From NCBI RefSeq assembly GCF_013044135.1, contig NZ_JABEPP010000004.1, positions 62,001-126,000 on the forward strand: 64,000 nt of DNA, in the 5' to 3' direction. Origin of the DNA: Enterovirga aerilata. GTDB lineage: Bacteria; Pseudomonadota; Alphaproteobacteria; Rhizobiales; Beijerinckiaceae. Position numbers and translations under genes: made by a program. The notes below the pieces were generated by a model. That model did no database searches and was not told the DNA's origin. It was given only the letters and a program-made list of their open reading frames with translations. Shown piece by piece: positions 1-64,000 of the stretch (position 1 is its first letter; each line of letters starts with the position of its first letter).

Positions 1-19
1 CTGAGCGGAGCGCCGGACC

Positions 20-970
20 ATGGAACTGCGCCGCCTCGGCCGCTCGCCCCTGCAGGTGCCGCCGCTCTGCTTCGGCTGCAACATCTTCGGCTGGACGGCG
101 GACGAGGCGACCTCGTTCACCCTGCTCGACGCCCTTCTCGATCACGGCGTCAATTTCCTCGACACGGCGGACGTCTATTCGCGCTGGGCGCCGGGGCATC
201 AGGGCGGCGAATCGGAGACGATCATCGGGCGCTGGATGAAGGCCCGCGGCAACCGGGACCGCATCATCCTGGCCACCAAGGTCGGGATGGACATGGGCGA
301 GGGCCGGGTCGGCCTGAAGGCCGGCTATATCGCGCAGGCCGTCGAGGCGTCCCTGAAGCGGCTTCAGACCGATTACATCGACCTCTACCAGTCCCATAAG
401 GACGACCCGGACACGCCGCAGGAGGAGACCCTCGGCGCCTATGCGAAGCTGATCCAGGCCGGGAAGGTCCGCGTGATCGGCGCCTCGAACTTCTCGGCCG
501 AGCGCCTCTCGGAGGCGCTCCGCCTGGCCGAGACGGAGAACCTGCCGCGCTACGAGAGCCTTCAGCCCGAATACAATCTCTACGAGAGGTCGATCTTCGA
601 GGGGCCGCTGGAGCGGGTCTGCCGCGAGAACGAGATCGGCGTGATCACCTTCTTCTCGCTCGCGGCCGGCTTTCTCACGGGCAAGTACCGGTCGGAGGCG
701 GATTTCTCCAAGAGCCCCCGCGGTGCGCGCTCGATCCCCCGCTACATGAACGAGCGCGGCATGCGCATCCTCGCGGCCCTCGACGAAATCGCGGCGGCGA
801 AACGCACGGAGCCGGCGGCGGTCGCGCTCGCCTGGCTGATGGCGAAGCCCGCCGTCACGGCCCCGATTGCCAGCGCCACCTCGCCGAAGCAGCTCGAGAC
901 GCTGATCGCCGCCACCCGGCTGGAGCTCTCGCCGGACGAGATGGCGAAGCTCGACGCCACGGGGCCGTGA
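20..970 (+). CDS. Aldo/keto reductase
   Basis: This is a 316-residue NADPH-dependent aldo/keto reductase of the AKR/Tas-like family, a single-domain TIM barrel that reduces aldehydes or ketones in the cytoplasm. The catalytic tetrad is visible: Asp48 and Tyr53 in the NFLDTADVYS motif, Lys87 in LATKVG, and His126 in LYQSH. The C-terminal NADPH-binding stretch (SATSPKQLE) is also present. Length is normal for the family. The start is an ATG 19 bases into the window, so the promoter and upstream neighbour cannot be judged. A small HicB-like gene follows after 7 bases and may be co-transcribed. The substrate cannot be deduced from sequence. Confidence 0.93.
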   Translation: MELRRLGRSPLQVPPLCFGCNIFGWTADEATSFTLLDALLDHGVNFLDTADVYSRWAPGHQGGESETIIGRWMKARGNRDRIILATKVGMDMGEGRVGLKAGYIAQAVEASLKRLQTDYIDLYQSHKDDPDTPQEETLGAYAKLIQAGKVRVIGASNFSAERLSEALRLAETENLPRYESLQPEYNLYERSIFEGPLERVCRENEIGVITFFSLAAGFLTGKYRSEADFSKSPRGARSIPRYMNERGMRILAALDEIAAAKRTEPAAVALAWLMAKPAVTAPIASATSPKQLETLIAATRLELSPDEMAKLDATGP

Positions 971-977
971 CGGGCGG

Positions 978-1190
978 ATGTCGAACCCGCACGAATCCTC
1001 GCTCCGGGCGGAGCGCGGGAGCGAGCTCGTCGAGATTGCGGGGGAGAAGGTGGCGCTCGGCTACGATCCGGACGGCGAGGTCTGGTTCGTCCGCGCCAGC
1101 AGCGTGCCCGGCCTCGCCGCAACGGCAGCCACGCGGGACGAGCTTCTCGACGAGCTGCCGCTGCTGATCCGGCAGGCGCTGCTGCCGTAA
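978..1190 (+). CDS. Small HicB-like / DUF1902-type protein, orphan
   Basis: This encodes a 70-residue acidic protein. Its core (a YDPDGEVWFV strand, a VPGL turn, then a helix beginning ATRDELLDELP) matches the DUF1902/HicB-antitoxin fold: strand, strand with the VPGL motif, then an amphipathic helix. HicB antitoxins normally sit next to a HicA double-stranded-RNA-binding toxin, but none is visible on either side. There is no C-terminal DNA-binding domain, so it corresponds only to the partial RNase H-like antitoxin domain. It starts 7 bases after the aldo/keto reductase stop. Family assignment is by pattern recognition and the function is unknown. Confidence 0.6.
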   Translation: MSNPHESSLRAERGSELVEIAGEKVALGYDPDGEVWFVRASSVPGLAATAATRDELLDELPLLIRQALLP

Positions 1191-1218
1191 CTGGCGGGCG
1201 ACGGTTTTCGGTGAGACG

Positions 1219-1476
1219 TCACGGGCGCAGCCCGATCCTGACGAGAGTGACGAGCGCGCCCAGAATCACGATCGTCTGCAGGCCGATCGCGCCGAACATT
1301 CATTTCAGGATTTCGGCCTTCAACTCCGCGAGACCGGCTTTGGTCGCGAGCGAAGACGTGTGGACCGCGCTGGCCTCTCGGACGACGTCCGTGACCGCTT
1401 CGGCCTGATCCTCCGTGAAACCGGCAGCCCTCAACCGCTTGGCGAGCGACAGGGTATCGAGGGCCGCGACCGCCAT
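1219..1476 (-). pseudogene. DUF1640/CCDC90-like coiled-coil membrane protein with in-frame stop
   Basis: On the minus strand an ATG at 1476 opens a frame beginning MAVAALDTLSLAKRLRAAGF. It continues through a TEDQAEAVTDVV helix and a short ATKAGLAELKAEILK coiled coil, and stops at a TGA (1300-1302). The same frame then continues without a break with MFGAIGLQTIVILGALV, a classic membrane anchor, and ends at 1219. Intact relatives, as I recall them, read ILKWMFG at this junction, so the TGA appears to be a Trp TGG codon mutated to a stop. The coiled-coil part is also shorter than usual. If translated as it stands, the product is a 58-residue soluble fragment without its anchor. It lies downstream of prpE on the same strand. 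Confidence 0.65.
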
Positions 1477-1521
1477 GCCACAAATATGGCGGAGCTCCGT
1501 GTGTCTGTCGAGACTTCGGCG

Positions 1522-3441
1522 TCAGCCCGGCAGCCCATGCGAGCTCAGCGCTGCCGCGATCTCGTCGAAGATGGCCGGATCGTCGACCGTCGCCGGCACG
1601 GTCCAGCTATCCCCGTCGGCGAGCTTCTTCATCGTCCCGCGGAGGATCTTGCCCGAGCGGGTCTTCGGCAGCCGACCGACCGTGATGGCGATCTTGAAGG
1701 CCGCCACGGGCCCGATCTTCTCCCGCACGAGCCCGACGAGTTCCGTCTCGACCTCCTGGGGTGCCTTGCCGATGCCGGTCTTGAGCACGACGAAACCCGC
1801 CGGCACCTCGCCCTTGAGCGGGTCTTTCACGCCGATCACGGCGCATTCGGCGACGGCCGGATGCGAGGCGAGCACTTCTTCCATGGCGCCGGTCGAGAGC
1901 CTGTGGCCGGCGACGTTGATGACGTCGTCCGTCCGGCCCATCACGTAGACGTAGCCGTCCTCGTCGAGATAGCCGGCATCCGACGTCGTGTAGTAGCCCG
2001 GGAAGGTCGACAGGTAGGTGTGCCGGAAGCGCTCGTCGTCGTTGTAGAGCGTCGGCAGGCAGGCCGGCGGCAGTGGCAGCCTGATCGCCAGCGTGCCCAT
2101 CTGGTTCGGCGGAAGCGGCTTTCCGCCCTCGTCCAGCGTCTCCAGCACGTAGCCCGGCATCGGCACGGTCGGCGAGCCGCGCTTGACCGGAAGGCGGCCC
2201 AGGCCGAGCGGATTGCCTGCGATGGGCCAGCCGGTCTCGGTCTGCCACCAATGGTCGATCACCGGGACCTCGAAGGTCTTCTCCGCCCAGGCGACCGTGT
2301 CGGGGTCCGCCCGCTCGCCCGCCAGGAACAGGGCGCGGAACCGCGACAGGTCGTGCTCGCGCACGAGGCGCCCGTCCGGATCTTCCTTGCGGATCGCGCG
2401 GAGCGCGGTCGGCGCGGTGAACAGCGTGACGACGCCATGTTCCGCGCAGACGCGCCAGAAGGCGCCCGCATCCGGGGTGCCGACGGGCTTGCCCTCGTAG
2501 AGGACGCTCGTGGCGCCGTGGAAGAGCGGCGCGTAGACGATGTAGGTGTGGCCCACGACCCAGCCGATGTCGGAGGCCGTCCAGAACACCTCGCCGGGCT
2601 GGATGCCGTAGAGGTTCGGCATCGACCAGAGCGGGGCGACGAGATGCCCGCCGGTGTCGCGGACGACGCCCTTGGGGCGGCCGGTCGTACCGGAGGTGTA
2701 GAGGATGTAGAGCGGATCGGTCGCGAGCACGCGGGCGCATTCGGCCGCGACGCCCCGCGAGGCGGCGTCCGCCACCGCCTCGGCCCAGTCGAGATCGCGG
2801 CCCGCGACGAGCTCGGCCGCGAGCTGCGGGCGCTGCAGCACGAGGCAGGTTCCGACCTTGTGCCCGGATAGGCGAAGCGCCTCGTCGAGCAGCGGCTTGT
2901 AGGCGACCAGCCGGTTCGTCTCGATCCCGCAGGAGGCCGTGAGCACGATCTTCGGACGCGCATCCTCGATGCGGGCCGCGAGCTCCCGCGACGCGAAACC
3001 GCCGAACACGACCGAGTGCACGGCACCGAGTCGCGCCGTCGCGTACATGGCGGCGACGGCTTCGGGAATCATCGGCATGTAGATGACGACGCGGTCGCCC
3101 TTCCCCACCCCGAGCTCGGCCAGCACGCCCGCCAGCATCTTCACGTCAGCCAGCATCTCGCCATAGGTGATGCGACGCTTCTGGCCGGTGACCGGGCTGT
3201 CGTAGAGGATGGCCGCCTGGTCGCCGCGCCCGGCCGCGACATGCCGGTCGAGCGCGTTGTGGCAGGTGTTCGTGACGCCGTCCGGGAACCAGCGGCCATA
3301 GATGCCGGCCTGCGGATCGAAGGCGCGGGAGGGCTTCTCGAACCAGTCGACCGCCCCGGCGGCCTCCATCCAGAACCCCTCGGGGTCTGCGGCGGCGCGC
3401 GCATAGACCTCGCGATAGCGGCTTCCCGCGATGGCGCTCAT
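1522..3441 (-). CDS. prpE: Propionyl-CoA synthetase (propionate--CoA ligase)
   Basis: This 639-residue AMP-forming acyl-CoA synthetase of the PrpE/Acs class activates propionate (or acetate) to its CoA thioester in the cytoplasm. The ATP-binding P-loop YTSGTTGRPKG lies near residues 248-258, the adenylate motif DHWWQTETGWP follows, and the C-terminal PKTRSGKILRGTMKK carries the conserved lysine that is acetylated in Acs-type enzymes. The N-terminal YREVYARAAADPEGFW is typical of PrpE rather than Acs. An ATG at 3441 with GGAGGAG immediately upstream decides the start, rather than the longer frame to 3528. No methylcitrate genes are nearby, so it may feed a methylmalonyl-CoA route; that is inference. 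Confidence 0.92.
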   Translation of the reverse strand: MSAIAGSRYREVYARAAADPEGFWMEAAGAVDWFEKPSRAFDPQAGIYGRWFPDGVTNTCHNALDRHVAAGRGDQAAILYDSPVTGQKRRITYGEMLADVKMLAGVLAELGVGKGDRVVIYMPMIPEAVAAMYATARLGAVHSVVFGGFASRELAARIEDARPKIVLTASCGIETNRLVAYKPLLDEALRLSGHKVGTCLVLQRPQLAAELVAGRDLDWAEAVADAASRGVAAECARVLATDPLYILYTSGTTGRPKGVVRDTGGHLVAPLWSMPNLYGIQPGEVFWTASDIGWVVGHTYIVYAPLFHGATSVLYEGKPVGTPDAGAFWRVCAEHGVVTLFTAPTALRAIRKEDPDGRLVREHDLSRFRALFLAGERADPDTVAWAEKTFEVPVIDHWWQTETGWPIAGNPLGLGRLPVKRGSPTVPMPGYVLETLDEGGKPLPPNQMGTLAIRLPLPPACLPTLYNDDERFRHTYLSTFPGYYTTSDAGYLDEDGYVYVMGRTDDVINVAGHRLSTGAMEEVLASHPAVAECAVIGVKDPLKGEVPAGFVVLKTGIGKAPQEVETELVGLVREKIGPVAAFKIAITVGRLPKTRSGKILRGTMKKLADGDSWTVPATVDDPAIFDEIAAALSSHGLPG

Positions 3442-3540
3442 CTCCTCCCTCCCGTCCTGTTCGGACCATGGTGCGCGAGGGAGTGCGCCCGGACCTCGAC
3501 CTGACGCAAGACGCCGATGGTCATCCATTCGGCGGATGCG

Positions 3541-3567
3541 AAAAGGGCGGCGCCGGAAGCGCCGCCC
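3541..3567 (-). terminator. Rho-independent terminator of the TorF porin gene
   Basis: A perfect 9-bp stem (GGGCGGCGC at 3545-3553 with GCGCCGCCC at 3559-3567) closes a 5-nt loop. On the minus strand it is followed by TTTT (3541-3544). It lies 30 bases downstream of the porin stop codon, in the right orientation to end that transcript before prpE. Confidence 0.8.
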
Positions 3568-3596
3568 TCGATGTGGCTCTGCTCTCCGCGTTCAGG

Positions 3597-4538
3597 TCAG
3601 CGCGGCACGCCCGGGCCGTCCAGGCCGAGCTGCTCGTAGATCTTGCTCGCCTGGAGATCGAGCGACAGCGTGGCGACGACGGCATCGCCGCACCAGTTGG
3701 AGCGCCCGGTCCCGTTGATGACGCCGCGCGGATCGCCCGTGTTGATGAAGCACTCGGTCTTGTTCAGGTCCGTGAAGTGGCCGCGCACGTCGAGCGTGAA
3801 GGCCCTCCAGGTGTAGGACACGCCGACATTGCCGTAGTTGTAATCGATCAGGTTGGTCGGGACGCCGACACCGCCGGTCCAGGGCGCGGTCCGCCCGAGG
3901 AAGTAATGGCCGAACTCGCCGGACACGGCGAAACCCTCGACGCCCAGGAGATCCGTCGGGATCACGTATTTGGCCGTGCCCGAGACGTAGGTGCCGTCGG
4001 CATGGGTGCCGAGCCAGTTGCCCGCATAGAACACGTTCGCGCCCAGCGTGAAGGCGTCGTTCACCGCCCAGCTCGCCTTGGCGGCGAATTCCAGGAAGTC
4101 CGTATTCGCCGGAGCGACGCCCGGGAAGAGCGCCCGCTCGCCCGGATAGTTGTAGTAGATCACGCCGAGGTCGAAGGTGAGCGGGCCCCATTTCGGCCGG
4201 ATGCCGGCCGTCAGGTCGAACTCCATCGCCGGCCGGGTCGGCAGGTCGACCTTGGCGGTGGCAAAGCCCGTGTAGAACAGGTTGTCGAGATATTGCGCCT
4301 CGAAATAGGTCTGGCCGCTCTCGCGGTGGTCGGACTGGCTGATGCCGCGGAAATTGTAGTCCGACTGGATGCGGGCGCCGAACACGAAGTCGATCAGCGG
4401 CGTCTGCGCCGGCGCTGGCGCGGCTTCCGGCGGCAACCTCTTGGCCGTGAGGTCGGCCGCGATGCTCTGGCCCGCAATCGCCAGCCCTGCCGCGACGCTC
4501 AGCCCTGCGAGCGCGCCCCTAATCCGGTTCGACCCCAT
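3597..4538 (-). CDS. TorF-family putative outer-membrane porin
   Basis: This encodes about 313 residues with a cleavable signal peptide (hydrophobic core LAGLSVAAGLAIAG, then SIAADL), followed by a beta-barrel-like sequence. The segment DFVFGARIQSDYNFRGISQSD is the hallmark of the TorF family (TIGR02001), putative porins common in alphaproteobacteria. Repeated alternating aromatic strands (FEAQYLDNLFYTGFATAKVDL, VIYYNYPGE, GNVGVSYTW) fit an outer-membrane barrel. Two cysteines near the C-terminus could form a disulfide. The start could be the ATG at 4550 or the one four codons later (4538) that I use, because the signal peptide then starts with a basic residue pair. Substrate unknown. The gene has its own terminator and an AT-rich leader, so it is probably transcribed alone. 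Confidence 0.85.
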   Translation of the reverse strand: MGSNRIRGALAGLSVAAGLAIAGQSIAADLTAKRLPPEAAPAPAQTPLIDFVFGARIQSDYNFRGISQSDHRESGQTYFEAQYLDNLFYTGFATAKVDLPTRPAMEFDLTAGIRPKWGPLTFDLGVIYYNYPGERALFPGVAPANTDFLEFAAKASWAVNDAFTLGANVFYAGNWLGTHADGTYVSGTAKYVIPTDLLGVEGFAVSGEFGHYFLGRTAPWTGGVGVPTNLIDYNYGNVGVSYTWRAFTLDVRGHFTDLNKTECFINTGDPRGVINGTGRSNWCGDAVVATLSLDLQASKIYEQLGLDGPGVPR

Positions 4539-4647
4539 CTGCAGCTCCATCGACGCGCTTGGTGCGTCTTTGATGCGAGGGTGCCGGGAGCCGTTATTTT
4601 GAACAAAGAGAAAAAGCAGGCAAATGCATATATCTTAGGCAGTTTAT

Positions 4648-4672
4648 GCTTTGCACAACTTGCTAGCAAAGC
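4648..4672 (-). promoter_or_regulatory. Nested palindrome in AT-rich leader upstream of the porin gene
   Basis: GCTTTGC (4648-4654) and GCAAAGC (4666-4672) form a 7-bp inverted repeat, and inside it TTGCTAGCAA (4660-4669) is a perfect 10-bp palindrome. The surrounding 4595-4700 stretch is much richer in A+T than the genes around it. It lies about 100 bases upstream of the porin start, where an operator or promoter would be expected. The regulator is unknown. Confidence 0.4.
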
Positions 4673-4770
4673 AGTGTTGCAGAAGAGACACGAGTCTGTA
4701 GCAGACCGAACCCGCTCCTGCCGTCCCGGACAGCCGGGGAGGGCGCCCGGGTCTGATTCCGGCCTGACGG

Positions 4771-6204
4771 TCAGTTCCGGACGAAGCCGTTCGGCGTCGG
4801 ACCGACCGAGCCCGCCTGGACGAAGCCGGCGGCGCTCGCATGCTTCTCGGGCCGCGCGGCGGAAGCCTGCGGCTTTGCGAATCCGGCCGGCGCAGCGGGA
4901 GCCGTCTTGGCGGGCACGGCGGAGACCGACTTGCGGCGAGGCGGCAGCGGCGATGCCGCCGAGGCGGGAGCGCCCGATGCGGCGGCGACCGGTTCCGCAG
5001 GCTTCGCAGGTTCGGCATTGCGCCCGAATACGCCCCCGAGCATGCGCTCGTAGAAGGGGCGGCTGTCGGCCGCGGAATTGGCCGTCTCCGGCTCGGCCTT
5101 GGCGACGACGATCGGGGCCGGCTCCGCCGTGCGGCTCGAGGCGACCCTGGCCGCCGCGGCAGGCTTGCGGGTGGAAGCGGCCGCGAGCAGCGTGGTGCCC
5201 CGGCCGGAGCCGGCCGCCGCCGGCCCCTCGACCGGGATCTCCTGCGGCCCCTGGGCCAGCGCTTCGGGACGGCTCACATCGCCCAGGTTGCGCGGCTTGC
5301 GCGAGTCGAGGATCGCAAAGCCGGAATCCCCGCCGAAAGCCGCAAACGCGGTCTGGCGGAAGCTCTCGTGCTGGCCCCCATCGGCATAGACGAGGCGGAC
5401 GGCCGGCGTTCCCTTGGCGATGAGCTCGGCGACCTCCTGGCGGTCCCGCTCCTCCTTCTGGGCGAGTGCCGGGGCGAGCGTCGGGTCCGGCGTGCAGCTA
5501 TTGGCCACGGTGTTGAAGGCGTAGCGGCCGTTGCAGACGGCGACCTTCGCTTCGCGCTTGGTGATCTCGAAGACGTCGTTGCCTTCCTTCAGGTTGCGCC
5601 AATAGGGCATGTTCGGGTCGTGCCGGAACTTGGCGAGGTTCTCGGCCGTCATGCGGAACGGATAGGCCTGGAACTGGAAGCCCTTCTGGCCGCCCGCGAA
5701 GGCCTCGCGCGCCAGCGCATAGACCTCGGCGATGCCCTCGTCCGTCATCGCGTAGCAGCCGCGCGAAGAGCAGCTTCCGTGCACCATGAGATAGGAGCCC
5801 GTGCCGCCATGGGCCCGATCATAGGCGTTCGGATAGCCCGTATCGAAGGACAGGTAGTAGGACGAGTTCGGGTTCATCTGCGCGGGCGTGATCGTATAGA
5901 AACCCTCCGGCGCCTGCCGGTCGCCCTCGCGCCGCTTCGGCCCGAGCTGCCCGGACCAGCGGCAGATCGGGTAGGTCTTCAGATGGGCGTAGTGCCCGTC
6001 GACGCTCCGCTTCCAGACCTCGAGCTCGGATTCCTTCTTGAACACCCGCACCAGGATGGGGTCGCTCTTCGTCATGCCCTTCTCGGACATGAGGGCGACC
6101 GTCTGCGGCGGGATGGGTGCGAGCGCGCGGCCTGTGGAAGCGTACTGGTCGTTGCAGGCGGCGAGCGCAAGCGAAAGTGCCGCTCCAACAAGGAGGCGCT
6201 TCAT
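4771..6204 (-). CDS. Lipoprotein L,D-transpeptidase of the YafK class with long Pro/Ala-rich tail
   Basis: This 477-residue envelope enzyme is predicted to cross-link or edit peptidoglycan, or to attach proteins to it. The N-terminus MKRLLVGAALSLALAAC is a lipoprotein signal with the lipidated cysteine at residue 17. The YkuD catalytic motif is HGSCSSRGCYAM, with His142 and nucleophile Cys150. The preceding GFYTITPAQMNPNSSYYLSF segment is typical of the YafK/DpaA subgroup. After about residue 290 the protein runs into a long low-complexity Ala/Pro/Lys-rich tail that probably spans the periplasm; this extension is not part of the catalytic family. A CtrA-type box lies 113 bases upstream of the start. 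Confidence 0.88.
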   Translation of the reverse strand: MKRLLVGAALSLALAACNDQYASTGRALAPIPPQTVALMSEKGMTKSDPILVRVFKKESELEVWKRSVDGHYAHLKTYPICRWSGQLGPKRREGDRQAPEGFYTITPAQMNPNSSYYLSFDTGYPNAYDRAHGGTGSYLMVHGSCSSRGCYAMTDEGIAEVYALAREAFAGGQKGFQFQAYPFRMTAENLAKFRHDPNMPYWRNLKEGNDVFEITKREAKVAVCNGRYAFNTVANSCTPDPTLAPALAQKEERDRQEVAELIAKGTPAVRLVYADGGQHESFRQTAFAAFGGDSGFAILDSRKPRNLGDVSRPEALAQGPQEIPVEGPAAAGSGRGTTLLAAASTRKPAAAARVASSRTAEPAPIVVAKAEPETANSAADSRPFYERMLGGVFGRNAEPAKPAEPVAAASGAPASAASPLPPRRKSVSAVPAKTAPAAPAGFAKPQASAARPEKHASAAGFVQAGSVGPTPNGFVRN

Positions 6205-6316
6205 GGACTGACCCCGCTACTCGGGTCCGATCAGGTGCCGGACCTCGCTGCCCCGATACTTAGGTTCGTTAGCCTTACCTCGGCCTTACCGCAACGCAAC
6301 CCTACCAAGGCGACTG

Positions 6317-6333
6317 GTTAACGCGGCGTTAAC
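6317..6333. promoter_or_regulatory. CtrA-type binding site
   Basis: GTTAACGCGGCGTTAAC contains TTAA, seven bases, then TTAAC. This is an exact match to the CtrA consensus (TTAA-N7-TTAAC) of alphaproteobacteria, and because it is a perfect inverted repeat it reads the same on both strands. It lies 113 bases upstream of the L,D-transpeptidase start (minus strand) and about 360 bases from the ABC transporter start (plus strand). The first is the likelier target because CtrA controls cell-cycle and envelope genes. Confidence 0.6.
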
Positions 6334-6695
6334 GGTTCAGGCCGGGCCGGATACTTGGCCCTGCTCACTCCGTGGCGGCACTTTGCGGCCGGACCGGGGC
6401 AGACGGGCGCGCGGCGCCTGTGGTTGCCGCAGCCGCATCAACCTCGGCCTCGACGGCCTGATGATCGTCCGCGTAACGATCCGTCGTCGCGATGTCTGCT
6501 TCGCGACACCTTCCGCGATCCTCGCGACCAGTCTGCCGACCTGACGGGACAGCCTGCCTCCCGCCACGCTCACGGGGAAGTCCGGGGGCTCTGTCCGCTC
6601 GCCCGGAACAGGCGCGAGGCGCGGGAATGCAGCGGGTCTCGTTCACAGCCGCCTAACCCGTCCATGCGAGGCTCGGGTCGCCTGCTGGAGCCCGC
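6334..6695. other. Intergenic stretch without a supportable gene
   Basis: Together with 6205-6333 this forms a gap of about 490 bases. After the CtrA-type box it contains overlapping short frames on both strands, none with a recognisable domain, a good ribosome-binding site or convincing composition. One minus-strand stretch (roughly 6470-6590, with SRQVGRLVARIAEGVAKQ) could form an amphipathic helix, but nothing else supports translation. The 3' end must hold the promoter of the ABC exporter operon at 6696; no clear -35/-10 pair was found. Confidence 0.5.
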
Positions 6696-7451
6696 ATGCC
6701 CACCGAGACAGCGCCTGCCCTCGCCATCCGGGGGTTGACCAAGACGTTCGACCGGCCGGCCGTCGACCGGCTCGACCTTACGGTCGAGGCGGGGCGCTTC
6801 TATGCGCTCCTCGGCCCGAACGGGGCCGGTAAGACGACGACGCTCAGGATGGTGGCGGGCCTGGTCCGGCCGGACGGGGGGTCGATCCATGTCTGCGGGG
6901 TGGACGCGCTGGCGGACCCGGTCGCCGCGAAGCGGCTCGTCGCCTGGGTCTCCGACGAGCCGATGATCTACGACAAGCTGACACCGCTCGAGTACCTCGA
7001 ATTCGTGGCCGGGCTCTGGAGCCTCGACCCCGCCGCCGCGCAGGCGGGCGCGCATGAGCTGATCGGCCGCCTCGGCCTGGGACTCGAGGCGAACCGCCGC
7101 TGCGAGGGACTCTCCAAGGGCATGCGCCAGAAGGTGGCGCTCGCGGGGGCGCTGATCCACGAGCCGCGCCTGATCATCCTGGACGAGCCGCTCACCGGGC
7201 TCGACGCCGCAGCCGCGCGCGTCGTGAAGGACGTACTGCTCGAGCGTGTGCGGACCGGCGCCAGCGTCATCATGACGACGCATATCCTCGAGGTCGCCGA
7301 GCGCATGGCGGAGCGGATCGGCGTCATCGCCCAGGGCAGGCTCGTTGCGGAAGGAACCCTCGACGAGCTGCGCGGCCTCGCGGGACGGGCCGGGACAAGC
7401 CTGGAGGACATCTTCCTGGAGCTCGTGGACGCGCCCGGCCTGGCCGCATGA
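6696..7451 (+). CDS. ABC transporter ATP-binding protein (CcmA/NatA-like exporter class)
   Basis: This 251-residue cytoplasmic ATPase powers an exporter. Walker A is GPNGAGKTTT (about residues 40-49), the signature is LSKGMRQKVALAGAL, Walker B is LIILDEPLTGLD, and the H-loop is MTTHILE. The layout matches the drug/multidrug-export NatA subfamily rather than importers. The stop overlaps the start of the membrane subunit by 4 bases (ATGA), implying translational coupling. It lies directly upstream of the ccm genes on the same strand, but nothing shows that it acts in cytochrome maturation. Confidence 0.9.
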   Translation: MPTETAPALAIRGLTKTFDRPAVDRLDLTVEAGRFYALLGPNGAGKTTTLRMVAGLVRPDGGSIHVCGVDALADPVAAKRLVAWVSDEPMIYDKLTPLEYLEFVAGLWSLDPAAAQAGAHELIGRLGLGLEANRRCEGLSKGMRQKVALAGALIHEPRLIILDEPLTGLDAAAARVVKDVLLERVRTGASVIMTTHILEVAERMAERIGVIAQGRLVAEGTLDELRGLAGRAGTSLEDIFLELVDAPGLAA

Positions 7452-8980
7452 GCCTCGGCTCGCTCGCCTGGTTCGCCCGGCACGAGCTCAGGCTCGCCTG
7501 GCGGGACGCCGCCGCCATCCTGTTCGGAGGCTCCTTGCGGAGACGGATCGCCGGGGCCGCGATTCTCTTCCTGCTGATCGCCTTCGTCCACGCCCTCGCC
7601 TTCAGCCTGGTGAGCGCCGCCCTGCGCGGCGGGATCGGACCCGATCCGCGCACCCTGACCTTCCTGACCGGTTCCGCGCTCCTCGCCTGGTGCCTGCTTC
7701 TCTCGCAGGCCATCGAGTCGGTCACCCGCGCCTTCTACGCCCGCGGCGACATGGACCTGATCCTCGCCTCGCCGATGCCCGCCGCAGGCCTGTTCGCGGT
7801 GCGGATCGCCGGGATCGGCGCAGGTGCCTCCGCCATGGCGATGCTGCTCGCCACGCCCGTGATCGACATCCTGGTCCTGCTCGACGGGCCGCGATGGCTG
7901 CTCGCCTATCTGGCGCTCGCCGCCCTGGGGCTGCTCGCGGCCGCCGTCGCGGTCGCCGTCACGGCCTCCCTGTTCCGCCTTCTCGGCCCCGCGCGGACGC
8001 GTTTCGTCGCCCAGGTCGTGGCGGCGGTCATCGGGGCGGCCTTCGCGATCTCCGTCCAGGCCGCGGCGATCCTGTCCTTCGACGATCCCTCACGCCTCGC
8101 CGTTCTCTCCTCCGAGTGGCTCGTATCGCACGCGCCTGCCTCGGACAGCTCGCTGTGGATCCCGGCGCGGGCGCTCCTCGGCGAACCCGGGAGCCTCGCC
8201 CTGCTCATTGCCGGGTCGCTCGGCCTGCTTGCGGCGGTGCTGGGGATCGTGGCGCCGCATTTTGCCTCCGACGCGGCGACCGCGGCGGGCGCGATAGCGG
8301 CCGCCCCGAAACATGGCGAGGCGAGGGCCCGCTTCCGTCGCCGCTCGCCGGCCCGCATCCTGCGCGAGAAGGAATGGACGCTGCTGCGGCGCGATCCCTG
8401 GCTCATTTCGCAGACGCTGATGCAGATCCTCTATCTGCTCCCGGCCGCTCTCCTCCTGTGGCGCAGCTTCGGCGAGGGCGGAAACGGGCTCGCCGTGCTG
8501 GTGCCGGTTCTGGTGATGGCGTCCGGCCAGCTCGCGGGCGGGCTCGCCTGGCTCGCCGTCTCCGGCGAGGACGCGCCGGATCTCGTTCGGACCGCGCCGG
8601 TCGCGCCGAGCCAGATCGTGCGCGCCAAGATCGAGGCCGTGCTCGGCGCGGTCGGGATCGCGGTCGCGCCCATCATCGTCGTGGTCTCCGCCCTCTCGCT
8701 CGAGATCGCGCTCGTCGCGGCCGGAGGCATCGCGGTCGCGGCGGCCTCGGCCACCGCCATCCAGCTCTGGTTCCGCGCCCAGGCCAGGCGAAGCCAGTTC
8801 CGCCGGCGCCAGACCTCGTCCCGCATCGCGACCTTCGCGGAGGCGTTCTCGTCCATCCTCTGGGCCTGCGCGGCCGCCTTCGCGGCGCAGGGCATCTGGC
8901 CCGTAGCCGTCCTGACGGGCGCCGTCTGCGCCCTCGCCCTCCTCGCCGTGCGGGCCATGAGCCCCCGGGCGGCGGCCTGA
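7448..8980 (+). CDS. ABC transporter membrane subunit
   Basis: This 510-residue polytopic inner-membrane protein has two groups of hydrophobic segments: LFLLIAFVHALAFSLV, FLTGSALLAWCLLLSQAI, two hydrophobic stretches between about residues 120 and 180 and AVIGAAFAISVQAA in the first half, and several more after about residue 330. A cytoplasmic loop rich in Arg/Glu (about 285-320, ending REKEWTLLRRDPWLISQ) separates them. This RDPxLI-type loop is common in ABC-2-like exporter permeases. It is translationally coupled to the preceding ATPase. The substrate is unknown. A ccmA gene starts 59 bases later, so the strand may be read through. Confidence 0.82.
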   Translation: MSLGSLAWFARHELRLAWRDAAAILFGGSLRRRIAGAAILFLLIAFVHALAFSLVSAALRGGIGPDPRTLTFLTGSALLAWCLLLSQAIESVTRAFYARGDMDLILASPMPAAGLFAVRIAGIGAGASAMAMLLATPVIDILVLLDGPRWLLAYLALAALGLLAAAVAVAVTASLFRLLGPARTRFVAQVVAAVIGAAFAISVQAAAILSFDDPSRLAVLSSEWLVSHAPASDSSLWIPARALLGEPGSLALLIAGSLGLLAAVLGIVAPHFASDAATAAGAIAAAPKHGEARARFRRRSPARILREKEWTLLRRDPWLISQTLMQILYLLPAALLLWRSFGEGGNGLAVLVPVLVMASGQLAGGLAWLAVSGEDAPDLVRTAPVAPSQIVRAKIEAVLGAVGIAVAPIIVVVSALSLEIALVAAGGIAVAAASATAIQLWFRAQARRSQFRRRQTSSRIATFAEAFSSILWACAAAFAAQGIWPVAVLTGAVCALALLAVRAMSPRAAA

Positions 8981-9039
8981 GACATTCGCTCCGGCGCCCG
9001 GATGCTGTATCGGGCGCGGGTCACGCCCGAGGTTCCCCG

Positions 9040-9636
9040 TTGCAGCTTGCGGTCGACAATCTCGCCTGCCGGCGCGCCGGCCGCCGCGTCTTCGACGGCC
9101 TGTCCTTCAGGCTCGGACCGGGCGAGGCGCTCGCGGTCACGGGCCGCAACGGCGCCGGGAAGTCGACGCTGCTCGGCGCGATCGCCGGGCTCGTCGGGCG
9201 GCATGCCGGCGAGGTCAGCGCTTCCGGGATCGGCGACCGCACGCTGGCGGAATCGCTGCATCTGGTCGGCCATCGCGACGGCCTCAAGGGCTCGCTCACG
9301 GCGGAGGAGAATCTCGCCTTCGCGGCGGCGCTCCTCGGAAGCCAGGCGCTCGCGCCTGCCGACGCTTTGGCCCGGACCGGCCTGCCCGGCGCCGCGCAGC
9401 TGCCGGTCGCGTACCTGTCCGCCGGCCAGCGCCGGCGCGTCGCCCTGGCGCGGCTGCTCGTCGCGCATCGCCCGCTCTGGCTCCTCGACGAGCCGCTCAC
9501 GGCCCTCGACACGGCCGGGCAAAGCCTGCTCGCCGGCATCATGGCCGAGCATCTCGCCGGCGGCGGGCTGATCCTTGCAGCCACCCACGCGCCGCTCCCG
9601 ATCGAGGGCGCAGGCGAGCTGAGGCTCGGCGCCTGA
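9040..9636 (+). CDS. ccmA: Heme exporter ATP-binding protein CcmA
   Basis: This 198-residue ATPase works with CcmB, CcmC and CcmD to release heme-loaded CcmE in System I cytochrome c maturation. Walker A is GRNGAGKST (35-43), the signature YLSAGQRRRVALARLL, and Walker B LWLLDEPLTALD, followed by the short CcmA ending. The start is inferred as TTG at 9040 with GAGG eight bases upstream. The open frame runs further 5', but that part is a shadow of the preceding permease gene. It overlaps ccmB by one base (TGATG). Confidence 0.92.
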   Translation: MQLAVDNLACRRAGRRVFDGLSFRLGPGEALAVTGRNGAGKSTLLGAIAGLVGRHAGEVSASGIGDRTLAESLHLVGHRDGLKGSLTAEENLAFAAALLGSQALAPADALARTGLPGAAQLPVAYLSAGQRRRVALARLLVAHRPLWLLDEPLTALDTAGQSLLAGIMAEHLAGGGLILAATHAPLPIEGAGELRLGA

Positions 9637-10292
9637 TGGGGACGTTCCTGGCGCTGGTCCGCCGCGACCTCGCGCTCGCGGCGCGCGTCGGCGGCGCCGG
9701 CGGCTTGAGCCTCGTCTTCTTCCTCATGGTTGTGACCCTGATCCCGTTCGGGCTCGGGCCGGACCTGAACCTCCTCTCGCGCATCGGACCGGCGATCCTG
9801 TGGATCGCGGGCGTGCTCGCGACCCTGATCGGGCTGGACCGGCTGTTCCAGGCGGACGAGGAGGACGGCTCGCTCGACCTGATGCGGCTTTCGCCCGCCC
9901 CCTTCGAGGTGGTCGTCCTCGCCAAGGCGACCGCGCACTGGATCGCGACCGGGCTTCCCCTCGCGCTGTTCGCGCCCCTCTTCGGACTGCTCGTCGCGCT
10001 GGAGCCCGCGGCGCTCGCCCGGACGGCGCTGTCCCTGCTGGTCGGCACGCCCGCCCTCACCTTCGCGGGCGCGATCGGGGCGGCGCTCGCGGCCTCCATC
10101 CGCCGGGGCGGGCTCGTGATCGCCATCCTGGTCGTGCCCCTGATGGTGCCGCCCCTCATCTTCGGGGTCGCGGCCGCCGACCCGGCCAATCCCGGCAGCG
10201 GCCAGGCCCTGAGCATCCTGGCGGCGCTCACCCTCGCCATGGGTGCCGTCGGCTGTCTCGGCGCCGCGGCCGCGCTCAGGGGCGGCGAGTGA
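9636..10292 (+). CDS. ccmB: Heme exporter membrane protein CcmB
   Basis: This 218-residue inner-membrane subunit of the CcmABCD complex has about six membrane spans. The N-terminal RRDLALAARVGGAGGLSLVFFLMV and the FQADEEDGSLDLMRLSP loop are typical CcmB signatures. The last span is near AALTLAMGAVGCLGAAAAL. Length is normal. The start codon overlaps the ccmA stop. CcmC follows after 64 bases. Confidence 0.93.
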   Translation: MGTFLALVRRDLALAARVGGAGGLSLVFFLMVVTLIPFGLGPDLNLLSRIGPAILWIAGVLATLIGLDRLFQADEEDGSLDLMRLSPAPFEVVVLAKATAHWIATGLPLALFAPLFGLLVALEPAALARTALSLLVGTPALTFAGAIGAALAASIRRGGLVIAILVVPLMVPPLIFGVAAADPANPGSGQALSILAALTLAMGAVGCLGAAAALRGGE

Positions 10293-10356
10293 GGCGCGAC
10301 TAAGTATGATTCCGGGTTCCATTGCGGAGAGGGGCTTCCCAGATTAGCCACCCATC

Positions 10357-11097
10357 ATGCTGACGCGGCTCGCCAATCCTGCGACCTTCATGCGCGTGTC
10401 GGGCTATGCGCTGCCGCCGCTCGCGACCGCGGCAGCGCTGCTGGCCGCCTACGGTCTCTACCTCGCCTTCCTGGCCTCCCCGGCCGACTACCAGCAGGGC
10501 GAGACCGTGCGCATCATGTATATCCACGTCCCGGCGGCGTGGCTGTCGCTGTTCTTCTACTCGATCATGACCGTCTCCGCCCTCGGCACTCTCGTCTGGC
10601 GCCATCCGCTGGCCGACGTGTCGCAGCGCGCCGCCGCGCCCATTGGAGCGGCCTTCACGCTCGTCTGCCTCGTCACGGGCTCGCTCTGGGGCAAGCCGAT
10701 GTGGGGGACGTACTGGGTCTGGGATGCGCGGCTCACCTCCGTGCTCGTGCTGTTCCTCATGTATTGCGGGATCCTGACGCTCTGGCGCGCGCTCGACGAT
10801 CCCGGCCGGGCCGCGAGGGCCGTCGCGATCCTGACGCTGGTCGGCGCCGTGAACGTCCCGATCGTCAAGTTCTCCGTCGAGTGGTGGAGCACCCTCCACC
10901 AGGGCGCCTCCGTGTTCCGGATCGGCGGGCCGCTGATAGACCCGGCGATGCTGCGGCCGCTCTTCTGCATGGCGCTCGCCTTCACGTGCTTCGGCTTGGC
11001 CCTGCATCTGGCCGGCATGCGGACCGAGATCCTGCGCCGGCGGGTGCGCACGCTCACCCTGCTCCAGGCCGAGCGGCTCGAGAGGGCGGCCGCATGA
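10357..11097 (+). CDS. ccmC: Heme transporter CcmC
   Basis: This 246-residue, six-span inner-membrane protein presents heme to the chaperone CcmE. The periplasmic tryptophan-rich WWD motif is clear as WGKPMWGTYWVWDARLTS. The conserved histidines that bind heme axially lie on either side of it, in MYIHVPAAW (first loop) and WWSTLHQGASV (third loop). The ATG has the expected hydrophobic N-terminus. Its stop overlaps ccmD by 4 bases. Confidence 0.95.
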   Translation: MLTRLANPATFMRVSGYALPPLATAAALLAAYGLYLAFLASPADYQQGETVRIMYIHVPAAWLSLFFYSIMTVSALGTLVWRHPLADVSQRAAAPIGAAFTLVCLVTGSLWGKPMWGTYWVWDARLTSVLVLFLMYCGILTLWRALDDPGRAARAVAILTLVGAVNVPIVKFSVEWWSTLHQGASVFRIGGPLIDPAMLRPLFCMALAFTCFGLALHLAGMRTEILRRRVRTLTLLQAERLERAAA

Positions 11098-11273
11098 TGG
11101 AGGAGGCGGGCCGCCACGCCGTGTTCATCTGGTCGGCCTACGGGGCGACGACGCTCATCGCGCTCGGGCTCGTGATCCGGGCCGTGCTGGACCATCGGGC
11201 GCAGCGCCGCGCGCTGGCCCGGTTGGAGGCCGCGGGCGCGGTCCCGCCGGGGCGGAAGGCCGCCCGTGGCTGA
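11094..11273 (+). CDS. ccmD: Heme exporter small subunit CcmD
   Basis: This 59-residue single-span membrane protein stabilises the CcmC-CcmE heme complex. The sequence GRHAVFIWSAYGATTLIALGL is the usual CcmD opening (a conserved HxxFIWxAY signature leading into the transmembrane helix), followed by a basic cytoplasmic tail (DHRAQRRALARL). Two consecutive ATGs (11094, 11097) are possible starts; the first overlaps ccmC as ATGA. The 3' end overlaps ccmG by 8 bases. Confidence 0.88.
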   Translation: MMEEAGRHAVFIWSAYGATTLIALGLVIRAVLDHRAQRRALARLEAAGAVPPGRKAARG

Positions 11274-11880
11274 GCTACGGGCCGCGGATGAGGCCGCCTC
11301 CGCGCAGGACGACGCGCGGCGGGTGTCCCGCATCCTCTATCTCGTCCCGGTGCTGATCTTCGCCGGGCTCGCGGCCCTGTTCATGGCCCGCCTCCACTCG
11401 GGCGACCCGTCGCGGCTTCCCTCCGCGCTGATCGGCCGGCCGGTTCCCGCCTTCGAGCTGCCGCCGGTCGAGGGGCTGCGGACCGAGGCGGGCGAGCCGG
11501 TGCCGGGACTCTCCGCCGCCTCCCTGAAAGGCGGCAAGGTCACGATCCTGAACGTCTGGGCGTCCTGGTGCGCGCCGTGCCGCATCGAGCACCCCGTGCT
11601 CATGGAGCTCGCGAAGGACGCCTCCATCCGGCTCGTCGGCTTCAACTACAAGGACAAGCCGGAGAATGCCCGCCGCTTCCTGGGCAATTTCGGCAATCCC
11701 TTCGCGGCCGTCGGGGCCGACGAGACCGGCCGCACCGCGATCGATTTCGGCGTCTACGGCGTGCCGGAGACCTTCGTGATCGGGCGCGACGGCACCATCC
11801 GCCATAAGCATGTCGGGCCGCTGACCCCGGATGCGCTGCCCGGCTTCATGGCCGAGGTGAGGAAGGCTGGCGGCAGATAG
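11266..11880 (+). CDS. ccmG: Thiol:disulfide interchange protein CcmG/DsbE
   Basis: This 204-residue membrane-anchored thioredoxin reduces the CxxCH cysteines of apocytochrome c in the periplasm. It has an N-terminal membrane span (ILYLVPVLIFAGLAALFMARL), then the active site WASWCAPC with Cys102 and Cys105, and the conserved GVYGVPETFVI cis-proline region. The GTG start lies inside the end of ccmD. It is the last ccm gene here; ccmE, ccmF and ccmH are not in the window and must be elsewhere. Confidence 0.95.
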   Translation: MAELRAADEAASAQDDARRVSRILYLVPVLIFAGLAALFMARLHSGDPSRLPSALIGRPVPAFELPPVEGLRTEAGEPVPGLSAASLKGGKVTILNVWASWCAPCRIEHPVLMELAKDASIRLVGFNYKDKPENARRFLGNFGNPFAAVGADETGRTAIDFGVYGVPETFVIGRDGTIRHKHVGPLTPDALPGFMAEVRKAGGR

Positions 11881-11920
11881 GTCCGCCCTCCCGCTTCAAG
11901 GACTGGAAGCCGGGGCGGGC
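11881..11920. terminator. Possible bidirectional terminator between ccmG and yciB
   Basis: GTCCGCCCTCCCGCTTC can pair, with a one-base bulge and mismatches, with GAAGCCGGGGCGGGC across an 8-nt loop. It lies in the 15-base gap between two convergent genes and runs into the 3' end of yciB. There is no U-tract on either strand, so function is uncertain. Confidence 0.35.
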
Positions 11921-12510
11921 TCGCGCTTGGCCTCGTGCCGGATGATCAGCGGCGTCTGCGCGAGCGCGAAGAGAACGGTCAACGGCATGATGCCGAAGAC
12001 CTTGAACTTGACCCAGAAATCCGTCGTCTGCGTCCGCCACACGACTTCGTTCAGCATTGCGAGCGCGAAGAAGAAGAGCGCCCAGCGCAGGGTCAGCTTG
12101 CGCCAGCCCTCCTCGGTCAGGTCGAGCATGGAATCGAGCACGACGGCGAGGATCGGCTTTCGCCAGTACAGGCCGGCAAGGAGGATGAGGCCGAACATCG
12201 TATTCACGATCGTCGGCTTCAGCTTGATGAAGAGCTCGTCCTGGAGGAGGAGCGTCAGCCCGCCGAAGACGAGCACCACCACGCCGGAGACCAGCGGCAT
12301 GACCGGCAGCCGGCGGACGAGCCAGAAATGGACGGCGAGCGCCACGGCCGTCGCGACCACGAACAGGCCCGTCGCGGCGAAGATGCGCTGCGACTCGGCG
12401 AAACCGAGCCGGTCGCCATAGGCGTTCCCGAAGAAGAACAGCACCAGCGGCCCAAGTTCGAGGGCAAGCTTCACGACAGGATTCAGGCGCGATGGCCCCG
12501 TCTCGTCCAT
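11896..12510 (-). CDS. yciB: Septation protein A / inner membrane-spanning protein YciB
   Basis: This 204-residue inner-membrane protein has about five hydrophobic spans. The opening LKLALELGPLVLFFFGNAYGDR-type segment (here VKLALELGPLVLFFFGNAYG) and the LNEVVWRTQTTDFWVKFKVFG segment near residues 150-170 are diagnostic of the YciB/IspZ family, implicated in cell division and envelope integrity. The length is standard for alphaproteobacterial members. It converges with ccmG. The downstream neighbour in other alphaproteobacteria is often ftsY, but not here. Confidence 0.92.
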   Translation of the reverse strand: MDETGPSRLNPVVKLALELGPLVLFFFGNAYGDRLGFAESQRIFAATGLFVVATAVALAVHFWLVRRLPVMPLVSGVVVLVFGGLTLLLQDELFIKLKPTIVNTMFGLILLAGLYWRKPILAVVLDSMLDLTEEGWRKLTLRWALFFFALAMLNEVVWRTQTTDFWVKFKVFGIMPLTVLFALAQTPLIIRHEAKREPAPASSP

Positions 12511-12715
12511 TTTTCTCAGCGGCTCGCTCGTCCTGCAGGCATCAAGTCCGTGCTGCGTAAGCTGGAGCCGGCCGCCTGTCCATCGACGTCAGGAGTTCGA
12601 GCGTCAGCGGCCGCGGCGCCTGCCCGGCGACGGCGACCGGACAGCTGCTCCCGTCGCAGCCTTCGCAACCACATGCTCCCTCCCCTGCCCCGGACAACCT
12701 CCATGGCAAGGACAG

Positions 12716-13360
12716 CTAGGCGCGTTCCAGGCAGGCCCGAGACAGGGCCAGGAAGGCACGGGCCCGGTGCGAGAGGGGTTGCGGATCGGGCGAGGCCCAG
12801 TCGATGCCGTGCTTCTCCTCGGACGACATCTCCCCGAAGGTTCGGCCATGGCCGTCCGGCCGGAACATGGGATCGTAGCCGAAGCCCCTCTGCCCGCGCG
12901 GCGGCCAGACCAGCTCGCCATGGACCCGGCCTTCGAACAGCTCCTCGTGCCCGTCCGGCCAGGCGATGACGAGGGCGGAGACGAAATGGCCGCGCCGCGC
13001 CTCCGGGGCCGCCGCGCCGCGCCGCGCGAGCTCGCTCTCGATCCGCCGCATGGCGGCCGCGAAATCCTTGCCGGGCCCGGCCCAGCGGGCCGAGAAGAGC
13101 CCGGGGGCGCCGTCGAGCGCCTCGACGCAGATGCCGGAATCGTCCGCGAAGGCCGGAAGGCCGGACGCCCTCGCGGCGGCATGCGCCTTGATCGCGGCAT
13201 TCTCGGCGAACATGGTCCCGGTCTCGTCCGGCTCGGGCAGGCGGAGCTCGCCGGCCGACACCGTCGCGATCCCGAAGGGCGCAAGCAGCTCGGTCATCTC
13301 GGCGAGCTTGCCGGGATTGTGGGTCGCGATCACGACGCGACCGGTCAGGGTGCGGGGCAC
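12716..13360 (-). CDS. rdgB: Non-canonical purine NTP pyrophosphatase (XTP/dITP diphosphatase)
   Basis: This 214-residue Ham1/RdgB family enzyme hydrolyses dITP, ITP and XTP to monophosphates and so protects DNA from deaminated purines. The nucleotide-binding N-terminus [13 protein letters not shown], the metal-site [16 protein letters not shown] motif, the GYDPMF loop and the SHRARAF C-terminal motif are all present. The start ATG at 13360 gives the normal length. A 205-base gap to yciB downstream holds no recognisable gene; hemW, a frequent partner, is absent. Confidence 0.95.
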
Positions 13361-13432
13361 GTCCTCTCCGGGCAGCGGGTCTGGGCCCGCCCGGAATAGG
13401 GCAGCCGGGCAGGCGAGGCCAGCCCGCTTCCG

Positions 13433-14302
13433 TCAGAAGGCCTTCGGCAGGTTCAGCGCCTCGCCGATGGAGCTCACGGCGTTCTGCAGGTCGCGGCCGT
13501 TCGGCAGCTTCACGCCGAGGATCTCGACCCGGTCCTCCGGTGGAGGCGCGGGCGGCGCCGCGGTCTCGTCGGCAGGCGCCGCGACGGGCTGGACGGGCTG
13601 GCGCGTCGCGATCTGCGCCGGGCGAGCCGGCCTGTCCGGTCTCGTCTCGGGGGCACGGGCGGCCGCGCGCACGGGCGCCGGCGGCGGGAGCGGAGCCGCG
13701 GTCGCGGGCACGGAGGCCGTGGAGGCGGGCTCCGACCGCGGCTCCTCCCGGGCGACTGCCGCAGCCGGTGCGGACGGGGAGACCGCCGCGACCGCCGGAG
13801 GACGCGGCGCGGGCGCGGGCACGGCGGGAATCTCGGGCCGGGCGGCCAGGACGGGAGCCTGCGGCGCCGGCGGCATGAGCTGCGGAGCGGCCGACGTGAA
13901 CGTGGTCGGCAGCGGCGCCGTCGGCAGGCCGGCTGCCGGGATCACCGTCGCGGCGACCGGCTTCGGGCCCGTGGCGGCCGGCGCGGCTTGCTCCACCGGT
14001 GCGGGCCTGGTGCCGACGACCGCCGGCACGCCGTCGCGGATCTCCGGCATGTCGGGGAGGCGGCCGATGCGGATCTCGCTGCGGCGCGGCGCCTCGGGCT
14101 TGGGCAGGAAGGCGAGGCCGGACAGGCTGGACGGGAGATGGATACTGGAGACGATGGCGGCAGCTGCGCCCCCGAGGGCCGCGAGGCCGAGCGTAACGCC
14201 GCCCGCGACGAGAAGGGTCCTGCGGCTGCGGGCGGGCTGATCCGCCGCCGCGGCGCTCTGTGCTGGTCTGATGTCGGTCGGATCGATGGCGAGGTCCGCC
14301 AT
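13433..14302 (-). CDS. Pro/Ala-rich single-span membrane protein, unknown function
   Basis: This 289-residue protein is not recognised as a named family. It has a short acidic N-terminus, a basic RSRR stretch, one membrane span (TLLVAGGVTLGLAALGGAAAAIV, about residues 30-55), then a roughly 220-residue low-complexity region rich in Pro, Ala and Arg, and a short ordered C-terminal segment (VEILGVKLPNGRDLQNAVSSIGEALNLP). The architecture suggests a periplasm-spanning linker anchored in the inner membrane. I use the ATG at 14302 (MADLAIDPTDI) rather than 14338, because the upstream residues look non-coding. The high GC reflects the Pro/Ala bias. Function unknown. Confidence 0.6.
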   Translation of the reverse strand: MADLAIDPTDIRPAQSAAAADQPARSRRTLLVAGGVTLGLAALGGAAAAIVSSIHLPSSLSGLAFLPKPEAPRRSEIRIGRLPDMPEIRDGVPAVVGTRPAPVEQAAPAATGPKPVAATVIPAAGLPTAPLPTTFTSAAPQLMPPAPQAPVLAARPEIPAVPAPAPRPPAVAAVSPSAPAAAVAREEPRSEPASTASVPATAAPLPPPAPVRAAARAPETRPDRPARPAQIATRQPVQPVAAPADETAAPPAPPPEDRVEILGVKLPNGRDLQNAVSSIGEALNLPKAF

Positions 14303-14480
14303 GCAGCGATGTCTCCGGAAGGGGGCGAAGCTCCGCACCCGAGAACCATCAGTTCCACAAAGAATCGGGCGCGAACATGTCGAGCCCGAGACCGAGTTTA
14401 GAAGCGTTCACGTTACCAGAGCCTTGCCCGGGCGCAAGTCCGCCCGGAGCCATGGGCAAGCGCCGGACCGGACGTGACGG

Positions 14481-14506
14481 GAAACGGGCCCGCATCCTTG
14501 GGCCCG
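14481..14506 (-). terminator. Rho-independent terminator of adhC
   Basis: CGGGCCC (14485-14491) and GGGCCCG (14500-14506) form a perfect 7-bp GC stem with an 8-nt loop. On the minus strand it is followed by TTTC. It lies 10 bases beyond the formaldehyde dehydrogenase stop codon in the correct orientation. Confidence 0.65.
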
Positions 14507-14516
14507 CCGTGGCCGA

Positions 14517-15653
14517 TCAATACACCACCACGCTCCGGATGGACTTGCCCTCGTGCATCAGGTCGAAGCCGTGGTTGATCTCATCGAGCGGCATGGTGTG
14601 GGTGATCAGGTCGTCGATGTTGATCTTCCCGTCCATGTACCAGTCGACGATCTTCGGCACGTCCGTCCGGCCCCGGGCGCCCCCGAAGGCCGTCCCCTTC
14701 CAGACGCGCCCGGTCACGAGCTGGAAGGGACGCGTCGCGATCTCGCGCCCGGCCTCGGCCACCCCGATGATGATCGATTCACCCCAGCCGCGATGGCAGC
14801 ATTCGAGCGCCTGCCGCATCACGTTCACGTTGCCGGTCGCGTCGAAGGAGAAATCGGCCCCGCCGCCCGTGAGGTCGATCACGGCCTGCACGACCTTGTC
14901 CGCCCCGACCTCGTTCGGGTTGATGAAGTGCGTCATGCCGAACTTCTCGGCCATGGCGCGCTTGTCGTTGTTGAGGTCGATGCCGACGATCTTGTCGGCG
15001 CCCACCATCCGGGCGCCCTGGATGACGTTGAGGCCGATCCCGCCGAGCCCGAAGACGGCGACGTTCGCGCCGGGCCAGACCTTCGCGGTGTTGATCACCG
15101 CCCCGATGCCGGTCGTGACGCCGCAGCCGATATAGCAGATCTTGTCGAAGGGCGCGTCCTCGCGGACCTTGGCGACCGCGATCTCGGGCAGGACGGTGAA
15201 GTTCGAGAAGGTCGAGCAGCCCATATAGTGGAAGATCACGCCGTCCGTGTTGCGGGTGCCGCCGACGGCCTCGCAGCGGAAGCGGCTCGTGCCGTCCGGC
15301 ATCACGCCCTGGCCCTGGGTGGCGCGGATCGCCGTGCAGAGATTCGTCCGCTGCGACAGGCAGCTTTTGCACTGCCGGCATTCCGGCGTGTAGAGCGGGA
15401 TGACGTGGTCGCCCGGCTTCACCGAAGTGACGCCCGCGCCGACATCGCGGACGATGCCTGCGCCCTCGTGGCCGAGGATCGCCGGGAACTTGCCCTCCGA
15501 ATCCAGGCCGGAGAGCGTGTAGGCGTCCGTGTGGCAGATGCCGGTCGCCATGACCTCGACCAGGACCTCCCCGGCCTTGGGCCCGTCGAGATCGATCGTC
15601 TCGATCGTGAGCGGCTGTCCGGCCTCCCAGGCCACGGCGGCGCGCGTCTTCAT
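14517..15653 (-). CDS. adhC: S-(hydroxymethyl)glutathione dehydrogenase / class III alcohol dehydrogenase
   Basis: This 378-residue zinc-dependent enzyme oxidises the glutathione adduct of formaldehyde to S-formylglutathione (formaldehyde detoxification). Catalytic zinc ligands are the Cys in [12 protein letters not shown], the His in GHEGAG and the Cys in [10 protein letters not shown]. Four structural-zinc cysteines lie in [16 protein letters not shown], and the NAD fold has [14 protein letters not shown] start at [10 protein letters not shown] (15653), the canonical class III N-terminus; the longer frame to 15701 reads through a hairpin. The S-formylglutathione hydrolase usually paired with it is not adjacent. 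Confidence 0.95.
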
Positions 15654-15662
15654 GCGGTTCTC

Positions 15663-15690
15663 ACCCTCCCCGATCTCGGTCGGGGAGGGT
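15663..15690. repeat. Perfect 11-bp hairpin in the adhC leader
   Basis: ACCCTCCCCGA (15663-15673) and TCGGGGAGGGT (15680-15690) form an 11-bp perfect stem with a 6-nt loop, starting 10 bases upstream of the adhC start codon. The CCCTCCCC/GGGGAGGG core recurs in the mosaic repeats at 33270, 42965 and 45074, so it is probably a minimal copy of that family. It could block the adhC ribosome-binding site. Confidence 0.6.
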
Positions 15691-15757
15691 GGTAGCGGCA
15701 AACCGCCGAGGGGACAACGAGCGGCCGGCGAACCCGCAGCTCGTTGCCGCCGCGTTT

Positions 15758-16915
15758 CTACTGCTTGGCGACGGCCGCGGCGGTAACGCCGGTCGAGACC
15801 GGGCCCGTGATGGTGCTGATGAGCGTCAGGAACTTCTGCAGCTCGACGCTGCTCGCGTTCGCGACGTAGAGCACGTCCTTGTCGCGCATCCTGAAGGTGC
15901 GGGCGAGGAAGTAGCTCTTCGGGTCGCGCAGGCTCAGCCGGTACACGACCGGGATCAGCCGCTCGCGGGCGTCGATGTCCCGCCCGGGCACGAGCTCGCG
16001 CACGACGGAGGGCGGCTCGAAGCGCAGCAGGAAGATGCCGTCCGGATCCGACCGGAAGTCGCTCAGCCCGCCCGCCTTGGCGATGGCTTCCTCGAGCGAA
16101 AGGCCGATCTTGCCAAAGGGCACGACCGTATTGGCCCCGATCGCCCCGAAGGTCGTGTAGGTCTGCGGCTCGCGCACGAGGGTGAGGATGTCGCCCGGCC
16201 GCATGAAGACGTTCTCCTGGGGGTTGGCCAGGATGTTCTCCAGCGGGACCGTGATAGTGCTGTTGCCGCGGGTGAGGCGCACGAAGGTCTCGTGGACGGT
16301 GCCGCGCACGCCGCCGGCCGTGCCGATCACGTCCATGATGCGGTCGCCGCGCGGCGAGAGCGGGATGCGGGCGCCGTTCGTCACCTCGCCCGTGACGGTG
16401 ACGCTGTTCGACAGGCTCCGGGTGACCGTCACGAGCGCCTGCGGCTCGATCGCCTTGCCGGCGAGGCCCGACAGGATCACCTGTTCGACCTCGGACGGCG
16501 TCTTGCCGACGACATTGATGCGGCCGGCATAGGGAACCGCGATGGTCCCGTCCTGCGTGACCATCTGGTCCGGGATGACGGCGCTGCGCGACCCCGCGCT
16601 GAATCGGTCCGTCACGGGCGCGGAGAACAGGCCGCCGGCCGCGGCTTCCCAGACCGTGACCCGCACCTCGTCGCCGATCCCGATGCGGATCTGCGGCGCC
16701 GGGCGGTAGTCGCCGAAGCGCGCGCGGAGAGATGGCCCCTGGTACTTCGACAGGATGGCGACCGTGCGGTCGTCGACATCCACCAGGACGTAGCGCTTCT
16801 CGATCTCGTTGTCGGCCAGCTTGACGACGTCATCGCTCAGCGGCCCGGTCGAAGGCAGGGCGGAACAGCCGGCCAGCGCCAGGGCGACCCCGAGCGTCGC
16901 GATCAAAACCCTCAC
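15758..16915 (-). CDS. Polysaccharide export lipoprotein (Wza/KpsD-like outer-membrane export family)
   Basis: This 385-residue protein has a lipoprotein signal ([17 protein letters not shown], lipidation at the LAGC cysteine). It then carries a Poly_export domain ([18 protein letters not shown] to [13 protein letters not shown]) followed by SLBB-type repeats ([38 protein letters not shown]). Such proteins form the outer-membrane channel for capsule or exopolysaccharide export. The GTG start at 16915 has GAGG ten bases upstream and gives an ideal signal; the longer frame to 17086 does not. It lies 223 bases downstream of the glycosyltransferase on the same strand, so it probably belongs to the capsule locus. 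Confidence 0.88.
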
Positions 16916-17138
16916 GCGTTCAAACCTCGTCTCGCGAATGGTGATAGCGGACCCCCGCGGGACCTTTGCCACCAAAAGCCGGCTGCGGAAAGCAGGCCCG
17001 GTTCCGGGGTGCGCATCGCGGCGGCCGTTGTCTCCGGTTTGACACACCCTGTCATCGCGGCGGATTGAAGCCGGCGCCTCAACCACTTCTTGACCATTTC
17101 AGCCCGGGCTTAACGGAATGCGAAACCCGCTCGCGCAG

Positions 17139-18407
17139 CTACAGCCGCGCGAGGACGTGGTTAACGATCCCGAAATGCGCATCCCAGGTCGGAGGCGCGT
17201 AGCCGTCGGGGGCCGTCCGGGCGGGACCGGCCGCGAGCTCCTCGATGGCCGCTTTCCAGCCGGGGCCGTCGAGCGGGTGCAGGTAGCGCGCGCGCTCGCC
17301 CGCGACCTCGCGGTGGACCGGGATGTCGGAGGCGAGGACGGGCGTGCCCATGCTGAGCGCCTCGGCGATCGGGATGCCGTAGCCCTCGGCGAAGGACGGC
17401 ATCAGCAGCGCACGCGCCCCCGCCACGAGCCGGGCCAGGCCGCCCGTCGAAAGCCCGCTTGCCTCGAAGACATGGCCGCGGAGCGCGGGACTGCGGTCGA
17501 GGAGGTCGACCGCAGCCTCGCTCTCCCAGCCGCGCCGGCCCACGATGACGAGGGCCGGGGTCTCCGCCCCGAGGCGCCAGGCGAGTTCGCGCCAGACCTG
17601 GAGCAGCAGCAGGTGGTTCTTGCGCGCCTCGATCGTGCTGCAGATCACGAAATAGGGCCGCCCGGCGGCGTCCTGCCGGGCGGTCCGGAGGAACACCTCC
17701 TCCACCCCGAGCGGCGCGACCGTGACGGGCGGGACCGGCACGCCCTCGTCCGCGCACCAGGCCGCGAACCGCGCGCCCACCGCCTCGGAATTGACGAGCG
17801 CCGCCGCGGCATGCCGCGCCACCGTCGCCATGCGCGTGCGGTGCCGAAGATCCTCGCCGGGAACCACATATTCGGGGAAGTCGATCGGGATCAGGTCGTG
17901 GATGAAGAACACGGCCCGGACGTCGGGGCGCTTCTCCAGCCAGGCGAAATGCTCCGGGCGGTCGAGCCGGAGATGGGAGGTGTGCAGGTAGATGGCGTCG
18001 CGCGGCGCCGCCTCGGCCGGACGCCAGCTCAGGCCGGCGAGCTTGATCGCCTGGTCGGCGATCTCGTGCTTCAGCCTCGGGAGCCTGCCTGCGGCGGCGC
18101 TCCGGGTCGGACCGGGAGCGGCCGGCTCGCCGCCGAGGCGGCGCCGCAGCTCCGCCAGAACCGGGTCGCGCTCGGCCGGCAGTTCCTCGCGCCACCTGTC
18201 CGCGATCGTGCGGACGAGATTGTCGCGCGTCCGATCGGGGAGGATGCGCGGGCCGAAATGGCCGATCCCCACCGCCAGCCGGTCCGGCGCGCCGGTCAGG
18301 AAGCAGCGCGCATAGGCGAGATCCACGCGGTCGATGCCGCTCGGGCTCGGATGTTTCAGGCGCGTGAGGAGCCGGGTCGCATCGACCAGGACGGGGCGCC
18401 CGCTCAT
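17139..18407 (-). CDS. GT4-family glycosyltransferase
   Basis: This 422-residue GT-B fold glycosyltransferase is predicted to be cytoplasmic or peripheral to the inner membrane, adding sugars to a surface polysaccharide. The nucleotide-sugar domain in the second half has ARKNHLLLLQVWREL, then the EX7E motif in PSFAEGYGIPIAEALSMGTPVLASD. The N-terminal half includes VDATRLLTRLKHPSPSGIDRVDLAYA, a motif seen in capsule/LPS GT4 enzymes. It starts at ATG 18407, overlapping the stop of the sulfatase-fold gene by 4 bases. Sugar donor and linkage cannot be read from sequence. Confidence 0.88.
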   Translation of the reverse strand: MSGRPVLVDATRLLTRLKHPSPSGIDRVDLAYARCFLTGAPDRLAVGIGHFGPRILPDRTRDNLVRTIADRWREELPAERDPVLAELRRRLGGEPAAPGPTRSAAAGRLPRLKHEIADQAIKLAGLSWRPAEAAPRDAIYLHTSHLRLDRPEHFAWLEKRPDVRAVFFIHDLIPIDFPEYVVPGEDLRHRTRMATVARHAAAALVNSEAVGARFAAWCADEGVPVPPVTVAPLGVEEVFLRTARQDAAGRPYFVICSTIEARKNHLLLLQVWRELAWRLGAETPALVIVGRRGWESEAAVDLLDRSPALRGHVFEASGLSTGGLARLVAGARALLMPSFAEGYGIPIAEALSMGTPVLASDIPVHREVAGERARYLHPLDGPGWKAAIEELAAGPARTAPDGYAPPTWDAHFGIVNHVLARL

Positions 18408-19903
18408 GCAGCCGCCCCCGTGCGGGCGGGCTCGGCCGAGGCGCAGAGCCGGGCGAGGAGCCGGCCGAGGCCGTCGGCCGTCATGGGGCGGGCCTCGCCG
18501 GGGCCGGCCGGCGGACCGCCGTCGAACAGGAGCACGGCGTAGTCCGTCTCCGCCTCGCGCGAGGGCTGCAGGCCGGGCAGGATCGGCGGGTGGTCGCCGA
18601 AGATGCAGAGCAGGGTGCGGGCGCGGCGGCGCGAGAGCCCCTCGATCAGGAGGCCGATCGCCGCGTCGGCATTGCGCAGGTGGCGGAGATACTGGCGGGT
18701 CGGGTCCGGCTCGTCCGCAAGCCGGCCGGCGCCCCAGGGCCCGTGGTTCTCCATGGTGATGGCCGTGATCAGCGTCCGCCCGGCGCCCTCGTCCGCCTCG
18801 GCGAGGATCGTCTCCACCATGGCTCGGTCGCTGACATAGGGGCCGAAGCGCTCGGCCGAGCCGAACCCCTCCTCGAAGACGAGGCGGTCGAAGCCGAGCC
18901 GCGGCACGACCTTGTGCCGCCCGAAGAAGCCGGCGCGGAAGGGATGGATGAACACGGTCCGGAAGCCGCGCTCCTTCAGGCGGTGGGCCAGGCTCACCGG
19001 CGCGGGCCCGCTGCGCGCGAGATAGGGGTCGAAGGCCCGGAAGCCGAGATCGGCGTCGGAGAGGCCGGTCAGCACCGCATGTTCCGTCCGCATCGTGAAG
19101 GCGCCGCAGGCCGGGACGCGCAGCGCTCCATGGAACAGCGCGCGCTCGCGGGCGCGAGCGAGGGCCGGAAGCGCGGCGTCGGACAGCCCGAACCGCACCG
19201 GGTCGAGGAAGGATTCGAACTGGATCACGATCACCAGGTCCGGATCGAGCGGCGCGGCGGCGCCCTCGGCCTCGCTCGGGACCGGGAAGGGCGCCGCGAT
19301 CTGGCCGCGCCAGCGCAGCGCATAGGCGGCCAGGGTCAGGAGAAGCCCCCACCGCCCGAGATGCCGCTCGGGATCGGGATGGGGCAGGAGGCGGGCGAGC
19401 CAACGCGCGACGGGGCCGCCGGATGCGGCGCGCCAGAGGAGCGCGATCCCGCCGATCACCGCCGCGACGGCGAACAGCGATCCGGCGGGCGACAGGACCG
19501 TGTAGGCCGGCTCCAGCCAGAGCCAGGCCGCGAGCGCGGCGAGGAACAGCGCGGCGGCGACGAGGAAGGGCGGCCGGAGCAGGAAGTCCGTATAGTAGAG
19601 GTCGGGATGGCGGACGATCATCTCGATCAGGCCGAAATCCGAGAAGGCGAGGGGCTCGCCCACGAGCTGGCGCTTGCGGATGCTGATCGCCGCGAGCACC
19701 GCGACCGTGACGAGACCGGCAAGGCCCGCGAGAAGCGGGCGGCCCCAGACGCCGAGCCAGAACAGATAGAGCGCGGCGAAGACGGCGAGCCTGGCCGGGA
19801 GGGAAGTGGCCGACGGGGCCGGCGCGCCCTTCAGGACGGCGAGACGCTCGACCGCGGCGCTTGCCGCGAAGGCGGCAAGGCAGGAGAGGACAGCGAGGAT
19901 CAT
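18404..19903 (-). CDS. LtaS/MdoB-like phosphoglycerol (or phosphoethanolamine) transferase
   Basis: This 499-residue protein has about five N-terminal membrane spans (to roughly residue 165), then a periplasmic sulfatase-fold domain. Catalytic signatures match LtaS: Glu230 in VIVIQFESF, the nucleophile Thr270 in a T-x-x-T-E motif (GAFTMRTEH), and Asp437-His438 in FGDHPP. Such enzymes transfer phosphoglycerol or phosphoethanolamine from phospholipid to a glycan or glucan. It is embedded between kpsC and a GT4 gene with 4-base overlaps on both sides, so the capsule polymer is its likely substrate; that is inference. An alternative is a periplasmic-glucan modifier. Confidence 0.85.
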   Translation of the reverse strand: MILAVLSCLAAFAASAAVERLAVLKGAPAPSATSLPARLAVFAALYLFWLGVWGRPLLAGLAGLVTVAVLAAISIRKRQLVGEPLAFSDFGLIEMIVRHPDLYYTDFLLRPPFLVAAALFLAALAAWLWLEPAYTVLSPAGSLFAVAAVIGGIALLWRAASGGPVARWLARLLPHPDPERHLGRWGLLLTLAAYALRWRGQIAAPFPVPSEAEGAAAPLDPDLVIVIQFESFLDPVRFGLSDAALPALARARERALFHGALRVPACGAFTMRTEHAVLTGLSDADLGFRAFDPYLARSGPAPVSLAHRLKERGFRTVFIHPFRAGFFGRHKVVPRLGFDRLVFEEGFGSAERFGPYVSDRAMVETILAEADEGAGRTLITAITMENHGPWGAGRLADEPDPTRQYLRHLRNADAAIGLLIEGLSRRRARTLLCIFGDHPPILPGLQPSREAETDYAVLLFDGGPPAGPGEARPMTADGLGRLLARLCASAEPARTGAAA

Positions 19904-21816
19904 TCGGGCCGGGCGGGGTTGCGCACGGCACCCTTCATCTGCCGCAGCAGCCTGCCGATCGGCGTCAGCAGCGCGTGCCTGGCCCTGACATAGGCGGCGC
20001 GCGCCGCGGCTCTCGCGGCCGGCTTATGCTGCGCGGCATCCCGCGCCTCCGCGAGGCGCCGCACGAGCACCTCGGGCGGGCAGCGCTGCCCGGTCGCGGG
20101 GTCCACGTAGCGCGGATAGAGAATGAGCGCGCCGGCCACGAGCTCGTCGAGGGCGAGCCGTCGCGTCCGGCGCGGCGGCGGGTCGAGATCCTCGGTCAGG
20201 CCCCATCCGGCATAGAAGGGCCGGCCGTGCACCACCGTCCGGCGCCCGCGCAGCAGGGCCTCGAAACCGGCGAGCGACGTCATGGTCTCGACCGCGTCGA
20301 CCCGGTCCAGCAGGTCGACGATGGCGACGTCGCGAACCACCCGGTCGGCGAACTCCGCCATCTGCGCCGGCGAGAGCCGGCCCCGCCGGAGCCCTGCCTC
20401 GACGTCCGGATGCGGCTTGAAGACGATGAAGGCGCCGGGATTCCTGGCGCGCGCCGCCCTGAGCAGGGCGAGGTTCCCCGGCGTGCGCGGCGATCCGAGC
20501 AGCACGGAGGCGTCATCCTCGACCTGCCCCGGCACGAGCACGACCTGCCCTCCGGCGGGGAAGTCGTCCAGGCTCGCATGGCGGCCGACATTGTACTTGC
20601 TCAGCCGGAGCGCCACGACTTCGCGCCGCAGCGCCGCAGCGCGCGCGAGGACGTCCGGCCCGAACTCGGCCGTGGCGAGGATGTGCTCGAGATCGCTCTC
20701 CCGGCGCGGGTCGTAATAGATGCCGCGGGAATCGAGCACGCAGGAGGCGCCCGGCAGGAAGGCCGCCCCGAGCCCGACCGAGCGCAGGAAGCCGTCCTCC
20801 ATGCGGAGCAGGGGCAGGCCGGCCTCCGCGGCGGCGGCTTCGAGCCGGGCCGGCATCCGGGTCTCCCAGGCGACGATCCGGCCGCCGGCGGCCACGGCAC
20901 GCCGCACGGCGGCGCGGTCGGACCGGACCTTCACGGCCGGCCCGTCCGGGCCGTCCAGGAACCGCGCCACCTGGCCCGCCTTCCAGCGCGAGACGCCGAC
21001 GCAATAGGAGCGGCGATCGTTCTCGCGGAACCGGTCGCGCTGCCAAGCGAGCTGGTCCGCCGCGGTGAGGAAGTCGGTCTCGCGCCGGGTCCAAGCGTCG
21101 AGATAGACCGGCTCGTCGAGGAAGTGGCGGGCGAAGACGGCTTCCGCCGTCCCGCCGTCGGAGAGACCGTCCAGCTCCCGCCCGGCAAGCCGGGCGAGGA
21201 CGGCGAGCTCGCCACCCGGCGGGGCGTAGACGCGGCGGGCGGCATCGAGCAGCGCCCATGGGCTCACGCCAGCTACGGCGAGAGCGCCCGCATGGGCCCG
21301 CGCCACCGTGGCCGCGAGGGCGGCGGGCCGGCGCGCATCGGCCATGACGGCGAGGCGCGACCCCGGATTGTCGAGGGCCGCGCGGCGAAGGAGGGCGCGG
21401 TCCCTCGCCGATCCGGCCCCGACGAGGACGAGGCCGCGCCCGGCCGGATCGAAGGGCAGCCGGTCGCGGCCGTCGTTCCGCCAGGACAGCCGAAGCCGCC
21501 GCAGAGCGGCCAAGCCTTCGGCCGGCCCGACGCGAGAGACCCGCGGCGGACGGCCCGCGACGACGAGGCTGAGAGGAGGCGAATCGGGTCGGGGCCGGAC
21601 CGAGCGGAGCGGGCCGGTGCTCACCGGACGGAACGGCACGCGGGCAAGCGTGGCGAAGCGCCGCGCGAGCATACCCGTGCCGCCCGCCCAGCCGAGCACG
21701 CCGTCCAGCCTGCCGATCGCGGCCGGCGCCCAGACGATCTCGCAGCCGAGAAGGCCGGAGATGTCGTCCCGCAGCGCCCATAGATCGCGGGACAGGATGC
21801 CGAGCCGCTCATTCAT
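19900..21816 (-). CDS. kpsC: Capsule polysaccharide beta-Kdo transferase KpsC
   Basis: This 638-residue cytoplasmic glycosyltransferase adds the poly-Kdo linker that anchors group 2-type capsules to phospholipid. It contains two tandem related domains. The second carries CVGVSRWKAGQVARFL, MEDGFLRSVGLGA, LDSRGIYYDPRRESDLE and a VVLVPGQVEDDASV stretch, and it ends with VHGRPFYAGWGLTEDLD, all diagnostic of KpsC. Residues toward the N-terminus (SLAGFEALLRGRRTVV lies in the C-terminal half) show that the first domain is more divergent. The start is taken at MNERLG (21816), not 21879. It overlaps the LtaS-like gene by 4 bases. KpsS lies divergently upstream. Confidence 0.92.
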   Translation of the reverse strand: MNERLGILSRDLWALRDDISGLLGCEIVWAPAAIGRLDGVLGWAGGTGMLARRFATLARVPFRPVSTGPLRSVRPRPDSPPLSLVVAGRPPRVSRVGPAEGLAALRRLRLSWRNDGRDRLPFDPAGRGLVLVGAGSARDRALLRRAALDNPGSRLAVMADARRPAALAATVARAHAGALAVAGVSPWALLDAARRVYAPPGGELAVLARLAGRELDGLSDGGTAEAVFARHFLDEPVYLDAWTRRETDFLTAADQLAWQRDRFRENDRRSYCVGVSRWKAGQVARFLDGPDGPAVKVRSDRAAVRRAVAAGGRIVAWETRMPARLEAAAAEAGLPLLRMEDGFLRSVGLGAAFLPGASCVLDSRGIYYDPRRESDLEHILATAEFGPDVLARAAALRREVVALRLSKYNVGRHASLDDFPAGGQVVLVPGQVEDDASVLLGSPRTPGNLALLRAARARNPGAFIVFKPHPDVEAGLRRGRLSPAQMAEFADRVVRDVAIVDLLDRVDAVETMTSLAGFEALLRGRRTVVHGRPFYAGWGLTEDLDPPPRRTRRLALDELVAGALILYPRYVDPATGQRCPPEVLVRRLAEARDAAQHKPAARAAARAAYVRARHALLTPIGRLLRQMKGAVRNPARPE

Positions 21817-22005
21817 CAGAGGTCGTTGCGGAAAAGCCCGGCCGCGCGAAAAACCTGGACAACGCGAGCGTCTTTCCACATGGTCCGTCAGTTCCGGGGT
21901 GCTTAGCCGTGGCGCCCCCTGTTGGAAACATCAAAGTCTGCCCGTTATGGTCCGATCGGAAGCTCCGGGACCGAGGCACGGGCAAAACGGACCTGTCCAT
22001 TGAGC

Positions 22006-23313
22006 GTGGTTGAACCTGCACCTGCGAAGGCGGCGTCGCCGCGGACGTTCCTCTTCCTCCAGGGCCTGGCGTCTCCGTTCTTCGCCGAGCTGGGTCGGGC
22101 GCTCATCGCGCGGGGCCACCGCGTCCGCCGCATCAATATCTCGCTGGGCGACGAGATCTTCTGGCGGCTGCCGGCGACGAACTACCGCGGCAGCCTCGCG
22201 AACTGGCGCGGCTTCCTGGCGAGCTATCTGGCGAGCGAGACGGTCACGGACATCGTGCTGTTCGGCGATTGCCGGCCCTACCATCGGGTCGCGATCAGCC
22301 TCGCGGCGCATCGGCGCATCCAGGTCCATGTCTGCGAGGAAGGCTATATCCGGCCGAACTGGATCACGATCGAGCGCGGCGGCGTGAACGGCTATTCCTC
22401 CCTGCCCCGCGACCCGGCGACGGTGCGGGCGCTCGCGGCCGAGCTGCCGGATCCGGTCGAGGTGCCCTTCGCGAGCAACTTCGCCCGCCGGGCCCTCTGG
22501 GACGTGACCTACAACTTCGCCAACATGGCCGGCCGGCCCGTCTATATGGGCTACCGCCGGCACCGGCCGAACCACGTCCTGGTGGAGTATGCCGGCTGGC
22601 TCAAACGGCTGACGCGGCGCCGGCGCACCGTGACGCATGCCGAAGCGGAGTCCGCCAGGGCCCTCGCCCATCCGGGCGGGTTCTATCTCGTGCCGCTCCA
22701 GCTCGACAGCGACTACCAGATCAGGGTCCACTCGCAATACGCGGTCCTCGCCGAGTTCCTGGACGAGGTCTTCGGCTCCTTCGCGAAGCATGCGCCGCCC
22801 GAGCCCGAGCTCCTGGTCAAGGTGCATCCGCTCGACAACGGGCTGATCAACCGGCCGCGCCAGGTCGCCGAGCTTGCCGAGAAGCACGGCATCGCGCACC
22901 GGGTGCGCTGCATCGAGGGCGGCCATCTTCCGACGCTCCTCGAGAAGACCCTCGGGGTGGTGGTCGTGAACTCGACCGTCGGGCTCACGGCCATCGAGGT
23001 CGGCCGCCCTACCGTGGCCCTCGGGACCTCCATCTACGACATTCCCGGCCTCGCCTTTCAGGACGGGCTCGACCGGTTCTGGACCGAGCTGACGCCGCCC
23101 GACCGCGACCTCTTCTGGGCGTTCCGCAAGCTCGTCATCCACCGCACGCAGGTGAATGGCGGCTTCTTCTGCAAGACGGGCGTCGGGCTCGCGGTGAGGA
23201 ACGCGGTCGAGAGGCTCGAGGCCGAAAAGCCCTATTGGCATTTCGCGCCCGTGGAGCAGGCGGCCGAGCTGCCGGACGCCGATATCTACGGCCGGCCGCT
23301 CCCGGCCGAATGA
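22006..23313 (+). CDS. kpsS: Capsule polysaccharide beta-Kdo transferase KpsS
   Basis: This protein of about 435 residues is the partner of KpsC, adding the first Kdo to lyso-phosphatidylglycerol for capsule anchoring. Diagnostic motifs are RTFLFLQGLASPFFAELGRAL at the N-terminus, ISLGDEIFW, VHVCEEGYIRPNWITIERGGVN in the middle, and the C-terminal LEKTLGVVVVNSTVGLTAIEVGRPTVALG, which resembles the KpsC nucleotide-binding half. The frame is open to a TTG at 21922; I prefer GTG at 22006 (TTG at 22000 also possible), because the family begins just before RTFLFLQG. None has a strong ribosome-binding site. The SDR gene starts inside its stop codon. Confidence 0.88.
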   Translation: MVEPAPAKAASPRTFLFLQGLASPFFAELGRALIARGHRVRRINISLGDEIFWRLPATNYRGSLANWRGFLASYLASETVTDIVLFGDCRPYHRVAISLAAHRRIQVHVCEEGYIRPNWITIERGGVNGYSSLPRDPATVRALAAELPDPVEVPFASNFARRALWDVTYNFANMAGRPVYMGYRRHRPNHVLVEYAGWLKRLTRRRRTVTHAEAESARALAHPGGFYLVPLQLDSDYQIRVHSQYAVLAEFLDEVFGSFAKHAPPEPELLVKVHPLDNGLINRPRQVAELAEKHGIAHRVRCIEGGHLPTLLEKTLGVVVVNSTVGLTAIEVGRPTVALGTSIYDIPGLAFQDGLDRFWTELTPPDRDLFWAFRKLVIHRTQVNGGFFCKTGVGLAVRNAVERLEAEKPYWHFAPVEQAAELPDADIYGRPLPAE

Positions 23314-24071
23314 GGCCGCGCAGCGTCCTCATCACGGGCGCCTCGCGCGGGATCGGAGCGGCGCTCGCCAGGGCCTATGCCGCGCCAGGTGTCACGCTTG
23401 GGCTGCTGGCGCGGGACGAAACGGCGCTGCAGGCGGCGGCGGAGACATGCCGCAGGGCCGGCGCGGCGGCCGTGCCGATTCCCGCCGACATCCGCGACCG
23501 GAACGGAATGCGCGAGCGGCTCCTTGCCTTCGACGCCGAGCATCCGGTCGACCTCGCCATCGCCAATGCGGGCATGCAGCTCCCGACCGGCGACGACGCC
23601 GCGACGGAACGGGCGACCTATGGCGAGATCGAGGTCAATCTCCTCGGTGCTCTCAACAGCGTCCTCCCCCTGATCCCGCCCATGCGGGCGCGGGGCGCGG
23701 GGCAGATCGCCTTCGTCAGCTCGCTCGCCGGCCTGGCGCCGCTCCCCGATTCCCCGGGCTACAGCGCGTCAAAGGCGGCGCTCATCGCCTACGGGCTGGC
23801 GACCCGGGAGCGCCTGCGGGAGGCGGGCATCAAGGTCAGCATCGCCTGCCCGGGCTATGTCGTGACCGACATGGGTGACCGTTATAAGGGCTGGCGGCCG
23901 CTCTCGATGTCGGCCGAGAGGGCCGCCGAGCATATCCTCCGGGGTCTCGAGCGCGACCGGCCGATCATCGCCTTTCCGCGCTCGCTCGCCCTCCTGGCCA
24001 GGCTCTCGATGCTGGTGCCCGAGCCGGTGCGGCGACCCTTCATGGGCGGCTTCCGCTTCACCTACGAATAG
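23310..24071 (+). CDS. SDR-family NAD(P)-dependent oxidoreductase
   Basis: This is a 253-residue classical short-chain dehydrogenase. The cofactor motif TGASRGIG starts at residue 9, ANAG is in ADLAIANAGM context, the catalytic serine is in VSSLAGL, and YSASK carries Tyr and Lys. The family resembles capsule-locus SDRs of the KpsX/RkpJ kind found next to kpsS in rhizobia. The ATG overlaps the kpsS stop codon by 3 bases, so the two are coupled and probably act together in capsule biosynthesis. The C-terminal hydrophobic segment (SLALLARLSMLVPEPVRRP) could contact the membrane. It converges with tamB, 6 bases away. Confidence 0.85.
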   Translation: MRPRSVLITGASRGIGAALARAYAAPGVTLGLLARDETALQAAAETCRRAGAAAVPIPADIRDRNGMRERLLAFDAEHPVDLAIANAGMQLPTGDDAATERATYGEIEVNLLGALNSVLPLIPPMRARGAGQIAFVSSLAGLAPLPDSPGYSASKAALIAYGLATRERLREAGIKVSIACPGYVVTDMGDRYKGWRPLSMSAERAAEHILRGLERDRPIIAFPRSLALLARLSMLVPEPVRRPFMGGFRFTYE

Positions 24072-24077
24072 GCCGGC

Positions 24078-27000
24078 TCACCACTCGTAATCGCCCCCGA
24101 TCCCGACCGAGGTCGCGCCGTTCGCGCCGACCTCGCCCTTGAGCTTCAGCTCGTTGGTGACCCGGAAATCGATGCCGAGCCCCGTACCCGACGCGCCCGC
24201 GCCGGCCCGGACCCCGACCGAGAGACGGTCGTTCAGGGCGCGGTTGAGCCCGAGCCCCGGCCCGCCCGCGGCTCCGAGATTGACGTCGAGCCCCTGGAGG
24301 CCGAGATCGCGCCGCAGGCTCTCGAACGGGTCGTCGCCGCCGGCGGAAAACTGCGCCGCAGCCTGCGCGAGCGCGAGGGCCTGCGCCGTCGTGAGCTGCC
24401 CCGAGGGCGAATTGAAGAGAAGGCGGGACAGGATCTCGTCCCGCGGCAGGTCGGGATTCGACCGGAACTCGAAGGCGGGCTCGGAGGCCGGGCCCGTGAT
24501 CGCGATCTCGATCGTCGCGCCGCCCGCGCTCGTCTGGGCCAGGAAGTCGAGCTCCGGCGTGAGCTCGCCCGAAAAGGTGAGCCGCCCGCGCGCGAAGTCG
24601 AGCCGCGCGGAGACGACCTGGAGGCGGCCGCTGCGCAGCTCGAAGGCCCCGACCGGGTTCGGCCTGGCCAGCGTGCCGGTGAGCCGCAATTCGCCGCCGA
24701 GCTCGGCGATGAGGCCGCGCCCATGCACGAAGATGCGGCCCGGCGCCGCGATCGCGAGATCAAGCGTGGCGTCGAAAGGAGGCGCTGCGCGCCCGCCCTT
24801 CCGGTTGCGCGCGTCCAGCGCAAGCCGCGCCCGCGCGGTGCGGGTCGGATTGACATGCCGCGTCCCCGGAAGCGGGCCCAGGGTCGCGGGCAGGCGCTCG
24901 GGGATGGCGACGTCCAGGGTCAGGACCTCGACCCGGCCGGAGACACGCGGATCCCGCACGAGCGGGCCCGATATCTGGACCGCAAGGTTCGCGACGAGCG
25001 TCGCGACGCCGCTGCGCACGAGTTCCGCACGCCGTCCCTCGACCCTGATCTGCCCGGGGAAGCCGGCGCCGGGATCGATGCGCACGCGGCCGGAGGCCGA
25101 GATCGCGCCCTCGTTCCGGGTCGTGGCGGAAGCCGACTCGATCACGATCTCCTCGCCGCGCGCGACGATGCGGGCGCGGAGATTGTCGAGCCGAGTGCCC
25201 TGGAGCGCGTCCGTGAAGGAGCCGCCGGAGAGCGTCGCGGTCCCGCTGGCCTGGGGCGCCGCGGGCGTCCCGCCGACGCGCGCATCCACCTCGACGCGCC
25301 CGGCGAGGCGCCGGCCGGCCGCGGCCAGGAGCCCGGCCGTGGCGGCGCCGGCGTCGATCCCGCCGCGGATCGTGAGATCGAGGGCGCCCGCGCCGACCGG
25401 GACCGAGCCTCCGACCCGGATCTGGCCGGCGCGGCCGGCCGCGAGCGTCGCGTCGATCGTCGCGCGCTCGCCGTTCAGCCGGCCCGACGCCGCGATATCG
25501 GCCGGGGGCAGGCCGAGATCGCGCGTCTGGGCCAGGACGAGCCGCGAGATGCGGGCCTGGTACTCGCCCGTCGGGGCGCTCGGCGAGCCCGCGATGCTCG
25601 CCTGCCCTTCGAGCGTGCCGGAGAGCCCGAGTCCGGGCGCGAAGATCTCGGCGGCCGAGAGCGGGACCGCCCGGGCGACCGCGCGCAGGGCCAGCCGCGG
25701 ACCGGCGGTGCCGTCGACCGTGAGCCGGCCTGCCCCGAGCGCGACCGCAAGGCCGCGGATCTCGACGGTCCCGTCCGCGAGCGTGAAGGTCGCGGGCTGC
25801 GCGATGGCGATGCGGTCGCGCCCGCGGCTCGCGCCGAACTGGGTCAGCTCGACGCGGATGCGCTCGGCCGGTACGACGCGCGCCCGCGCATCCAGATCGA
25901 AGCCGCGCGCCGTGGCCGTAAGGATCACGTCGCTCGCCTGCGGGGTGCCGCGGGCGTTGAAGCGGATGCGCGAGATCCGCTCGCCCGCGACGAGGAGCTC
26001 GTCGACCGCGGCATCGCCCGAGATCACGGGCCGGCGGTAGAGATCGGTCGCGCTCACATCCGCGGTGACGCGGTCGAGCTGCGCACCATAGGCCGCGAGG
26101 CGGCTGCCGTCGGCCTTCACGGCCGCGTTCTGGCCGCCCTCGGCCAGGTCGAGCGCGATCTCCGCGTTCAGCGCACCCGACGCGCGGGTGAGGAGGAGCG
26201 GCGAGATATCGTCGAGATTGCCGGCCGCGACGTTCAGCTTGCCGCTCGCGAGCCAGTCCGGCTGGAGGGTCACGCCCCCCGTGACCGCGACGGATCCGAT
26301 CGCGAGGTCGACATCGTCGGCCGTGATCTGGCCGTCCGGCGTGCGGGCGAGATGGAGGCCGCCGCGGGCCGGCTTGCGGTCGACCTCGCCGTCGAGCGCG
26401 AGCCTCACGTCGGGCGAGCGCACGAGGTCGCGGCCCGTCAGGTCGACCACGAGACGGGGCACCGGCCGCCCGAGCGCCGTTCCGTCCGTCACGGCGATCC
26501 GCAGCGTCGCATCGGGACTGGCGAGCGGGCCGGTGAGCTGCCCCGTGATCGAACCCCGGCCGGAGACGCGGGAATCGGCCCGGCGCAGGTCCGGCACGGT
26601 CACGGCGAGCGTCATGTTGGACGCGTCCGGCGCAGCGGTTCCGTCGAGGCGGATATTGGCGTTCCGGCCCGTGACGCGCATCTCCTGGAAGCCGAACCCG
26701 CCCTCCGGCGTGAGCCGGACCGTGCCGGCCGCATCGAGCCGGCCGCCCAGGAGACCGTCGGCCGGCTCGATTCCGGTGTCGAGACGGCTCGCATGCGCAT
26801 CGATCACGGCGTTGTAGCGATTGGCGCGCGGCGTTCCCTCCACGTCCGCCTTCAGCGTCGCGGCGCCGCGCAGACCCGGCAGGCCGGCAAGGGCCGCGAA
26901 GCGCGACAGGTCGGCGGCGCCCGCTTCGAGCTGGCCGCGCAGTTCGCCCGAGCCGAGCCGGCCGGCATAGCGGGCGGACAGCGTCGGGGTGCGGAGCTCG

Positions 27001-28370
27001 AGACGCTCCACGTCGATGCGGCTCTCGGCCGCCGAGACGCCCTTCAGGGACAGCGTGAGCTCCGTCCCGACCGCGCGGGCGAGGGCCGGGTCGGCCGCCG
27101 CGAGGCCAGTCGCGCGTGCATCCGCCGTGAGTTCGATCCGGGTCCCGGCGCTCGTCACGGTTCCGGACGGGACGGCCGCGAAGCTGGCGTCGAGCCGGGC
27201 GAGGCGCCCGGCGGGCAGCTGCGCATCCTCGGCATTCAGCGTCGCGTCGATCCGGGGCGAGGTGATCGGCCCGGTCACCCGCCCATCGAAGGCGAGGCGG
27301 CGGATTTCCGCCCCGGACACGGCGGTCCGCTGCGCGGCATTCGGCAGGTTCGCGGCCGTGATGCGGAGGTCCGCCACCTGGTCGGGGTTCATCCCACCCG
27401 CGATGTCGAGGCGCGCGGCGGCCGCCGCGAGGGTGATGCCCGGGATCGTGACCGCGCCGTCGTCGCCGTAGGTGGCCGTGCCGGTGAGACGGGTCGTGCC
27501 GGCGAAGACCGGGGCGGCGATCTCCGGCAGAAGCCCTGCGATCTCAGCCGTCATGTCGAGGGCGAGCCGGCGAGCCGGCCCGTCCCGGCCCAGCGTCGCG
27601 CCGCCGCGCGCCCCGATGCCCTGGCCCGCGTCGAAGGTCAGCCGCGACTGGAAGGCGTCCAGCGTGCCGTCGCCGTCGAGGTCGAGCCGGACCGGTGGCA
27701 GGCCGGGGATGTTGATCGCCCGCGCGAGCAGCCCGCCGGCGGGTTCGTCGAGGTCGAGCGCGAGCGTCAGGCGCTCGCCCTGCGGCACGAGGCCGAGCCG
27801 GGCCGTGAACTGCCCCCCCGCGTCCAGCCGGCGGGCCTCGAAGCGGAGATCGAGGCCTTCGGAGGGGTTGCCGAGCCGAGCCGCCCCGGTCGCCGCAAGG
27901 CGGGCCGCGGTGCCGAAGATCGGCTCGCCCAGCCGGAGCTCGGCGAGCGCGAAGTCCTTGATCTCGACGCGGACCGGCAGTTCCGGCAGGAGCGGCTGGT
28001 CCTCCCCCTCGACGGGGATCTCGGCCGGAAGCGGCCGTCGGGCGACATCGAGAATGCCCACCTCCAGCCGATCGATCTCGAGACGGCGGGAAAGCAGGGC
28101 GAGCCGCCGCCAGACGATCCGCGCCCGGTCGAGACGGAGCCAGACGCCGTCCCGGTCCGAGATCTGGATGTCGCGGATCGTGGCGTCGGACGAGAGCGCG
28201 CCCTCGATGGTCCCGATGGAGACGCGGGTGGTCGGCGTGGAGAGCGCGCGCGAGATCAGGCTCGCCAGGATACCCTTCTCCTCGTCGGCCGCCCGCCCGG
28301 CCAGGGTCAGGCCGCCGAGCGCAGCCAGAGCGAGGCAGAGAAGCGCGAGGAAGGTTCGACGGAAGCGCAT
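24078..28370 (-). CDS. tamB: Translocation and assembly module protein TamB
   Basis: This 1430-residue protein, the largest gene here, has an N-terminal inner-membrane anchor (RTFLALLCLALAALGGLTLAG) and a very long periplasmic region of repetitive beta strands. It ends in the DUF490 domain: GELTPELDFLAQTSAGGATIEIAITGPASEPAFEF, then RDEILSRLLFNSPSGQLTTAQALALA. The C-terminus GIDFRVTNELKLKGEVGANGATSVGIGGDYEW forms the terminal barrel-like segment. With TamA it bridges the envelope for outer-membrane protein assembly or phospholipid transport. It overlaps the tamA stop by one base, so the two are coupled. The high repeat content explains the large antisense frames on the other strand. Confidence 0.95.
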   Translation of the reverse strand: MRFRRTFLALLCLALAALGGLTLAGRAADEEKGILASLISRALSTPTTRVSIGTIEGALSSDATIRDIQISDRDGVWLRLDRARIVWRRLALLSRRLEIDRLEVGILDVARRPLPAEIPVEGEDQPLLPELPVRVEIKDFALAELRLGEPIFGTAARLAATGAARLGNPSEGLDLRFEARRLDAGGQFTARLGLVPQGERLTLALDLDEPAGGLLARAINIPGLPPVRLDLDGDGTLDAFQSRLTFDAGQGIGARGGATLGRDGPARRLALDMTAEIAGLLPEIAAPVFAGTTRLTGTATYGDDGAVTIPGITLAAAAARLDIAGGMNPDQVADLRITAANLPNAAQRTAVSGAEIRRLAFDGRVTGPITSPRIDATLNAEDAQLPAGRLARLDASFAAVPSGTVTSAGTRIELTADARATGLAAADPALARAVGTELTLSLKGVSAAESRIDVERLELRTPTLSARYAGRLGSGELRGQLEAGAADLSRFAALAGLPGLRGAATLKADVEGTPRANRYNAVIDAHASRLDTGIEPADGLLGGRLDAAGTVRLTPEGGFGFQEMRVTGRNANIRLDGTAAPDASNMTLAVTVPDLRRADSRVSGRGSITGQLTGPLASPDATLRIAVTDGTALGRPVPRLVVDLTGRDLVRSPDVRLALDGEVDRKPARGGLHLARTPDGQITADDVDLAIGSVAVTGGVTLQPDWLASGKLNVAAGNLDDISPLLLTRASGALNAEIALDLAEGGQNAAVKADGSRLAAYGAQLDRVTADVSATDLYRRPVISGDAAVDELLVAGERISRIRFNARGTPQASDVILTATARGFDLDARARVVPAERIRVELTQFGASRGRDRIAIAQPATFTLADGTVEIRGLAVALGAGRLTVDGTAGPRLALRAVARAVPLSAAEIFAPGLGLSGTLEGQASIAGSPSAPTGEYQARISRLVLAQTRDLGLPPADIAASGRLNGERATIDATLAAGRAGQIRVGGSVPVGAGALDLTIRGGIDAGAATAGLLAAAGRRLAGRVEVDARVGGTPAAPQASGTATLSGGSFTDALQGTRLDNLRARIVARGEEIVIESASATTRNEGAISASGRVRIDPGAGFPGQIRVEGRRAELVRSGVATLVANLAVQISGPLVRDPRVSGRVEVLTLDVAIPERLPATLGPLPGTRHVNPTRTARARLALDARNRKGGRAAPPFDATLDLAIAAPGRIFVHGRGLIAELGGELRLTGTLARPNPVGAFELRSGRLQVVSARLDFARGRLTFSGELTPELDFLAQTSAGGATIEIAITGPASEPAFEFRSNPDLPRDEILSRLLFNSPSGQLTTAQALALAQAAAQFSAGGDDPFESLRRDLGLQGLDVNLGAAGGPGLGLNRALNDRLSVGVRAGAGASGTGLGIDFRVTNELKLKGEVGANGATSVGIGGDYEW

Positions 28371-30364
28371 CAGAAGGCCTGCCCGATGCTGACGTAAAGC
28401 ACCGCCTCCTTGTCGCCCCTGCGCGGATTGAGCGGGAAGGCGACGTCGAGGCGGACGGGCCCGATGGCCGTCACGTAGAAGACGCCGAGGCCCGCGGACA
28501 TGCGGGTATCGCCGAAGAAGTCCGGGAACTGGGACGCATAGGCCCCACCCGCGTCGAAGAATGGCACGATGCCGATCGCGTCCGTCACCCTGATGCGCGC
28601 CTCGACGGAGCTGTCGAACATGGAGCGGCCGCCGACCGTGAACCCAAACGGCCCGAACGGGCTCACGCTCTGGAAACGGTAGCCGCGGATGGAGCCGGCG
28701 CCGCCCGCATAGAAGCGGTAATTCGACGGGATGAGCTGGATCTGGTTCGGCTCGTCCAGGAAGCCGCCGATGCGGCCGCGGGCCGCGAGCACGAAGCGTC
28801 CCTCCTCGTCGAAGGAGTAATAGGCGGATGCCGAGGCGGTCGCCTGGGTGAAGGCCACGGAGGAGCCCATGAAGGCCGGGTACGGCGTCACGGCCGCCGA
28901 GACCCGATAGCCGCGCGTCGGGTCGAGCGGCTTGTCCGTGTTGTCGAACTGCATCGTCAGCGGAAGGCCGATGAGCGTGTAGTCGACATTCGAGATCACG
29001 TCGCTGGTGCGGCCGCGCTCGCCCTTGATGCCGAAGGTGGCCGAGAGCGTCTCGTCGATCCGGTAGCGGGCGGCGGCCGTCGCACCGCCGAGACGGACCG
29101 TGTAGCCGCCGAAACGGCCGCCGCCGGTGCGGTTGCGCTCCACGAGCCCGTCGAGGAGGAAATCGAAGCGAGATCCTTCGATGGCGGGCTTCAGGAAGCT
29201 GAAGGTGAACCGGGCGCCGAGATCCGAGAGCCGCCAGTCGCCGATATCCTTGATGCGGGTGCCGTTGTTGCGCGGGGCCAGGAACATGTCCCCCTGCAGC
29301 CTGAGCCGCTCCGCCCCGCCGAACAGGTTCCGGTTCTCGTAATAGACCCGCCCGCTCGGCCCATCGATGGTGGAATAGCCGAGCGCGTAGCCGGCGGCGT
29401 TGAGCGCCCGGTCCGTGACCTCGACGAAGATCGGCAGGTTGCCGTTGCGGTCCAGCCTGTCGCCCTCGCGGATGCGCACGGAGCCGGCAGCCGGGATGGA
29501 CGCGATCGACTTCCTGGTGGAGTCGAGCCGGTCCGGCGAATAGGGCTCGCCCTCCTCCAGATAGATGAAGGAGCGCACGATCTCCTGGTCGAATCCCTGT
29601 GGTCCGCGCAGCGCGACCTCGCCGATTCCGGCGGACGGGCCGGGATCCACCAGGAAGGTGACGTCCATCGTGTCTGCCGCGTGGTCGACCACGGGGGCGG
29701 GCGGCGGCGACTTGACGAGGGGGTGCGACCTCCGGCGGAAATGGTCGACCAGCCTCGCGCTCGCGGCGCGGATGCGGGCCGCCTCGGCGGGATCGCCTGG
29801 CCCGAGCCGCATGACGTGGGGAGGAAGCTCCTCCGGCGAGAAGGGCTGTCGCGTCCGCTGGTCCAGCACCTGGATGTTGCGCATCCGGAAAAGCGGACCC
29901 GTCTCGACGATGATCTTCACGGGCACGCGGGCGCGGCTGCGGAGCGCGTTCGCGGCCCGGACGGCTTCCGGGTTCTGGAACTGCCCGATCCGGACCGGCA
30001 CTCCGGCTATCTCGATCGTCGGCGTCGCGTCGTAGTAGCCGGCGCCCCAGAGCGCATCGACGAGGGGTGCGAAATCGGCCACGGCGCGCTGGAGCAGCGT
30101 CTCCCCGTCGGGGGGCGCATCCTGCCGCAGGCGGTAGAGGTTTGACGCATCCCGAAGCCGGCTCTCGACATCCTCGTCGCCGCGGATCTCGAAGCTGAGC
30201 TCGTAGGGCAGCGCGGCGACCGAGGGCGCGGGCGGATCCTCCGACCCGAACAGGCCGAAGAAGTCAAAGGCCGAGGCCGGACCGGCGAGGCCCGCTCCGC
30301 CCAAACTCGCGATCACGAGGCCCGCGGCGATCCTCCGCCGCCAGGGCCGACGCCCGAAACTCAT
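28370..30364 (-). CDS. tamA: Autotransporter assembly complex outer-membrane protein TamA
   Basis: This 664-residue Omp85-family barrel has a signal peptide ending near GLAGPASAFDF and three POTRA domains in the first 300 residues (for example VPVKIIVETGPLFRMRNIQV and YSPDRLDSTRKSIASIPAAGSVRI). A 16-strand BamA-type barrel follows. The conserved loop motif appears as GGAGSIRGYRFQSV, corresponding to the VRGF/Y motif of Omp85 proteins. The C-terminus ends in a barrel strand with terminal Phe (AVLYVSIGQAF). It precedes tamB with a one-base overlap. Confidence 0.95.
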   Translation of the reverse strand: MSFGRRPWRRRIAAGLVIASLGGAGLAGPASAFDFFGLFGSEDPPAPSVAALPYELSFEIRGDEDVESRLRDASNLYRLRQDAPPDGETLLQRAVADFAPLVDALWGAGYYDATPTIEIAGVPVRIGQFQNPEAVRAANALRSRARVPVKIIVETGPLFRMRNIQVLDQRTRQPFSPEELPPHVMRLGPGDPAEAARIRAASARLVDHFRRRSHPLVKSPPPAPVVDHAADTMDVTFLVDPGPSAGIGEVALRGPQGFDQEIVRSFIYLEEGEPYSPDRLDSTRKSIASIPAAGSVRIREGDRLDRNGNLPIFVEVTDRALNAAGYALGYSTIDGPSGRVYYENRNLFGGAERLRLQGDMFLAPRNNGTRIKDIGDWRLSDLGARFTFSFLKPAIEGSRFDFLLDGLVERNRTGGGRFGGYTVRLGGATAAARYRIDETLSATFGIKGERGRTSDVISNVDYTLIGLPLTMQFDNTDKPLDPTRGYRVSAAVTPYPAFMGSSVAFTQATASASAYYSFDEEGRFVLAARGRIGGFLDEPNQIQLIPSNYRFYAGGAGSIRGYRFQSVSPFGPFGFTVGGRSMFDSSVEARIRVTDAIGIVPFFDAGGAYASQFPDFFGDTRMSAGLGVFYVTAIGPVRLDVAFPLNPRRGDKEAVLYVSIGQAF

Positions 30365-30587
30365 TCACCCTCCCGCCGCCGGTCCGCCCTCCAGGCAGGT
30401 CCGGCGGGTTCGCCACTCCGATCGTCAGCGCCCGGCCGAAGGCTAGCCCGGCCCGGGCGAGAAAGCCACGCGCGCCGCCGTCCGTTCTGAACCACGCCCG
30501 GAGCTGTCACCCGCGCACCACACAAATCCGGCCTGTTTGCTCTAGGCTTGGCGCGGCAAGAGGGAGCGCCCGGCAGCGGTTCGTCGG

Positions 30588-31649
30588 ATGTCGGACACAC
30601 GCAGCATGACGGCCGGCGAGCGGCCGAGCCAGGACTGGCGCTCGCGCGTCGAGAGGCGGGACACGGCCGAGCCGTCTCCCGAGGATTTCGCCCGCGCCCG
30701 GGAGCCGGGCCGGGGCCGGCAGGCGGAGGAGCCGCGGGACATTCCGCCGCTCGGCTGGCGCGACATCTTCTGGCGCGTCCTCTACGCGATCCCGGAGGAC
30801 CGGATCCTGGCGACCGGGGGAAGCGTCGCCTTCTTCACCCTCCTGGCGGTGTTCCCGGCGGTCGCCGTGGTGGTATCGCTCTACGGGCTCTTCGCCGACG
30901 CACGGACGATCGGCGACCACCTCGTGCTCCTCGCCGGCATCCTGCCGGCAGGGGTGCTCGACCTCATCCGCGAGCAGATCATCGCGATCACGACGAAGCA
31001 GACGCCCGCTCTGTCGTTCGCCTTCGGGGTCAGCCTCGTGGTCGCCCTCTGGAGCGCCAATTCCGGGATGGGTGCGCTCTTCGACGCGCTCAACGTGGTC
31101 TATGGCGAACGGGAGCGGCGGAGCCTCCTCCGCTTCTACGGCACCACCTTCCTGTTCACGCTCGGAGCGGTGTTCTTCGCCATAGCGGCAGTCGGGGCCG
31201 TCGTGGTCCTGCCGGTCGTCCTCAAGTTCATCGGCTACCAGGGCTCGGCGGAGCTCATCCTCTCCGTCGCCCGGTGGCCGGTTCTGCTCCTCGTCGTGAT
31301 GCTCGGGCTCGCGGCGATCTACCGCTTCGGCCCGAGCCGCCGCGCGCCGCGATGGCAATGGGTGTCGGTCGGCTCGATCGCGGCCGCGCTTCTCTGGATC
31401 GGCGGCTCGATGATCTTTTCCTGGTACGTCGCGAGCTTCGATTCCTACAACAAGACCTACGGCTCGCTCGGGGCGGCGGTCGGCTTCATGGTCTGGATCT
31501 GGCTCTCGGTGGTGATCGTGCTGGTCGGCGGCGAGATCAACGCGGAGATGGAGCACCAGACCGCCCGGGACACGACGGCCGGGCCGGAGAAGCCGCTCGG
31601 CGCGCGCGGCGCGACCATGGCGGACCATGTCGGGCCGGCCCAGGGGTGA
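30588..31649 (+). CDS. YihY/virulence factor BrkB family membrane protein
   Basis: This 353-residue inner-membrane protein has an about 60-residue soluble N-terminus rich in Arg/Glu and Pro, then six spans. Recognisable BrkB/YihY signatures are RVLYAIPEDRILATGGSVAFFTLLAVFPAVAV, SANSGMGALFDALNVVYGERERRS, and the C-terminal SYNKTYGSLGAAVGFMVWIWLSVVIVLVGGEINAEME. The family was once misnamed ribonuclease BN, and its function is still unclear (proposed roles in serum resistance or transport). ATG at 30588. It is transcribed toward the peptide ABC operon with a 69-base gap. Confidence 0.92.
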   Translation: MSDTRSMTAGERPSQDWRSRVERRDTAEPSPEDFARAREPGRGRQAEEPRDIPPLGWRDIFWRVLYAIPEDRILATGGSVAFFTLLAVFPAVAVVVSLYGLFADARTIGDHLVLLAGILPAGVLDLIREQIIAITTKQTPALSFAFGVSLVVALWSANSGMGALFDALNVVYGERERRSLLRFYGTTFLFTLGAVFFAIAAVGAVVVLPVVLKFIGYQGSAELILSVARWPVLLLVVMLGLAAIYRFGPSRRAPRWQWVSVGSIAAALLWIGGSMIFSWYVASFDSYNKTYGSLGAAVGFMVWIWLSVVIVLVGGEINAEMEHQTARDTTAGPEKPLGARGATMADHVGPAQG

Positions 31650-31718
31650 GCGCGAGCATTCTTGACTCGGAAGGCCCCGCGTCCTGAGAGTGCATCCGCT
31701 CTCCCGACGAGGTTCTCC

Positions 31719-33254
31719 ATGCGCCGCTGGTTAGGCCCCCTTTGCTTGTCCGCCGCCCTGGCTGCCGCACCTGTCGTGCTCGCGCCGTCGAACCCGGCAC
31801 TGGCGGACAAGGCCTCCAACACGATCCGCTTCGCTTACGATCAGATCCCGGAGAACATCGACCCGTATTTCAACAACCTGCGGGCCGGCGTCATCATCAG
31901 CCAGCATGTCTGGGACACGCTGATCTACCGCGACCCGGTCAGCGGGCAGTACAAGGGCCAGCTCGCGACGGCCTGGAGGTACCTCGACGACAAGACGCTC
32001 GAGCTCGACCTCCGGACCGGCGTGAAGTTCCACGACGGGACCGAGTTCACGGCCGAGGACGTCGTCTTCACCCTCACCTATGCGTCCAGGCCCGAGAACA
32101 AGGCGACGACGCAGGCCAATGTCAGCTGGATCGACCGGGTCGAGGCCGTCACCCCGCAGAAGGTCCGGATCCACACCAAGCAGCCCTTCCCGGCGGCGAT
32201 CGACTACCTGTCCGGGCCGCTCGTGATCCATCCCGCCAAGTACTATGAGAAGGTCGGGCCCAAGGGCATGAACGAGAAGCCGATCGGATCGGGGCCGTTC
32301 CGGGTCGCGAGCCATGTCGTCGGCAAGTCCCTGACGCTCGAGCGCAACCCGGACTACTTCAAGGACTCGCCCAAGCCCTCCGCCAAGATCGCCAAGCTCG
32401 AGATCCGCTTCATTCCCGACCGGCAGACCCAGATGGCCGAGGTGATGGCCGGCGGGCTCGACTTCATCATGAACGTCCCGAAGGATCAGGCCGAGCAGAT
32501 CGGCGGGGTGCCGGGATTCCAGGCGCGCTCCGGGGAGACCATGCGGATCGCCTTCCTGAACATCAACACGCTTCCGGACGGGCCCGTGGAGGCGTTCAGG
32601 GACGTGCGCGTTCGGCGGGCTCTCAACCACGCGATCAACAAGGACGCGCTGACCAAGGAGCTCGTGGGCGGCGGCTCGCGTCCGCTCGTGACGCCCTGCT
32701 TCCCCGAGCAGTTCGGCTGCACGTCCGAGGGCGCGACCCGCTACCCGTACGATCCGGCCAAGGCGAAGGCGCTGCTGAAGGAGGCGGGCTTCGGAAACGG
32801 CCTGTCGATCGACTTCTACGCCTATCGCGAGCGGCAGCAGGCGGAGGCGATCATCAACGACCTGCGGGCGGTCGGGATCACGGCGAACCTGCGCTTCCTC
32901 CAATATGCCGCCATGCGCGACCAGGGCCGTGCCAACAAGGTCGGGCTCGCATTCCAGACCTGGGGCTCGAATTCGGTCAACGACGTCTCGGCCTCGACGC
33001 CGGTCTATTTTGGGGGCGGGGCCGATGACGTGAGCCGCGACCCCGAAATCCACGGCTTCCTGCGCACGGGCGACACCTCCGTCGACCCGGAGGCCCGCAA
33101 GGCCGCCTACAAGAAGGCGCTCGCATTGATCGCGGAGCGCGCCTATTCGGTACCGCTCTACACGGTGCCGAACCACTACGTCGCTTCTGCGGGCCTGGAC
33201 TTCAAGGTCTATCCGGACGAGACGCCGCGCTTCTGGGAGATGACCTGGAAGTGA
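31719..33254 (+). CDS. ABC transporter periplasmic substrate-binding protein (peptide/nickel, SBP_bac_5)
   Basis: This 511-residue binding protein has a signal peptide (MRRWLGPLCLSAALAAAPVVLA) and the SBP_bac_5 fold typical of Dpp/Opp/Nik importers. Conserved elements are WRYLDDKTLELDLRTGVKFHDG, the EFTAEDVVFTL motif, RVRRALNHAINKDAL and PYDPAKAKALLKEAGF. It captures ligand in the periplasm and delivers it to the two permeases 154 bases downstream. Dipeptide or oligopeptide ligands are likely, judging from the M20 peptidase in the same operon. The start at 31719 gives the proper signal; the frame extends to 31662. A mosaic repeat separates it from the permease genes. Confidence 0.92.
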   Translation: MRRWLGPLCLSAALAAAPVVLAPSNPALADKASNTIRFAYDQIPENIDPYFNNLRAGVIISQHVWDTLIYRDPVSGQYKGQLATAWRYLDDKTLELDLRTGVKFHDGTEFTAEDVVFTLTYASRPENKATTQANVSWIDRVEAVTPQKVRIHTKQPFPAAIDYLSGPLVIHPAKYYEKVGPKGMNEKPIGSGPFRVASHVVGKSLTLERNPDYFKDSPKPSAKIAKLEIRFIPDRQTQMAEVMAGGLDFIMNVPKDQAEQIGGVPGFQARSGETMRIAFLNINTLPDGPVEAFRDVRVRRALNHAINKDALTKELVGGGSRPLVTPCFPEQFGCTSEGATRYPYDPAKAKALLKEAGFGNGLSIDFYAYRERQQAEAIINDLRAVGITANLRFLQYAAMRDQGRANKVGLAFQTWGSNSVNDVSASTPVYFGGGADDVSRDPEIHGFLRTGDTSVDPEARKAAYKKALALIAERAYSVPLYTVPNHYVASAGLDFKVYPDETPRFWEMTWK

Positions 33255-33269
33255 GTTTGGCGGAGATCG

Positions 33270-33394
33270 CCCTCCCCCTCGCGGGGAGGGCCGCGTCGCG
33301 CTACAGGCGCGAACCGGGGTGGGGGGCGCTCCGGCCGAAACGGAACGCATACCACCCCACCCGGCCCGGCTCCGCCCTCCCCTTTAAAGGGGAG
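33270..33394. repeat. Mosaic palindromic intergenic repeat
   Basis: There are three nested or side-by-side hairpins: CCCTCCCC with GGGGAGGG (33270-33290), CCGGGGTGGGG with CCCCACCCGG (33314-33364), and CTCCCC-TTTAAA-GGGGAG (33377-33394). The arrangement matches the mosaic intergenic repeats of rhizobia (RIME-like). It lies within the operon between the binding-protein and permease genes, where such stems can stabilise the upstream mRNA and lower downstream expression. Confidence 0.65.
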
Positions 33395-33408
33395 AGAAGG
33401 CGCTCCTC

Positions 33409-34329
33409 ATGATCGTCTTCGTCCTCAAGCGGCTCGGCCTCGCGCTTCTCGTCGCCTTCGCGGTCTCGATCCTGTCATTCATGCTCGTGCGCCTCACGGG
33501 CGACGTCGCGACCGCGATCGCGGGCGAGGGCGCGCGCGACGAGGATATCCGCCTCGTGCGCGAGACCTACGGGCTCGATCGCCCGATGATCGTCCAATAT
33601 GTCGACTGGCTGTTCGGCCTCATGCGCGGCGAGTTCGGGACCTCGTATTTCTTCAAGTCGCCGGTGCTCGACCTCGTGCTCGACAAGCTGCCGGTCACCC
33701 TGAAGCTCGGCCTGTCGTCGCTCGCCTTCGCGCTGCTGGTCGCCGTGCCGCTCGGGGTGGTCGCGGCGCTGAAGCCCAACAGCTGGATCGACCGGCTGGC
33801 CCTCGGGATCGCGGTTCTGGGCCAGGCGCTGCCCAACTTCTTCTTCGCGCTCCTCCTCGTGATGCTGTTCTCCGTGACGCTTCGCTGGCTGCCCGTCTCG
33901 GGCTCCGGCACGCCGTGGCACTTCGTCATGCCGACGATCGCGCTCGGCTACTATGTCGCGCCAGCCTTCATGCGGCTCGTCCGGGCCGGCATGATCGAGG
34001 TGCTGGGGTCCGACTTCATCCGTACCGCAAGAGCCAAGGGCCTGCCTAAACGCCGGGTCGTCCTCAAGCACGCGCTCCGGAACGCGCTCACGCCCGTCGT
34101 GGCCCTGACCGTGGTGCAGCTCGGCTACCTGCTCGGCGGCTCGGTCGTGATCGAGACGATCTTCGCGCTCGACGGGCTGGGCTACCTCGCCTACCAGTCG
34201 ATCAGCCACAAGGACCTGCCCGTGATGCAGGTGGTCGTGCTGATCCTGGCGGTGATCTATGTCCTGCTGACGCTCGCGGCGGACATCGTGAATGCCTGGC
34301 TCGATCCGCGCCTGAGGGCGAACCTGTGA
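33409..34329 (+). CDS. ABC transporter permease, DppB/OppB type
   Basis: This 306-residue inner-membrane permease has about six spans. The N-terminal LSILSFMLVRLTGDVATAIAGE-type segment (here AVSILSFMLVRLTGD) and the RTARAKGLPKRRVVLKHALRNALTPVV loop, the EAA motif that contacts the ATPase, are diagnostic of the DppB group. The final stretch VIYVLLTLAADIVNAWLDPRLRANL is also typical. The stop overlaps the partner permease by 4 bases. Confidence 0.95.
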   Translation: MIVFVLKRLGLALLVAFAVSILSFMLVRLTGDVATAIAGEGARDEDIRLVRETYGLDRPMIVQYVDWLFGLMRGEFGTSYFFKSPVLDLVLDKLPVTLKLGLSSLAFALLVAVPLGVVAALKPNSWIDRLALGIAVLGQALPNFFFALLLVMLFSVTLRWLPVSGSGTPWHFVMPTIALGYYVAPAFMRLVRAGMIEVLGSDFIRTARAKGLPKRRVVLKHALRNALTPVVALTVVQLGYLLGGSVVIETIFALDGLGYLAYQSISHKDLPVMQVVVLILAVIYVLLTLAADIVNAWLDPRLRANL

Positions 34330-35222
34330 GCGCCGAGATCGCGGTGCCGCCGCGCGTCGCGCCGCCCGCCGCCGGGCGGCGGCCGGGCTGGCTGAAGCAC
34401 CGGAGCCTCGTCATCGGCGGCGGGATTCTCGCCGCGATCGTGGCCGTGGCGGTCTTCGCCCCGCTCCTCTCGCCGCACGACCCATACGCGCAGGACCTGG
34501 CGCGGCGCCTCGTGCCGCCTTTCTGGTACCCGAAAGGGGATTGGGCGCATCCGCTCGGGACGGACAATCTCGGGCGCGACTACCTCGCCCGCACGCTCTA
34601 CGGGGCCCGCATCTCGCTCCTCATCGGCGGGGCCGTGGCGCTTCTTTCCGGCCTGATCGGCACCGTGCTCGGGGTCGCGGCGGGCTATTTCGGCGGCCGG
34701 GTCGATCTCGTGGTGACCTTCCTGATCACCGTCCGGCTCGCGCTCCCGGTGATCCTCGTCGCGCTGGCCGCGGTGGCCGTGCTGGGCGGCTCGCTGCCGC
34801 TGGTCATCCTGGTCCTGGGGCTCCTGAAGTGGGACCGCTTCGTCGTCGTGATGCGGAGCGCGACGCAGAAGGTCAGGGCGCTCGATTTCGTGTCCGCCGC
34901 GAAGGCGGCCGGGGCCTCGACCCCGCGCATCATCTGGCGCGAGGTGCTGCCCAACGTCGTGCCCTTCCTGATCGTCACGGCCACCCTGGAGGCCGCGAGC
35001 GCGATCCTGCTGGAGGCGGCACTCTCGTTCCTCGGCCTCGGCGTGCAGCCGCCGCTCCCCTCCTGGGGCCTGATGATCTCCGAGGCCAAGCCCTACATGT
35101 TCTTCTCCTTCTGGATGATCGCGATCCCGGGCACCTGCCTGGCCATCCTGATCTTCGCCGTGAACATGCTCGGGGACGGGCTACGCGACGCCATCTCGCC
35201 CGATGCCGGTGACAAGACATGA
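34326..35222 (+). CDS. ABC transporter permease, DppC/OppC type
   Basis: This 298-residue inner-membrane permease pairs with the upstream DppB-like subunit. Signatures are the N-terminal FAPLLSPHDPYAQDL and HPLGTDNLGRDYLARTLYGARISLLIG, the EAA loop FVSAAKAAGASTPRIIWREVLPNVVPFLI, and the LSFLGLGVQPPLPSWGLMI motif. It is coupled by 4-base overlaps to both neighbours. No ATP-binding gene follows, so the importer must borrow ATPases from elsewhere. Confidence 0.95.
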   Translation: MSAEIAVPPRVAPPAAGRRPGWLKHRSLVIGGGILAAIVAVAVFAPLLSPHDPYAQDLARRLVPPFWYPKGDWAHPLGTDNLGRDYLARTLYGARISLLIGGAVALLSGLIGTVLGVAAGYFGGRVDLVVTFLITVRLALPVILVALAAVAVLGGSLPLVILVLGLLKWDRFVVVMRSATQKVRALDFVSAAKAAGASTPRIIWREVLPNVVPFLIVTATLEAASAILLEAALSFLGLGVQPPLPSWGLMISEAKPYMFFSFWMIAIPGTCLAILIFAVNMLGDGLRDAISPDAGDKT

Positions 35223-36613
35223 GCCGCGACGCCGCCATCGCCCGCGCCCACGCGCATTTCGACGGGGGCGAGTTCCTCGCCGACCTGAAGCGCCGCGTCG
35301 CGATCCCGACCGAGAGCCAGAACCCGGACCGGGCCCCCGAGCTCGTCCGCTACCTGACGGAGGAGATGGAGCCGGCATTCGCGAAGCTCGGCTTCAGGTG
35401 CCGCATCCTGGAGGAGCCGAAGGCCAAGGGCCCGTTCCTCTTCGCCGAACGCATCGAGGATCCGGCGCTCGTCACCGTGTTCGGCTATGGCCACGGCGAC
35501 GTGATCCGAGGGTTGGACGAGTCCTGGGAGCCCGGCCTGTCGCCGTGGATCGTGACAGAGCGCGGCGACCGCTGGTACGGGCGCGGCGTCGTCGACAACA
35601 AGGGCCAGCACGGAATCAATCTCGCGGCTCAGGCCGCCGTCCTCGCCGAGCGGGGAAAACTCGGCTTCAACGCCAAGTGGCTGATCGAGATGGGCGAGGA
35701 GACGGGCTCGCCCGGCCTGCGCGAGGTCTGCGCGCGGCACAAGGATCTGCTTGCCTCGGACGTGCTGATCGCCTCCGACGGGCCGCGGCTCAATGCAGAG
35801 CGGCCGACCGTCTTCCTGGGCTCGCGCGGCGGCGCATCCTTCGATCTCTGGATCGATGCGCGCGAAGGCGGGCACCATTCCGGCAATTGGGGCGGGCTGC
35901 TCTCGAACCCGGCGATCCAGCTCAGCCACGCCATCGCCTCGCTCATAGGCCCGACGGGGCAGATCCGCGTGCACGAGCTCGTGCCGAAGCACGGACTGCC
36001 CGAGGCCGTCCGCCGCGCGCTCGCGGATTGCGAGCTGGAGAGCGGGCCGGGTGCCCCGGAGATCGACCCGAACTGGGGCGAGCCGGGCCTGACGGGACCG
36101 GAGAAGGTGTTCGGCTGGTGCTCGCTCGAGGTGCTGGCGATGGAGGCCGGGACGCCCAGGACGCCCGTGAACGCCATCCCGCCGCGCGCCTGGGCCCGGC
36201 TGCAGCTCCGCTTCGTGGTCGATGTCGACATGGACGGCATCGTGCCGGCCGTGCGACGCCATCTCGACCGCCACGGCTTCGCCTACGTCCAGGTCGCGCC
36301 GGCGCGCGAGGAGGTCTTTCCGGCAACCCGGCTCGACCCGGACAATCCCTGGGTCGCCTGGGCGCTCGACTCGATCGAGAACACGACCGGAAAGAAGCCG
36401 GCGCTGCTGCCCAATCTCGGCGGCTCGCTGCCGAACGACGCCTTTTCCGAGATCCTCGGCCTACCGACGATCTGGGTGCCGCATTCCTACCCGGGCTGCT
36501 CGCAGCATGCGCCGAACGAGCACGTTCCCGTCGCGCTGGTCCGGGAGGCCCTCGGCCTCATGGCCGGGCTCTACTGGGACCTGCCCGAGAGCGGGATCGG
36601 CACGCGTAGCTGA
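35219..36613 (+). CDS. M20-family metallopeptidase (dipeptidase-like)
   Basis: This 464-residue cytoplasmic di-zinc hydrolase probably cleaves the peptides or amide compounds brought in by the ABC importer of the same operon. Metal and catalytic signatures are GYGHGDV (His and Asp), RGVVDNKGQHGIN, EMGEETGSPGL (general-base Glu pair), DVLIASDGPR, and the C-terminal PHSYPGCSQHAPNEHV with the last ligand His. The dimerisation domain segment RGGASFDLWIDAREGGHHSGNWGGLL is present. It overlaps the permease gene by 4 bases and converges with ureC, 36 bases away. Exact substrate unknown; N-acyl or carbamoyl amino acids are alternatives. Confidence 0.88.
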   Translation: MSRDAAIARAHAHFDGGEFLADLKRRVAIPTESQNPDRAPELVRYLTEEMEPAFAKLGFRCRILEEPKAKGPFLFAERIEDPALVTVFGYGHGDVIRGLDESWEPGLSPWIVTERGDRWYGRGVVDNKGQHGINLAAQAAVLAERGKLGFNAKWLIEMGEETGSPGLREVCARHKDLLASDVLIASDGPRLNAERPTVFLGSRGGASFDLWIDAREGGHHSGNWGGLLSNPAIQLSHAIASLIGPTGQIRVHELVPKHGLPEAVRRALADCELESGPGAPEIDPNWGEPGLTGPEKVFGWCSLEVLAMEAGTPRTPVNAIPPRAWARLQLRFVVDVDMDGIVPAVRRHLDRHGFAYVQVAPAREEVFPATRLDPDNPWVAWALDSIENTTGKKPALLPNLGGSLPNDAFSEILGLPTIWVPHSYPGCSQHAPNEHVPVALVREALGLMAGLYWDLPESGIGTRS

Positions 36614-36649
36614 GGGAACTCGCTCCCGCCAAGCCCGGGGCAGGACCGC

Positions 36650-38380
36650 TCAGAACAGGAAATAGCGCTGCGCCATCGGCAGCACGTCGGCCGGCTCGCA
36701 GACCAGGAGCTCGCCATCGGCCCGCACGTCGTAGGTCTCGGGATCGACCTCGATGATGGGCGTCGCGTCGTTGTTGACCATGCTCTTCTTGGAGATGCCG
36801 CCGCGGACGTTCTCGACCGCGACGAGCTGCTTGCCGCAGCCGAGCCGGTGAGCGAGCCCGTCCTCGATCGCGGCGCCGGACACGAAGGTGATCGAGGTCG
36901 CGAGCCGGGCCTTGCCGTAAGTGCCGAACATCGGCCGGTAGTGAACGGGCTGCGGCGTTGGGATCGAGGCGTTGGGATCGCCCATCGGCGCCGCCGCGAT
37001 CGCGCCGCCCTTGATGATGCAGTCCGGCTTCACGCCGAAGAAGGCAGGCGACCAGACGACGAGGTCGGCGAGCTTTCCGACTTCGACCGAGCCGATATGC
37101 TTCGACACGCCATGCGCGATGGCCGGGTTGATGGTGTATTTCGCCACGTAGCGCCGGGCGCGCAGGTTGTCGTTGTCTCCCCCCTCGCCCGGAAGCGGCC
37201 CGCGCTGGCGCTTCATCTTGTCGGCCGTCTGCCAGGTCCGGATGATCACCTCGCCGACGCGCCCCATGGCCTGGCTGTCCGACGACATCATCGAGAGCGC
37301 GCCGATGTCGTGCAGGATGTCCTCGGCCGCGATCGTCTCCTTGCGGATGCGGCTCTCCGCGAAGGCGAGATCCTCCGGGATCGACGGCGACAGGTGATGG
37401 CAGACCATCAGCATGTCGAGATGCTCGTCGATGGTGTTCTTGGTGTAGGGCCGGGTCGGGTTGGTGGAGGACGGCAGCACGTTCGGCAGGCCCGCCACCT
37501 TGATGATGTCCGGCGCGTGGCCCCCACCGGCGCCCTCGGTGTGGAAGGCATGGATGGTGCGTCCCTTGAAGGCCGCGATCGTGTCCTCGACGAAGCCCGA
37601 TTCGTTCAGCGTGTCCGTGTGGATCATCACCTGGATGTCGAATCGGTCCGCGACCTCGAGGCAGCAATCGATCGCGCCCGGCGTCGTGCCCCAATCCTCG
37701 TGCAGCTTCATGGCGCAGGCGCCCGCCCGCACCATTTCCTCGAGGGCCGCAGGCTGGGACGCGTTCCCCTTTCCGGCGAAGCCGAGATTCATCGGGAAGG
37801 AATCCGCCGCCTCGATCATCCGGGCGAGGTGCCAGGGCCCGGGCGTGCAGGTCGTCGCGAAGGTGCCGTGCGCCGGCCCGGTGCCGCCGCCGAGCATGGA
37901 GGTGACGCCCGACATCAGCGCCTCCTCGATCTGCTGCGGGCAGATGAAGTGGATGTGGCTGTCGAAGCCGCCCGCCGTGACGATCTTGCCCTCGCCCGCG
38001 ATCACCTCCGTGCCCGGCCCGACCACGATGTCGATTCCGGGCTGCACGTCCGGATTGCCGGCCTTGCCGATCGCCACGATGCGGCCGGCCGCGATGCCGA
38101 TATCGGCCTTCACGATGCCCCAGTGATCGAGGATGACGGCGTTCGTGATAACCGTGTCGACGGCCCCAGCGGAGTTCGGGGCCTGGCTCTGCCCCATCCC
38201 GTCGCGGATCACTTTCCCGCCGCCGAACTTCACCTCCTCGCCATAGATCGTGTGGTCCCGCTCCACCTCGATCACGAGCGACGTGTCGGCAAGCCGGATG
38301 CGGTCGCCCGTCGTCGGCCCGAACATGTCGGCATAGGCCGAGCGCGGCAGGGAGGCGGGCCGAGGGACGTTGGCGGGCAT
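36650..38380 (-). CDS. ureC: Urease alpha subunit UreC
   Basis: This 576-residue catalytic subunit of urease hydrolyses urea to ammonia and carbamate at a dinuclear nickel site. The nickel-ligand motif [10 protein letters not shown], the carbamylated lysine in [12 protein letters not shown], the His motif [15 protein letters not shown], the flap cysteine region [13 protein letters not shown] and the C-terminal [14 protein letters not shown] are all intact. Length is normal (~570). ATG at 38380 has AGGA seven bases upstream. Unusually it is separated from ureAB by an SDR gene and a Fic gene. No adjacent promoter was identified, so its expression route is unclear. Confidence 0.97.
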
Positions 38381-38509
38381 GGTGAATCCTTCGGTACGCT
38401 TGCGAAATTCAGGCCACTTGGCCGGCATTCCTGGGCTGGGGTCGGTCGGGCGTGATCATGCCCGCATCTTTAAAAGCGCGATCGGCATTTCAAAGAACCC
38501 GTCCATGCC

Positions 38510-39643
38510 TTACATTTTGAACAGCCCGATATAGCGCTCGAACGCGTAAGCGCGGCCCCACTGCCGGCCCGTGATCTCTTTCACAAGATGGAGTTTCCGG
38601 AGCTCGCCGAGGACAGCGTTCGCTGTCGGGGATGTGATGTCGAGAGACGCGACCAGATCGCCCGAAGTCAGGATGGGTCGCTGGTAGAACAGGTCCAAGA
38701 CTGCCCTGGCGGTCGGCGCGCGTTTCCCGAGCCCCATCACGGCGGAGTCAGCCTCCGTCCTCAGGGCTAGAATGGTCCGAAATACGTCTCGACCCTTCGT
38801 CGCCGTTTCAGCCACACCCGTCAGAAAGAAGCGCACCCAATGGCCGAGATCATCAGCGAGGCGAACCCTCATCAGCGCATCGTAATAATGAGCTCTGTGG
38901 CGCTCAAAAAAATCCGAGAGATAGAGCGACGGCTTGTCCAGCAGGTCGTGACTGATGAAGTACAGCGGCATTAGAAGCCGCCCGATACGGCCGTTGCCAT
39001 CCAAAAACGGATGGATGGTCTCGAATTGGTAATGGCTGATTGCTGCCCGCACCAAGTGGGGCACTTGAATATTCTCATTGTGCCAAAACCGTTCAAGGTC
39101 CGCCATTAACTCCGGCACTTCATCCTGATGAGGCGGGATGAACGTTGCATCGGTCAAGCTCGAGCCACCAATCCAGTTCTGGGTTCTGCGGAACTCGCCT
39201 GGGGACTTGTGCTGCCCTCGTACGCCACGCATCAGGATCGCATGTGTGTCTCGTAGCAGCCGATTGGAGAGAGGAAGCCGGTCGAGCTTGGAAACGGCTT
39301 CATTGACAGCGTCGATGTAATTCTGCACCTCCCGCCAGTCGTCTCGGCGTTCGGGATCGATCTGATCCTCGCGCATCAACGCTTCGTCGATCCCAGTCTG
39401 CGTACCTTCGATCCGGCTCGACGTCTGCGCTTCCTTGACCACGTGCATGCGGATGAATCGGTCGACGTCCGGCACGATCAGCGAGAATGCATTCAGTTCC
39501 GCTAGGGCCCGCGTAGCGGCTTCCAGCAATGTATTGATGGCTGGATCATCCCACGTCCACTCCTCGTTGACGTGGCGCGGCTTGAAGCTACGATACTTAT
39601 ACCTTTGCCGCCATTCGCCGGCCTTGAAGGATTCAATCTTCAC
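38510..39643 (-). CDS. Fic-domain protein (class II AMPylator type)
   Basis: This 377-residue Fic-family protein probably transfers AMP, or another nucleotide phosphate, to a hydroxyl on a target protein. The catalytic motif HPFLDGNGRIGRLL begins at His211, complete with acidic and arginine residues, so an active enzyme is expected. An N-terminal auto-inhibitory helix with the [S/T]xxxE motif is present as TSSRIEG (Glu79), which places it in class II. The C-terminal 80 residues form a winged-helix-like region (AVLGELRKLHLVKEITG). GTG start with GGAGGGG just upstream. The gene's base composition is much less GC-rich than the surrounding genes, suggesting horizontal arrival. It sits between an SDR gene and ureC on the same strand. 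Confidence 0.92.
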   Translation of the reverse strand: MKIESFKAGEWRQRYKYRSFKPRHVNEEWTWDDPAINTLLEAATRALAELNAFSLIVPDVDRFIRMHVVKEAQTSSRIEGTQTGIDEALMREDQIDPERRDDWREVQNYIDAVNEAVSKLDRLPLSNRLLRDTHAILMRGVRGQHKSPGEFRRTQNWIGGSSLTDATFIPPHQDEVPELMADLERFWHNENIQVPHLVRAAISHYQFETIHPFLDGNGRIGRLLMPLYFISHDLLDKPSLYLSDFFERHRAHYYDALMRVRLADDLGHWVRFFLTGVAETATKGRDVFRTILALRTEADSAVMGLGKRAPTARAVLDLFYQRPILTSGDLVASLDITSPTANAVLGELRKLHLVKEITGRQWGRAYAFERYIGLFKM

Positions 39644-39827
39644 GACCCCTCCGGTCGCATCGTTGTTTCGGCCTCTCGCAACCGGGCTCCGAACTCTTCA
39701 CCGCGCCCTTCCTTTCATAGCTCGGGTCGGAATTTAAGGCAATCGCGTCTCCGTTTAATTTCGTTGATGGTCGTCCGATCGACGCGCAGGTTCGAAGCTC
39801 GAATCAACCACCCCGCGGGAACCACCT

Positions 39828-40586
39828 TCAGAGCTTCACGCCCTCCAGATACCCCCTGTTCCAGGTCGGGCTGATCAGGATCTCGTTCACGCACACGCTC
39901 GCCGGCATGCGGGCGACGAACAGGATGGTCTCGGCTATGTCCTCCGCCTGGAGCATGCGGGCGCGGTCCTCGGCCGTGACGGGGACCGGGCGCTTGTCGA
40001 TGATCGGGGTGGCGACCTCGCCCGGGCAGATGCAGCAGGACCGGATACCGTTGCCGCATTCCTCCTGGTTGATGCTCTCGGACAGCGCGACGAGCGCGTG
40101 CTTGGCGGCCGAGTAGGCGGGCCCCGTGAGCCGGGAGACGTAGCGGCCCGCCCAGGACGATATCTGGATGATGAGGCCGGCGCGGCGCTCGCGCATCATC
40201 GGCAGGACGGCGCGCGAGGTGTAGAAGGAGCCGTTCAGGTCCGCCCCGATCACGGCATCGATGCCGGCGACCTCGATCTCCTGCCAGCTGCGCTTGGGGA
40301 CGTTCAGGCCCGCCGAGTTCACCAGGATGTCGCAGCGCCCGAAGCGCTCGCGGATCGTGCCCGCGACGCGTTCCACCTCGTCCGACCGGCTCATATCTGC
40401 CGGCGCGACGAGCGCCTCGCCGCCCGCCTCGCGGATCGTGGCTGCCGTCTGCTCCAGCGCCTCCGCCCTCCTGCCGCTCAGCACGAGCCTCGCGCCGCAC
40501 CCGGCGAGCGCGACGGCGGCCGCGGCGCCGATTCCCGACCCCGCACCCGTGACCCAGGCGACTTCGCCCTCGATGGATCGCCGCAT
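39828..40586 (-). CDS. SDR-family oxidoreductase
   Basis: This 252-residue classical short-chain dehydrogenase has the cofactor motif TGAGSGIG (residues 14-21), NSAGLN, ISSWAGR and the catalytic YSAAKHAL. The C-terminal segment (ILFVARMPASVCVNEILISPTWNRGYLEGV) is usual for SDRs of the 3-ketoacyl reductase or sorbitol dehydrogenase type. The gene keeps the typical high GC of the genome, unlike the neighbouring fic gene. It is located between ureAB and ureC on the same strand, where no SDR is needed for urease, so its biological link to urea is unknown. Confidence 0.9.
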   Translation of the reverse strand: MRRSIEGEVAWVTGAGSGIGAAAAVALAGCGARLVLSGRRAEALEQTAATIREAGGEALVAPADMSRSDEVERVAGTIRERFGRCDILVNSAGLNVPKRSWQEIEVAGIDAVIGADLNGSFYTSRAVLPMMRERRAGLIIQISSWAGRYVSRLTGPAYSAAKHALVALSESINQEECGNGIRSCCICPGEVATPIIDKRPVPVTAEDRARMLQAEDIAETILFVARMPASVCVNEILISPTWNRGYLEGVKL

Positions 40587-40636
40587 CGTTCCTCCCGCTC
40601 GCCCCGAGCCTCTTCGGGCCGGATTGCATGCCTGCC

Positions 40637-41257
40637 TTAGAGGGTCCCCATGACGTCCTGGCGGAAGCCGTAGACCTCGCGCTTGCCGCCGTAGGGCACG
40701 AGCACGACCTCGCGCGTCGAGCCCGGCTCGAAGCGCACGGCCGTGCCCGGCGCGATGTCGAGCCGTTTCCCGCGCGCCTGTTCGCGGTCGAAGCGAAGCG
40801 CCGGGTTCGTTTCGAAGAAATGGTAATGCGAGCCGACCTGGATCGGCCGGTCGCCGGTATTGGCGACGGCGAGCACAGTGCGTTCCGCGCCCTCGTTGAA
40901 CACGATCTCGCCCGGCTGCGCCATGACCTTGCCGGGCACGTCGTCGGAAGCCGCGCCGCGGATCGGGTGGTGCACCGTGACGAGCTTGGTGCCGTCGGGA
41001 AAGGTCGCCTCGACCTGAATGTCGTGGATCATCTCGGGCACGCCCGGCATGACCTGCTCCGCAGTCAGCACATGCGCTCCGGCCTCCATCAGCTCGGCGA
41101 CGCTCCGCCCGTCCCGCGCGCCCTCGACGACGAAATCGGTGATGAGCGCGACCGCCTCCGGATGGTTCAGCTTCACGCCCCGCGCGAGCCGGTTGCGCGC
41201 GACCATCGCGGCCATGGCGACCAGCAGCTTGTCCTTTTCGCGCGGCGTGAGGTTCAC
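40637..41257 (-). CDS. ureAB: Fused urease gamma-beta subunit (UreA-UreB)
   Basis: This is a 206-residue fusion. Residues 1-100 are a complete gamma subunit ([69 protein letters not shown]). The rest is the beta subunit ([72 protein letters not shown]). Both partners assemble with UreC. The order gamma then beta is the same as in separate genes, and the linker is short. GTG start at 41257, 14 bases after ureD stops. The fusion also occurs in some other alphaproteobacteria. Confidence 0.95.
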
Positions 41258-41270
41258 CCGGAAGCTCCCG

Positions 41271-42143
41271 TCAAAGATGCCAGACGCGCGGCATGGGCCT
41301 GCCGCGGAACGCCAGCATGAAGCGTGCGGTGTCCCGCCGCAACGTTTCCACGTCCGGCGACAGGAACCGCAGGGCGAGCAGGCCATTCCAGGCGCTCGCC
41401 CCGCACTCGCAGAGCGCGCCCTCGAGCGCCGCGCGGGCCTCTTCGATCCGGCTCTCGGCATCCGGCGCCACGTAGAGCAGCGTCGCAAGCGCCCGGCGGC
41501 CGGCCGCGACGCTCGGCTTCGCGAGCCGCTCGGCGATGGATCCAGTGATGCGCAGGGTGTCCGCAAAGACCAGCCGCCCGCCCCGCCGGATGCGCCAGCG
41601 CTCCTCATAGGCGCCGCTCCGCATCGCTTCGCCGAAAGCCGCACGGCCGAAGACGGTCGCTTCGAAGAGGAGGGCGGAGGCGCCGGGCTCGAGCTCGACC
41701 TCGAGGGAGCGGCGCAGCCGCGCCTCGTCGAACAGGATCGTCTCCTGCGGAATCCAGTCGAGCCGGCCGCCATGCGCGACGCGGACCGCCGTCGCGATCT
41801 CGGCCGTGTCGCCGTCCGACCGATACACCTTCTCCGCCGCCGCGGTCGTGACCACGAGTTCGGCGCCGGCACCGACCTCGATCTCGGCCGCGAAGCGATC
41901 GCCCGCCGCGATGCCGCCGCCCGTGTTGATGGTGACGGCTTCCAGCGCGGGCCCATCTGCTTTCGGCAGTCGCAGCCGCGCCGAGCCGCTCTCGGCGATC
42001 CGCGTGACGCGCGTGACCGCGCCGTCCAGACGGGCGACGGCGAGCGCAATGCGGGCATCCGCGCGTTGGCGGCGCGGGAGGAGCTGAATCTTGTCGTGGC
42101 CGGGCTTGGCCCGGCCACCCCGATCGGGAACGTAGGAGGTCAA
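41271..42143 (-). CDS. ureD: Urease accessory protein UreD
   Basis: This 290-residue urease accessory protein is the scaffold that recruits UreF and UreG to apo-urease for nickel delivery. Recognised segments are [68 protein letters not shown] and [11 protein letters not shown]. The N-terminus is odd. The only in-frame ATG (42143) puts a palindromic repeat (translated [10 protein letters not shown], residues 9-18) at the start of the protein, before the usual UreD sequence begins near residue 30. The real start could be a rare codon downstream. The gene lies 110 bases after urtE. Confidence 0.88.
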
Positions 42144-42233
42144 TCGAGCCGTCAGAACGGAGGGGCTACGAATGCTGCCCGGGCAGCGCGTGCAAACATC
42201 ATCGCGATGGCCGGGACAAGCCCGACCATGACG
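42091..42233. repeat. Paired palindromic (REP/BIME-like) element overlapping the ureD start
   Basis: One arm, GTGGCCGGGCTTGGCCCGGCCAC (as a palindromic core within 42091-42119), and a second, diverged arm ATGGCCGGGACAAGCCCG through ACCATGACG (42207-42233) face each other across about 90 bases. The same two arm types recur at 46847-46934. The first arm lies inside the ureD coding sequence; the pair spans most of the urtE-ureD junction. Confidence 0.65.
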
Positions 42234-42253
42234 CTGGCGGGTGGCCGACGCGC

Positions 42254-42949
42254 TCAGATCGCCATGCGGCGGCGGACGTCGTCGCCCTGGAGCTCGGCCC
42301 TGCCGCCTGAGGCGACGATCTCGCCGCGCTCCATCAGGACGAAGCTGTCCGCCAACTCGCGGGCGAAGTCGAAATACTGCTCCACTAGCAGGATCGCCAT
42401 GTCGCCGCGCTGGCGCAGGAACGAGATCGCGCGGCCGATATCCTTGATGATGGAGGGCTGGATGCCCTCCGTCGGCTCGTCCAGCACGAGCAGCTTCGGA
42501 CGGGTCGTGAGCGCCCGACCGATGGCGAGCTGCTGCTGCTGGCCGCCGGAGAGATCGCCGCCGCGGCGGTTGAGCATCGATTTCAGCACGGGAAAGATAT
42601 CGAAGACCTCGTCCGGCACCCGGCGCTCGCTGCGCTTCAGCGGGGCGAATCCGGTCTCCAGGTTCTCCCGCACGGTCAGCAGCGGGAAGATCTCGCGCCC
42701 CTGCGGCACATAGGCGATGCCGCTGCGAGCACGCTCGTAGGGCTTCATGCGGGCGATATCCCGCCCTCCGAAGGTGATCGCCCCGCTTGCGATCGGGCGA
42801 TGGCCGACGATGGCGCGCATGAGCGAGGACTTGCCGACGCCGTTGCGGCCGAGCACGCAGGTCACCTCGCCGGGCTTCGCCTCGATCGAGACGCCGCGCA
42901 AAGCCTGCGCGGCGCCGTAGAAGAGCGTGACGTTTTCGACGTTCAGCAT
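42254..42949 (-). CDS. urtE: Urea ABC transporter ATP-binding protein UrtE
   Basis: This 231-residue cytoplasmic ATPase of the LivF class is one of two for the urea importer. Walker A is GRNGVGKSS, the signature LSGGQQQQLAIGRAL, and Walker B LLVLDEPTEGIQPS; the EGIQPSIIKDIGRAI segment is typical of UrtE. The C-terminus ends with ELQGDDVRRRMAI. It is the last urt gene of the minus-strand set (urtA-B-C-D-E). A mosaic repeat separates it from urtD, and another palindromic element separates it from ureD. Confidence 0.95.
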   Translation of the reverse strand: MLNVENVTLFYGAAQALRGVSIEAKPGEVTCVLGRNGVGKSSLMRAIVGHRPIASGAITFGGRDIARMKPYERARSGIAYVPQGREIFPLLTVRENLETGFAPLKRSERRVPDEVFDIFPVLKSMLNRRGGDLSGGQQQQLAIGRALTTRPKLLVLDEPTEGIQPSIIKDIGRAISFLRQRGDMAILLVEQYFDFARELADSFVLMERGEIVASGGRAELQGDDVRRRMAI

Positions 42950-42964
42950 GGGAGGCTCGACGCG

Positions 42965-43089
42965 CCCCCTCTCCCCGGCGGGGAGAGGGTTGGGGTGAGG
43001 GGGGCGCGCGACGTCCGGAGAGGGCGCAGCCCCCTCACCCGGTCGCCCGCTGCCGCGGTCGACTCGACCTCTCCCCGCCGAGGAGAGGG
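42965..43089 (-). repeat. Mosaic intergenic repeat, copy A (inverted partner at 45074)
   Basis: This 125-base element holds a left hairpin (CCCCCTCTCCCC with GGGGAGAGGG), then CCCCCTCACCCGGTCGCC and a right hairpin, ending AGGAGAGGG. On the opposite strand the copy at 45074-45197 matches it with only a few differences in the arms: the 39-base left arm has two mismatches and the about 60-base right arm has six, by eye. It lies between urtE and urtD. Confidence 0.8.
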
Positions 43090-43124
43090 ATGCCCGCGCG
43101 TTTCCGAGCTCGGTCGCATGACCC

Positions 43125-43880
43125 TCACCGTCCCAGATACACTTCGATCACGCGCTCGTTCGCGCTGACCTGGTCGAGCGGGCCTTCGGCGAGGACCGAG
43201 CCCTCGTGCAGGCAGGTGACCTTCACGCCGAGGTCGCGCACGAAGACCATGTCGTGCTCGACGACCACCACGGCGCGCGTCCTGGCGATCTCGCGCAGGA
43301 GGTCGGCCGTGTCCGCCGTCTCCTGGTCGGTCATGCCGGCCGCGGGCTCGTCGACGAGCAGCAGCTTCGGCTCCTGCGCCAGCAGCATGCCGATCTCCAG
43401 CCATTGCTTCTGGCCGTGGCTGAGCTCGGCCGCCTTGCGGGCGCGATGGTCCTTCAGCCGGATGCGCTCGAGCAGCGAATCCACGCGCTCGCGCTCCGCC
43501 CGGCTCTCGCGCCAGAACAGGGTCGGGACGGCGCGCCGGTCCGCCTTGAGGGCGAGGCGGAGATTGTCCTCGACGGTGTGCATTTCGAACACGGTCGGGG
43601 TCTGGAACTTCCGCCCGATCCCGAGCTGCGCGATCGAGGCCTCGTCGAGCTTCGTCAGGTCGTACTTGCCGCCCTCGAAGCTGGCCTGGCCGGAGGTCGG
43701 CCGCGTCTTGCCCGTGATCACGTCCATCATGGTCGTCTTGCCGGCGCCGTTCGGGCCGATGATGGCGCGCATCTCGTGCTGGTCGATGGCCAGGGACAGG
43801 TTGTTCAACGCCCGGAAGCCGTCGAACACGACAGAGACCGCGTCGAGATAAAGGAGAGATGGCGTGGTCGTGGTCTGCAT
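43125..43880 (-). CDS. urtD: Urea ABC transporter ATP-binding protein UrtD
   Basis: This 251-residue LivG-class ATPase of the urea importer has Walker A GPNGAGKTTMMDVITGKTRP, the motif GIGRKFQTPTVFEMHTVEDNL (diagnostic of UrtD), signature LSHGQKQWLEIGMLLAQ and Walker B LLLVDEPAAGMTDQE. ATG start at 43880. It follows urtC by 5 bases on the minus strand, so the two are co-translated. The inverted repeat pair flanks the urtC-urtD block on both sides. Confidence 0.96.
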   Translation of the reverse strand: MQTTTTPSLLYLDAVSVVFDGFRALNNLSLAIDQHEMRAIIGPNGAGKTTMMDVITGKTRPTSGQASFEGGKYDLTKLDEASIAQLGIGRKFQTPTVFEMHTVEDNLRLALKADRRAVPTLFWRESRAERERVDSLLERIRLKDHRARKAAELSHGQKQWLEIGMLLAQEPKLLLVDEPAAGMTDQETADTADLLREIARTRAVVVVEHDMVFVRDLGVKVTCLHEGSVLAEGPLDQVSANERVIEVYLGR

Positions 43881-43885
43881 GGCGC

Positions 43886-45052
43886 CTACTCGGCCGGCAC
43901 CGGCGCGCCGCGGGAATCGATCGCCCGCGCCACGCCGTCCTCGTCCTCGATCTCCGCGACCGCCGGCCGGCGCCGCCCGGTCCACCACTCGGTGAAGGTG
44001 CCAAGGATGCCCTTGGGCAGGAACAGCGTGACCAGCACGAAGAGCGCGCCGAGCGCGAAGAGCCACAGTTCCGGCAGCATGCCGGTGAACCAGGTCTTGC
44101 CGGCGTTCACGACCACGCCGCCCAGCGCCGCCCCGGCGAGCGTGCCGCGCCCGCCGACCGCGACCCAGATCACCGTTTCGATGCTGTTGGCGGGCGCGAA
44201 TTCGGACGGGTTGATGATGCCGACCTGCGGCACGTAGAGCGCGCCCGCCAGGCCCGCGAGCATGGCCGAGACGGTCCAGACGAAGAGCTTGTAGTTCTCG
44301 ACCCGGTAGCCGATGAACCGCGTCCGGCTCTCCGCGTCGCGGATCGCGACCAGCACCTTGCCGAGCTTCGAGGTGACGATGAAGCGGCAGAGCAGGAACC
44401 CGCCCGCGAGCGCGAGCGCCGAGAGGGCGAAGAGCGCCGCGCGCGTGCCCTGCGCCTGGACGGGGAAGCCGAGGATGTCCTTGAAGTCGGTCAGCCCGTT
44501 ATTGCCGCCGAACCCCATGTCGTTGCGGAAGAAGGCGAGCAGCAGGGCGAAGGTCATCGCCTGGGTGATGATGGACAGGTAGACGCCCGTCACCCGTGAG
44601 CGGAACGCGAACCAGCCGAACACGAAGGCGAGGAGCCCCGGCGCCGCGAGCACCATCAGGGCCGCGAAGGGGAAATGGTCGAAGCCCCACCAGTACCAGG
44701 GCAGTTCCTTCCAGTTCAGGAAGACCATGAAGTCGGGCAGGACCGGGTTCGCGTAGACGCCGCGCGTCCCGATCTGCCGCATCAGGTACATGCCCATGGC
44801 GTAGCCGCCGAGGGCGAAGAACGCGCCGTGGCCGAGCGACAGGATTCCGGCATAGCCCCAGACGAGATCCACCGAGAGGGCGAGCAGCGCGTAGCACAGG
44901 TACTTGCCCAGCAGCGGCATCATGTAGTCCGGCACGTGCAGGGGCGAGCCGACCGGGAGCAGGAGGTTCGACATCGGCACGAGCACGGCCACCGCGAGCA
45001 CGATGGCGAGGAAGATGGTGCCGGTGCGGCCGAGAAGGCGGGCGGAGATCAT
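43886..45052 (-). CDS. urtC: Urea ABC transporter permease UrtC
   Basis: This 388-residue LivM-class permease has roughly nine membrane spans. The conserved SVDLVWGYAGILSLGHGAFFALGGYAMGMYLM, SIITQAMTFALLLAFFRNDMGFGGNNGLTDF and RDAESRTRFIGYRVENYKLFVWTVSAMLAG are characteristic of UrtC. It pairs with UrtB to form the urea channel. ATG 45052 (MISARLL) is preferred; the longer frame includes unrelated sequence from the mosaic repeat. The C-terminal 40 residues are an acidic tail. Confidence 0.95.
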   Translation of the reverse strand: MISARLLGRTGTIFLAIVLAVAVLVPMSNLLLPVGSPLHVPDYMMPLLGKYLCYALLALSVDLVWGYAGILSLGHGAFFALGGYAMGMYLMRQIGTRGVYANPVLPDFMVFLNWKELPWYWWGFDHFPFAALMVLAAPGLLAFVFGWFAFRSRVTGVYLSIITQAMTFALLLAFFRNDMGFGGNNGLTDFKDILGFPVQAQGTRAALFALSALALAGGFLLCRFIVTSKLGKVLVAIRDAESRTRFIGYRVENYKLFVWTVSAMLAGLAGALYVPQVGIINPSEFAPANSIETVIWVAVGGRGTLAGAALGGVVVNAGKTWFTGMLPELWLFALGALFVLVTLFLPKGILGTFTEWWTGRRRPAVAEIEDEDGVARAIDSRGAPVPAE

Positions 45053-45073
45053 GCGAGGAATCCCGCCGTGCAT

Positions 45074-45197
45074 CCCTTTCCCCAACGGGGAGAGGTCGAG
45101 TCGATCGCGCCAGCGGGCGACCGGGTGAGGGGGAGAGCGCTTTCCGGGTGAGGGTGGTCCCCCTCACCCCATCCCTCTCCCCGGCGGGGAGAGGGGG
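45074..45197 (+). repeat. Mosaic intergenic repeat, copy B (inverted partner of 42965)
   Basis: This 124-base element is the reverse complement of the 42965 copy with few changes. On the plus strand it starts CCCTTTCCCCAACGGGGAGAGG, contains GGGCGACCGGGTGAGGGGG, and ends with CTCTCCCCGGCGGGGAGAGG. It lies between urtC and urtB. The central spacer (about 25 bases) is not conserved between the copies. Confidence 0.8.
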
Positions 45198-45224
45198 CCC
45201 CTCGAGGATGCCCGAACGTCACCG

Positions 45225-46829
45225 CTAGGCCTCCACGAACCGGCCCTTGAGCGCGAACAGGCCGCGCGGGCGCTTCTGGATGAAGAGGATCACGGCCACG
45301 AGGAGCAGGATCTTGCCGAGGACGGCCCCCGCGACCGGCTCGAGGAGCTTGTTGGCGATGCCGATCGACATGGCGCCGACCAGCGTGCCCCAAAGGTTCC
45401 CGACGCCGCCGAAGACGACGACGAGGAAACTGTCGATGATGTAGCCCTGGCCGAGATTGGGCGAGACGTTGTCGATCTGGCTGAGCGCCACACCGGCGAT
45501 GCCCGCCACCCCGGAGCCGAGCCCGAAGGTCATCGCATCCACCCAGTCGGTCCTGATGCCCATCGCGCCCGCCATGCGGCGGTTCTGGGTGACGGCGCGG
45601 ATCTGCAGCCCGAGGCTCGTGTGCTTGAGCGCGACGAGCAGCGCCACGAAGACGGCCGTCGCGAAGAGCACGATGACGATGCGGTTCCAGGTGAGGGTCA
45701 GGCCCCAGAGATCGACCGAGCCCGACATCCAGGCCGGCGTGCCGACCTCCCGGTTCTGCGCGCCGAAGATCGACCGGACCGCCTGCTGCAGGATGAGCGA
45801 GATGCCCCAGGTGGCGAGCAGCGTCTCCAGCGGGCGGCCGTAGAGGAAGCGGATCACGCTGTGCTCGATGAGAACTCCGACCGCGCCGGCGACCAGGAAG
45901 GCGAGCGGCAGCGCGATGAAGAGCGAGGCGCCGAAGAGTTCGGGAAAGCGCGTGCGGATCACCTCCTGCACCATGAAGGTCGTGTAGGCGCCGAGCATGA
46001 CCATCTCGCCATGCGCCATGTTGATGACCCCCATGACCCCGAAGGTGATGGCGAGGCCGATCGCGGCCAACAGCAGGACGGAGCCGAGGCTGACCCCGTA
46101 GGCGACGTCCTGCGCGCGCTGCAGCAGCGCGAGCCGGCTCTCGATCGAGGATGCAGCCAATTGGGCGAGACCCCTCACCTCGTCCGGGGCTGATGGCGGG
46201 ATCTGGCGCAGCAGCGCGAGCGCGTCGCGGTCGCCCTTCGCGCGCAGAACCTCGACGGCGGCGACCTGGTCGGCGGCGGAGGCATCGGGCTTGGCGAGCG
46301 CGATGGAGGCGCGCGCCTCGCGGAAGGCGCGCAGCACGCCCGGATCCTGCTCGGCCGCGATGGCGCTCTCGATCGCGGCAAGCGCGCCGGCATCGCGGGA
46401 CTTGAACACGGCCGCGGCAGCCTCGATCCGGCGGCGCGGGTCGGGAGCGCGCAGCGTGAGCTGGCCCATGGCGGCATCGGCGGCGCGGCGCACCCGGTTG
46501 TTCAGGCGAACCGCCTTGAGATCGGCCGCGTTCGCCGTCGTCGCCTCGCCGGTGCGGGCGTCCTTGAGCCCGCCCGCAGGGTCGCGGATGAACACGGCCC
46601 TGTCGGCGGCCCGCACGAGGAGGCGCCCGGCCTGGAGCGCCGACACCACCTCCGCGGCGAGCGGATGGCCGCTCGCGGCGACGCCCTCGATCGCAGCCTC
46701 CGTCTCGGAATAGCTGTCCGCCGCGAAGCGCGCGAGCGCGTCCGTGTAGGCGTCGGCGCGGGCAGAGCCGGCCCCGAGCACGATGAGGCAGAGCGCGAAC
46801 GCAATCGCAGGGAAATTTCGCAGAACCAT
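45225..46829 (-). CDS. urtB: Urea ABC transporter permease UrtB
   Basis: This 534-residue LivH-class permease has a signal-like N-terminus (NFPAIAFALCLIVLGAGSARAD) and an about 230-residue periplasmic domain of helical repeats (for example RFAADSYSETEAAIEGVAASGHPLAAEVV, DPRRRIEAAAAVFKSRDAGALAAIESAI), which is typical for UrtB but absent in other LivH proteins. Membrane spans follow, with VNMAHGEMVMLGAYTTFMVQ and QIRAVTQNRRMAGAMGIRTD motifs. ATG at 46829 is the start; the longer frame to 46877 translates the palindromic element between urtA and urtB. Confidence 0.95.
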   Translation of the reverse strand: MVLRNFPAIAFALCLIVLGAGSARADAYTDALARFAADSYSETEAAIEGVAASGHPLAAEVVSALQAGRLLVRAADRAVFIRDPAGGLKDARTGEATTANAADLKAVRLNNRVRRAADAAMGQLTLRAPDPRRRIEAAAAVFKSRDAGALAAIESAIAAEQDPGVLRAFREARASIALAKPDASAADQVAAVEVLRAKGDRDALALLRQIPPSAPDEVRGLAQLAASSIESRLALLQRAQDVAYGVSLGSVLLLAAIGLAITFGVMGVINMAHGEMVMLGAYTTFMVQEVIRTRFPELFGASLFIALPLAFLVAGAVGVLIEHSVIRFLYGRPLETLLATWGISLILQQAVRSIFGAQNREVGTPAWMSGSVDLWGLTLTWNRIVIVLFATAVFVALLVALKHTSLGLQIRAVTQNRRMAGAMGIRTDWVDAMTFGLGSGVAGIAGVALSQIDNVSPNLGQGYIIDSFLVVVFGGVGNLWGTLVGAMSIGIANKLLEPVAGAVLGKILLLVAVILFIQKRPRGLFALKGRFVEA

Positions 46830-46846
46830 CAGACGCTCGTCTCGGG

Positions 46847-46934
46847 CGTCATGGCCGGGCTTGGCCCGGCCATCCACGTCGGGTCACGACGTCGCGCTTA
46901 TCGTGGATGCCCGGGCCAAGCCCGGGCATGACGG
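46847..46934. repeat. Paired palindromic (REP/BIME-like) element between urtB and urtA
   Basis: Two inverted arms face each other: CGTCATGGCCGGGCTTGGCC and onward (46847-46879) and ATGCCCGGGCCAAGCCCGGG and onward (46907-46934). Each arm is itself palindromic around GGGCTTGGCCC or GGGCCAAGCCC. It is the same family as the element at the ureD start. It lies between urtB and the urtA stop codon, and thus inside the urt operon transcript. Confidence 0.75.
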
Positions 46935-46958
46935 TTCAGAGGCTTGGGAAGGCGGCAC

Positions 46959-48242
46959 TCACGCGCCGCCGCACTTGCCGGTCTTGGTGTTGAAGTTGCC
47001 GCACTTCTTCTCGACCCAGTCGGCGACGAGGTCCTTCGAGCCATCGAGCTCCTTGGACCAGGCGTCGCCCGGGACGAGGCCCTCGGTCTTCCACACCACG
47101 TCGAACTGGCCGTTATCCTTGATCTCGCCGATGAAGACCGGCTTCGTGATGTGGTGGTTGGCGAGCATCTTCGAGACGCCGCCCGTCAGGTTCGGGGCCT
47201 CGGTGCCGGGCAGCGCGTCGATGACCTTGTCGGGATCGGTGGACTTCACCTTCTCGACCGCCTTCACCCACATGTTGAAGCCGATGACGTGCGCTTCCAT
47301 CGGATCGTTGGTCACGGCCTTCGGGTTCTTCTTGAAGGCCTGCCACTTGGCGATGAACTCCTTGTTCGCCGGCGTGTCGATCGACTGGAAGTAGTTCCAG
47401 GCCGCGAGATGGCCGACGAGGGGCTTGGTGTCGATGCCCGCGAGCTCCTCCTCGCCGACCGAGAAGGCGACGACCGGGATGTCGGTGGCCTTGATGCCCT
47501 GGTTGCCGAGCTCCTTGTAGAAGGGCACGTTGGCATCGCCGTTTATGGTCGAGACGACCGCCGTCTTCTTCCCCGCAGAACCGAATTTCTTGATGTCGGC
47601 CACGATCGTCTGCCAGTCGGCATGGCCGAACGGGGTGTAGTTGATCAGGATGTCCTCGTCCTTGACGCCCTTCGACTTGAGGTAGGCTTCGAGGATCTTG
47701 TTGGTGGTGCGCGGGTAGACGTAGTCGGTGCCGGCCAGCACCCAGCGCTGCACCTTCTCCTCCTTGGCGAGGTAGTCCACCGCCGGGATCGCCTGCTGGT
47801 TCGGGGCCGCGCCCGTGTAGAAGACGTTCCGCTCGCTCTCCTCGCCCTCGTATTGCACGGGGTAGAAGAGGATGTTGTTGAGCTCCTTGAAGACCGGCAG
47901 GACGGACTTGCGGGAGACCGAGGTCCAGCAGCCGAACACGGCCGCGACCTTGTGCTGCGAGATGAGCTCGCGCGCCTTCTCGGCGAAGAGCGGCCAGTTG
48001 GAAGCCGGGTCGACCACGACCGCCTCGAGCTTCCTGCCGAGCAGGCCGCCCTTCTTGTTCTGCTCCTCGATGAGGAAGAGCATCGTGTCCTTCAGGGTCG
48101 TCTCGCTGATCGCCATCGTGCCCGAGAGCGAGTGGAGGACGCCGACCTTGATCGTGTCCTGCGCGAAGGCCGCGCCAGCCGAGCCCACCAGCATGGCCGC
48201 GCCCGCGAGCGCGCCGACCGCTCCCCTTCTCGTGATTGTCAT
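46959..48242 (-). CDS. urtA: Urea ABC transporter substrate-binding protein UrtA
   Basis: This 427-residue periplasmic urea-binding protein has a signal peptide (MTITRRGAVGALAGAAMLVGSAGAAFA; the paired Arg make a Tat route possible) and a type 1 binding fold. Conserved motifs are IKVGVLHSLSGTMAISETTLKDTMLFLIEEQN, PASNWPLFAEKARELISQHKVAAVFGCWTSVSRKSVLPVF and LNNILFYPVQYEGEE. The C-terminus has paired cysteines (KKCGNFNTKTGKCGGA). ATG at 48242 is preceded by a sigma-54-type promoter. This first gene of the urt operon is likely the most abundant product. Confidence 0.97.
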   Translation of the reverse strand: MTITRRGAVGALAGAAMLVGSAGAAFAQDTIKVGVLHSLSGTMAISETTLKDTMLFLIEEQNKKGGLLGRKLEAVVVDPASNWPLFAEKARELISQHKVAAVFGCWTSVSRKSVLPVFKELNNILFYPVQYEGEESERNVFYTGAAPNQQAIPAVDYLAKEEKVQRWVLAGTDYVYPRTTNKILEAYLKSKGVKDEDILINYTPFGHADWQTIVADIKKFGSAGKKTAVVSTINGDANVPFYKELGNQGIKATDIPVVAFSVGEEELAGIDTKPLVGHLAAWNYFQSIDTPANKEFIAKWQAFKKNPKAVTNDPMEAHVIGFNMWVKAVEKVKSTDPDKVIDALPGTEAPNLTGGVSKMLANHHITKPVFIGEIKDNGQFDVVWKTEGLVPGDAWSKELDGSKDLVADWVEKKCGNFNTKTGKCGGA

Positions 48243-48295
48243 TGCGTGAGTCTCCGATGCCCAACTCTGGCTGGCCAGCAGCCTGCTGAGCGAGC

Positions 48296-48310
48296 GCAAG
48301 CGCTGTGCCA
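48296..48310 (-). promoter_or_regulatory. Sigma-54 (RpoN) promoter of the urt operon
   Basis: On the minus strand, TGGCAC-AGCGC-TTGC matches the -24/-12 consensus (TGGCAC-N5-TTGC) exactly, with the GG and GC doublets ten bases apart. The transcript would start about 12 bases downstream, giving a leader of roughly 40 bases before the urtA ATG at 48242. Confidence 0.8.
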
Positions 48311-48369
48311 GCGGAGACTCCGGGGAAGGGACGACAAGACGGCGCTGCACAACAACTCGGCAGCCGCCG

Positions 48370-48390
48370 CCTGCCTCAAAATTGGGCAGG
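48370..48390. promoter_or_regulatory. Inverted repeat upstream of the urt promoter, possible enhancer site
   Basis: CCTGCC (48370-48375) and GGCAGG (48385-48390) form a perfect 6-bp inverted repeat with a 9-base A/T-rich spacer (TCAAAATTG). It lies about 95 bases upstream of the predicted transcription start, in the position of a sigma-54 activator site. It does not match the canonical NtrC box (TGCAC..GGTGCA-type), so the binding protein is not known. Confidence 0.4.
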
Positions 48391-48443
48391 GCGTCCCGAT
48401 CTGCGGAGGAGACAGGCACGCGGCGGCGGCGGCCGCTGCAGGA

Positions 48444-48478
48444 TCGACCTCGCCCGCGCCAGTCTCTAGATTGGCGCG
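48444..48478 (+). promoter_or_regulatory. Candidate ureEFGJ promoter with overlapping 7-bp inverted repeat
   Basis: TCGACC (48444-48449) and TAGATT (48467-48472) are separated by 17 bases, as for a sigma-70-type promoter, with the ureE ATG at 48497. CGCGCCA (48455-48461) and TGGCGCG (48472-48478) form a perfect inverted repeat across the -10. This is a position for a repressor or a hairpin. The match to consensus is moderate. Confidence 0.4.
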
Positions 48479-48496
48479 ACATCCGGGACCGAGACC

Positions 48497-49138
48497 ATGC
48501 TCCGCGCCACCTCCATCGTCCGCCGCCCCGCCGTCAAGGCGGACCGTGTCGCCGACACGCTGACGCTCGACCACGAGGCCCGCCACCGGCGCCGCGTGGC
48601 GCTTACCGCGTCCGGCGGGCTCTCCTTCCTGCTCGACCTCGACAGGGCCGCCGTGCTCGACGACGGCGACGCCGTGAAGCTGGAGGACGGACGCCTCGTG
48701 CAGATCAGGGCGGCGCCCGAGAGGCTGATCGAGATCCGCACCGACAATCCGCTGAGGCTGATGAAGGTCGCCTGGCATATCGGGAACCGGCATGTGGCGG
48801 CCGAGATCACGGCGGACGCGATCTATATCGCGCATGATCACGTGCTCATGGAGATGGTGCGCGGGCTGGGTGCGAGCGCGACCGTCGTCGAGCGGCCCTT
48901 CCGGCCGGAGCGCGGCGCCTATCACGAGCACGGCCCGGATTGCGGGCACGATCACGGCCACGCCCAGGGTCACGGTCATGACCACGAGCACGGCCGCGAC
49001 GGCCATGCGCCTCACGCGCATGCACATGATCACGGGGCGCATGATCATGGGGCGGGCTGCGGCTGCGGGCACGATCACCATCACCACGGCCACGATCACG
49101 CCCACCACGGCCACGATCACGCCCACCGGCATGGCTGA
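48497..49138 (+). CDS. ureE: Urease accessory protein UreE with His-rich nickel-binding tail
   Basis: This 213-residue metallochaperone delivers nickel to UreG and UreD-UreF. It has the N-terminal beta domain (HEARHRRRVALTASGGLSFLLDLDRAAVLDDGD) and the dimer/nickel domain (NPLRLMKVAWHIGNRHVAAEI..., with the conserved His in WHIGNRH). After residue about 140 comes a tail of about 65 residues with more than 25 histidines and several acidic residues plus a CGCG motif. The tail is encoded partly by tandem DNA repeats. It opens the plus-strand ureE-F-G-J string, divergent from urtA; ureF overlaps its stop by 8 bases. Confidence 0.95.
   Translation: MLRATSIVRRPAVKADRVADTLTLDHEARHRRRVALTASGGLSFLLDLDRAAVLDDGDAVKLEDGRLVQIRAAPERLIEIRTDNPLRLMKVAWHIGNRHVAAEITADAIYIAHDHVLMEMVRGLGASATVVERPFRPERGAYHEHGPDCGHDHGHAQGHGHDHEHGRDGHAPHAHAHDHGAHDHGAGCGCGHDHHHHGHDHAHHGHDHAHRHG
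49091..49129 (+). repeat. Tandem repeat encoding the HDHAHHG nickel-binding motif
   Basis: The 21-base unit CACGATCACGCCCACCACGG plus one base (49091-49111) is repeated almost identically at 49112-49129, encoding two successive HDHAH-type blocks at the end of ureE. It ends just before the ureF start, so copy-number change would alter the UreE tail and could shift the ureF start context. Confidence 0.7.
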
Positions 49139-49808
49139 GGCGGGTTTCATCCCGCTGCTCTGCTGGCTGTCGCCGAGCTTCCCGGTCGGCGCCTATGCCT
49201 ATTCCCACGGGCTCGAATGGGCCGTGGAGGCGGGCGATATCCGCGACGAAGGCTCGCTCGCGGCATGGCTCGGCAGCATCCTGCAGGACGGGCTCGGGCG
49301 AAACGACGCGATCCTCCTGTGCGCGGCGCACCGGGCGGCGTCGGCCCGGGACGGCGCGGCGATCGCGGAGACGAACGAACTCGCCCTCGCGCTGGCGGGC
49401 TCGGCCGAGTTCAGGCTGGAGACCGCGCAGCAGGGAAGGAGCTTCCTCGATGCCGTGCGGGCGGCCTGGCCGCAGGACGGGATCGAGGATCTCGCCGCCG
49501 ATCTCGACGAGGTCGCCCTGCCTGTCGCGCTCGGCCTCGCGGCGGCCTGCCACGGCATCGATCGGGGCCAGACCGCGACCGCCTATCTGGCGGCGCTCGC
49601 CCAGAACCTCGTCTCCGCCGCGATCCGTCTGGCGCCGATCGGCCAGACCGCGGGGCAGCGCGTCGTGGCCCGATTGCTGCCTGATCTGGCGCGCCTGGCC
49701 GAGGAGGCCCTCGGCCAGGACCTGGACGACGTCGGCTCGTCGACCTTCCGGGCCGATCTCGGCTCCTTCAGACACGAGACGCAGTATACGAGGCTGTTCC
49801 GCTCATGA
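49131..49808 (+). CDS. ureF: Urease accessory protein UreF
   Basis: This 225-residue accessory protein is a helical GTPase-regulating partner of UreD-UreG during nickel insertion. Motifs are the N-terminal [26 protein letters not shown] (the proline-glycine-tyrosine/serine region is universal in UreF), [28 protein letters not shown], and the C-terminal [17 protein letters not shown], which contacts the apo-urease complex. ATG 49131 is inside the last codons of ureE (8-base overlap). It overlaps the following ureG start by 4 bases. Confidence 0.95.
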
Positions 49809-50431
49809 GCTCTTCCGCGCACGGGCCCCTGAGGGTGGGGATCGGCGGCCCCGTCGGGTCCGGCAAGACGGCCCTCATGGAGGCGCTCTGCAAGCGCTTT
49901 CGCGACCGCTACGACATCTGCGCGATCACGAACGACATCTACACCAAGGAGGATGCGCGGCTCCTGTCCGTCGCCGAGGCGCTGCCGCTCGAGCGCATCC
50001 TCGGGGTCGAGACGGGCGGCTGTCCGCACACGGCGATCCGCGAGGATTGCTCGATCAATCTCGCGGCCGTGGCCGAGATGCGCCGCAAGTTCCCGGCCCT
50101 CGACATGGTGCTGATCGAATCCGGCGGCGACAATCTGGCCGCGACCTTCTCGCCCGAGCTCGCCGACATCACGATCTACGTCATCGACGTCGCGGGGGGC
50201 GAGAAGATCCCGCGCAAGGGCGGCCCCGGCATCACCCGCTCCGACCTCCTCGTGGTCAACAAGATCGACCTCGCGCCGCTGGTCGGGGCCGATCTCGGGA
50301 TCATGGAGGCCGACACGCGCCGGATGCGCGGCGAGCGGCCCTACGTCTTCGCCAACATCCGCGCCGGCCACGGGGTCGACGCCGTCGCGCGCTTCATCGA
50401 ACGCTCCGGCGGTCTCGCCGCGGCGGCTTAA
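49805..50431 (+). CDS. ureG: Urease accessory GTPase UreG
   Basis: This 208-residue SIMIBI-class GTPase hydrolyses GTP to transfer nickel into urease. The P-loop is [19 protein letters not shown]. The metal-binding CPH motif sits in [19 protein letters not shown], the switch region is [18 protein letters not shown], and the G4-like motif is [17 protein letters not shown]. Length is normal. Overlaps of 4 bases at the 5' end couple it to ureF. Confidence 0.97.
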
Positions 50432-50446
50432 CGGGAGAGATCAGGC

Positions 50447-51031
50447 ATGTCGCGCATCGCCCTCTGGGCAGCTCTGGGCCTCGTTTCCGGCGCGGGACCG
50501 GCCCTCGCGCATACCGGCTTCGGGGGCGTGTCGGGCTTCGGGCATGGCTTTTCCCATCCGTTCGGCGGGGCGGACCACGTGCTCGCCATGGTGGCGGTCG
50601 GCCTCATGGCGGCGCAGCTGGGCGGCCGCGCGCTTTGGGCGCTGCCGCTCGCCTTCCTGTCGATGATGACGATCGGCGGCGCGCTGGGGCTCGCCGGGTT
50701 CGAGCTGCCCTATGTGGAGCTGGGCATCGGCCTCTCCGTGGTGGCGTTCGGGCTCGCGATCGCGCTCCGGGCGGATGCGCCCCTGGCGCTCGCCACGGCC
50801 CTGATCGGCGCCTTCGCGCTCTTCCACGGCCATGCCCACGGGGCGGAGATGCCGGACACCGCCTCGGGACTTGCCTATGGGGCGGGCTTCGTCGTCGCGA
50901 CCGCGATCCTGCACGCGGCCGGAATCGCGATCGGGCTCATGCTCGGGCGGCTTTCCGCGCCGCGCATCCTCCGGGCCGCCGGCGGCGCCATCGCGCTTGC
51001 GGGGGTCGCGATCCTTGGGAAGCTCGTCTGA
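50447..51031 (+). CDS. ureJ: HupE/UreJ-family membrane protein (probable nickel permease)
   Basis: This 194-residue inner-membrane protein has a signal-like start (SRIALWAALGLVSGAGPALAHTGFG) and about six spans. HGFSHPFGGADHVLAMVAVGL is the metal-binding HupE/UreJ motif; further histidines (LFHGHAHGAEM) line the path. Proteins of this family take up nickel or cobalt for urease and hydrogenase. It follows ureG by 15 bases, which supports UreJ rather than HupE. It converges with glgA, which ends at 51062. Confidence 0.92.
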   Translation: MSRIALWAALGLVSGAGPALAHTGFGGVSGFGHGFSHPFGGADHVLAMVAVGLMAAQLGGRALWALPLAFLSMMTIGGALGLAGFELPYVELGIGLSVVAFGLAIALRADAPLALATALIGAFALFHGHAHGAEMPDTASGLAYGAGFVVATAILHAAGIAIGLMLGRLSAPRILRAAGGAIALAGVAILGKLV

Positions 51032-51061
51032 GGGCCGCGCCGCCGGGGCGGGCCGCCGTTT

Positions 51062-52579
51062 CTACTGCGAGGGCCCGGCCAGGGCGCGGTCGTAGACCCC
51101 GCAATAGCCGGCCGCGGACCGCGTCCAGCCATAGGTTTCGGACATCGCCGCGCGCCGCATGGCGTTGAGCTTGCGGCGGGACCCGAAGGCGTCCACCGCC
51201 CGGTAGATCGCGCTCAGCATGGCGCCGAGGGAAGGGTCGCGGAACAGGAAGCCGGTGACCCCGTCCTTGATCGTGTCCGCAAGACCGCCCGTCTGGCGGG
51301 CGATCGGCAGCGAACCCATGCGCTGCGCATACATCTGACTGAGCCCGCACGGCTCGAAACGCGACGGCATGAGCAGGAAGTCGCTGCCGGCAAACATGCG
51401 CCGCGCCCGCTGCTCCTCGAAGCCGATCCTGACGCCGACCTGGGCGGGATAGCGCTCGGCGAGCTTCTGCATGGCGCGCTCGAACCGCTCCTCGCCGCGC
51501 CCGGTCACCACCACCTGGCCGCCCTGGCGGACGATGCTCTCGGTCGATTCGATCGTGAGATCGACGCCCTTCTGGTGGACCAGACGCGAGACCACCGCGA
51601 AGAGGGGGCCGCGCGACACCGCGAGGCCGAATTCGCGCCGGACCTCGTCGGCATTGGCCTTCTTGCCTTTCAGGTCGTTGGGGTCGAACGGACTCTCGAG
51701 GTGGCGGTCGGTGCGCGGGTCCCAGGATTCGTCGATGCCGTTCAGGATGCCGGTGAGGCGCCCCTCGCCGTCGAGCTTGCGCAGGAGGCCGTCGAGCCCG
51801 CAGCCGAATTCGGGCGTGGTGATCTCGCGCGCATAGGTCTGCGACACGGTCGTGACGTGCGAGGCATAGACGATGCCGGCCTTCAGGAAGGACAGCTTGC
51901 CGTAGAATTCCACGCCTTCCACCCCGAAGGCGGAATCCGGCACGCCGAGGCCCGGCAGCCGACTCGGATCGAAGAGCCCCTGATAGGCGAGGTTGTGGAT
52001 GGTGAGGACGCTCGGCGTCTGGAGGCCGGCCCAGGCGACATAGGCGGAGCCGAGCGCCGAGGGCCAGTCGTTCAGGTGCAGGAGCGAGGGCGTCCAGCCG
52101 AGATCCGGGACCCCGGCGGCGATCTGCGCGGCCGCGAGCCCCAGCCGGCCGAACCGGATGTCGTTGTCGGCCCAGTCCGCCCCGCTCTCGTCGCCATAGG
52201 GCGAGCCTTCGCGGTCGTAGAGGTCGGGGCAGAGGATCACATAGACCGTGAGCCCGTCGGGGCAGTCGATCCTGCCGAGTTCGCAGGCAGGCAGGCCATG
52301 CGCTGCCGGAAGCCGCGCCACGACAGGAATGTCTTCTTCCCTGGACGTGACCTGTCGGTAGCCCGGGATGAGGACCCGGACGTCGTAGCGCTGGCCGAGG
52401 CTCCGGGGCAGCGCCGCCGAGACGTCGCCAAGCCCGCCCGCCTTCACGTAGTCGGCCATCTCGGACGTGACGTAGAGGATGCGCTGGACGGCACGGCCTT
52501 CGGAGGGCGCGCCTCCCCGCCCGAGAGCGGCCACGAACTCGGGCACGCGGTCCTCGTCGGCTATCACCCGCGCGTCCAT
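51062..52579 (-). CDS. glgA: Glycogen synthase GlgA
   Basis: This 505-residue ADP-glucose glycogen synthase (GT5) elongates alpha-1,4-glucan in the cytoplasm. It begins the GT5 domain with ILYVTSEMADYVKAGGLGDVSAALPRSL, where the KxGG motif (VKAGGLGDV) binds ADP-glucose. The C-terminal EPCGLSQMYAQRMGSLPIARQTGGLADTI motif is typical of GlgA. An extra 30 residues at the N-terminus (MDARVIADEDRVPEFV...) precede the usual start. Neighbouring genes are a GH13 enzyme and treZ, a typical glycogen/trehalose arrangement. Confidence 0.95.
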   Translation of the reverse strand: MDARVIADEDRVPEFVAALGRGGAPSEGRAVQRILYVTSEMADYVKAGGLGDVSAALPRSLGQRYDVRVLIPGYRQVTSREEDIPVVARLPAAHGLPACELGRIDCPDGLTVYVILCPDLYDREGSPYGDESGADWADNDIRFGRLGLAAAQIAAGVPDLGWTPSLLHLNDWPSALGSAYVAWAGLQTPSVLTIHNLAYQGLFDPSRLPGLGVPDSAFGVEGVEFYGKLSFLKAGIVYASHVTTVSQTYAREITTPEFGCGLDGLLRKLDGEGRLTGILNGIDESWDPRTDRHLESPFDPNDLKGKKANADEVRREFGLAVSRGPLFAVVSRLVHQKGVDLTIESTESIVRQGGQVVVTGRGEERFERAMQKLAERYPAQVGVRIGFEEQRARRMFAGSDFLLMPSRFEPCGLSQMYAQRMGSLPIARQTGGLADTIKDGVTGFLFRDPSLGAMLSAIYRAVDAFGSRRKLNAMRRAAMSETYGWTRSAAGYCGVYDRALAGPSQ

Positions 52580-52697
52580 AACCTTCGTCCGCCCCCTCCA
52601 CGCGTGGCCGAATGGCCCGTTCCTAGCCTAGGCTCGCTCCCAGGTGCGGCTTCGTACTGCACCGCACAATGGTTACGGTCAGATGACCGAACACCGC

Positions 52698-54284
52698 CTA
52701 GCCGAGGATCAGCCCTTCATTGGGCCGCAGCGCAACATTCGAGCCAACCCGTTCGTCCACGCGATCGAGGAAGGTCGAGAGCTTCACGCGCATCCCGTCG
52801 CAAGGCGAAACAAGCTTGACGGGGATTGGTTCCCCCGAGAGGTTGAGAAAGACGGCCAAACGCTCGCTTCCGTGCGAACGGAGGAAGCCGAAGACGTGGC
52901 CCTCCGTCCGGATCGGCTGGTAGTCGCCGATCGCGAGCGCCCGCGTGCCGCGCCGCAATCGGATGAGGGCGCGATAGAGGTTCAGGATCGAGCCCGGATC
53001 GGCCGAGAGGACTGCGACGTTCTGCCGCTCGTGGCCGGGGGCCAGCGGGAGCCAGGGTTCGACAGTGCTGAAGCCGGCGAACCGCGAGGCGTCCCATTGC
53101 ATGGGAGTCCGCTCCGGATCGCGGTTGAAACCGAGGCCGGGCTCGTTCTTCTCCCAGGGATCCTGCACGCGGTCCGGCGGGATCTCGACCCGCCCGATCC
53201 CGATCTCGTCTCCGTAGTACATCGTGGGCGTGCCGCGCAGCGTGAGCAGAAGCATGGCCGCGACCCGCGCCTGCTCGGCCCCGACCCGCGCCGCGATGCG
53301 GGGCTGATCGTGGTTGCCCAGCACCCAGTTCGGCCAGCCGCCTTGCGGCAGCGCCGCCTCGTACTCGTCGACGAGCTTGGCGATCGCGCGCGCGTTCCAG
53401 GCCGTCTGGATGAGCTGGAAGTTGAAGGGCAGGTGCGCGCCCGACAGGTCCTTGCCGTAATAGGCGACGAGCCGCTCGGTCGGGAGATAGATCTCCCCGA
53501 TCAGGACGCGGTCCCGGTAGCCGTCCAGCACCCGCCGCATCTCGGCGATCACCTCGTGCACCTCCTCCTGGTCGGAGGAATGGACCTGCAGCAGGCTCTC
53601 GATCTCGGGCCGCTCCGGATGCCAGGCGGGATTGGGCGGGTTGTCGCGGAACTCGGCATCCTTGATGAGGTGCCAGATCACGTCGACCCGGAACCCGTCG
53701 ACGCCCCGGTCCAGCCAGAAGCGCAGCACGTCGTACATGGCTTCGCGCAGTTCCGGGTTGCGCCAGTTGAGGTCCGGCTGCTGCCTGAGGAAAGCGTGGT
53801 AGTAATACTGGCCCGTAGCCTCGTCGAACTCCCACGCCGAGCCGCCGAAATTCGACACCCAGTTGTTCGGCGGCGAGCCGTCCGGCCTGGGGTCGCGCCA
53901 GATGTACCAGTCCCGCTTCGGGTTGCTCCGGGAGGAGCGGCTCTCGACGAACCACGGGTGCTGGTCGGAGGTGTGGTTCGGGACGAAGTCGAGGATGAGC
54001 TTCAGCCCGCGGCGATGCACCTCCGCGACGAGCCTGTCGAAATCCGCGAGCGTGCCGAAGAGCGGATGCACGCCGCAATAGTCGGAGACGTCGTAGCCGA
54101 AATCGGCCATGGGCGAGGGATAGATCGGCGAGATCCAAACCGCGTCGATCCCGAGATCGACCAGATAGTCGAGCCGCGACGTGATGCCGGGCAGGTCTCC
54201 CACGCCGTCGCCGTTCGAGTCCTGAAACGAGCGCGGGTAGATCTGGTAGACGATGCCGTTCTTCCACCAGGTTTCGGCCGGCAT
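52698..54284 (-). CDS. GH13 alpha-glucosidase / oligo-1,6-glucosidase family protein
   Basis: This 528-residue GH13 hydrolase begins MPAETWWKNGIVYQIYPRSFQDSNGDGVGDLPG, a hallmark of the alpha-glucosidase/oligo-1,6-glucosidase group. The catalytic residues are the nucleophile Asp in DGFRVDVIWHL, the acid/base Glu in VLIGEIYLP, and the stabilising Asp in LGNHDQPR. It cleaves terminal alpha-linked glucose units in alpha-glucans. The ATG at 54284 has GAGGAG eight bases upstream. It is transcribed toward glgA and is divergent from treZ with 175 bases between. Confidence 0.92.
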   Translation of the reverse strand: MPAETWWKNGIVYQIYPRSFQDSNGDGVGDLPGITSRLDYLVDLGIDAVWISPIYPSPMADFGYDVSDYCGVHPLFGTLADFDRLVAEVHRRGLKLILDFVPNHTSDQHPWFVESRSSRSNPKRDWYIWRDPRPDGSPPNNWVSNFGGSAWEFDEATGQYYYHAFLRQQPDLNWRNPELREAMYDVLRFWLDRGVDGFRVDVIWHLIKDAEFRDNPPNPAWHPERPEIESLLQVHSSDQEEVHEVIAEMRRVLDGYRDRVLIGEIYLPTERLVAYYGKDLSGAHLPFNFQLIQTAWNARAIAKLVDEYEAALPQGGWPNWVLGNHDQPRIAARVGAEQARVAAMLLLTLRGTPTMYYGDEIGIGRVEIPPDRVQDPWEKNEPGLGFNRDPERTPMQWDASRFAGFSTVEPWLPLAPGHERQNVAVLSADPGSILNLYRALIRLRRGTRALAIGDYQPIRTEGHVFGFLRSHGSERLAVFLNLSGEPIPVKLVSPCDGMRVKLSTFLDRVDERVGSNVALRPNEGLILG

Positions 54285-54459
54285 GGATGCTCCTCGCAAG
54301 TGCAGACGGGAGGCGAAGCCGCGCGCTGGCGCGAGGTTCCGTCCGATTTGGAACTGGCGCCTTGGCGCGGGGTTCAAGGCGGGCGGCGGGACGGGACGGA
54401 GGAGGCCTGCATTGCCCAGGGTCGATGAGGGCGGCGGGCTCGCCTCGTCACCGCGGCGG

Positions 54460-56304
54460 ATGCCGGTCGGAGCCGAGCCGGTCCGTGGCGGCGTGTCGTT
54501 CCGCGTCTGGGCTCCGAAACGCGGCCGCGTCGCGGTCGAGATCGACGGCAGGCGCCACGACCTCGTGCGCGAGGAAGGAGGCTACTTTTCCGGAACGGTG
54601 CCGGGCGCCGGGCCGGGCGCGCGCTACGGCTTCCGGCTCGACGACGACGAACGGCTGTATCCCGACCCCGCCTCGCGCTTCCAGCCGGAAGGACCGCACG
54701 GTCCGTCCGAGGTCGTCGATCCCGACGCCTTCCGGTGGACCGATGCCGGCTGGCCCGGGATCCGGCTCGACGGCCAGGTCGTCTACGAGATGCATGTCGG
54801 GACCTTCACGCCCGAAGGCACGTGGCGCGCCGCCATCGAGAAGCTGCCGCACCTGAAGGAGCTCGGCGTGACCGTCGTCGAGATGATGCCGGTCGCCGAG
54901 TTCCCCGGCCGCTTCGGCTGGGGCTATGACGGGGTGGACCTCTTCGCGCCGACCCGGCTCTACGGGCGGCCGGAGGACTTGAAGGCCTTCATCGACGCCG
55001 CCCACCGGATCGGGATCGGCGTCATCCACGACGTGGTCTACAACCACCTCGGGCCCGACGGGAACTATCTCGCCTGCTTCTCTCCGACCTACTTCAGCGA
55101 TCGCTACGAGACCGAATGGGGCGACGCGATCAACTTCGACGGGCCGGATTCGGCGGAGGTCCGCACCTTCTTCCTTGCCAACGCGGCCTATTGGATCGGC
55201 GAGTTCCACTTCGACGGGCTGCGCCTGGACGCGACGCAGAGCATCTTCGATTCGTCTCCCGTGCATATCCTGCGCGAGATCGCCGAGACCTCGCGCCGCG
55301 CCGCCGGCCCGCGCTCGATCATCCTGATCGGCGAGAACGAGCCGCAGGAGACGCGCCTCGTCCGCCCGGTCGAGGCCGGCGGCTACGGCCTCGACGCGCT
55401 CTGGAACGACGACCTGCACCATTCCGCGATGGTCGCCCTCACGGGCCGGGCGGAGGCCTATTACGAGGACCATGACGGCTCGCCGCAGGAATTCATCTCC
55501 GCGGCGAAATACGGCTATCTCTTCCAGGGGCAGTTCTACTTCCACCAGGGCAAGAACCGGGGGACGCCCGGCCTCGACCTGCCGCCGGCGGCCTTCGTCA
55601 ATTTCCTCCAGAACCACGACCAGATCGCGAATTCCGCCGCGGGGCTCCGGCTGCAGGCGCTCTCGCATCCGGGCCAGGCGCGGGCCCTGACGGCGCTGAC
55701 CCTCCTTCTGCCCGGCACGCCGATGCTGTTCCAGGGGCAGGAATTCTGGGCCTCGACGCCCTTCTTCTATTTCGCCGATCACGAACAGGAGCTTGCGCGT
55801 CTCGTCCGCGACGGCCGCATCGAGTTCGTCGCGCAGTTTCCCAGCGTCGGCGAGGATGCGGAGACCAGGGCGCGCCTTGCGGATCCCGGATCCGAGGAGA
55901 CGTTCCGGCGGAGCAAGCTCGACTGGTCTGAGGCCGCCTCCCATGCCGGAGCGCTCGCGCTGCACAGGGACCTGATCGCGCTGCGCCGGACCGAGCCGGC
56001 CCTCGCCCGGCAGGAGCGCGGCGCATTGGACGGGGCGGTGCTGGGCGAGCGCGCCTTCGTGCTCCGCTTCCTCGGCGCGGGCGGGGGCGACCGCCTTCTT
56101 CTGGTCAATCTCGGGCCCGATCTCGTGCGGCGCAGCATCGCGGAGCCGCTGCTCGCGCCGCCGCCCGCCGCCTCCGGCTGGGCGCTGCGTTTTTCGACCG
56201 AGAATCCGCGCTATGGTGGGCAGGGCACGCCGAAGATTATCACCGATTGCGGCTGGCGTATTCCCGCGCATTCCAGCGTTCTGCTCGCGCCGGCGCTCGA
56301 CTAG
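54460..56304 (+). CDS. treZ: Malto-oligosyltrehalose trehalohydrolase TreZ
   Basis: This 614-residue GH13 enzyme releases trehalose from maltooligosyl-trehalose. The isoamylase-like N-terminal domain (FRVWAPKRGRVAVEIDGRRH) is followed by a (beta/alpha)8 barrel with GWGYDGVDLFAPTRLYG (the TreZ/GlgB region I), nucleophile Asp in FDGLRLDATQSI, acid/base Glu in LIGENEPQET, and NHDQIANSA. The start at ATG 54460 (MPVGAEPV) is chosen over the longer frame. TreY, its partner, and treS are not in the window. It is divergent from the GH13 glucosidase. Confidence 0.95.
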   Translation: MPVGAEPVRGGVSFRVWAPKRGRVAVEIDGRRHDLVREEGGYFSGTVPGAGPGARYGFRLDDDERLYPDPASRFQPEGPHGPSEVVDPDAFRWTDAGWPGIRLDGQVVYEMHVGTFTPEGTWRAAIEKLPHLKELGVTVVEMMPVAEFPGRFGWGYDGVDLFAPTRLYGRPEDLKAFIDAAHRIGIGVIHDVVYNHLGPDGNYLACFSPTYFSDRYETEWGDAINFDGPDSAEVRTFFLANAAYWIGEFHFDGLRLDATQSIFDSSPVHILREIAETSRRAAGPRSIILIGENEPQETRLVRPVEAGGYGLDALWNDDLHHSAMVALTGRAEAYYEDHDGSPQEFISAAKYGYLFQGQFYFHQGKNRGTPGLDLPPAAFVNFLQNHDQIANSAAGLRLQALSHPGQARALTALTLLLPGTPMLFQGQEFWASTPFFYFADHEQELARLVRDGRIEFVAQFPSVGEDAETRARLADPGSEETFRRSKLDWSEAASHAGALALHRDLIALRRTEPALARQERGALDGAVLGERAFVLRFLGAGGGDRLLLVNLGPDLVRRSIAEPLLAPPPAASGWALRFSTENPRYGGQGTPKIITDCGWRIPAHSSVLLAPALD

Positions 56305-56335
56305 AACGGTCAATGTATGGATTGTCCGACAGAAT

Positions 56336-56350
56336 ACCCCCTCGGGGTTT
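56336..56350 (+). terminator. Short possible terminator after treZ
   Basis: ACCCC (56336-56340) and GGGGT (56344-56348) form a 5-bp stem with a 3-nt loop followed by TT. The stem is short and the U-tract weak, so function is doubtful; it lies 31 bases after the treZ stop. Confidence 0.3.
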
Positions 56351-56377
56351 GCATCCGATTCACCCAATTGGCTTGAC

Positions 56378-56407
56378 TTGACAGTTACCAGCGGGCAGCG
56401 CATTCCG
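56378..56407 (+). promoter_or_regulatory. Candidate promoter of the mucR-like gene
   Basis: A perfect TTGACA hexamer (56378-56383) directly follows an overlapping TTGACT (56373-56378). No good -10 is present 16-18 bases downstream, which is common for alphaproteobacterial promoters. The gene start is at 56446 in an A/T-enriched leader. MucR regulators often bind their own promoter. Confidence 0.4.
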
Positions 56408-56445
56408 ACGTAGGGGACCAAATCGAAGCGGAAGTTTTCTTAGTC

Positions 56446-56907
56446 ATGAGCAATACCGAAGCGGCCAGCGAGCTTAATTTTGTGGAGCTCACGGCGGGTG
56501 TGGTGGCCGCCTACGTCGCGCATAATGCGGTCCAGAAGAACGACATCCCGACCCTGATCGCCTCCGTTCATGCGTCCCTGGTCGGACTGAGCCGCCCTGC
56601 CGCGCCGGTTCAGGCCGAGCGCCCCGTCCCGCCGGTCCCGATCAAGAAGTCGATCGGCGACGACTACATCATCAGCATGGAGGACGGCCGGCGCTACAAG
56701 TCGCTCAAGCGGCACCTGTCCGGCCGCGGCCTGACGCCGGAGCAATATCGCGAGAAGTGGGGCCTGCCGATCGACTATCCGATGGTCGCGCCGAGCTACG
56801 CCCGGCAGCGCTCGGAGCTTGCGAAGTCGATGGGGCTGGGCCGGCAGCGCCGCCGGCCGGAGGCGGGCGAATCCCGCGCCGGGGGACGTCGCCGCAAGGG
56901 CGCCTGA
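56446..56907 (+). CDS. Ros/MucR-family transcriptional regulator lacking the zinc-finger ligands
   Basis: This 153-residue DNA-binding regulator of the Ros/MucR family controls exopolysaccharide, motility and virulence genes in alphaproteobacteria. The N-terminus (ELTAGVVAAYVAHNAVQKNDIPTLIASVHASL) is the oligomerisation domain and the C-terminal half (IKKSIGDDYIISMEDGRRYKSLKRHLSGRGLTPEQYREKW) is the Ros zinc-finger region. The usual Cys-x2-Cys is replaced by Ser77 and Asp80, His90 is kept, and the last ligand region is SGRG rather than a histidine. The protein must fold without zinc, as in some Mesorhizobium homologues. The basic C-terminal tail is long. Confidence 0.9.
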   Translation: MSNTEAASELNFVELTAGVVAAYVAHNAVQKNDIPTLIASVHASLVGLSRPAAPVQAERPVPPVPIKKSIGDDYIISMEDGRRYKSLKRHLSGRGLTPEQYREKWGLPIDYPMVAPSYARQRSELAKSMGLGRQRRRPEAGESRAGGRRRKGA

Positions 56908-56930
56908 GCGGCGCCCGGGGATAACCTCCC

Positions 56931-57377
56931 TCAGGCGCGGCGCTCGGACAGGATCTTCCACGAGCCCTGGCAGGAGGCGACGGGCCGTCTCCCCGAGCGG
57001 AGCAGCCCGCGCATGAAGACCATGGTCTTCGTGCGCTGCACCACCTCGCCTTCGAGCTCGATGAACGAGCCGATATGGCCGGCGCCGACGAACTGCATCT
57101 CGAAGCTGGTCGTGACGGCGGGGCGGCCCGCCGCTGCCCAGGCGAGGATGCCGAGCCCGCGATCGGCGAACGTCATCAGCATGCCGCCCTGCACCACGCC
57201 GACGAGGTTGGCATGGCGCGGTTCGGCCACGAAGCCGAAGCGCCGGACGTCGCCCTCCTCCTTGGACCAGAAGGGACCGACGAGGCCGATGAAACCATCC
57301 TCCTCGGCGGTGCGCCATCCCTCGTCCCGCAGGTCGTCCGGGGTGCGTCGGGCGCGGCTTGGCTGGGCTCGGGTCAT
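56931..57377 (-). CDS. PaaI-like hotdog-fold thioesterase
   Basis: This hotdog-fold acyl-CoA thioesterase is of about 148 residues. The core is HANLVGVVQGGMLMTFADRGLGILAWAAA (helix with the active Asp), followed by TTSFEMQFVGAGHIGSFIELEGEVVQRTKTMVFMRGLL strands. The substrate is unknown; such enzymes act on aromatic or fatty acyl-CoA. The start is uncertain: ATGs at 57434, 57410 and 57377 are in frame, and the first directly follows the purC terminator, so I use the last. It may be co-transcribed with purC by read-through. It converges with the mucR gene. Confidence 0.82.
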   Translation of the reverse strand: MTRAQPSRARRTPDDLRDEGWRTAEEDGFIGLVGPFWSKEEGDVRRFGFVAEPRHANLVGVVQGGMLMTFADRGLGILAWAAAGRPAVTTSFEMQFVGAGHIGSFIELEGEVVQRTKTMVFMRGLLRSGRRPVASCQGSWKILSERRA

Positions 57378-57435
57378 CGCGGCAGGACGAGACGCCGGTC
57401 GGACCGGCATCGCACGGGTGGGAATCGAAGGCATG

Positions 57436-57459
57436 AAAAAGCCCGGCCGGGGCCGGGCT
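57436..57459 (-). terminator. Rho-independent terminator of purC
   Basis: AGCCCGGCC (57440-57448) and GGCCGGGCT (57451-57459) form a perfect stem followed on the minus strand by TTTTT. It lies 26 bases after the purC stop and ends right before the first possible start codon of the thioesterase gene. Confidence 0.8.
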
Positions 57460-57484
57460 GGTGACGGGCCGGCGCCGCGGGGGC

Positions 57485-58279
57485 CTACTGGACGAGGCGC
57501 GGCCCGGTCGCCTGGATGTTCTCGTTCTCGCCGAGGATGCCGAGCCGGCGCGCCACCTCCGAATAGGCCTCGATGAGGCCGCCGAGGTCGCGGCGGAAGC
57601 GGTCCTTGTCGAGCTTGTCCTGGCTCTTGATGTCCCAGAGCCGGCACGAATCCGGCGAGATCTCGTCGGCGACGACGATCCGCATCATGTCGCCTTCCCA
57701 GAGACGCCCGGCTTCCATCTTGAAGTCGACGAGCCGGATGCCGACGCCGAGGAAGAGCCCGGACAGGAAGTCGTTGACCCGGATGGCGAGCGCCATGATG
57801 TCGTCGATCTCCTGCGGCGTCGCCCAGCCAAAGGCCGTGATGTGCTCCTCCGACACCATGGGGTCGTTCAGCGCGTCGTTCTTGTAGTAGAACTCGATGA
57901 TGGAGCGGGGGAGCTGCGTTCCCTCCTCGAGCCCGAGACGCTGCGCGAGAGAGCCCGCGGCGACGTTGCGCACCACGATCTCGAGCGGGATGATCTCGAC
58001 CTCGCGGATCAGCTGCTCGCGCATGTTGAGCCGCCGGATGAAGTGCGTCGGCACGCCGATGTCGTTGAGGTGCTGGAACAGGTACTCCGAGATCCGGTTG
58101 TTCAGGACTCCCTTGCCGTCGATCACCTCGTGCTTCTTGGCGTTGAACGCGGTCGCGTCGTCCTTGAAGTGCTGGATCAGCGTGCCCGGCTCGGGCCCCT
58201 CGTAGAGGACCTTCGCCTTGCCCTCGTATATGCGACGGCGGCGGTTCATGGGCGTGTACCGTGGTTTGAGGAAATCCAT
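57485..58279 (-). CDS. purC: Phosphoribosylaminoimidazole-succinocarboxamide synthase PurC
   Basis: This 264-residue enzyme of purine synthesis joins CAIR and aspartate to SAICAR with ATP. Conserved motifs are [74 protein letters not shown] and [37 protein letters not shown] 58279 has AGGAG 12 bases upstream; an internal ATG at 58249 (MNRRRR) matches the start of many relatives, so the first ten residues may be non-coding. Downstream is a strong terminator. Confidence 0.95.
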
Positions 58280-58515
58280 TTGGGGCCGGGGCTCCTGACG
58301 GGACGATCGGTCCGCGGCTGCGGCGCACGGTCGACAAAGGACGGTCGACCGGCGACCCGCAGGGCCGGAATCTAGACGATCGGATGGCGGCGCACAACGC
58401 GCCGCGCCTGTTCTCCGGACTGTATGGTGACCGAAAGCGACTTATCCAAGGCTGGCAAAAGCTTGGCCGGAACCGCATATAGCTGCCGCAACCAATCCGG
58501 AGGTCACGACCCGCT

Positions 58516-58839
58516 ATGGCTCAGTTCGACGATCGGCGCGACGCGTTCGAGAAGAAGTTCGCGCATGACGAGGAGCTTCGCTTCAAGGCCACCGCACGGC
58601 GGAACAAGCTGCTCGGCCAGTGGGCCGCGGCCCGGCTCGGCAAGACCGGCGCGGAGGCGGAGGACTACGCGAAATCCGTCGTCATGGCCGATTTCGAGGA
58701 GGCCGGCGACGGCGACGTGATCCGGAAGGTCAAGGCCGACCTGGAGAAGGGCGGGCAGGCCATGTCGGAGGCCGAGATCAGGGCCAAGCTCGACGAGCTG
58801 CTCTCCCAGGCGATTACGGAGATCCAGGCCGGCCGCTGA
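58516..58839 (+). CDS. DUF1476 F1-ATPase inhibitor (zeta subunit)
   Basis: This 107-residue protein is the zeta inhibitor of F1Fo-ATPase found only in alphaproteobacteria; it blocks ATP hydrolysis in F1. The sequence MAQFDDRRDAFEKKFAHDEELRFKATARRNKLLGQWAAARLG is its hallmark N-terminal region, followed by four-helix-bundle segments. No ATPase genes are nearby, as is usual. Divergent from purC, with 236 bases between. It has GGAGG about 13 bases upstream of the ATG. Confidence 0.95.
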   Translation: MAQFDDRRDAFEKKFAHDEELRFKATARRNKLLGQWAAARLGKTGAEAEDYAKSVVMADFEEAGDGDVIRKVKADLEKGGQAMSEAEIRAKLDELLSQAITEIQAGR

Positions 58840-58926
58840 GCCGGTCCTTGGCTTGACTCCCACCCGCCTCTCGCGTTCTGCGGGCCGGCGATCCCGGCAG
58901 CGACGCGGGACGCCGGGAGGAATTCG

Positions 58927-59703
58927 ATGCCGTCATCCGTCCAGGCGCTCGCCGCAGGCTTGAGCGGCGGAAGGCCCGTCTTCACCGCCTGGTGCGGCCT
59001 GCCGGAGCCCTCGATCGCGGGCTATCTCGCCCGGGAGGCGGGGATCGACGCCGTGGTGCTCGACATGCAGCACGGCGTGATCGACTTCCTCAACGCGGCC
59101 CGGGCGATCCCGCTGGTGGCGGCGGCCGGCAAGCCCGCCATCCCGCGCATACCGGTCGTCGAGTTCGCGACGGCCTCCCGCCTGCTGGATGCCGGCGCGG
59201 CGGGCATCATCGCGCCGATGATCAACACGGTCGAGGATGCGCGCCGCTTCGCGAGCTTCGTCAAGTTCCCGCCGCAGGGCGAGCGGAGCTGGGGCCCGCA
59301 TCCGGCCTTGACCCTGACCGGGCTGCAGCCGGCGGAGTATTTCCGCACCGCGAACGGATTCCTGCGCTCCTTCGCGATGGTCGAGACGCGCGAGGCGCTC
59401 GACCGCATCGACGCGATCCTGGCCGTGGACGGGATCGATGCCGTCTTCATCGGGCCCTCGGACCTGTCGATCGGGCTGTCGCGCGGCGCCGCCCTCGACC
59501 CGAACGGGGCCGAGGTGAACGCCGCCATCGACCATGCGCTCGCACGCGCCAAGGCAGCCGGCAAGCTCGCCGGCATCTATGCCCCGAACGGCGAGCGCGC
59601 GGCGGATTTCGCGAAGCGCGGCTACCACCTGGTCGCGGTCGGCAGCGACCTTGCCTTCCTGCGCGCCGGCGCTGCCGCCATGATGAAGGCGGCCACCGCC
59701 TGA
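58927..59703 (+). CDS. HpcH/HpaI aldolase/citrate lyase family protein
   Basis: This 258-residue class II pyruvate aldolase of the HpcH/HpaI family cleaves 4-hydroxy-2-oxo acids with a divalent metal. The motifs are FTAWCGLPEPSIAGYLAREAGIDAVVLDMQHGVID, the RIPVVEFATASRLLDAGAAGIIAPMINTVEDARRF barrel with metal-binding Glu, MVETREALDRIDAILAVDGIDAVFIGPSDLSIGL, and LVAVGSDLAFLRAGAAAM. The VETREAL and GPSDLS motifs contain the metal and pyruvate site. Physiological substrate unknown. It follows the zeta inhibitor by 87 bases. Confidence 0.92.
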   Translation: MPSSVQALAAGLSGGRPVFTAWCGLPEPSIAGYLAREAGIDAVVLDMQHGVIDFLNAARAIPLVAAAGKPAIPRIPVVEFATASRLLDAGAAGIIAPMINTVEDARRFASFVKFPPQGERSWGPHPALTLTGLQPAEYFRTANGFLRSFAMVETREALDRIDAILAVDGIDAVFIGPSDLSIGLSRGAALDPNGAEVNAAIDHALARAKAAGKLAGIYAPNGERAADFAKRGYHLVAVGSDLAFLRAGAAAMMKAATA

Positions 59704-59806
59704 CCGGCCCGGCGGCTGCCGGACAGGTTGACGCATCTTGACGTGCCGGGAGGCCTTGGCCAGCGTCCGCCACCTCCCGCATCGCTTCAAGACGGAGCAG
59801 AATGGC

Positions 59807-60364
59807 ATGCGATCCGTGATCGCGGCCGCCTCGGCGGCCCTCCTTCTCGCGGCCGGCTCACCGGCCCAGGCCTTCCTCGATTCCGGGCCGGTCGCGGATT
59901 TCTTCAACGAGTTCCGCGAGCAGGCGATCCCCCGCGAGATCGTCCGCTACACGGGCGGCGAGAAGCCGGGCACGATCGTCGTCTCCACGGGCCAGCGCCG
60001 GCTCTATTACGTGCTGCCGGGCGGCCGGGCGATCCGGTACGGCGTCGGGGTGGGACGCCAGGGCTTCTCCTGGTCGGGCGTGAAGACGGTCACGATGAAG
60101 AAGGAATGGCCGTCCTGGCGCCCGCCGGCGCAGATGCTGAAGCGCCGGCCCGACCTGCCGCGCTACATGGCGGGCGGGCAGGAGAACCCGCTCGGCGCGC
60201 GCGCCCTTTATCTCGGGTCGAGCCTGTACCGCATCCACGGCTCGAACGAGGCCGACACGATCGGTTCGGCCGTCTCCTCCGGCTGCATCCGCATGACCAA
60301 CCGCGACGTGGTGGACCTTTACGACCGGGTCCGGATCGGCACCAAGGTGGTGGTCAAGGGCTAG
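59807..60364 (+). CDS. L,D-transpeptidase (ErfK/YbiS class)
   Basis: This 185-residue periplasmic enzyme cross-links peptidoglycan or attaches proteins to it. The signal peptide is MRSVIAAASAALLLAAGSPAQAF. The YkuD catalytic motif HGSNEADTIGSAVSSGCIRM carries the catalytic His and Cys near residue 155-160. The upstream KKEWPSWRPPAQMLKRRPDLPRYMAGGQENPLGARALYLG stretch is typical. The ATG at 59807 is preferred over 59738 because it begins the signal. Together with the YafK-type lipoprotein at 4771 this window has two unrelated L,D-transpeptidases. Confidence 0.93.
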   Translation: MRSVIAAASAALLLAAGSPAQAFLDSGPVADFFNEFREQAIPREIVRYTGGEKPGTIVVSTGQRRLYYVLPGGRAIRYGVGVGRQGFSWSGVKTVTMKKEWPSWRPPAQMLKRRPDLPRYMAGGQENPLGARALYLGSSLYRIHGSNEADTIGSAVSSGCIRMTNRDVVDLYDRVRIGTKVVVKG

Positions 60365-60407
60365 CCGGAGGTCTGCGGCAGGACAGCCGGGAGGAGGCGA
60401 CTCGACG

Positions 60408-60427
60408 ATAGAACTCGCAAGTTCTAT
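60408..60427. promoter_or_regulatory. 20-bp palindrome, probable TetR operator
   Basis: ATAGAACT (60408-60415) and AGTTCTAT (60420-60427) are perfect inverted repeats with a 4-base spacer. The site is only a few bases from the first start codon of the broken tetR gene (60432), as expected for an autoregulated TetR-RND operon. Confidence 0.6.
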
Positions 60428-60431
60428 ACGA

Positions 60432-60835
60432 ATGTCGGGATCTCCGGAAACCTTGTCATGCACGCGGTCGGCGAGGAGCGGTGGCGCGAGGAGAGACGCG
60501 GCCGCATCCCCGAGGCGGCCGGGCGGGTCTTCGCCGCCCGATGCTTCGATCCCGCCTCGATGGACGGGACCGCGCAGGAGGCGCGTGTCGGCAAGCCGAC
60601 GCTCTACCGCTACGTCCCGAGCAAGGATCCCCTGTTCTCGGCCGTCTTCGGCGAGGTGTTGAACGAACTCGAGACCCGGCTCGTCGCGCTCGTGCGCGAG
60701 GTCACGGACGTCATCCTGCACGGTCCCGTGGCCCGCGACATGCACCGCCACGCGGCGCCATGCGTCGGCCACGCCACCCTCGATGCGGATCGCCGCAACG
60801 GCGAGCTCCGTCTCCTCCCTGGAGCCTCGGCATGA
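60432..60835 (+). pseudogene. Broken tetR-family regulator of the RND operon
   Basis: The TetR helix-turn-helix is readable as RIPEAAGRVFAARCFDPASMDGTAQEARVGKPTLYRYVPSKDPLF in one frame (from 60458). But the likely start ATG (60432, MSGSPETLS) sits in another frame, which runs into Ser/Arg-rich nonsense. A frameshift around 60480-60510 is therefore suggested. The C-terminal ligand-binding domain is mostly missing: the frame ends 125 residues from 60458, whereas TetR proteins have about 190-220. The stop overlaps the start of the membrane fusion gene by 4 bases. If the later start is used, a truncated HTH-only protein might still be made. Confidence 0.6.
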
Positions 60836-62046
60836 GCCGCGTCATCTTCGCCGTCCTGGTCGTGGCCGCTTCCCTGCTGTGGTGGAAGCGCGAGGACGCC
60901 GGCCGCTTCGTGGCCGAGCGGGTGCCGGCCGCCGCGCCCTATCTTGCGGCCGCTCCCGCCTCCCAGGCGGCGGCCCAACGCGCCGCGCCCGCCGTCCCGG
61001 TGGTGCTGGCCAACGCCGACCGGAAGCCGCTGCCCGTCACCATCGACGCGGTCGGCACGGTGCAGCCGCTCGCCTCCATCCAGATCAAGGCGCGCGTCGA
61101 CAGCCAGATCACCTCCATCGCCGTGCAGGAAGGCGCCAAGGTGAAGGAGGGCGACCTCCTGGTCACGCTGGACAACCGGGCCATCAAGGCACAGCTCGCC
61201 CAGGCGGAAGCGCTCGTCGCCAAGGACCGCGCACAGCTCGAGCAGGCGCGGCGCGACCTCGCCCGGGCCGAGGATCTCCTCGCCAAGCGCATCACGACCG
61301 AGGTGCAGCGCGACACCTACGCGACGGCCGTGAAGGTGCAGGAGGCGCAGCTCGCCGCGGACGAGGCCTCCCGGGCGAACCTCGCGACCGCCCTCTCCTA
61401 TACGGAGATCCGGGCCCCCGTCTCCGGCCGGATCGGCTCGATCGCCCTCAAGGAGGGCACGATGGTCAAGGCCGTGGACACCCAGGCCATCATGACGGTG
61501 AACCAGCTCGATCCGATCTACGCGTCCTTCGCGGTACCGCAATCGCTCTTCGGGGACCTGCGCAGGGCGATGAGCGCCGGCAAGGTCGCGGTTGAGGCGC
61601 GTGTCGGCGACGGCGTCTCGACCGGGACGGTCGCCTTCACGGAGAACACCGTCGACCTCGCAACCGGGACCGTGCTCGCCAAGGCGCTGATGGACAATGC
61701 CGACGAGCGGCTCTGGCCGGGCGCCTTCGTGTCGGTTCGGGTCGTGCTCGGGATCCAGTCGGGGGCGGTCGCCGTCCCGTCCGCGGCGGTGCAGATCGGG
61801 CAGCAGGGCAACTACGTCTTCGTGGTGCGCGACGGCCGCAAGGCCGAGCTCGTGCCCGTCACGGTGGCCCGCACGGTCGGCAACGAGAGCGTGATCTCGT
61901 CCGGGCTCTCCGGCGGCGAGCGGGTGGTGGTCGACGGCCAGTTGCGGCTCGTCAACGGCGCGGCGGTGCAGGTCGTCCCGGCCCGGGGTTCGGAGGGCGT
62001 CGCCAAGGGGCTGGATCCCGAGGCGGGCGCGCAGCGGCGCAGCTGA
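60832..62046 (+). CDS. RND efflux periplasmic adaptor (membrane fusion protein)
   Basis: This 404-residue adaptor of the MdtA/HlyD type links an inner-membrane RND pump to an outer-membrane channel. The N-terminus MSRVIFAVLVVAASLLWW is a membrane anchor. The lipoyl half-motifs are IQIKARVDSQITSIAVQEGAKVKEGDLLVTLD and YTEIRAPVSGRIGSIALKEGTMV, with a coiled-coil hairpin between (ALVAKDRAQLEQARRDLARAEDLLAKRI). The beta-barrel and membrane-proximal domains follow. ATGA overlap with the broken tetR. The RND pump follows after 15 bases; no outer-membrane channel gene is seen before the window ends. Confidence 0.93.
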   Translation: MSRVIFAVLVVAASLLWWKREDAGRFVAERVPAAAPYLAAAPASQAAAQRAAPAVPVVLANADRKPLPVTIDAVGTVQPLASIQIKARVDSQITSIAVQEGAKVKEGDLLVTLDNRAIKAQLAQAEALVAKDRAQLEQARRDLARAEDLLAKRITTEVQRDTYATAVKVQEAQLAADEASRANLATALSYTEIRAPVSGRIGSIALKEGTMVKAVDTQAIMTVNQLDPIYASFAVPQSLFGDLRRAMSAGKVAVEARVGDGVSTGTVAFTENTVDLATGTVLAKALMDNADERLWPGAFVSVRVVLGIQSGAVAVPSAAVQIGQQGNYVFVVRDGRKAELVPVTVARTVGNESVISSGLSGGERVVVDGQLRLVNGAAVQVVPARGSEGVAKGLDPEAGAQRRS

Positions 62047-62061
62047 CGGAGGCGCCCCGCC

Positions 62062-64000
62062 ATGGTGTCGGAGATCTGCATCCGCCGGCCGGTCATGACG
62101 ATCCTGGTCATGATCGCCTTCGTGGCGGCCGGCCTCTTTGGCTACCGCCAGCTTCCGGTCGCGGCGGTGCCGCGCGTCGACTTTCCCACCATCCAGGTAT
62201 CGGCGAGCCTCCCCGGCGCGAGCCCGGAGACCATGGCGTCCTCCGTCGCCTCCATCCTCGAGAAGCAGTTCTCGACGATCGCGGGCGTGGCGACGATGAC
62301 CTCGACCTCCATCCTGGGCCAGACCTCGATCGTCCTTCAGTTCGACCTGAACCGGAACATCGACGGCGCCGCGCTGGACGTGCAGTCCGCGATCTCGACC
62401 GCGCAGCGCCGCCTGCCGGCCGAGATGACGACCCCGCCGAGCTTCCGGAAGGTCAATCCGGCGGACCAGCCGATCCTCTTCTTCGCCGTGAGCTCCGAAC
62501 AGGTGCGGCTCTCGGATGTCGACCGCTTCGCCCAGTCCAATATCGTCCCCCGGCTCTCGACCTTGCCCGGTGTCGCGCAGGTCCTGATCTTCGGCACCCA
62601 GAAATACGCCGTCCGCGTCAAGGCCGACCTGAACCAGCTCGCCGCGCGCGGCTTGGGCCTCGCCGACATGCAGGCGGCGCTCGCCGCCGCGAACTCGTCG
62701 AAGCCCGTGGGCTCCGTCGACCAGGGCACGCGCAGCTCGATCCTGGACGCCACCGGCCCGATCATGAAGGCGGCCGACTACATGCCCGTCGTCGTGGCCT
62801 GGCAGAACGGCGCGCCGGTGCGCGTCGCGGATGTCGCGACCGCCGTGGACGGCGTGGAGAACGACAAGGTCGCGAGCTGGCTCAACGGCAAGCGCGCCAT
62901 CGTGCTCGCGCTGTATCGGCAGCCCGACGCGAACACGGTCGAGGTGGTGGACCGCGCGCGCTCGCTTCTTCCGGCGATCGAGGCGGAGCTTCCGGCCGGC
63001 GTCTCCATCCACGTCCTGAACGACCGGTCGATCCCGATCCGTCACGCCATCGAGGACGTCGAGTTCACGCTCTTCCTGTCGATGGTCCTCGTCATCATCG
63101 TCATCTACCTGTTCCTGCAATCCTTCCGGGCGACCGTCATCCCGGCGATCGCGCTGCCGATCTCGCTCATCGGCACCTTCGCCGGGATGTACCTGTTCGG
63201 CCACTCGATCGACAACATCTCGCTGCTCGCGCTCACCTTGTCCGTCGGCTTCGTGGTCGACGACGCCATCGTGATGCTCGAGAACATCATGCGGCATGTC
63301 GAGAAGGGCGAGATGCCCTTCCCGGCCTCGCTGATCGGCTCGCGCGAGGTCGGCTTCACCATCATCTCGATGACGACCTCGCTCGTGGCCGTGTTCATCC
63401 CGGTCCTGTTCATGGGCGGGGTCGTCGGGCGGATGTTCACCGAGTTCGGCCTCGTCATCTCCATGGCGATCCTGATCTCGGGCGTGGTGTCGCTCACGCT
63501 GACGCCCATGCTGTGCTCGCGGCTGCTGCGGCCGGTCGACCATGGCAAGCGCCGCAACTTCGTGCTCCGGGGCTTCGAGGCGGGCTTCGCGGCCCTGTCG
63601 CGCGGCTATGCGTGGTCGCTGAAGCGGACGGTCGCGGTGCCGTCCCTCATGCTGCTCATCACGCTCGCGACCTTCGTGGTCACGGCGATCCTCTTCCGCG
63701 ACATCCCGAAAGGCTTCTTCCCGACCGAGGATAACGGGCTGATCAGCGCCTCGACGGTCGGCCCCGACGACGCCTCGTTCGAGGCCATGGTCGAGCGCCA
63801 GAAAGCGCTGGCCGAGATCGTCCGGGCCGACCCCGACGTCATCTCCGTGATGTCGACCGTCGGCGGGGGCGGGCCGGCCGCGACGCAGAATTCCGGGCGC
63901 ATGTTCATCGCGCTCCGCGACAGGCCGGAGCGCAGGACGGACGCGATCAGCGTGGTCGCCCGCCTGCGGCGCGCGGCGGCCGCCGTGCCGGGCATCAACA
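62062..64000 (+). CDS. RND efflux pump inner-membrane subunit (AcrB/MdtB type), 3' truncated by window end
   Basis: About 646 codons of an RND transporter are seen, of a usual length of about 1,030. MVSEICIRRPVMTILVMIAFVAAGLFGYRQLPVAAVPRVDFPTIQVSA is the typical opening. The first large periplasmic loop contains DQPILFFAVSSEQ. The proton-relay motif LSVGFVVDDAIVMLENI in the fourth span has the two conserved aspartates. The frame stays open to the last base of the window, so the truncation is due to the window, not to damage. The substrate is likely to be drugs, bile-like compounds or metals; it is not deducible here. Confidence 0.93.
   Translation, partial: MVSEICIRRPVMTILVMIAFVAAGLFGYRQLPVAAVPRVDFPTIQVSASLPGASPETMASSVASILEKQFSTIAGVATMTSTSILGQTSIVLQFDLNRNIDGAALDVQSAISTAQRRLPAEMTTPPSFRKVNPADQPILFFAVSSEQVRLSDVDRFAQSNIVPRLSTLPGVAQVLIFGTQKYAVRVKADLNQLAARGLGLADMQAALAAANSSKPVGSVDQGTRSSILDATGPIMKAADYMPVVVAWQNGAPVRVADVATAVDGVENDKVASWLNGKRAIVLALYRQPDANTVEVVDRARSLLPAIEAELPAGVSIHVLNDRSIPIRHAIEDVEFTLFLSMVLVIIVIYLFLQSFRATVIPAIALPISLIGTFAGMYLFGHSIDNISLLALTLSVGFVVDDAIVMLENIMRHVEKGEMPFPASLIGSREVGFTIISMTTSLVAVFIPVLFMGGVVGRMFTEFGLVISMAILISGVVSLTLTPMLCSRLLRPVDHGKRRNFVLRGFEAGFAALSRGYAWSLKRTVAVPSLMLLITLATFVVTAILFRDIPKGFFPTEDNGLISASTVGPDDASFEAMVERQKALAEIVRADPDVISVMSTVGGGGPAATQNSGRMFIALRDRPERRTDAISVVARLRRAAAAVPGIN

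Follow-up and report, generated by a model that had tools for sequence, protein, structure and literature searches.

Genes of the capsule locus

The genes of the window, i.e. the whole 64-kb stretch of DNA analysed, were assigned from its list of open reading frames, Pfam and NCBIfam profile searches and a gene caller (Table 1). On the minus strand, kpsC and the genes for an LtaS-like protein and a GT4 glycosyltransferase overlap by 4 bases at each junction (19900-19903 and 18404-18407) and are followed by an export lipoprotein gene; kpsS is oriented divergently from kpsC and is itself overlapped by 4 bases by an SDR gene. Reading frames and profiles bear out this layout, which the original prediction had described. 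The start of the OPX lipoprotein gene is uncertain and probably nearer to 16906, where the gene caller placed it; the protein carries a lipobox read by eye as LAGC and matches the VexA model of NCBIfam weakly (83 bits, cut-off 456). Against the NCBIfam KpsS model, the kpsS gene scored 261.5 bits, under the cut-off of 600.

Table 1. Features of the locus and of the export genes on contig C7; coordinates refer to the window unless the contig is named.
Feature	Coordinates	Strand	Basis
OPX/Wza-KpsD class export lipoprotein	15758-17086 (longest ORF)	-	Poly_export + SLBB (Pfam)
GT4 glycosyltransferase	17139-18407	-	PF00534/PF13692
RkpI/WcbQ-type LtaS-like putative phosphoglycerol transferase, 499 aa	18404-19903	-	PF00884, 93.7 bits
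RkpI-like membrane part, residues 1-162, ~5 TM helices	19418-19903	-	AlphaFold helices, hydropathy
RkpI-like catalytic domain, residues 216-490	18434-19258	-	E230, T270, D437, H438; GroP-site H320, R329, H387
KpsC, 638 aa from ATG	19900-21816 (to 21879 from GTG)	-	PF05159
KpsC C-terminal module, QVEDD nucleophile motif	20044-20988	-	PDB KpsC chain 6mgd best
KpsC N-terminal module, degenerate	21007-21816	-	no QxxxD, no EDGFLR
KpsS (RkpJ-type), first beta-Kdo transferase	~22006-23313, start uncertain	+	PF05159, 278.6 bits
SDR oxidoreductase, RkpH/WcbP counterpart	23310-24071	+	PF00106
KpsE-like	C7 2469-3554	-	resemblance; no Pfam family match
KpsT	C7 8305-8958	+	
Second KpsE-like	C7 9017-10279	+	resemblance; no Pfam family match
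KpsM	C7 ~13702-14451	+	

No KpsM, KpsT or KpsE gene was called within the window, as had been stated, and the export components expected elsewhere were found on contig C7, where KpsM, KpsT and two KpsE-like genes are located. The genome contains an ABC-transporter-dependent (group 2 type) capsule set of KpsM, KpsT, KpsE (by resemblance only), OPX lipoprotein and KpsS. RkpA and RkpG are also encoded outside the window, at about 332-341 kb of contig C7; the best NCBIfam models for RkpG are BioF and a serine-palmitoyltransferase-like model, both below cut-off. The locus shares KpsS, the C-terminal module of KpsC and a KpsMTE-type exporter with the Escherichia coli group 2 capsule system, from which it differs by a degenerate KpsC N-terminal module and by the additional LtaS-like enzyme and RkpA/G/H lipid genes.

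The LtaS-like protein and its family

Sequence-profile matches of the LtaS-like protein in the PDB were obtained with GacH (6.8e-21), LtaP (2.1e-14) and LtaS (7.9e-8), and fold comparison gave Z scores of 28.6, 25.0 and 24.5, respectively; its nearest solved relatives are phosphoglycerol transferases. The features of these enzymes are present, namely a sulfatase-fold domain, a Thr nucleophile and Glu/Asp/His metal ligands, and the predicted complete catalytic set of E230, T270, D437 and H438 lies at the positions originally given and is invariant in all 59 aligned RkpI-type sequences, that of the window included. Listeria LtaS has a GroP1 site of His, Arg, Trp and His (PMC4192460). The equivalents H320, R329 and H387 are likewise invariant (59/59). 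Catalytic Thr, metal ligands and these three GroP1 residues are common to LtaP, LtaS and the window enzyme; the Trp position is occupied by Phe in 55 sequences and by Tyr in 4. A further difference from LtaS is the absence of the second GroP site, which in Listeria LtaS comprises Ser-486, Asn-488 and His-489 and has been tied to chain growth (PMC4192460): Ser is found at the Ser-486 position in none of the 59 sequences, and the other two positions are mixed, with His at the third in 12.

Sequence and structure model point to a phosphoglycerol transferase of the GacH, LtaP and LtaS class, as anticipated for an LtaS-like enzyme in a KpsC/KpsS capsule locus, and single transfer is more likely than polymerisation. 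GacH of Streptococcus pyogenes, whose GroP donor-site residues could be aligned with those of the window protein, is the best match in both sequence and fold; it differs in acting on a streptococcal rhamnose polysaccharide.

In a phylogenetic tree, the 59 RkpI-type sequences fall on one side of a branch and 10 LtaS-like paralogues from the order on the other (100/99); the window sequence has a long branch and an unsure inner placement, and the tree holds no named WcbQ protein. The window protein is a member of the RkpI/WcbQ family, known from the capsule-lipid loci rkp-1 of Sinorhizobium and wcb of Burkholderiales and Cobetia, and shares only 30-32% identity with Rhizobiaceae RkpI. In three Rhizobiaceae loci (L204, L205 and L209), the rkpI forward primer of S. 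fredii HH103 (PMC9952627) matches the LtaS-like gene with 0 mismatches, and the reverse primer matches at a distance of about 95 bp with 2-4 mismatches. RkpI is labelled an 'export transmembrane protein' in the same paper (PMC9952627), and other publications describe rkpA-J as a pathway for a lipid carrier or anchor.

The combination described originally as not standard is one that nodule bacteria and other Gram-negatives were known to have. The SDR, LtaS-like and KpsS genes of the window correspond to the RkpH-RkpI-RkpJ part of Sinorhizobium rkp-1 (rkpA-rkpG-rkpH-rkpI-rkpJ), of which rkpGHIJ were reportedly published as capsule genes in 1997. The set shared with rkp-1 consists of FAS/PKS, an AONS-class enzyme, SDR, LtaS-like RkpI and KpsS-like RkpJ; unlike rkp-1, the window genome splits these genes over contigs, and its RkpI operon contains KpsC and the OPX lipoprotein plus an added GT4 gene. 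The locus also matches the wcbPQ part of wcb loci, although gene order differs and there is no adjacent PKS gene. Caballeronia insecticola has consecutive genes for an SDR, an LTA-synthase-family protein, a type I PKS, a deacetylase and an AONS-class enzyme, a row that we take to be the wcbPQRST order; KpsS was not listed within the 19 kb examined there. Cobetia combines kpsSC and wcbPQRT, with WcbQ named LTA-synthase-like, and a capsule bearing Man-6-phosphoglycerol (PMC11766843, 2025), which provides a precedent for a phosphate-substituted capsule. Our literature searches returned, among the matches listed, none joining RkpI with phosphoglycerol or LtaS, and none combining KpsC, KpsS and 'phosphoglycerol transferase'; KpsC, LtaS and capsule occurred together in one review.

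Partners of RkpI across genomes

In the order sample, all 19 genomes with a full-length relative of the LtaS-like protein encode KpsS at a distance of 327-2557 bp, and KpsS stood beside the LtaS-like gene for all 24 strong Rhizobiaceae matches. KpsS and the SDR were each present in 77 of the 80 named loci, the misses being two loci at contig ends (L142 and L160) and L171, which carries RkpI and a two-module KpsC with no KpsS within its 17 kb; both genes occurred in 20/20 fetched Rhizobiaceae loci. An OPX lipoprotein homologue was found in 38/80 named loci, many of which are incomplete in length. Of the 80 named loci, only three, all from Sphingomonas, have a homologue of the GT4 gene, in each case adjoining KpsC; further homologues adjoin KpsS in loci L229 and L230. 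In Sphingomonas sp. QA11 (L175), KpsT, KpsM, KpsE, KpsS, an RkpI-like protein, SDR, GT4 and KpsC are encoded within 13.5 kb. The arrangement recurs across other genera and families and is therefore not due to chance.

As for the co-occurrence of KpsC and the LtaS-like enzyme, proposed originally as a check in other genomes, KpsC is not a steady partner: six RkpI-positive genomes (G148, G250, G299, G445, G365 and G507) have only one PF05159 match, and hence no KpsC was seen there. The steady partner of RkpI is KpsS rather than KpsC. A second KpsS-like enzyme was present in 0/19 RkpI-positive genomes and in 29 of the 57 genomes with a KpsS-grade match that lack RkpI, in counts that ignore relatedness. 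As a marker of RkpI genomes, RkpG holds only weakly, since it was found at a score of at least 450 bits in 18/19 of them and also in 44/61 PF05159-positive genomes without RkpI (Fisher p 0.057), these 61 being the stronger of 81 such genomes.

The C-terminal module of KpsC scores 216.6 bits to 6mgd and 157.7 bits to 6mgb. The window protein has one complete Kdo-transferase module with a single QxxxD (QVEDD), where a dual-module KpsC has this motif in each of two modules; the N-terminal region is predicted by the structure model to keep its alpha/beta fold. In RkpI-type loci, 93 of 95 KpsC sequences keep the C-terminal nucleophile motif alone. The KPS of S. meliloti has been described as a beta-(2-7) Kdo polymer, without phosphoglycerol; such a polymer is what would be expected from a KpsC with a single module, which offers a testable explanation of it. 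What is new here is KpsS as steady partner, KpsC with the C-terminal motif alone, and the lack of any genome in the sample combining RkpI with a second KpsS-like enzyme.

Possible roles of the RkpI/WcbQ-type enzyme

We consider it probable that this is an rkp-1/wcb-type capsule locus in split form, whose LtaS-like enzyme moves one GroP unit from phosphatidylglycerol to a capsule glycolipid. KpsS would place the first beta-Kdo onto a phospholipid, and KpsC, active through its C-terminal module alone, would add (2->7)-linked Kdo; the polymer would be built and then exported by the KpsMTE set of contig C7 and the OPX lipoprotein. The RkpI/WcbQ-type enzyme, anchored in the inner membrane with a periplasmic catalytic domain, would take sn-glycerol-1-phosphate from phosphatidylglycerol via T270 and pass one glycerol-phosphate unit to the capsule molecule, either the polymer or its Kdo/lipid end. 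The replacement of the GroP1 Trp and locus L171 count against this scheme. Because 57 genomes have KpsS without RkpI, KpsS capsules in general can do without the enzyme, and the plain Kdo polymer described for S. meliloti suggests that polymer decoration may not be its general role. The literature examined treats RkpI of nodule bacteria as the product of a capsule gene and assigns it no activity; as a KpsS-tied enzyme of the GacH/LtaP class, it would permit a direct test of what decorates, caps or re-anchors capsules.

A less probable alternative, which we regard as unlikely, is that RkpI cuts capsule-Kdo-glycerol-phosphate from diacylglycerol and re-anchors it on an RkpA/RkpG/RkpH lipid, or releases the capsule. 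KpsS would make Kdo-phosphatidylglycerol, which carries the head group acted on by LtaS-type enzymes, and KpsS is the steady partner even in the six genomes without another PF05159 match; the constancy of the SDR, the presence of RkpG in nearly all RkpI-positive genomes and the published description of rkpA-J as a lipid carrier or anchor route fit as well. However, the frequency of RkpG in genomes without RkpI indicates that the lipid genes go with KpsS and not specifically with RkpI, LtaS acts on plain PG, and no anchor structure with a non-glycerol lipid was found in the literature examined. Slightly more doubtful again is the specific version in which RkpI/WcbQ moves capsule-Kdo-glycerol-phosphate from capsule-Kdo-phosphatidylglycerol to a sphingoid-like RkpA/RkpG/RkpH lipid and the second KpsS-like enzyme is another solution to the same step, which would account for the two not being found together.

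Transfer of phosphoethanolamine, as by EptA or BcsG, or a role only as hydrolase or regulator, appears very improbable. The superfamily is the same, EptC, EptA, MCR and BcsG rank further down among the Foldseek matches, and BcsG reaches a Z of 21.2. Against this, the Z scores for GacH, LtaP and LtaS compare with values of 21 and below, the GroP-site His, Arg and His are kept, and no EptA or MCR occurred among the 15 profile-matched sequences at E<=1, an absence that is not proof. Least probable of all is a main role in adding phosphoglycerol to osmoregulated periplasmic glucans, with the capsule-locus position secondary: the genome has three OpgG/MdoG homologues and a single LtaS-like match to the window protein (E<=1e-10), so that no second enzyme of this class came to light that could serve the glucans, but the KpsS linkage is constant in both samples, and a Rhizobiaceae paralogue of about 650 aa is, as a guess, the better glucan candidate. 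A search of the genome for PF06165 (GH94) gave no match. This paralogue belongs to the separate clade and, in 23 genomes whose positions were compared by eye, always lies at least 10 kb from a PF05159 match.

Gene layout and the scattered capsule genes

The locus is real and conserved. Examination of the ORFs and of their Pfam and NCBIfam matches bore out the gene places, the 4-base overlaps and the divergent kpsS-SDR pair of the original prediction.

Genes of the capsule locus and its flank (window coordinates)
Gene	Coordinates	Strand	Remarks
export lipoprotein	15758-17086 (longest ORF)	-	separated by a gap from the GT4 gene
GT4	17139-18407	-	overlaps the LtaS-like gene by 4 bases
LtaS-like	18404-19903	-	4-base overlaps with kpsC and with the GT4 gene
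kpsC	19900-21816 from ATG, or to 21879 from GTG	-	ORF and Pfam/NCBIfam
kpsS	about 22006-23313	+	Pfam PF05159 278.6 bits; NCBIfam KpsS model 261.5 bits, under its cut-off of 600
SDR	23310-24071	+	4-base overlap with kpsS
tamB, tamA	24078-30364		adjoin the KpsS/SDR genes

A TamB match was also seen beside OPX-KpsS loci (L223 and L227), and in Methylobacterium loci a conserved ORF of ~284 aa adjoins the SDR gene (L049:4071-4925, L050:4669-5523).

As predicted, no kpsM, kpsT or kpsE gene was called within the window; the export set sits elsewhere in the genome, on contig C7, where two KpsE-like genes, KpsT, KpsM and a two-domain GT2 gene lie at 2.5-14.5 kb. KpsM and KpsT match the ABC-2 and ABC_tran families, and the KpsE-like genes, which matched no Pfam model, are so named by resemblance only. 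The latter, on opposite strands, flank a GT2 gene and KpsT (L012:2469-10279). An RkpA-like gene (about 2400 aa) and an RkpG-like gene (61% to L065) were found at about 332-341 kb of the same contig, so that capsule parts are present in this genome, but scattered. By eye, the RkpG gene is followed by a nucleotide-sugar-dehydrogenase-like and a sugar-aminotransferase-like gene (L220:7938-11820). The highest identity among the listed relatives of the LtaS-like protein, 64% over a part, came from a 4.6-kb lichen MAG contig (L142), on which this relative adjoins a homologue (52%) of the C7 two-domain GT2 gene (L142:6-3849), thereby linking the capsule places of C7 and of the window contig (C5).

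An RkpI-like protein with KpsS as its steady partner

When 297 genomes of the host's order were searched with the LtaS-like protein (E<=1e-10), 29 gave a match. All 19 full-length relatives (E below 1e-60) had a PF05159 (KpsS) match 327-2557 bp away; the 10 weaker matches were to proteins that are for the most part longer, with open frames of 570-660 aa, and no PF05159 match was listed for their genomes. Among 247 Rhizobiaceae genomes, 24 strong matches (E below 1e-100) occurred in 23 genomes and all 24, comprising 20 fetched loci and four others, adjoin KpsS. Each of the 20 fetched loci carries RkpA, RkpG, SDR, LtaS-like and KpsS genes, which is the rkp-1 set of Sinorhizobium, with the SDR gene of L198 and L199 on the opposite side, unlike in the others. 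Primers for S. fredii HH103 rkpI, printed in PMC9952627, map within the Rhizobiaceae LtaS-like gene, and a S. meliloti record has the same gene order as the fetched loci. Together, this gene set, primer placement and gene order identify the window protein as RkpI-like.

A Caballeronia stretch resembles the wcb capsule-lipid loci, with SDR, LTA-synthase-family, PKS, deacetylase and AONS genes in what we take to be the wcbPQRST order, and several plasmid records label such proteins LTA synthase family. The combination of KpsC with an LtaS-like enzyme, initially regarded as non-standard, is therefore of a kind already known (rkp-1/wcb). In a tree of 69 proteins, a branch with support 100/99 parts 59 RkpI-type rows from 10 paralogues; the window row sits on a long branch, and where it belongs among the RkpI-type rows is unsure. 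One Rhizobiaceae paralogue of 642 aa (L067:9513-11441), perhaps a periplasmic-glucan enzyme, lies by eye between apparent ribosomal/dnaB genes and fab genes.

In a scan of genome contigs, the best 80 of 309 relatives, mostly Methylobacterium or Methylorubrum so that the counts lean toward near kin, were accompanied by KpsS in 77, SDR in 77, KpsC in 76 and KpsS or KpsC in 78 cases; the two remaining loci (L142, L160) are ended by contig ends. Sphingomonas sp. QA11 (L175) carries KpsT, KpsM, KpsE, KpsS, RkpI-like, SDR, GT4 and KpsC genes inside 13.5 kb. In six RkpI-bearing genomes (G148, G250, G299, G445, G365, G507), KpsS is the sole PF05159 match. The steady partner of the RkpI-like enzyme is therefore KpsS, not KpsC. 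One exception was seen, Aquibaculum (L171), with a two-module KpsC and no KpsS in 17 kb.

Among genomes of the order sample with at least one KpsS-grade match (PF05159 >= 180 bits, a cut that we chose to separate KpsS from KpsC), two such matches were present in 0/19 RkpI+ versus 29/57 RkpI- genomes (Fisher p 2e-5, genomes being treated as independent of kinship). Among Rhizobiaceae RkpI+ genomes, 1/23 had two; in this genome (G519, 9% contamination) each of two RkpI copies has its own adjoining KpsS match. Several of the 15 RkpI- loci read carry two KpsS-like genes; in others KpsS is accompanied by GT4 or stands by itself. RkpG (at least 450 bits) was found in 18/19 RkpI+ versus 44/61 tested RkpI- genomes. 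From the two-KpsS pattern and the spread of RkpG, RkpI thus appears to be a variable step within a broader KpsS-lipid pathway.

A KpsC with one QxxxD motif

The Asp of QxxxD is the nucleophile, and the KpsC C-module is the (2->7) enzyme, according to PMC10148158; PMC5539429 describes the S. meliloti capsule as a polymer of beta-(2-7) Kdo. A single QxxxD motif (QVEDD) is present in the window KpsC, in its C-terminal module. The C-module motif is kept in 95/95 KpsC rows from RkpI-type loci (88 distinct), 93 of which have no second KpsC-kind motif, chance Q-x-x-x-D elsewhere in some rows being left uncounted and many ORF starts being uncertain; L059 and L171 are the two-module exceptions. Aligned over 17 rows, the window and Methylobacterium KpsC show an N-terminal part that looks like a decayed copy devoid of EDGFLR and QxxxD; the corresponding part in Hansschlegelia and Sphingomonas is even shorter. 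The window N-terminal part is still modelled as an alpha/beta domain. In three RkpI+ genomes (G373, G450, G509), PF05159 matches form two sets in proteins encoded elsewhere.

Enzyme class and predicted activity

Profile searches against solved structures ranked GacH (6.8e-21) before LtaP (2.1e-14) and LtaS (7.9e-8). The AlphaFold model of the LtaS-like protein (pLDDT 81.7) matched GacH (Z 28.6), LtaP (25.0), LtaS (24.5) and an unnamed Vibrio protein (23.6), followed by BcsG (21.2) and sulfatases near 20. The complete catalytic set anticipated from the sequence (Glu230, Thr270, Asp437-His438) was confirmed, these residues and H320, R329 and H387 being invariant in 59/59 RkpI-type rows; all seven are also kept in the 10 paralogues and are thus markers of the class rather than of the subfamily. 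In the glycerol-phosphate (GroP) site of Listeria LtaS, the aligned counterparts of H320, R329 and H387 are His-353, Arg-362 and His-422; Trp-360 of that site is replaced by Phe or Tyr in the RkpI-type rows. The second GroP site of LtaS is not conserved in the RkpI-type rows, as in primase-type enzymes, which are without it (PMC4192460), and because of this a single transfer, not polymer growth, would be expected.

The likely act of the LtaS-like enzyme is phosphoglycerol transfer onto a capsule glycolipid; anchor transfer, action on periplasmic glucans and a pEtN reaction are the rival readings. The Cobetia marina capsule, ->4)-alpha-L-Rhap2S-(1->3)-beta-D-Manp6PGro-(1->, is a precedent that supports the predicted phosphate-substituted capsule. 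According to PMC11766843, its phosphorylation is probably non-stoichiometric, its genes are kpsETMD, kpsSC and wcbPQRT, and WcbQ is annotated as an LTA synthase, a streptococcal glycerol-phosphate paper being cited for its putative activity.
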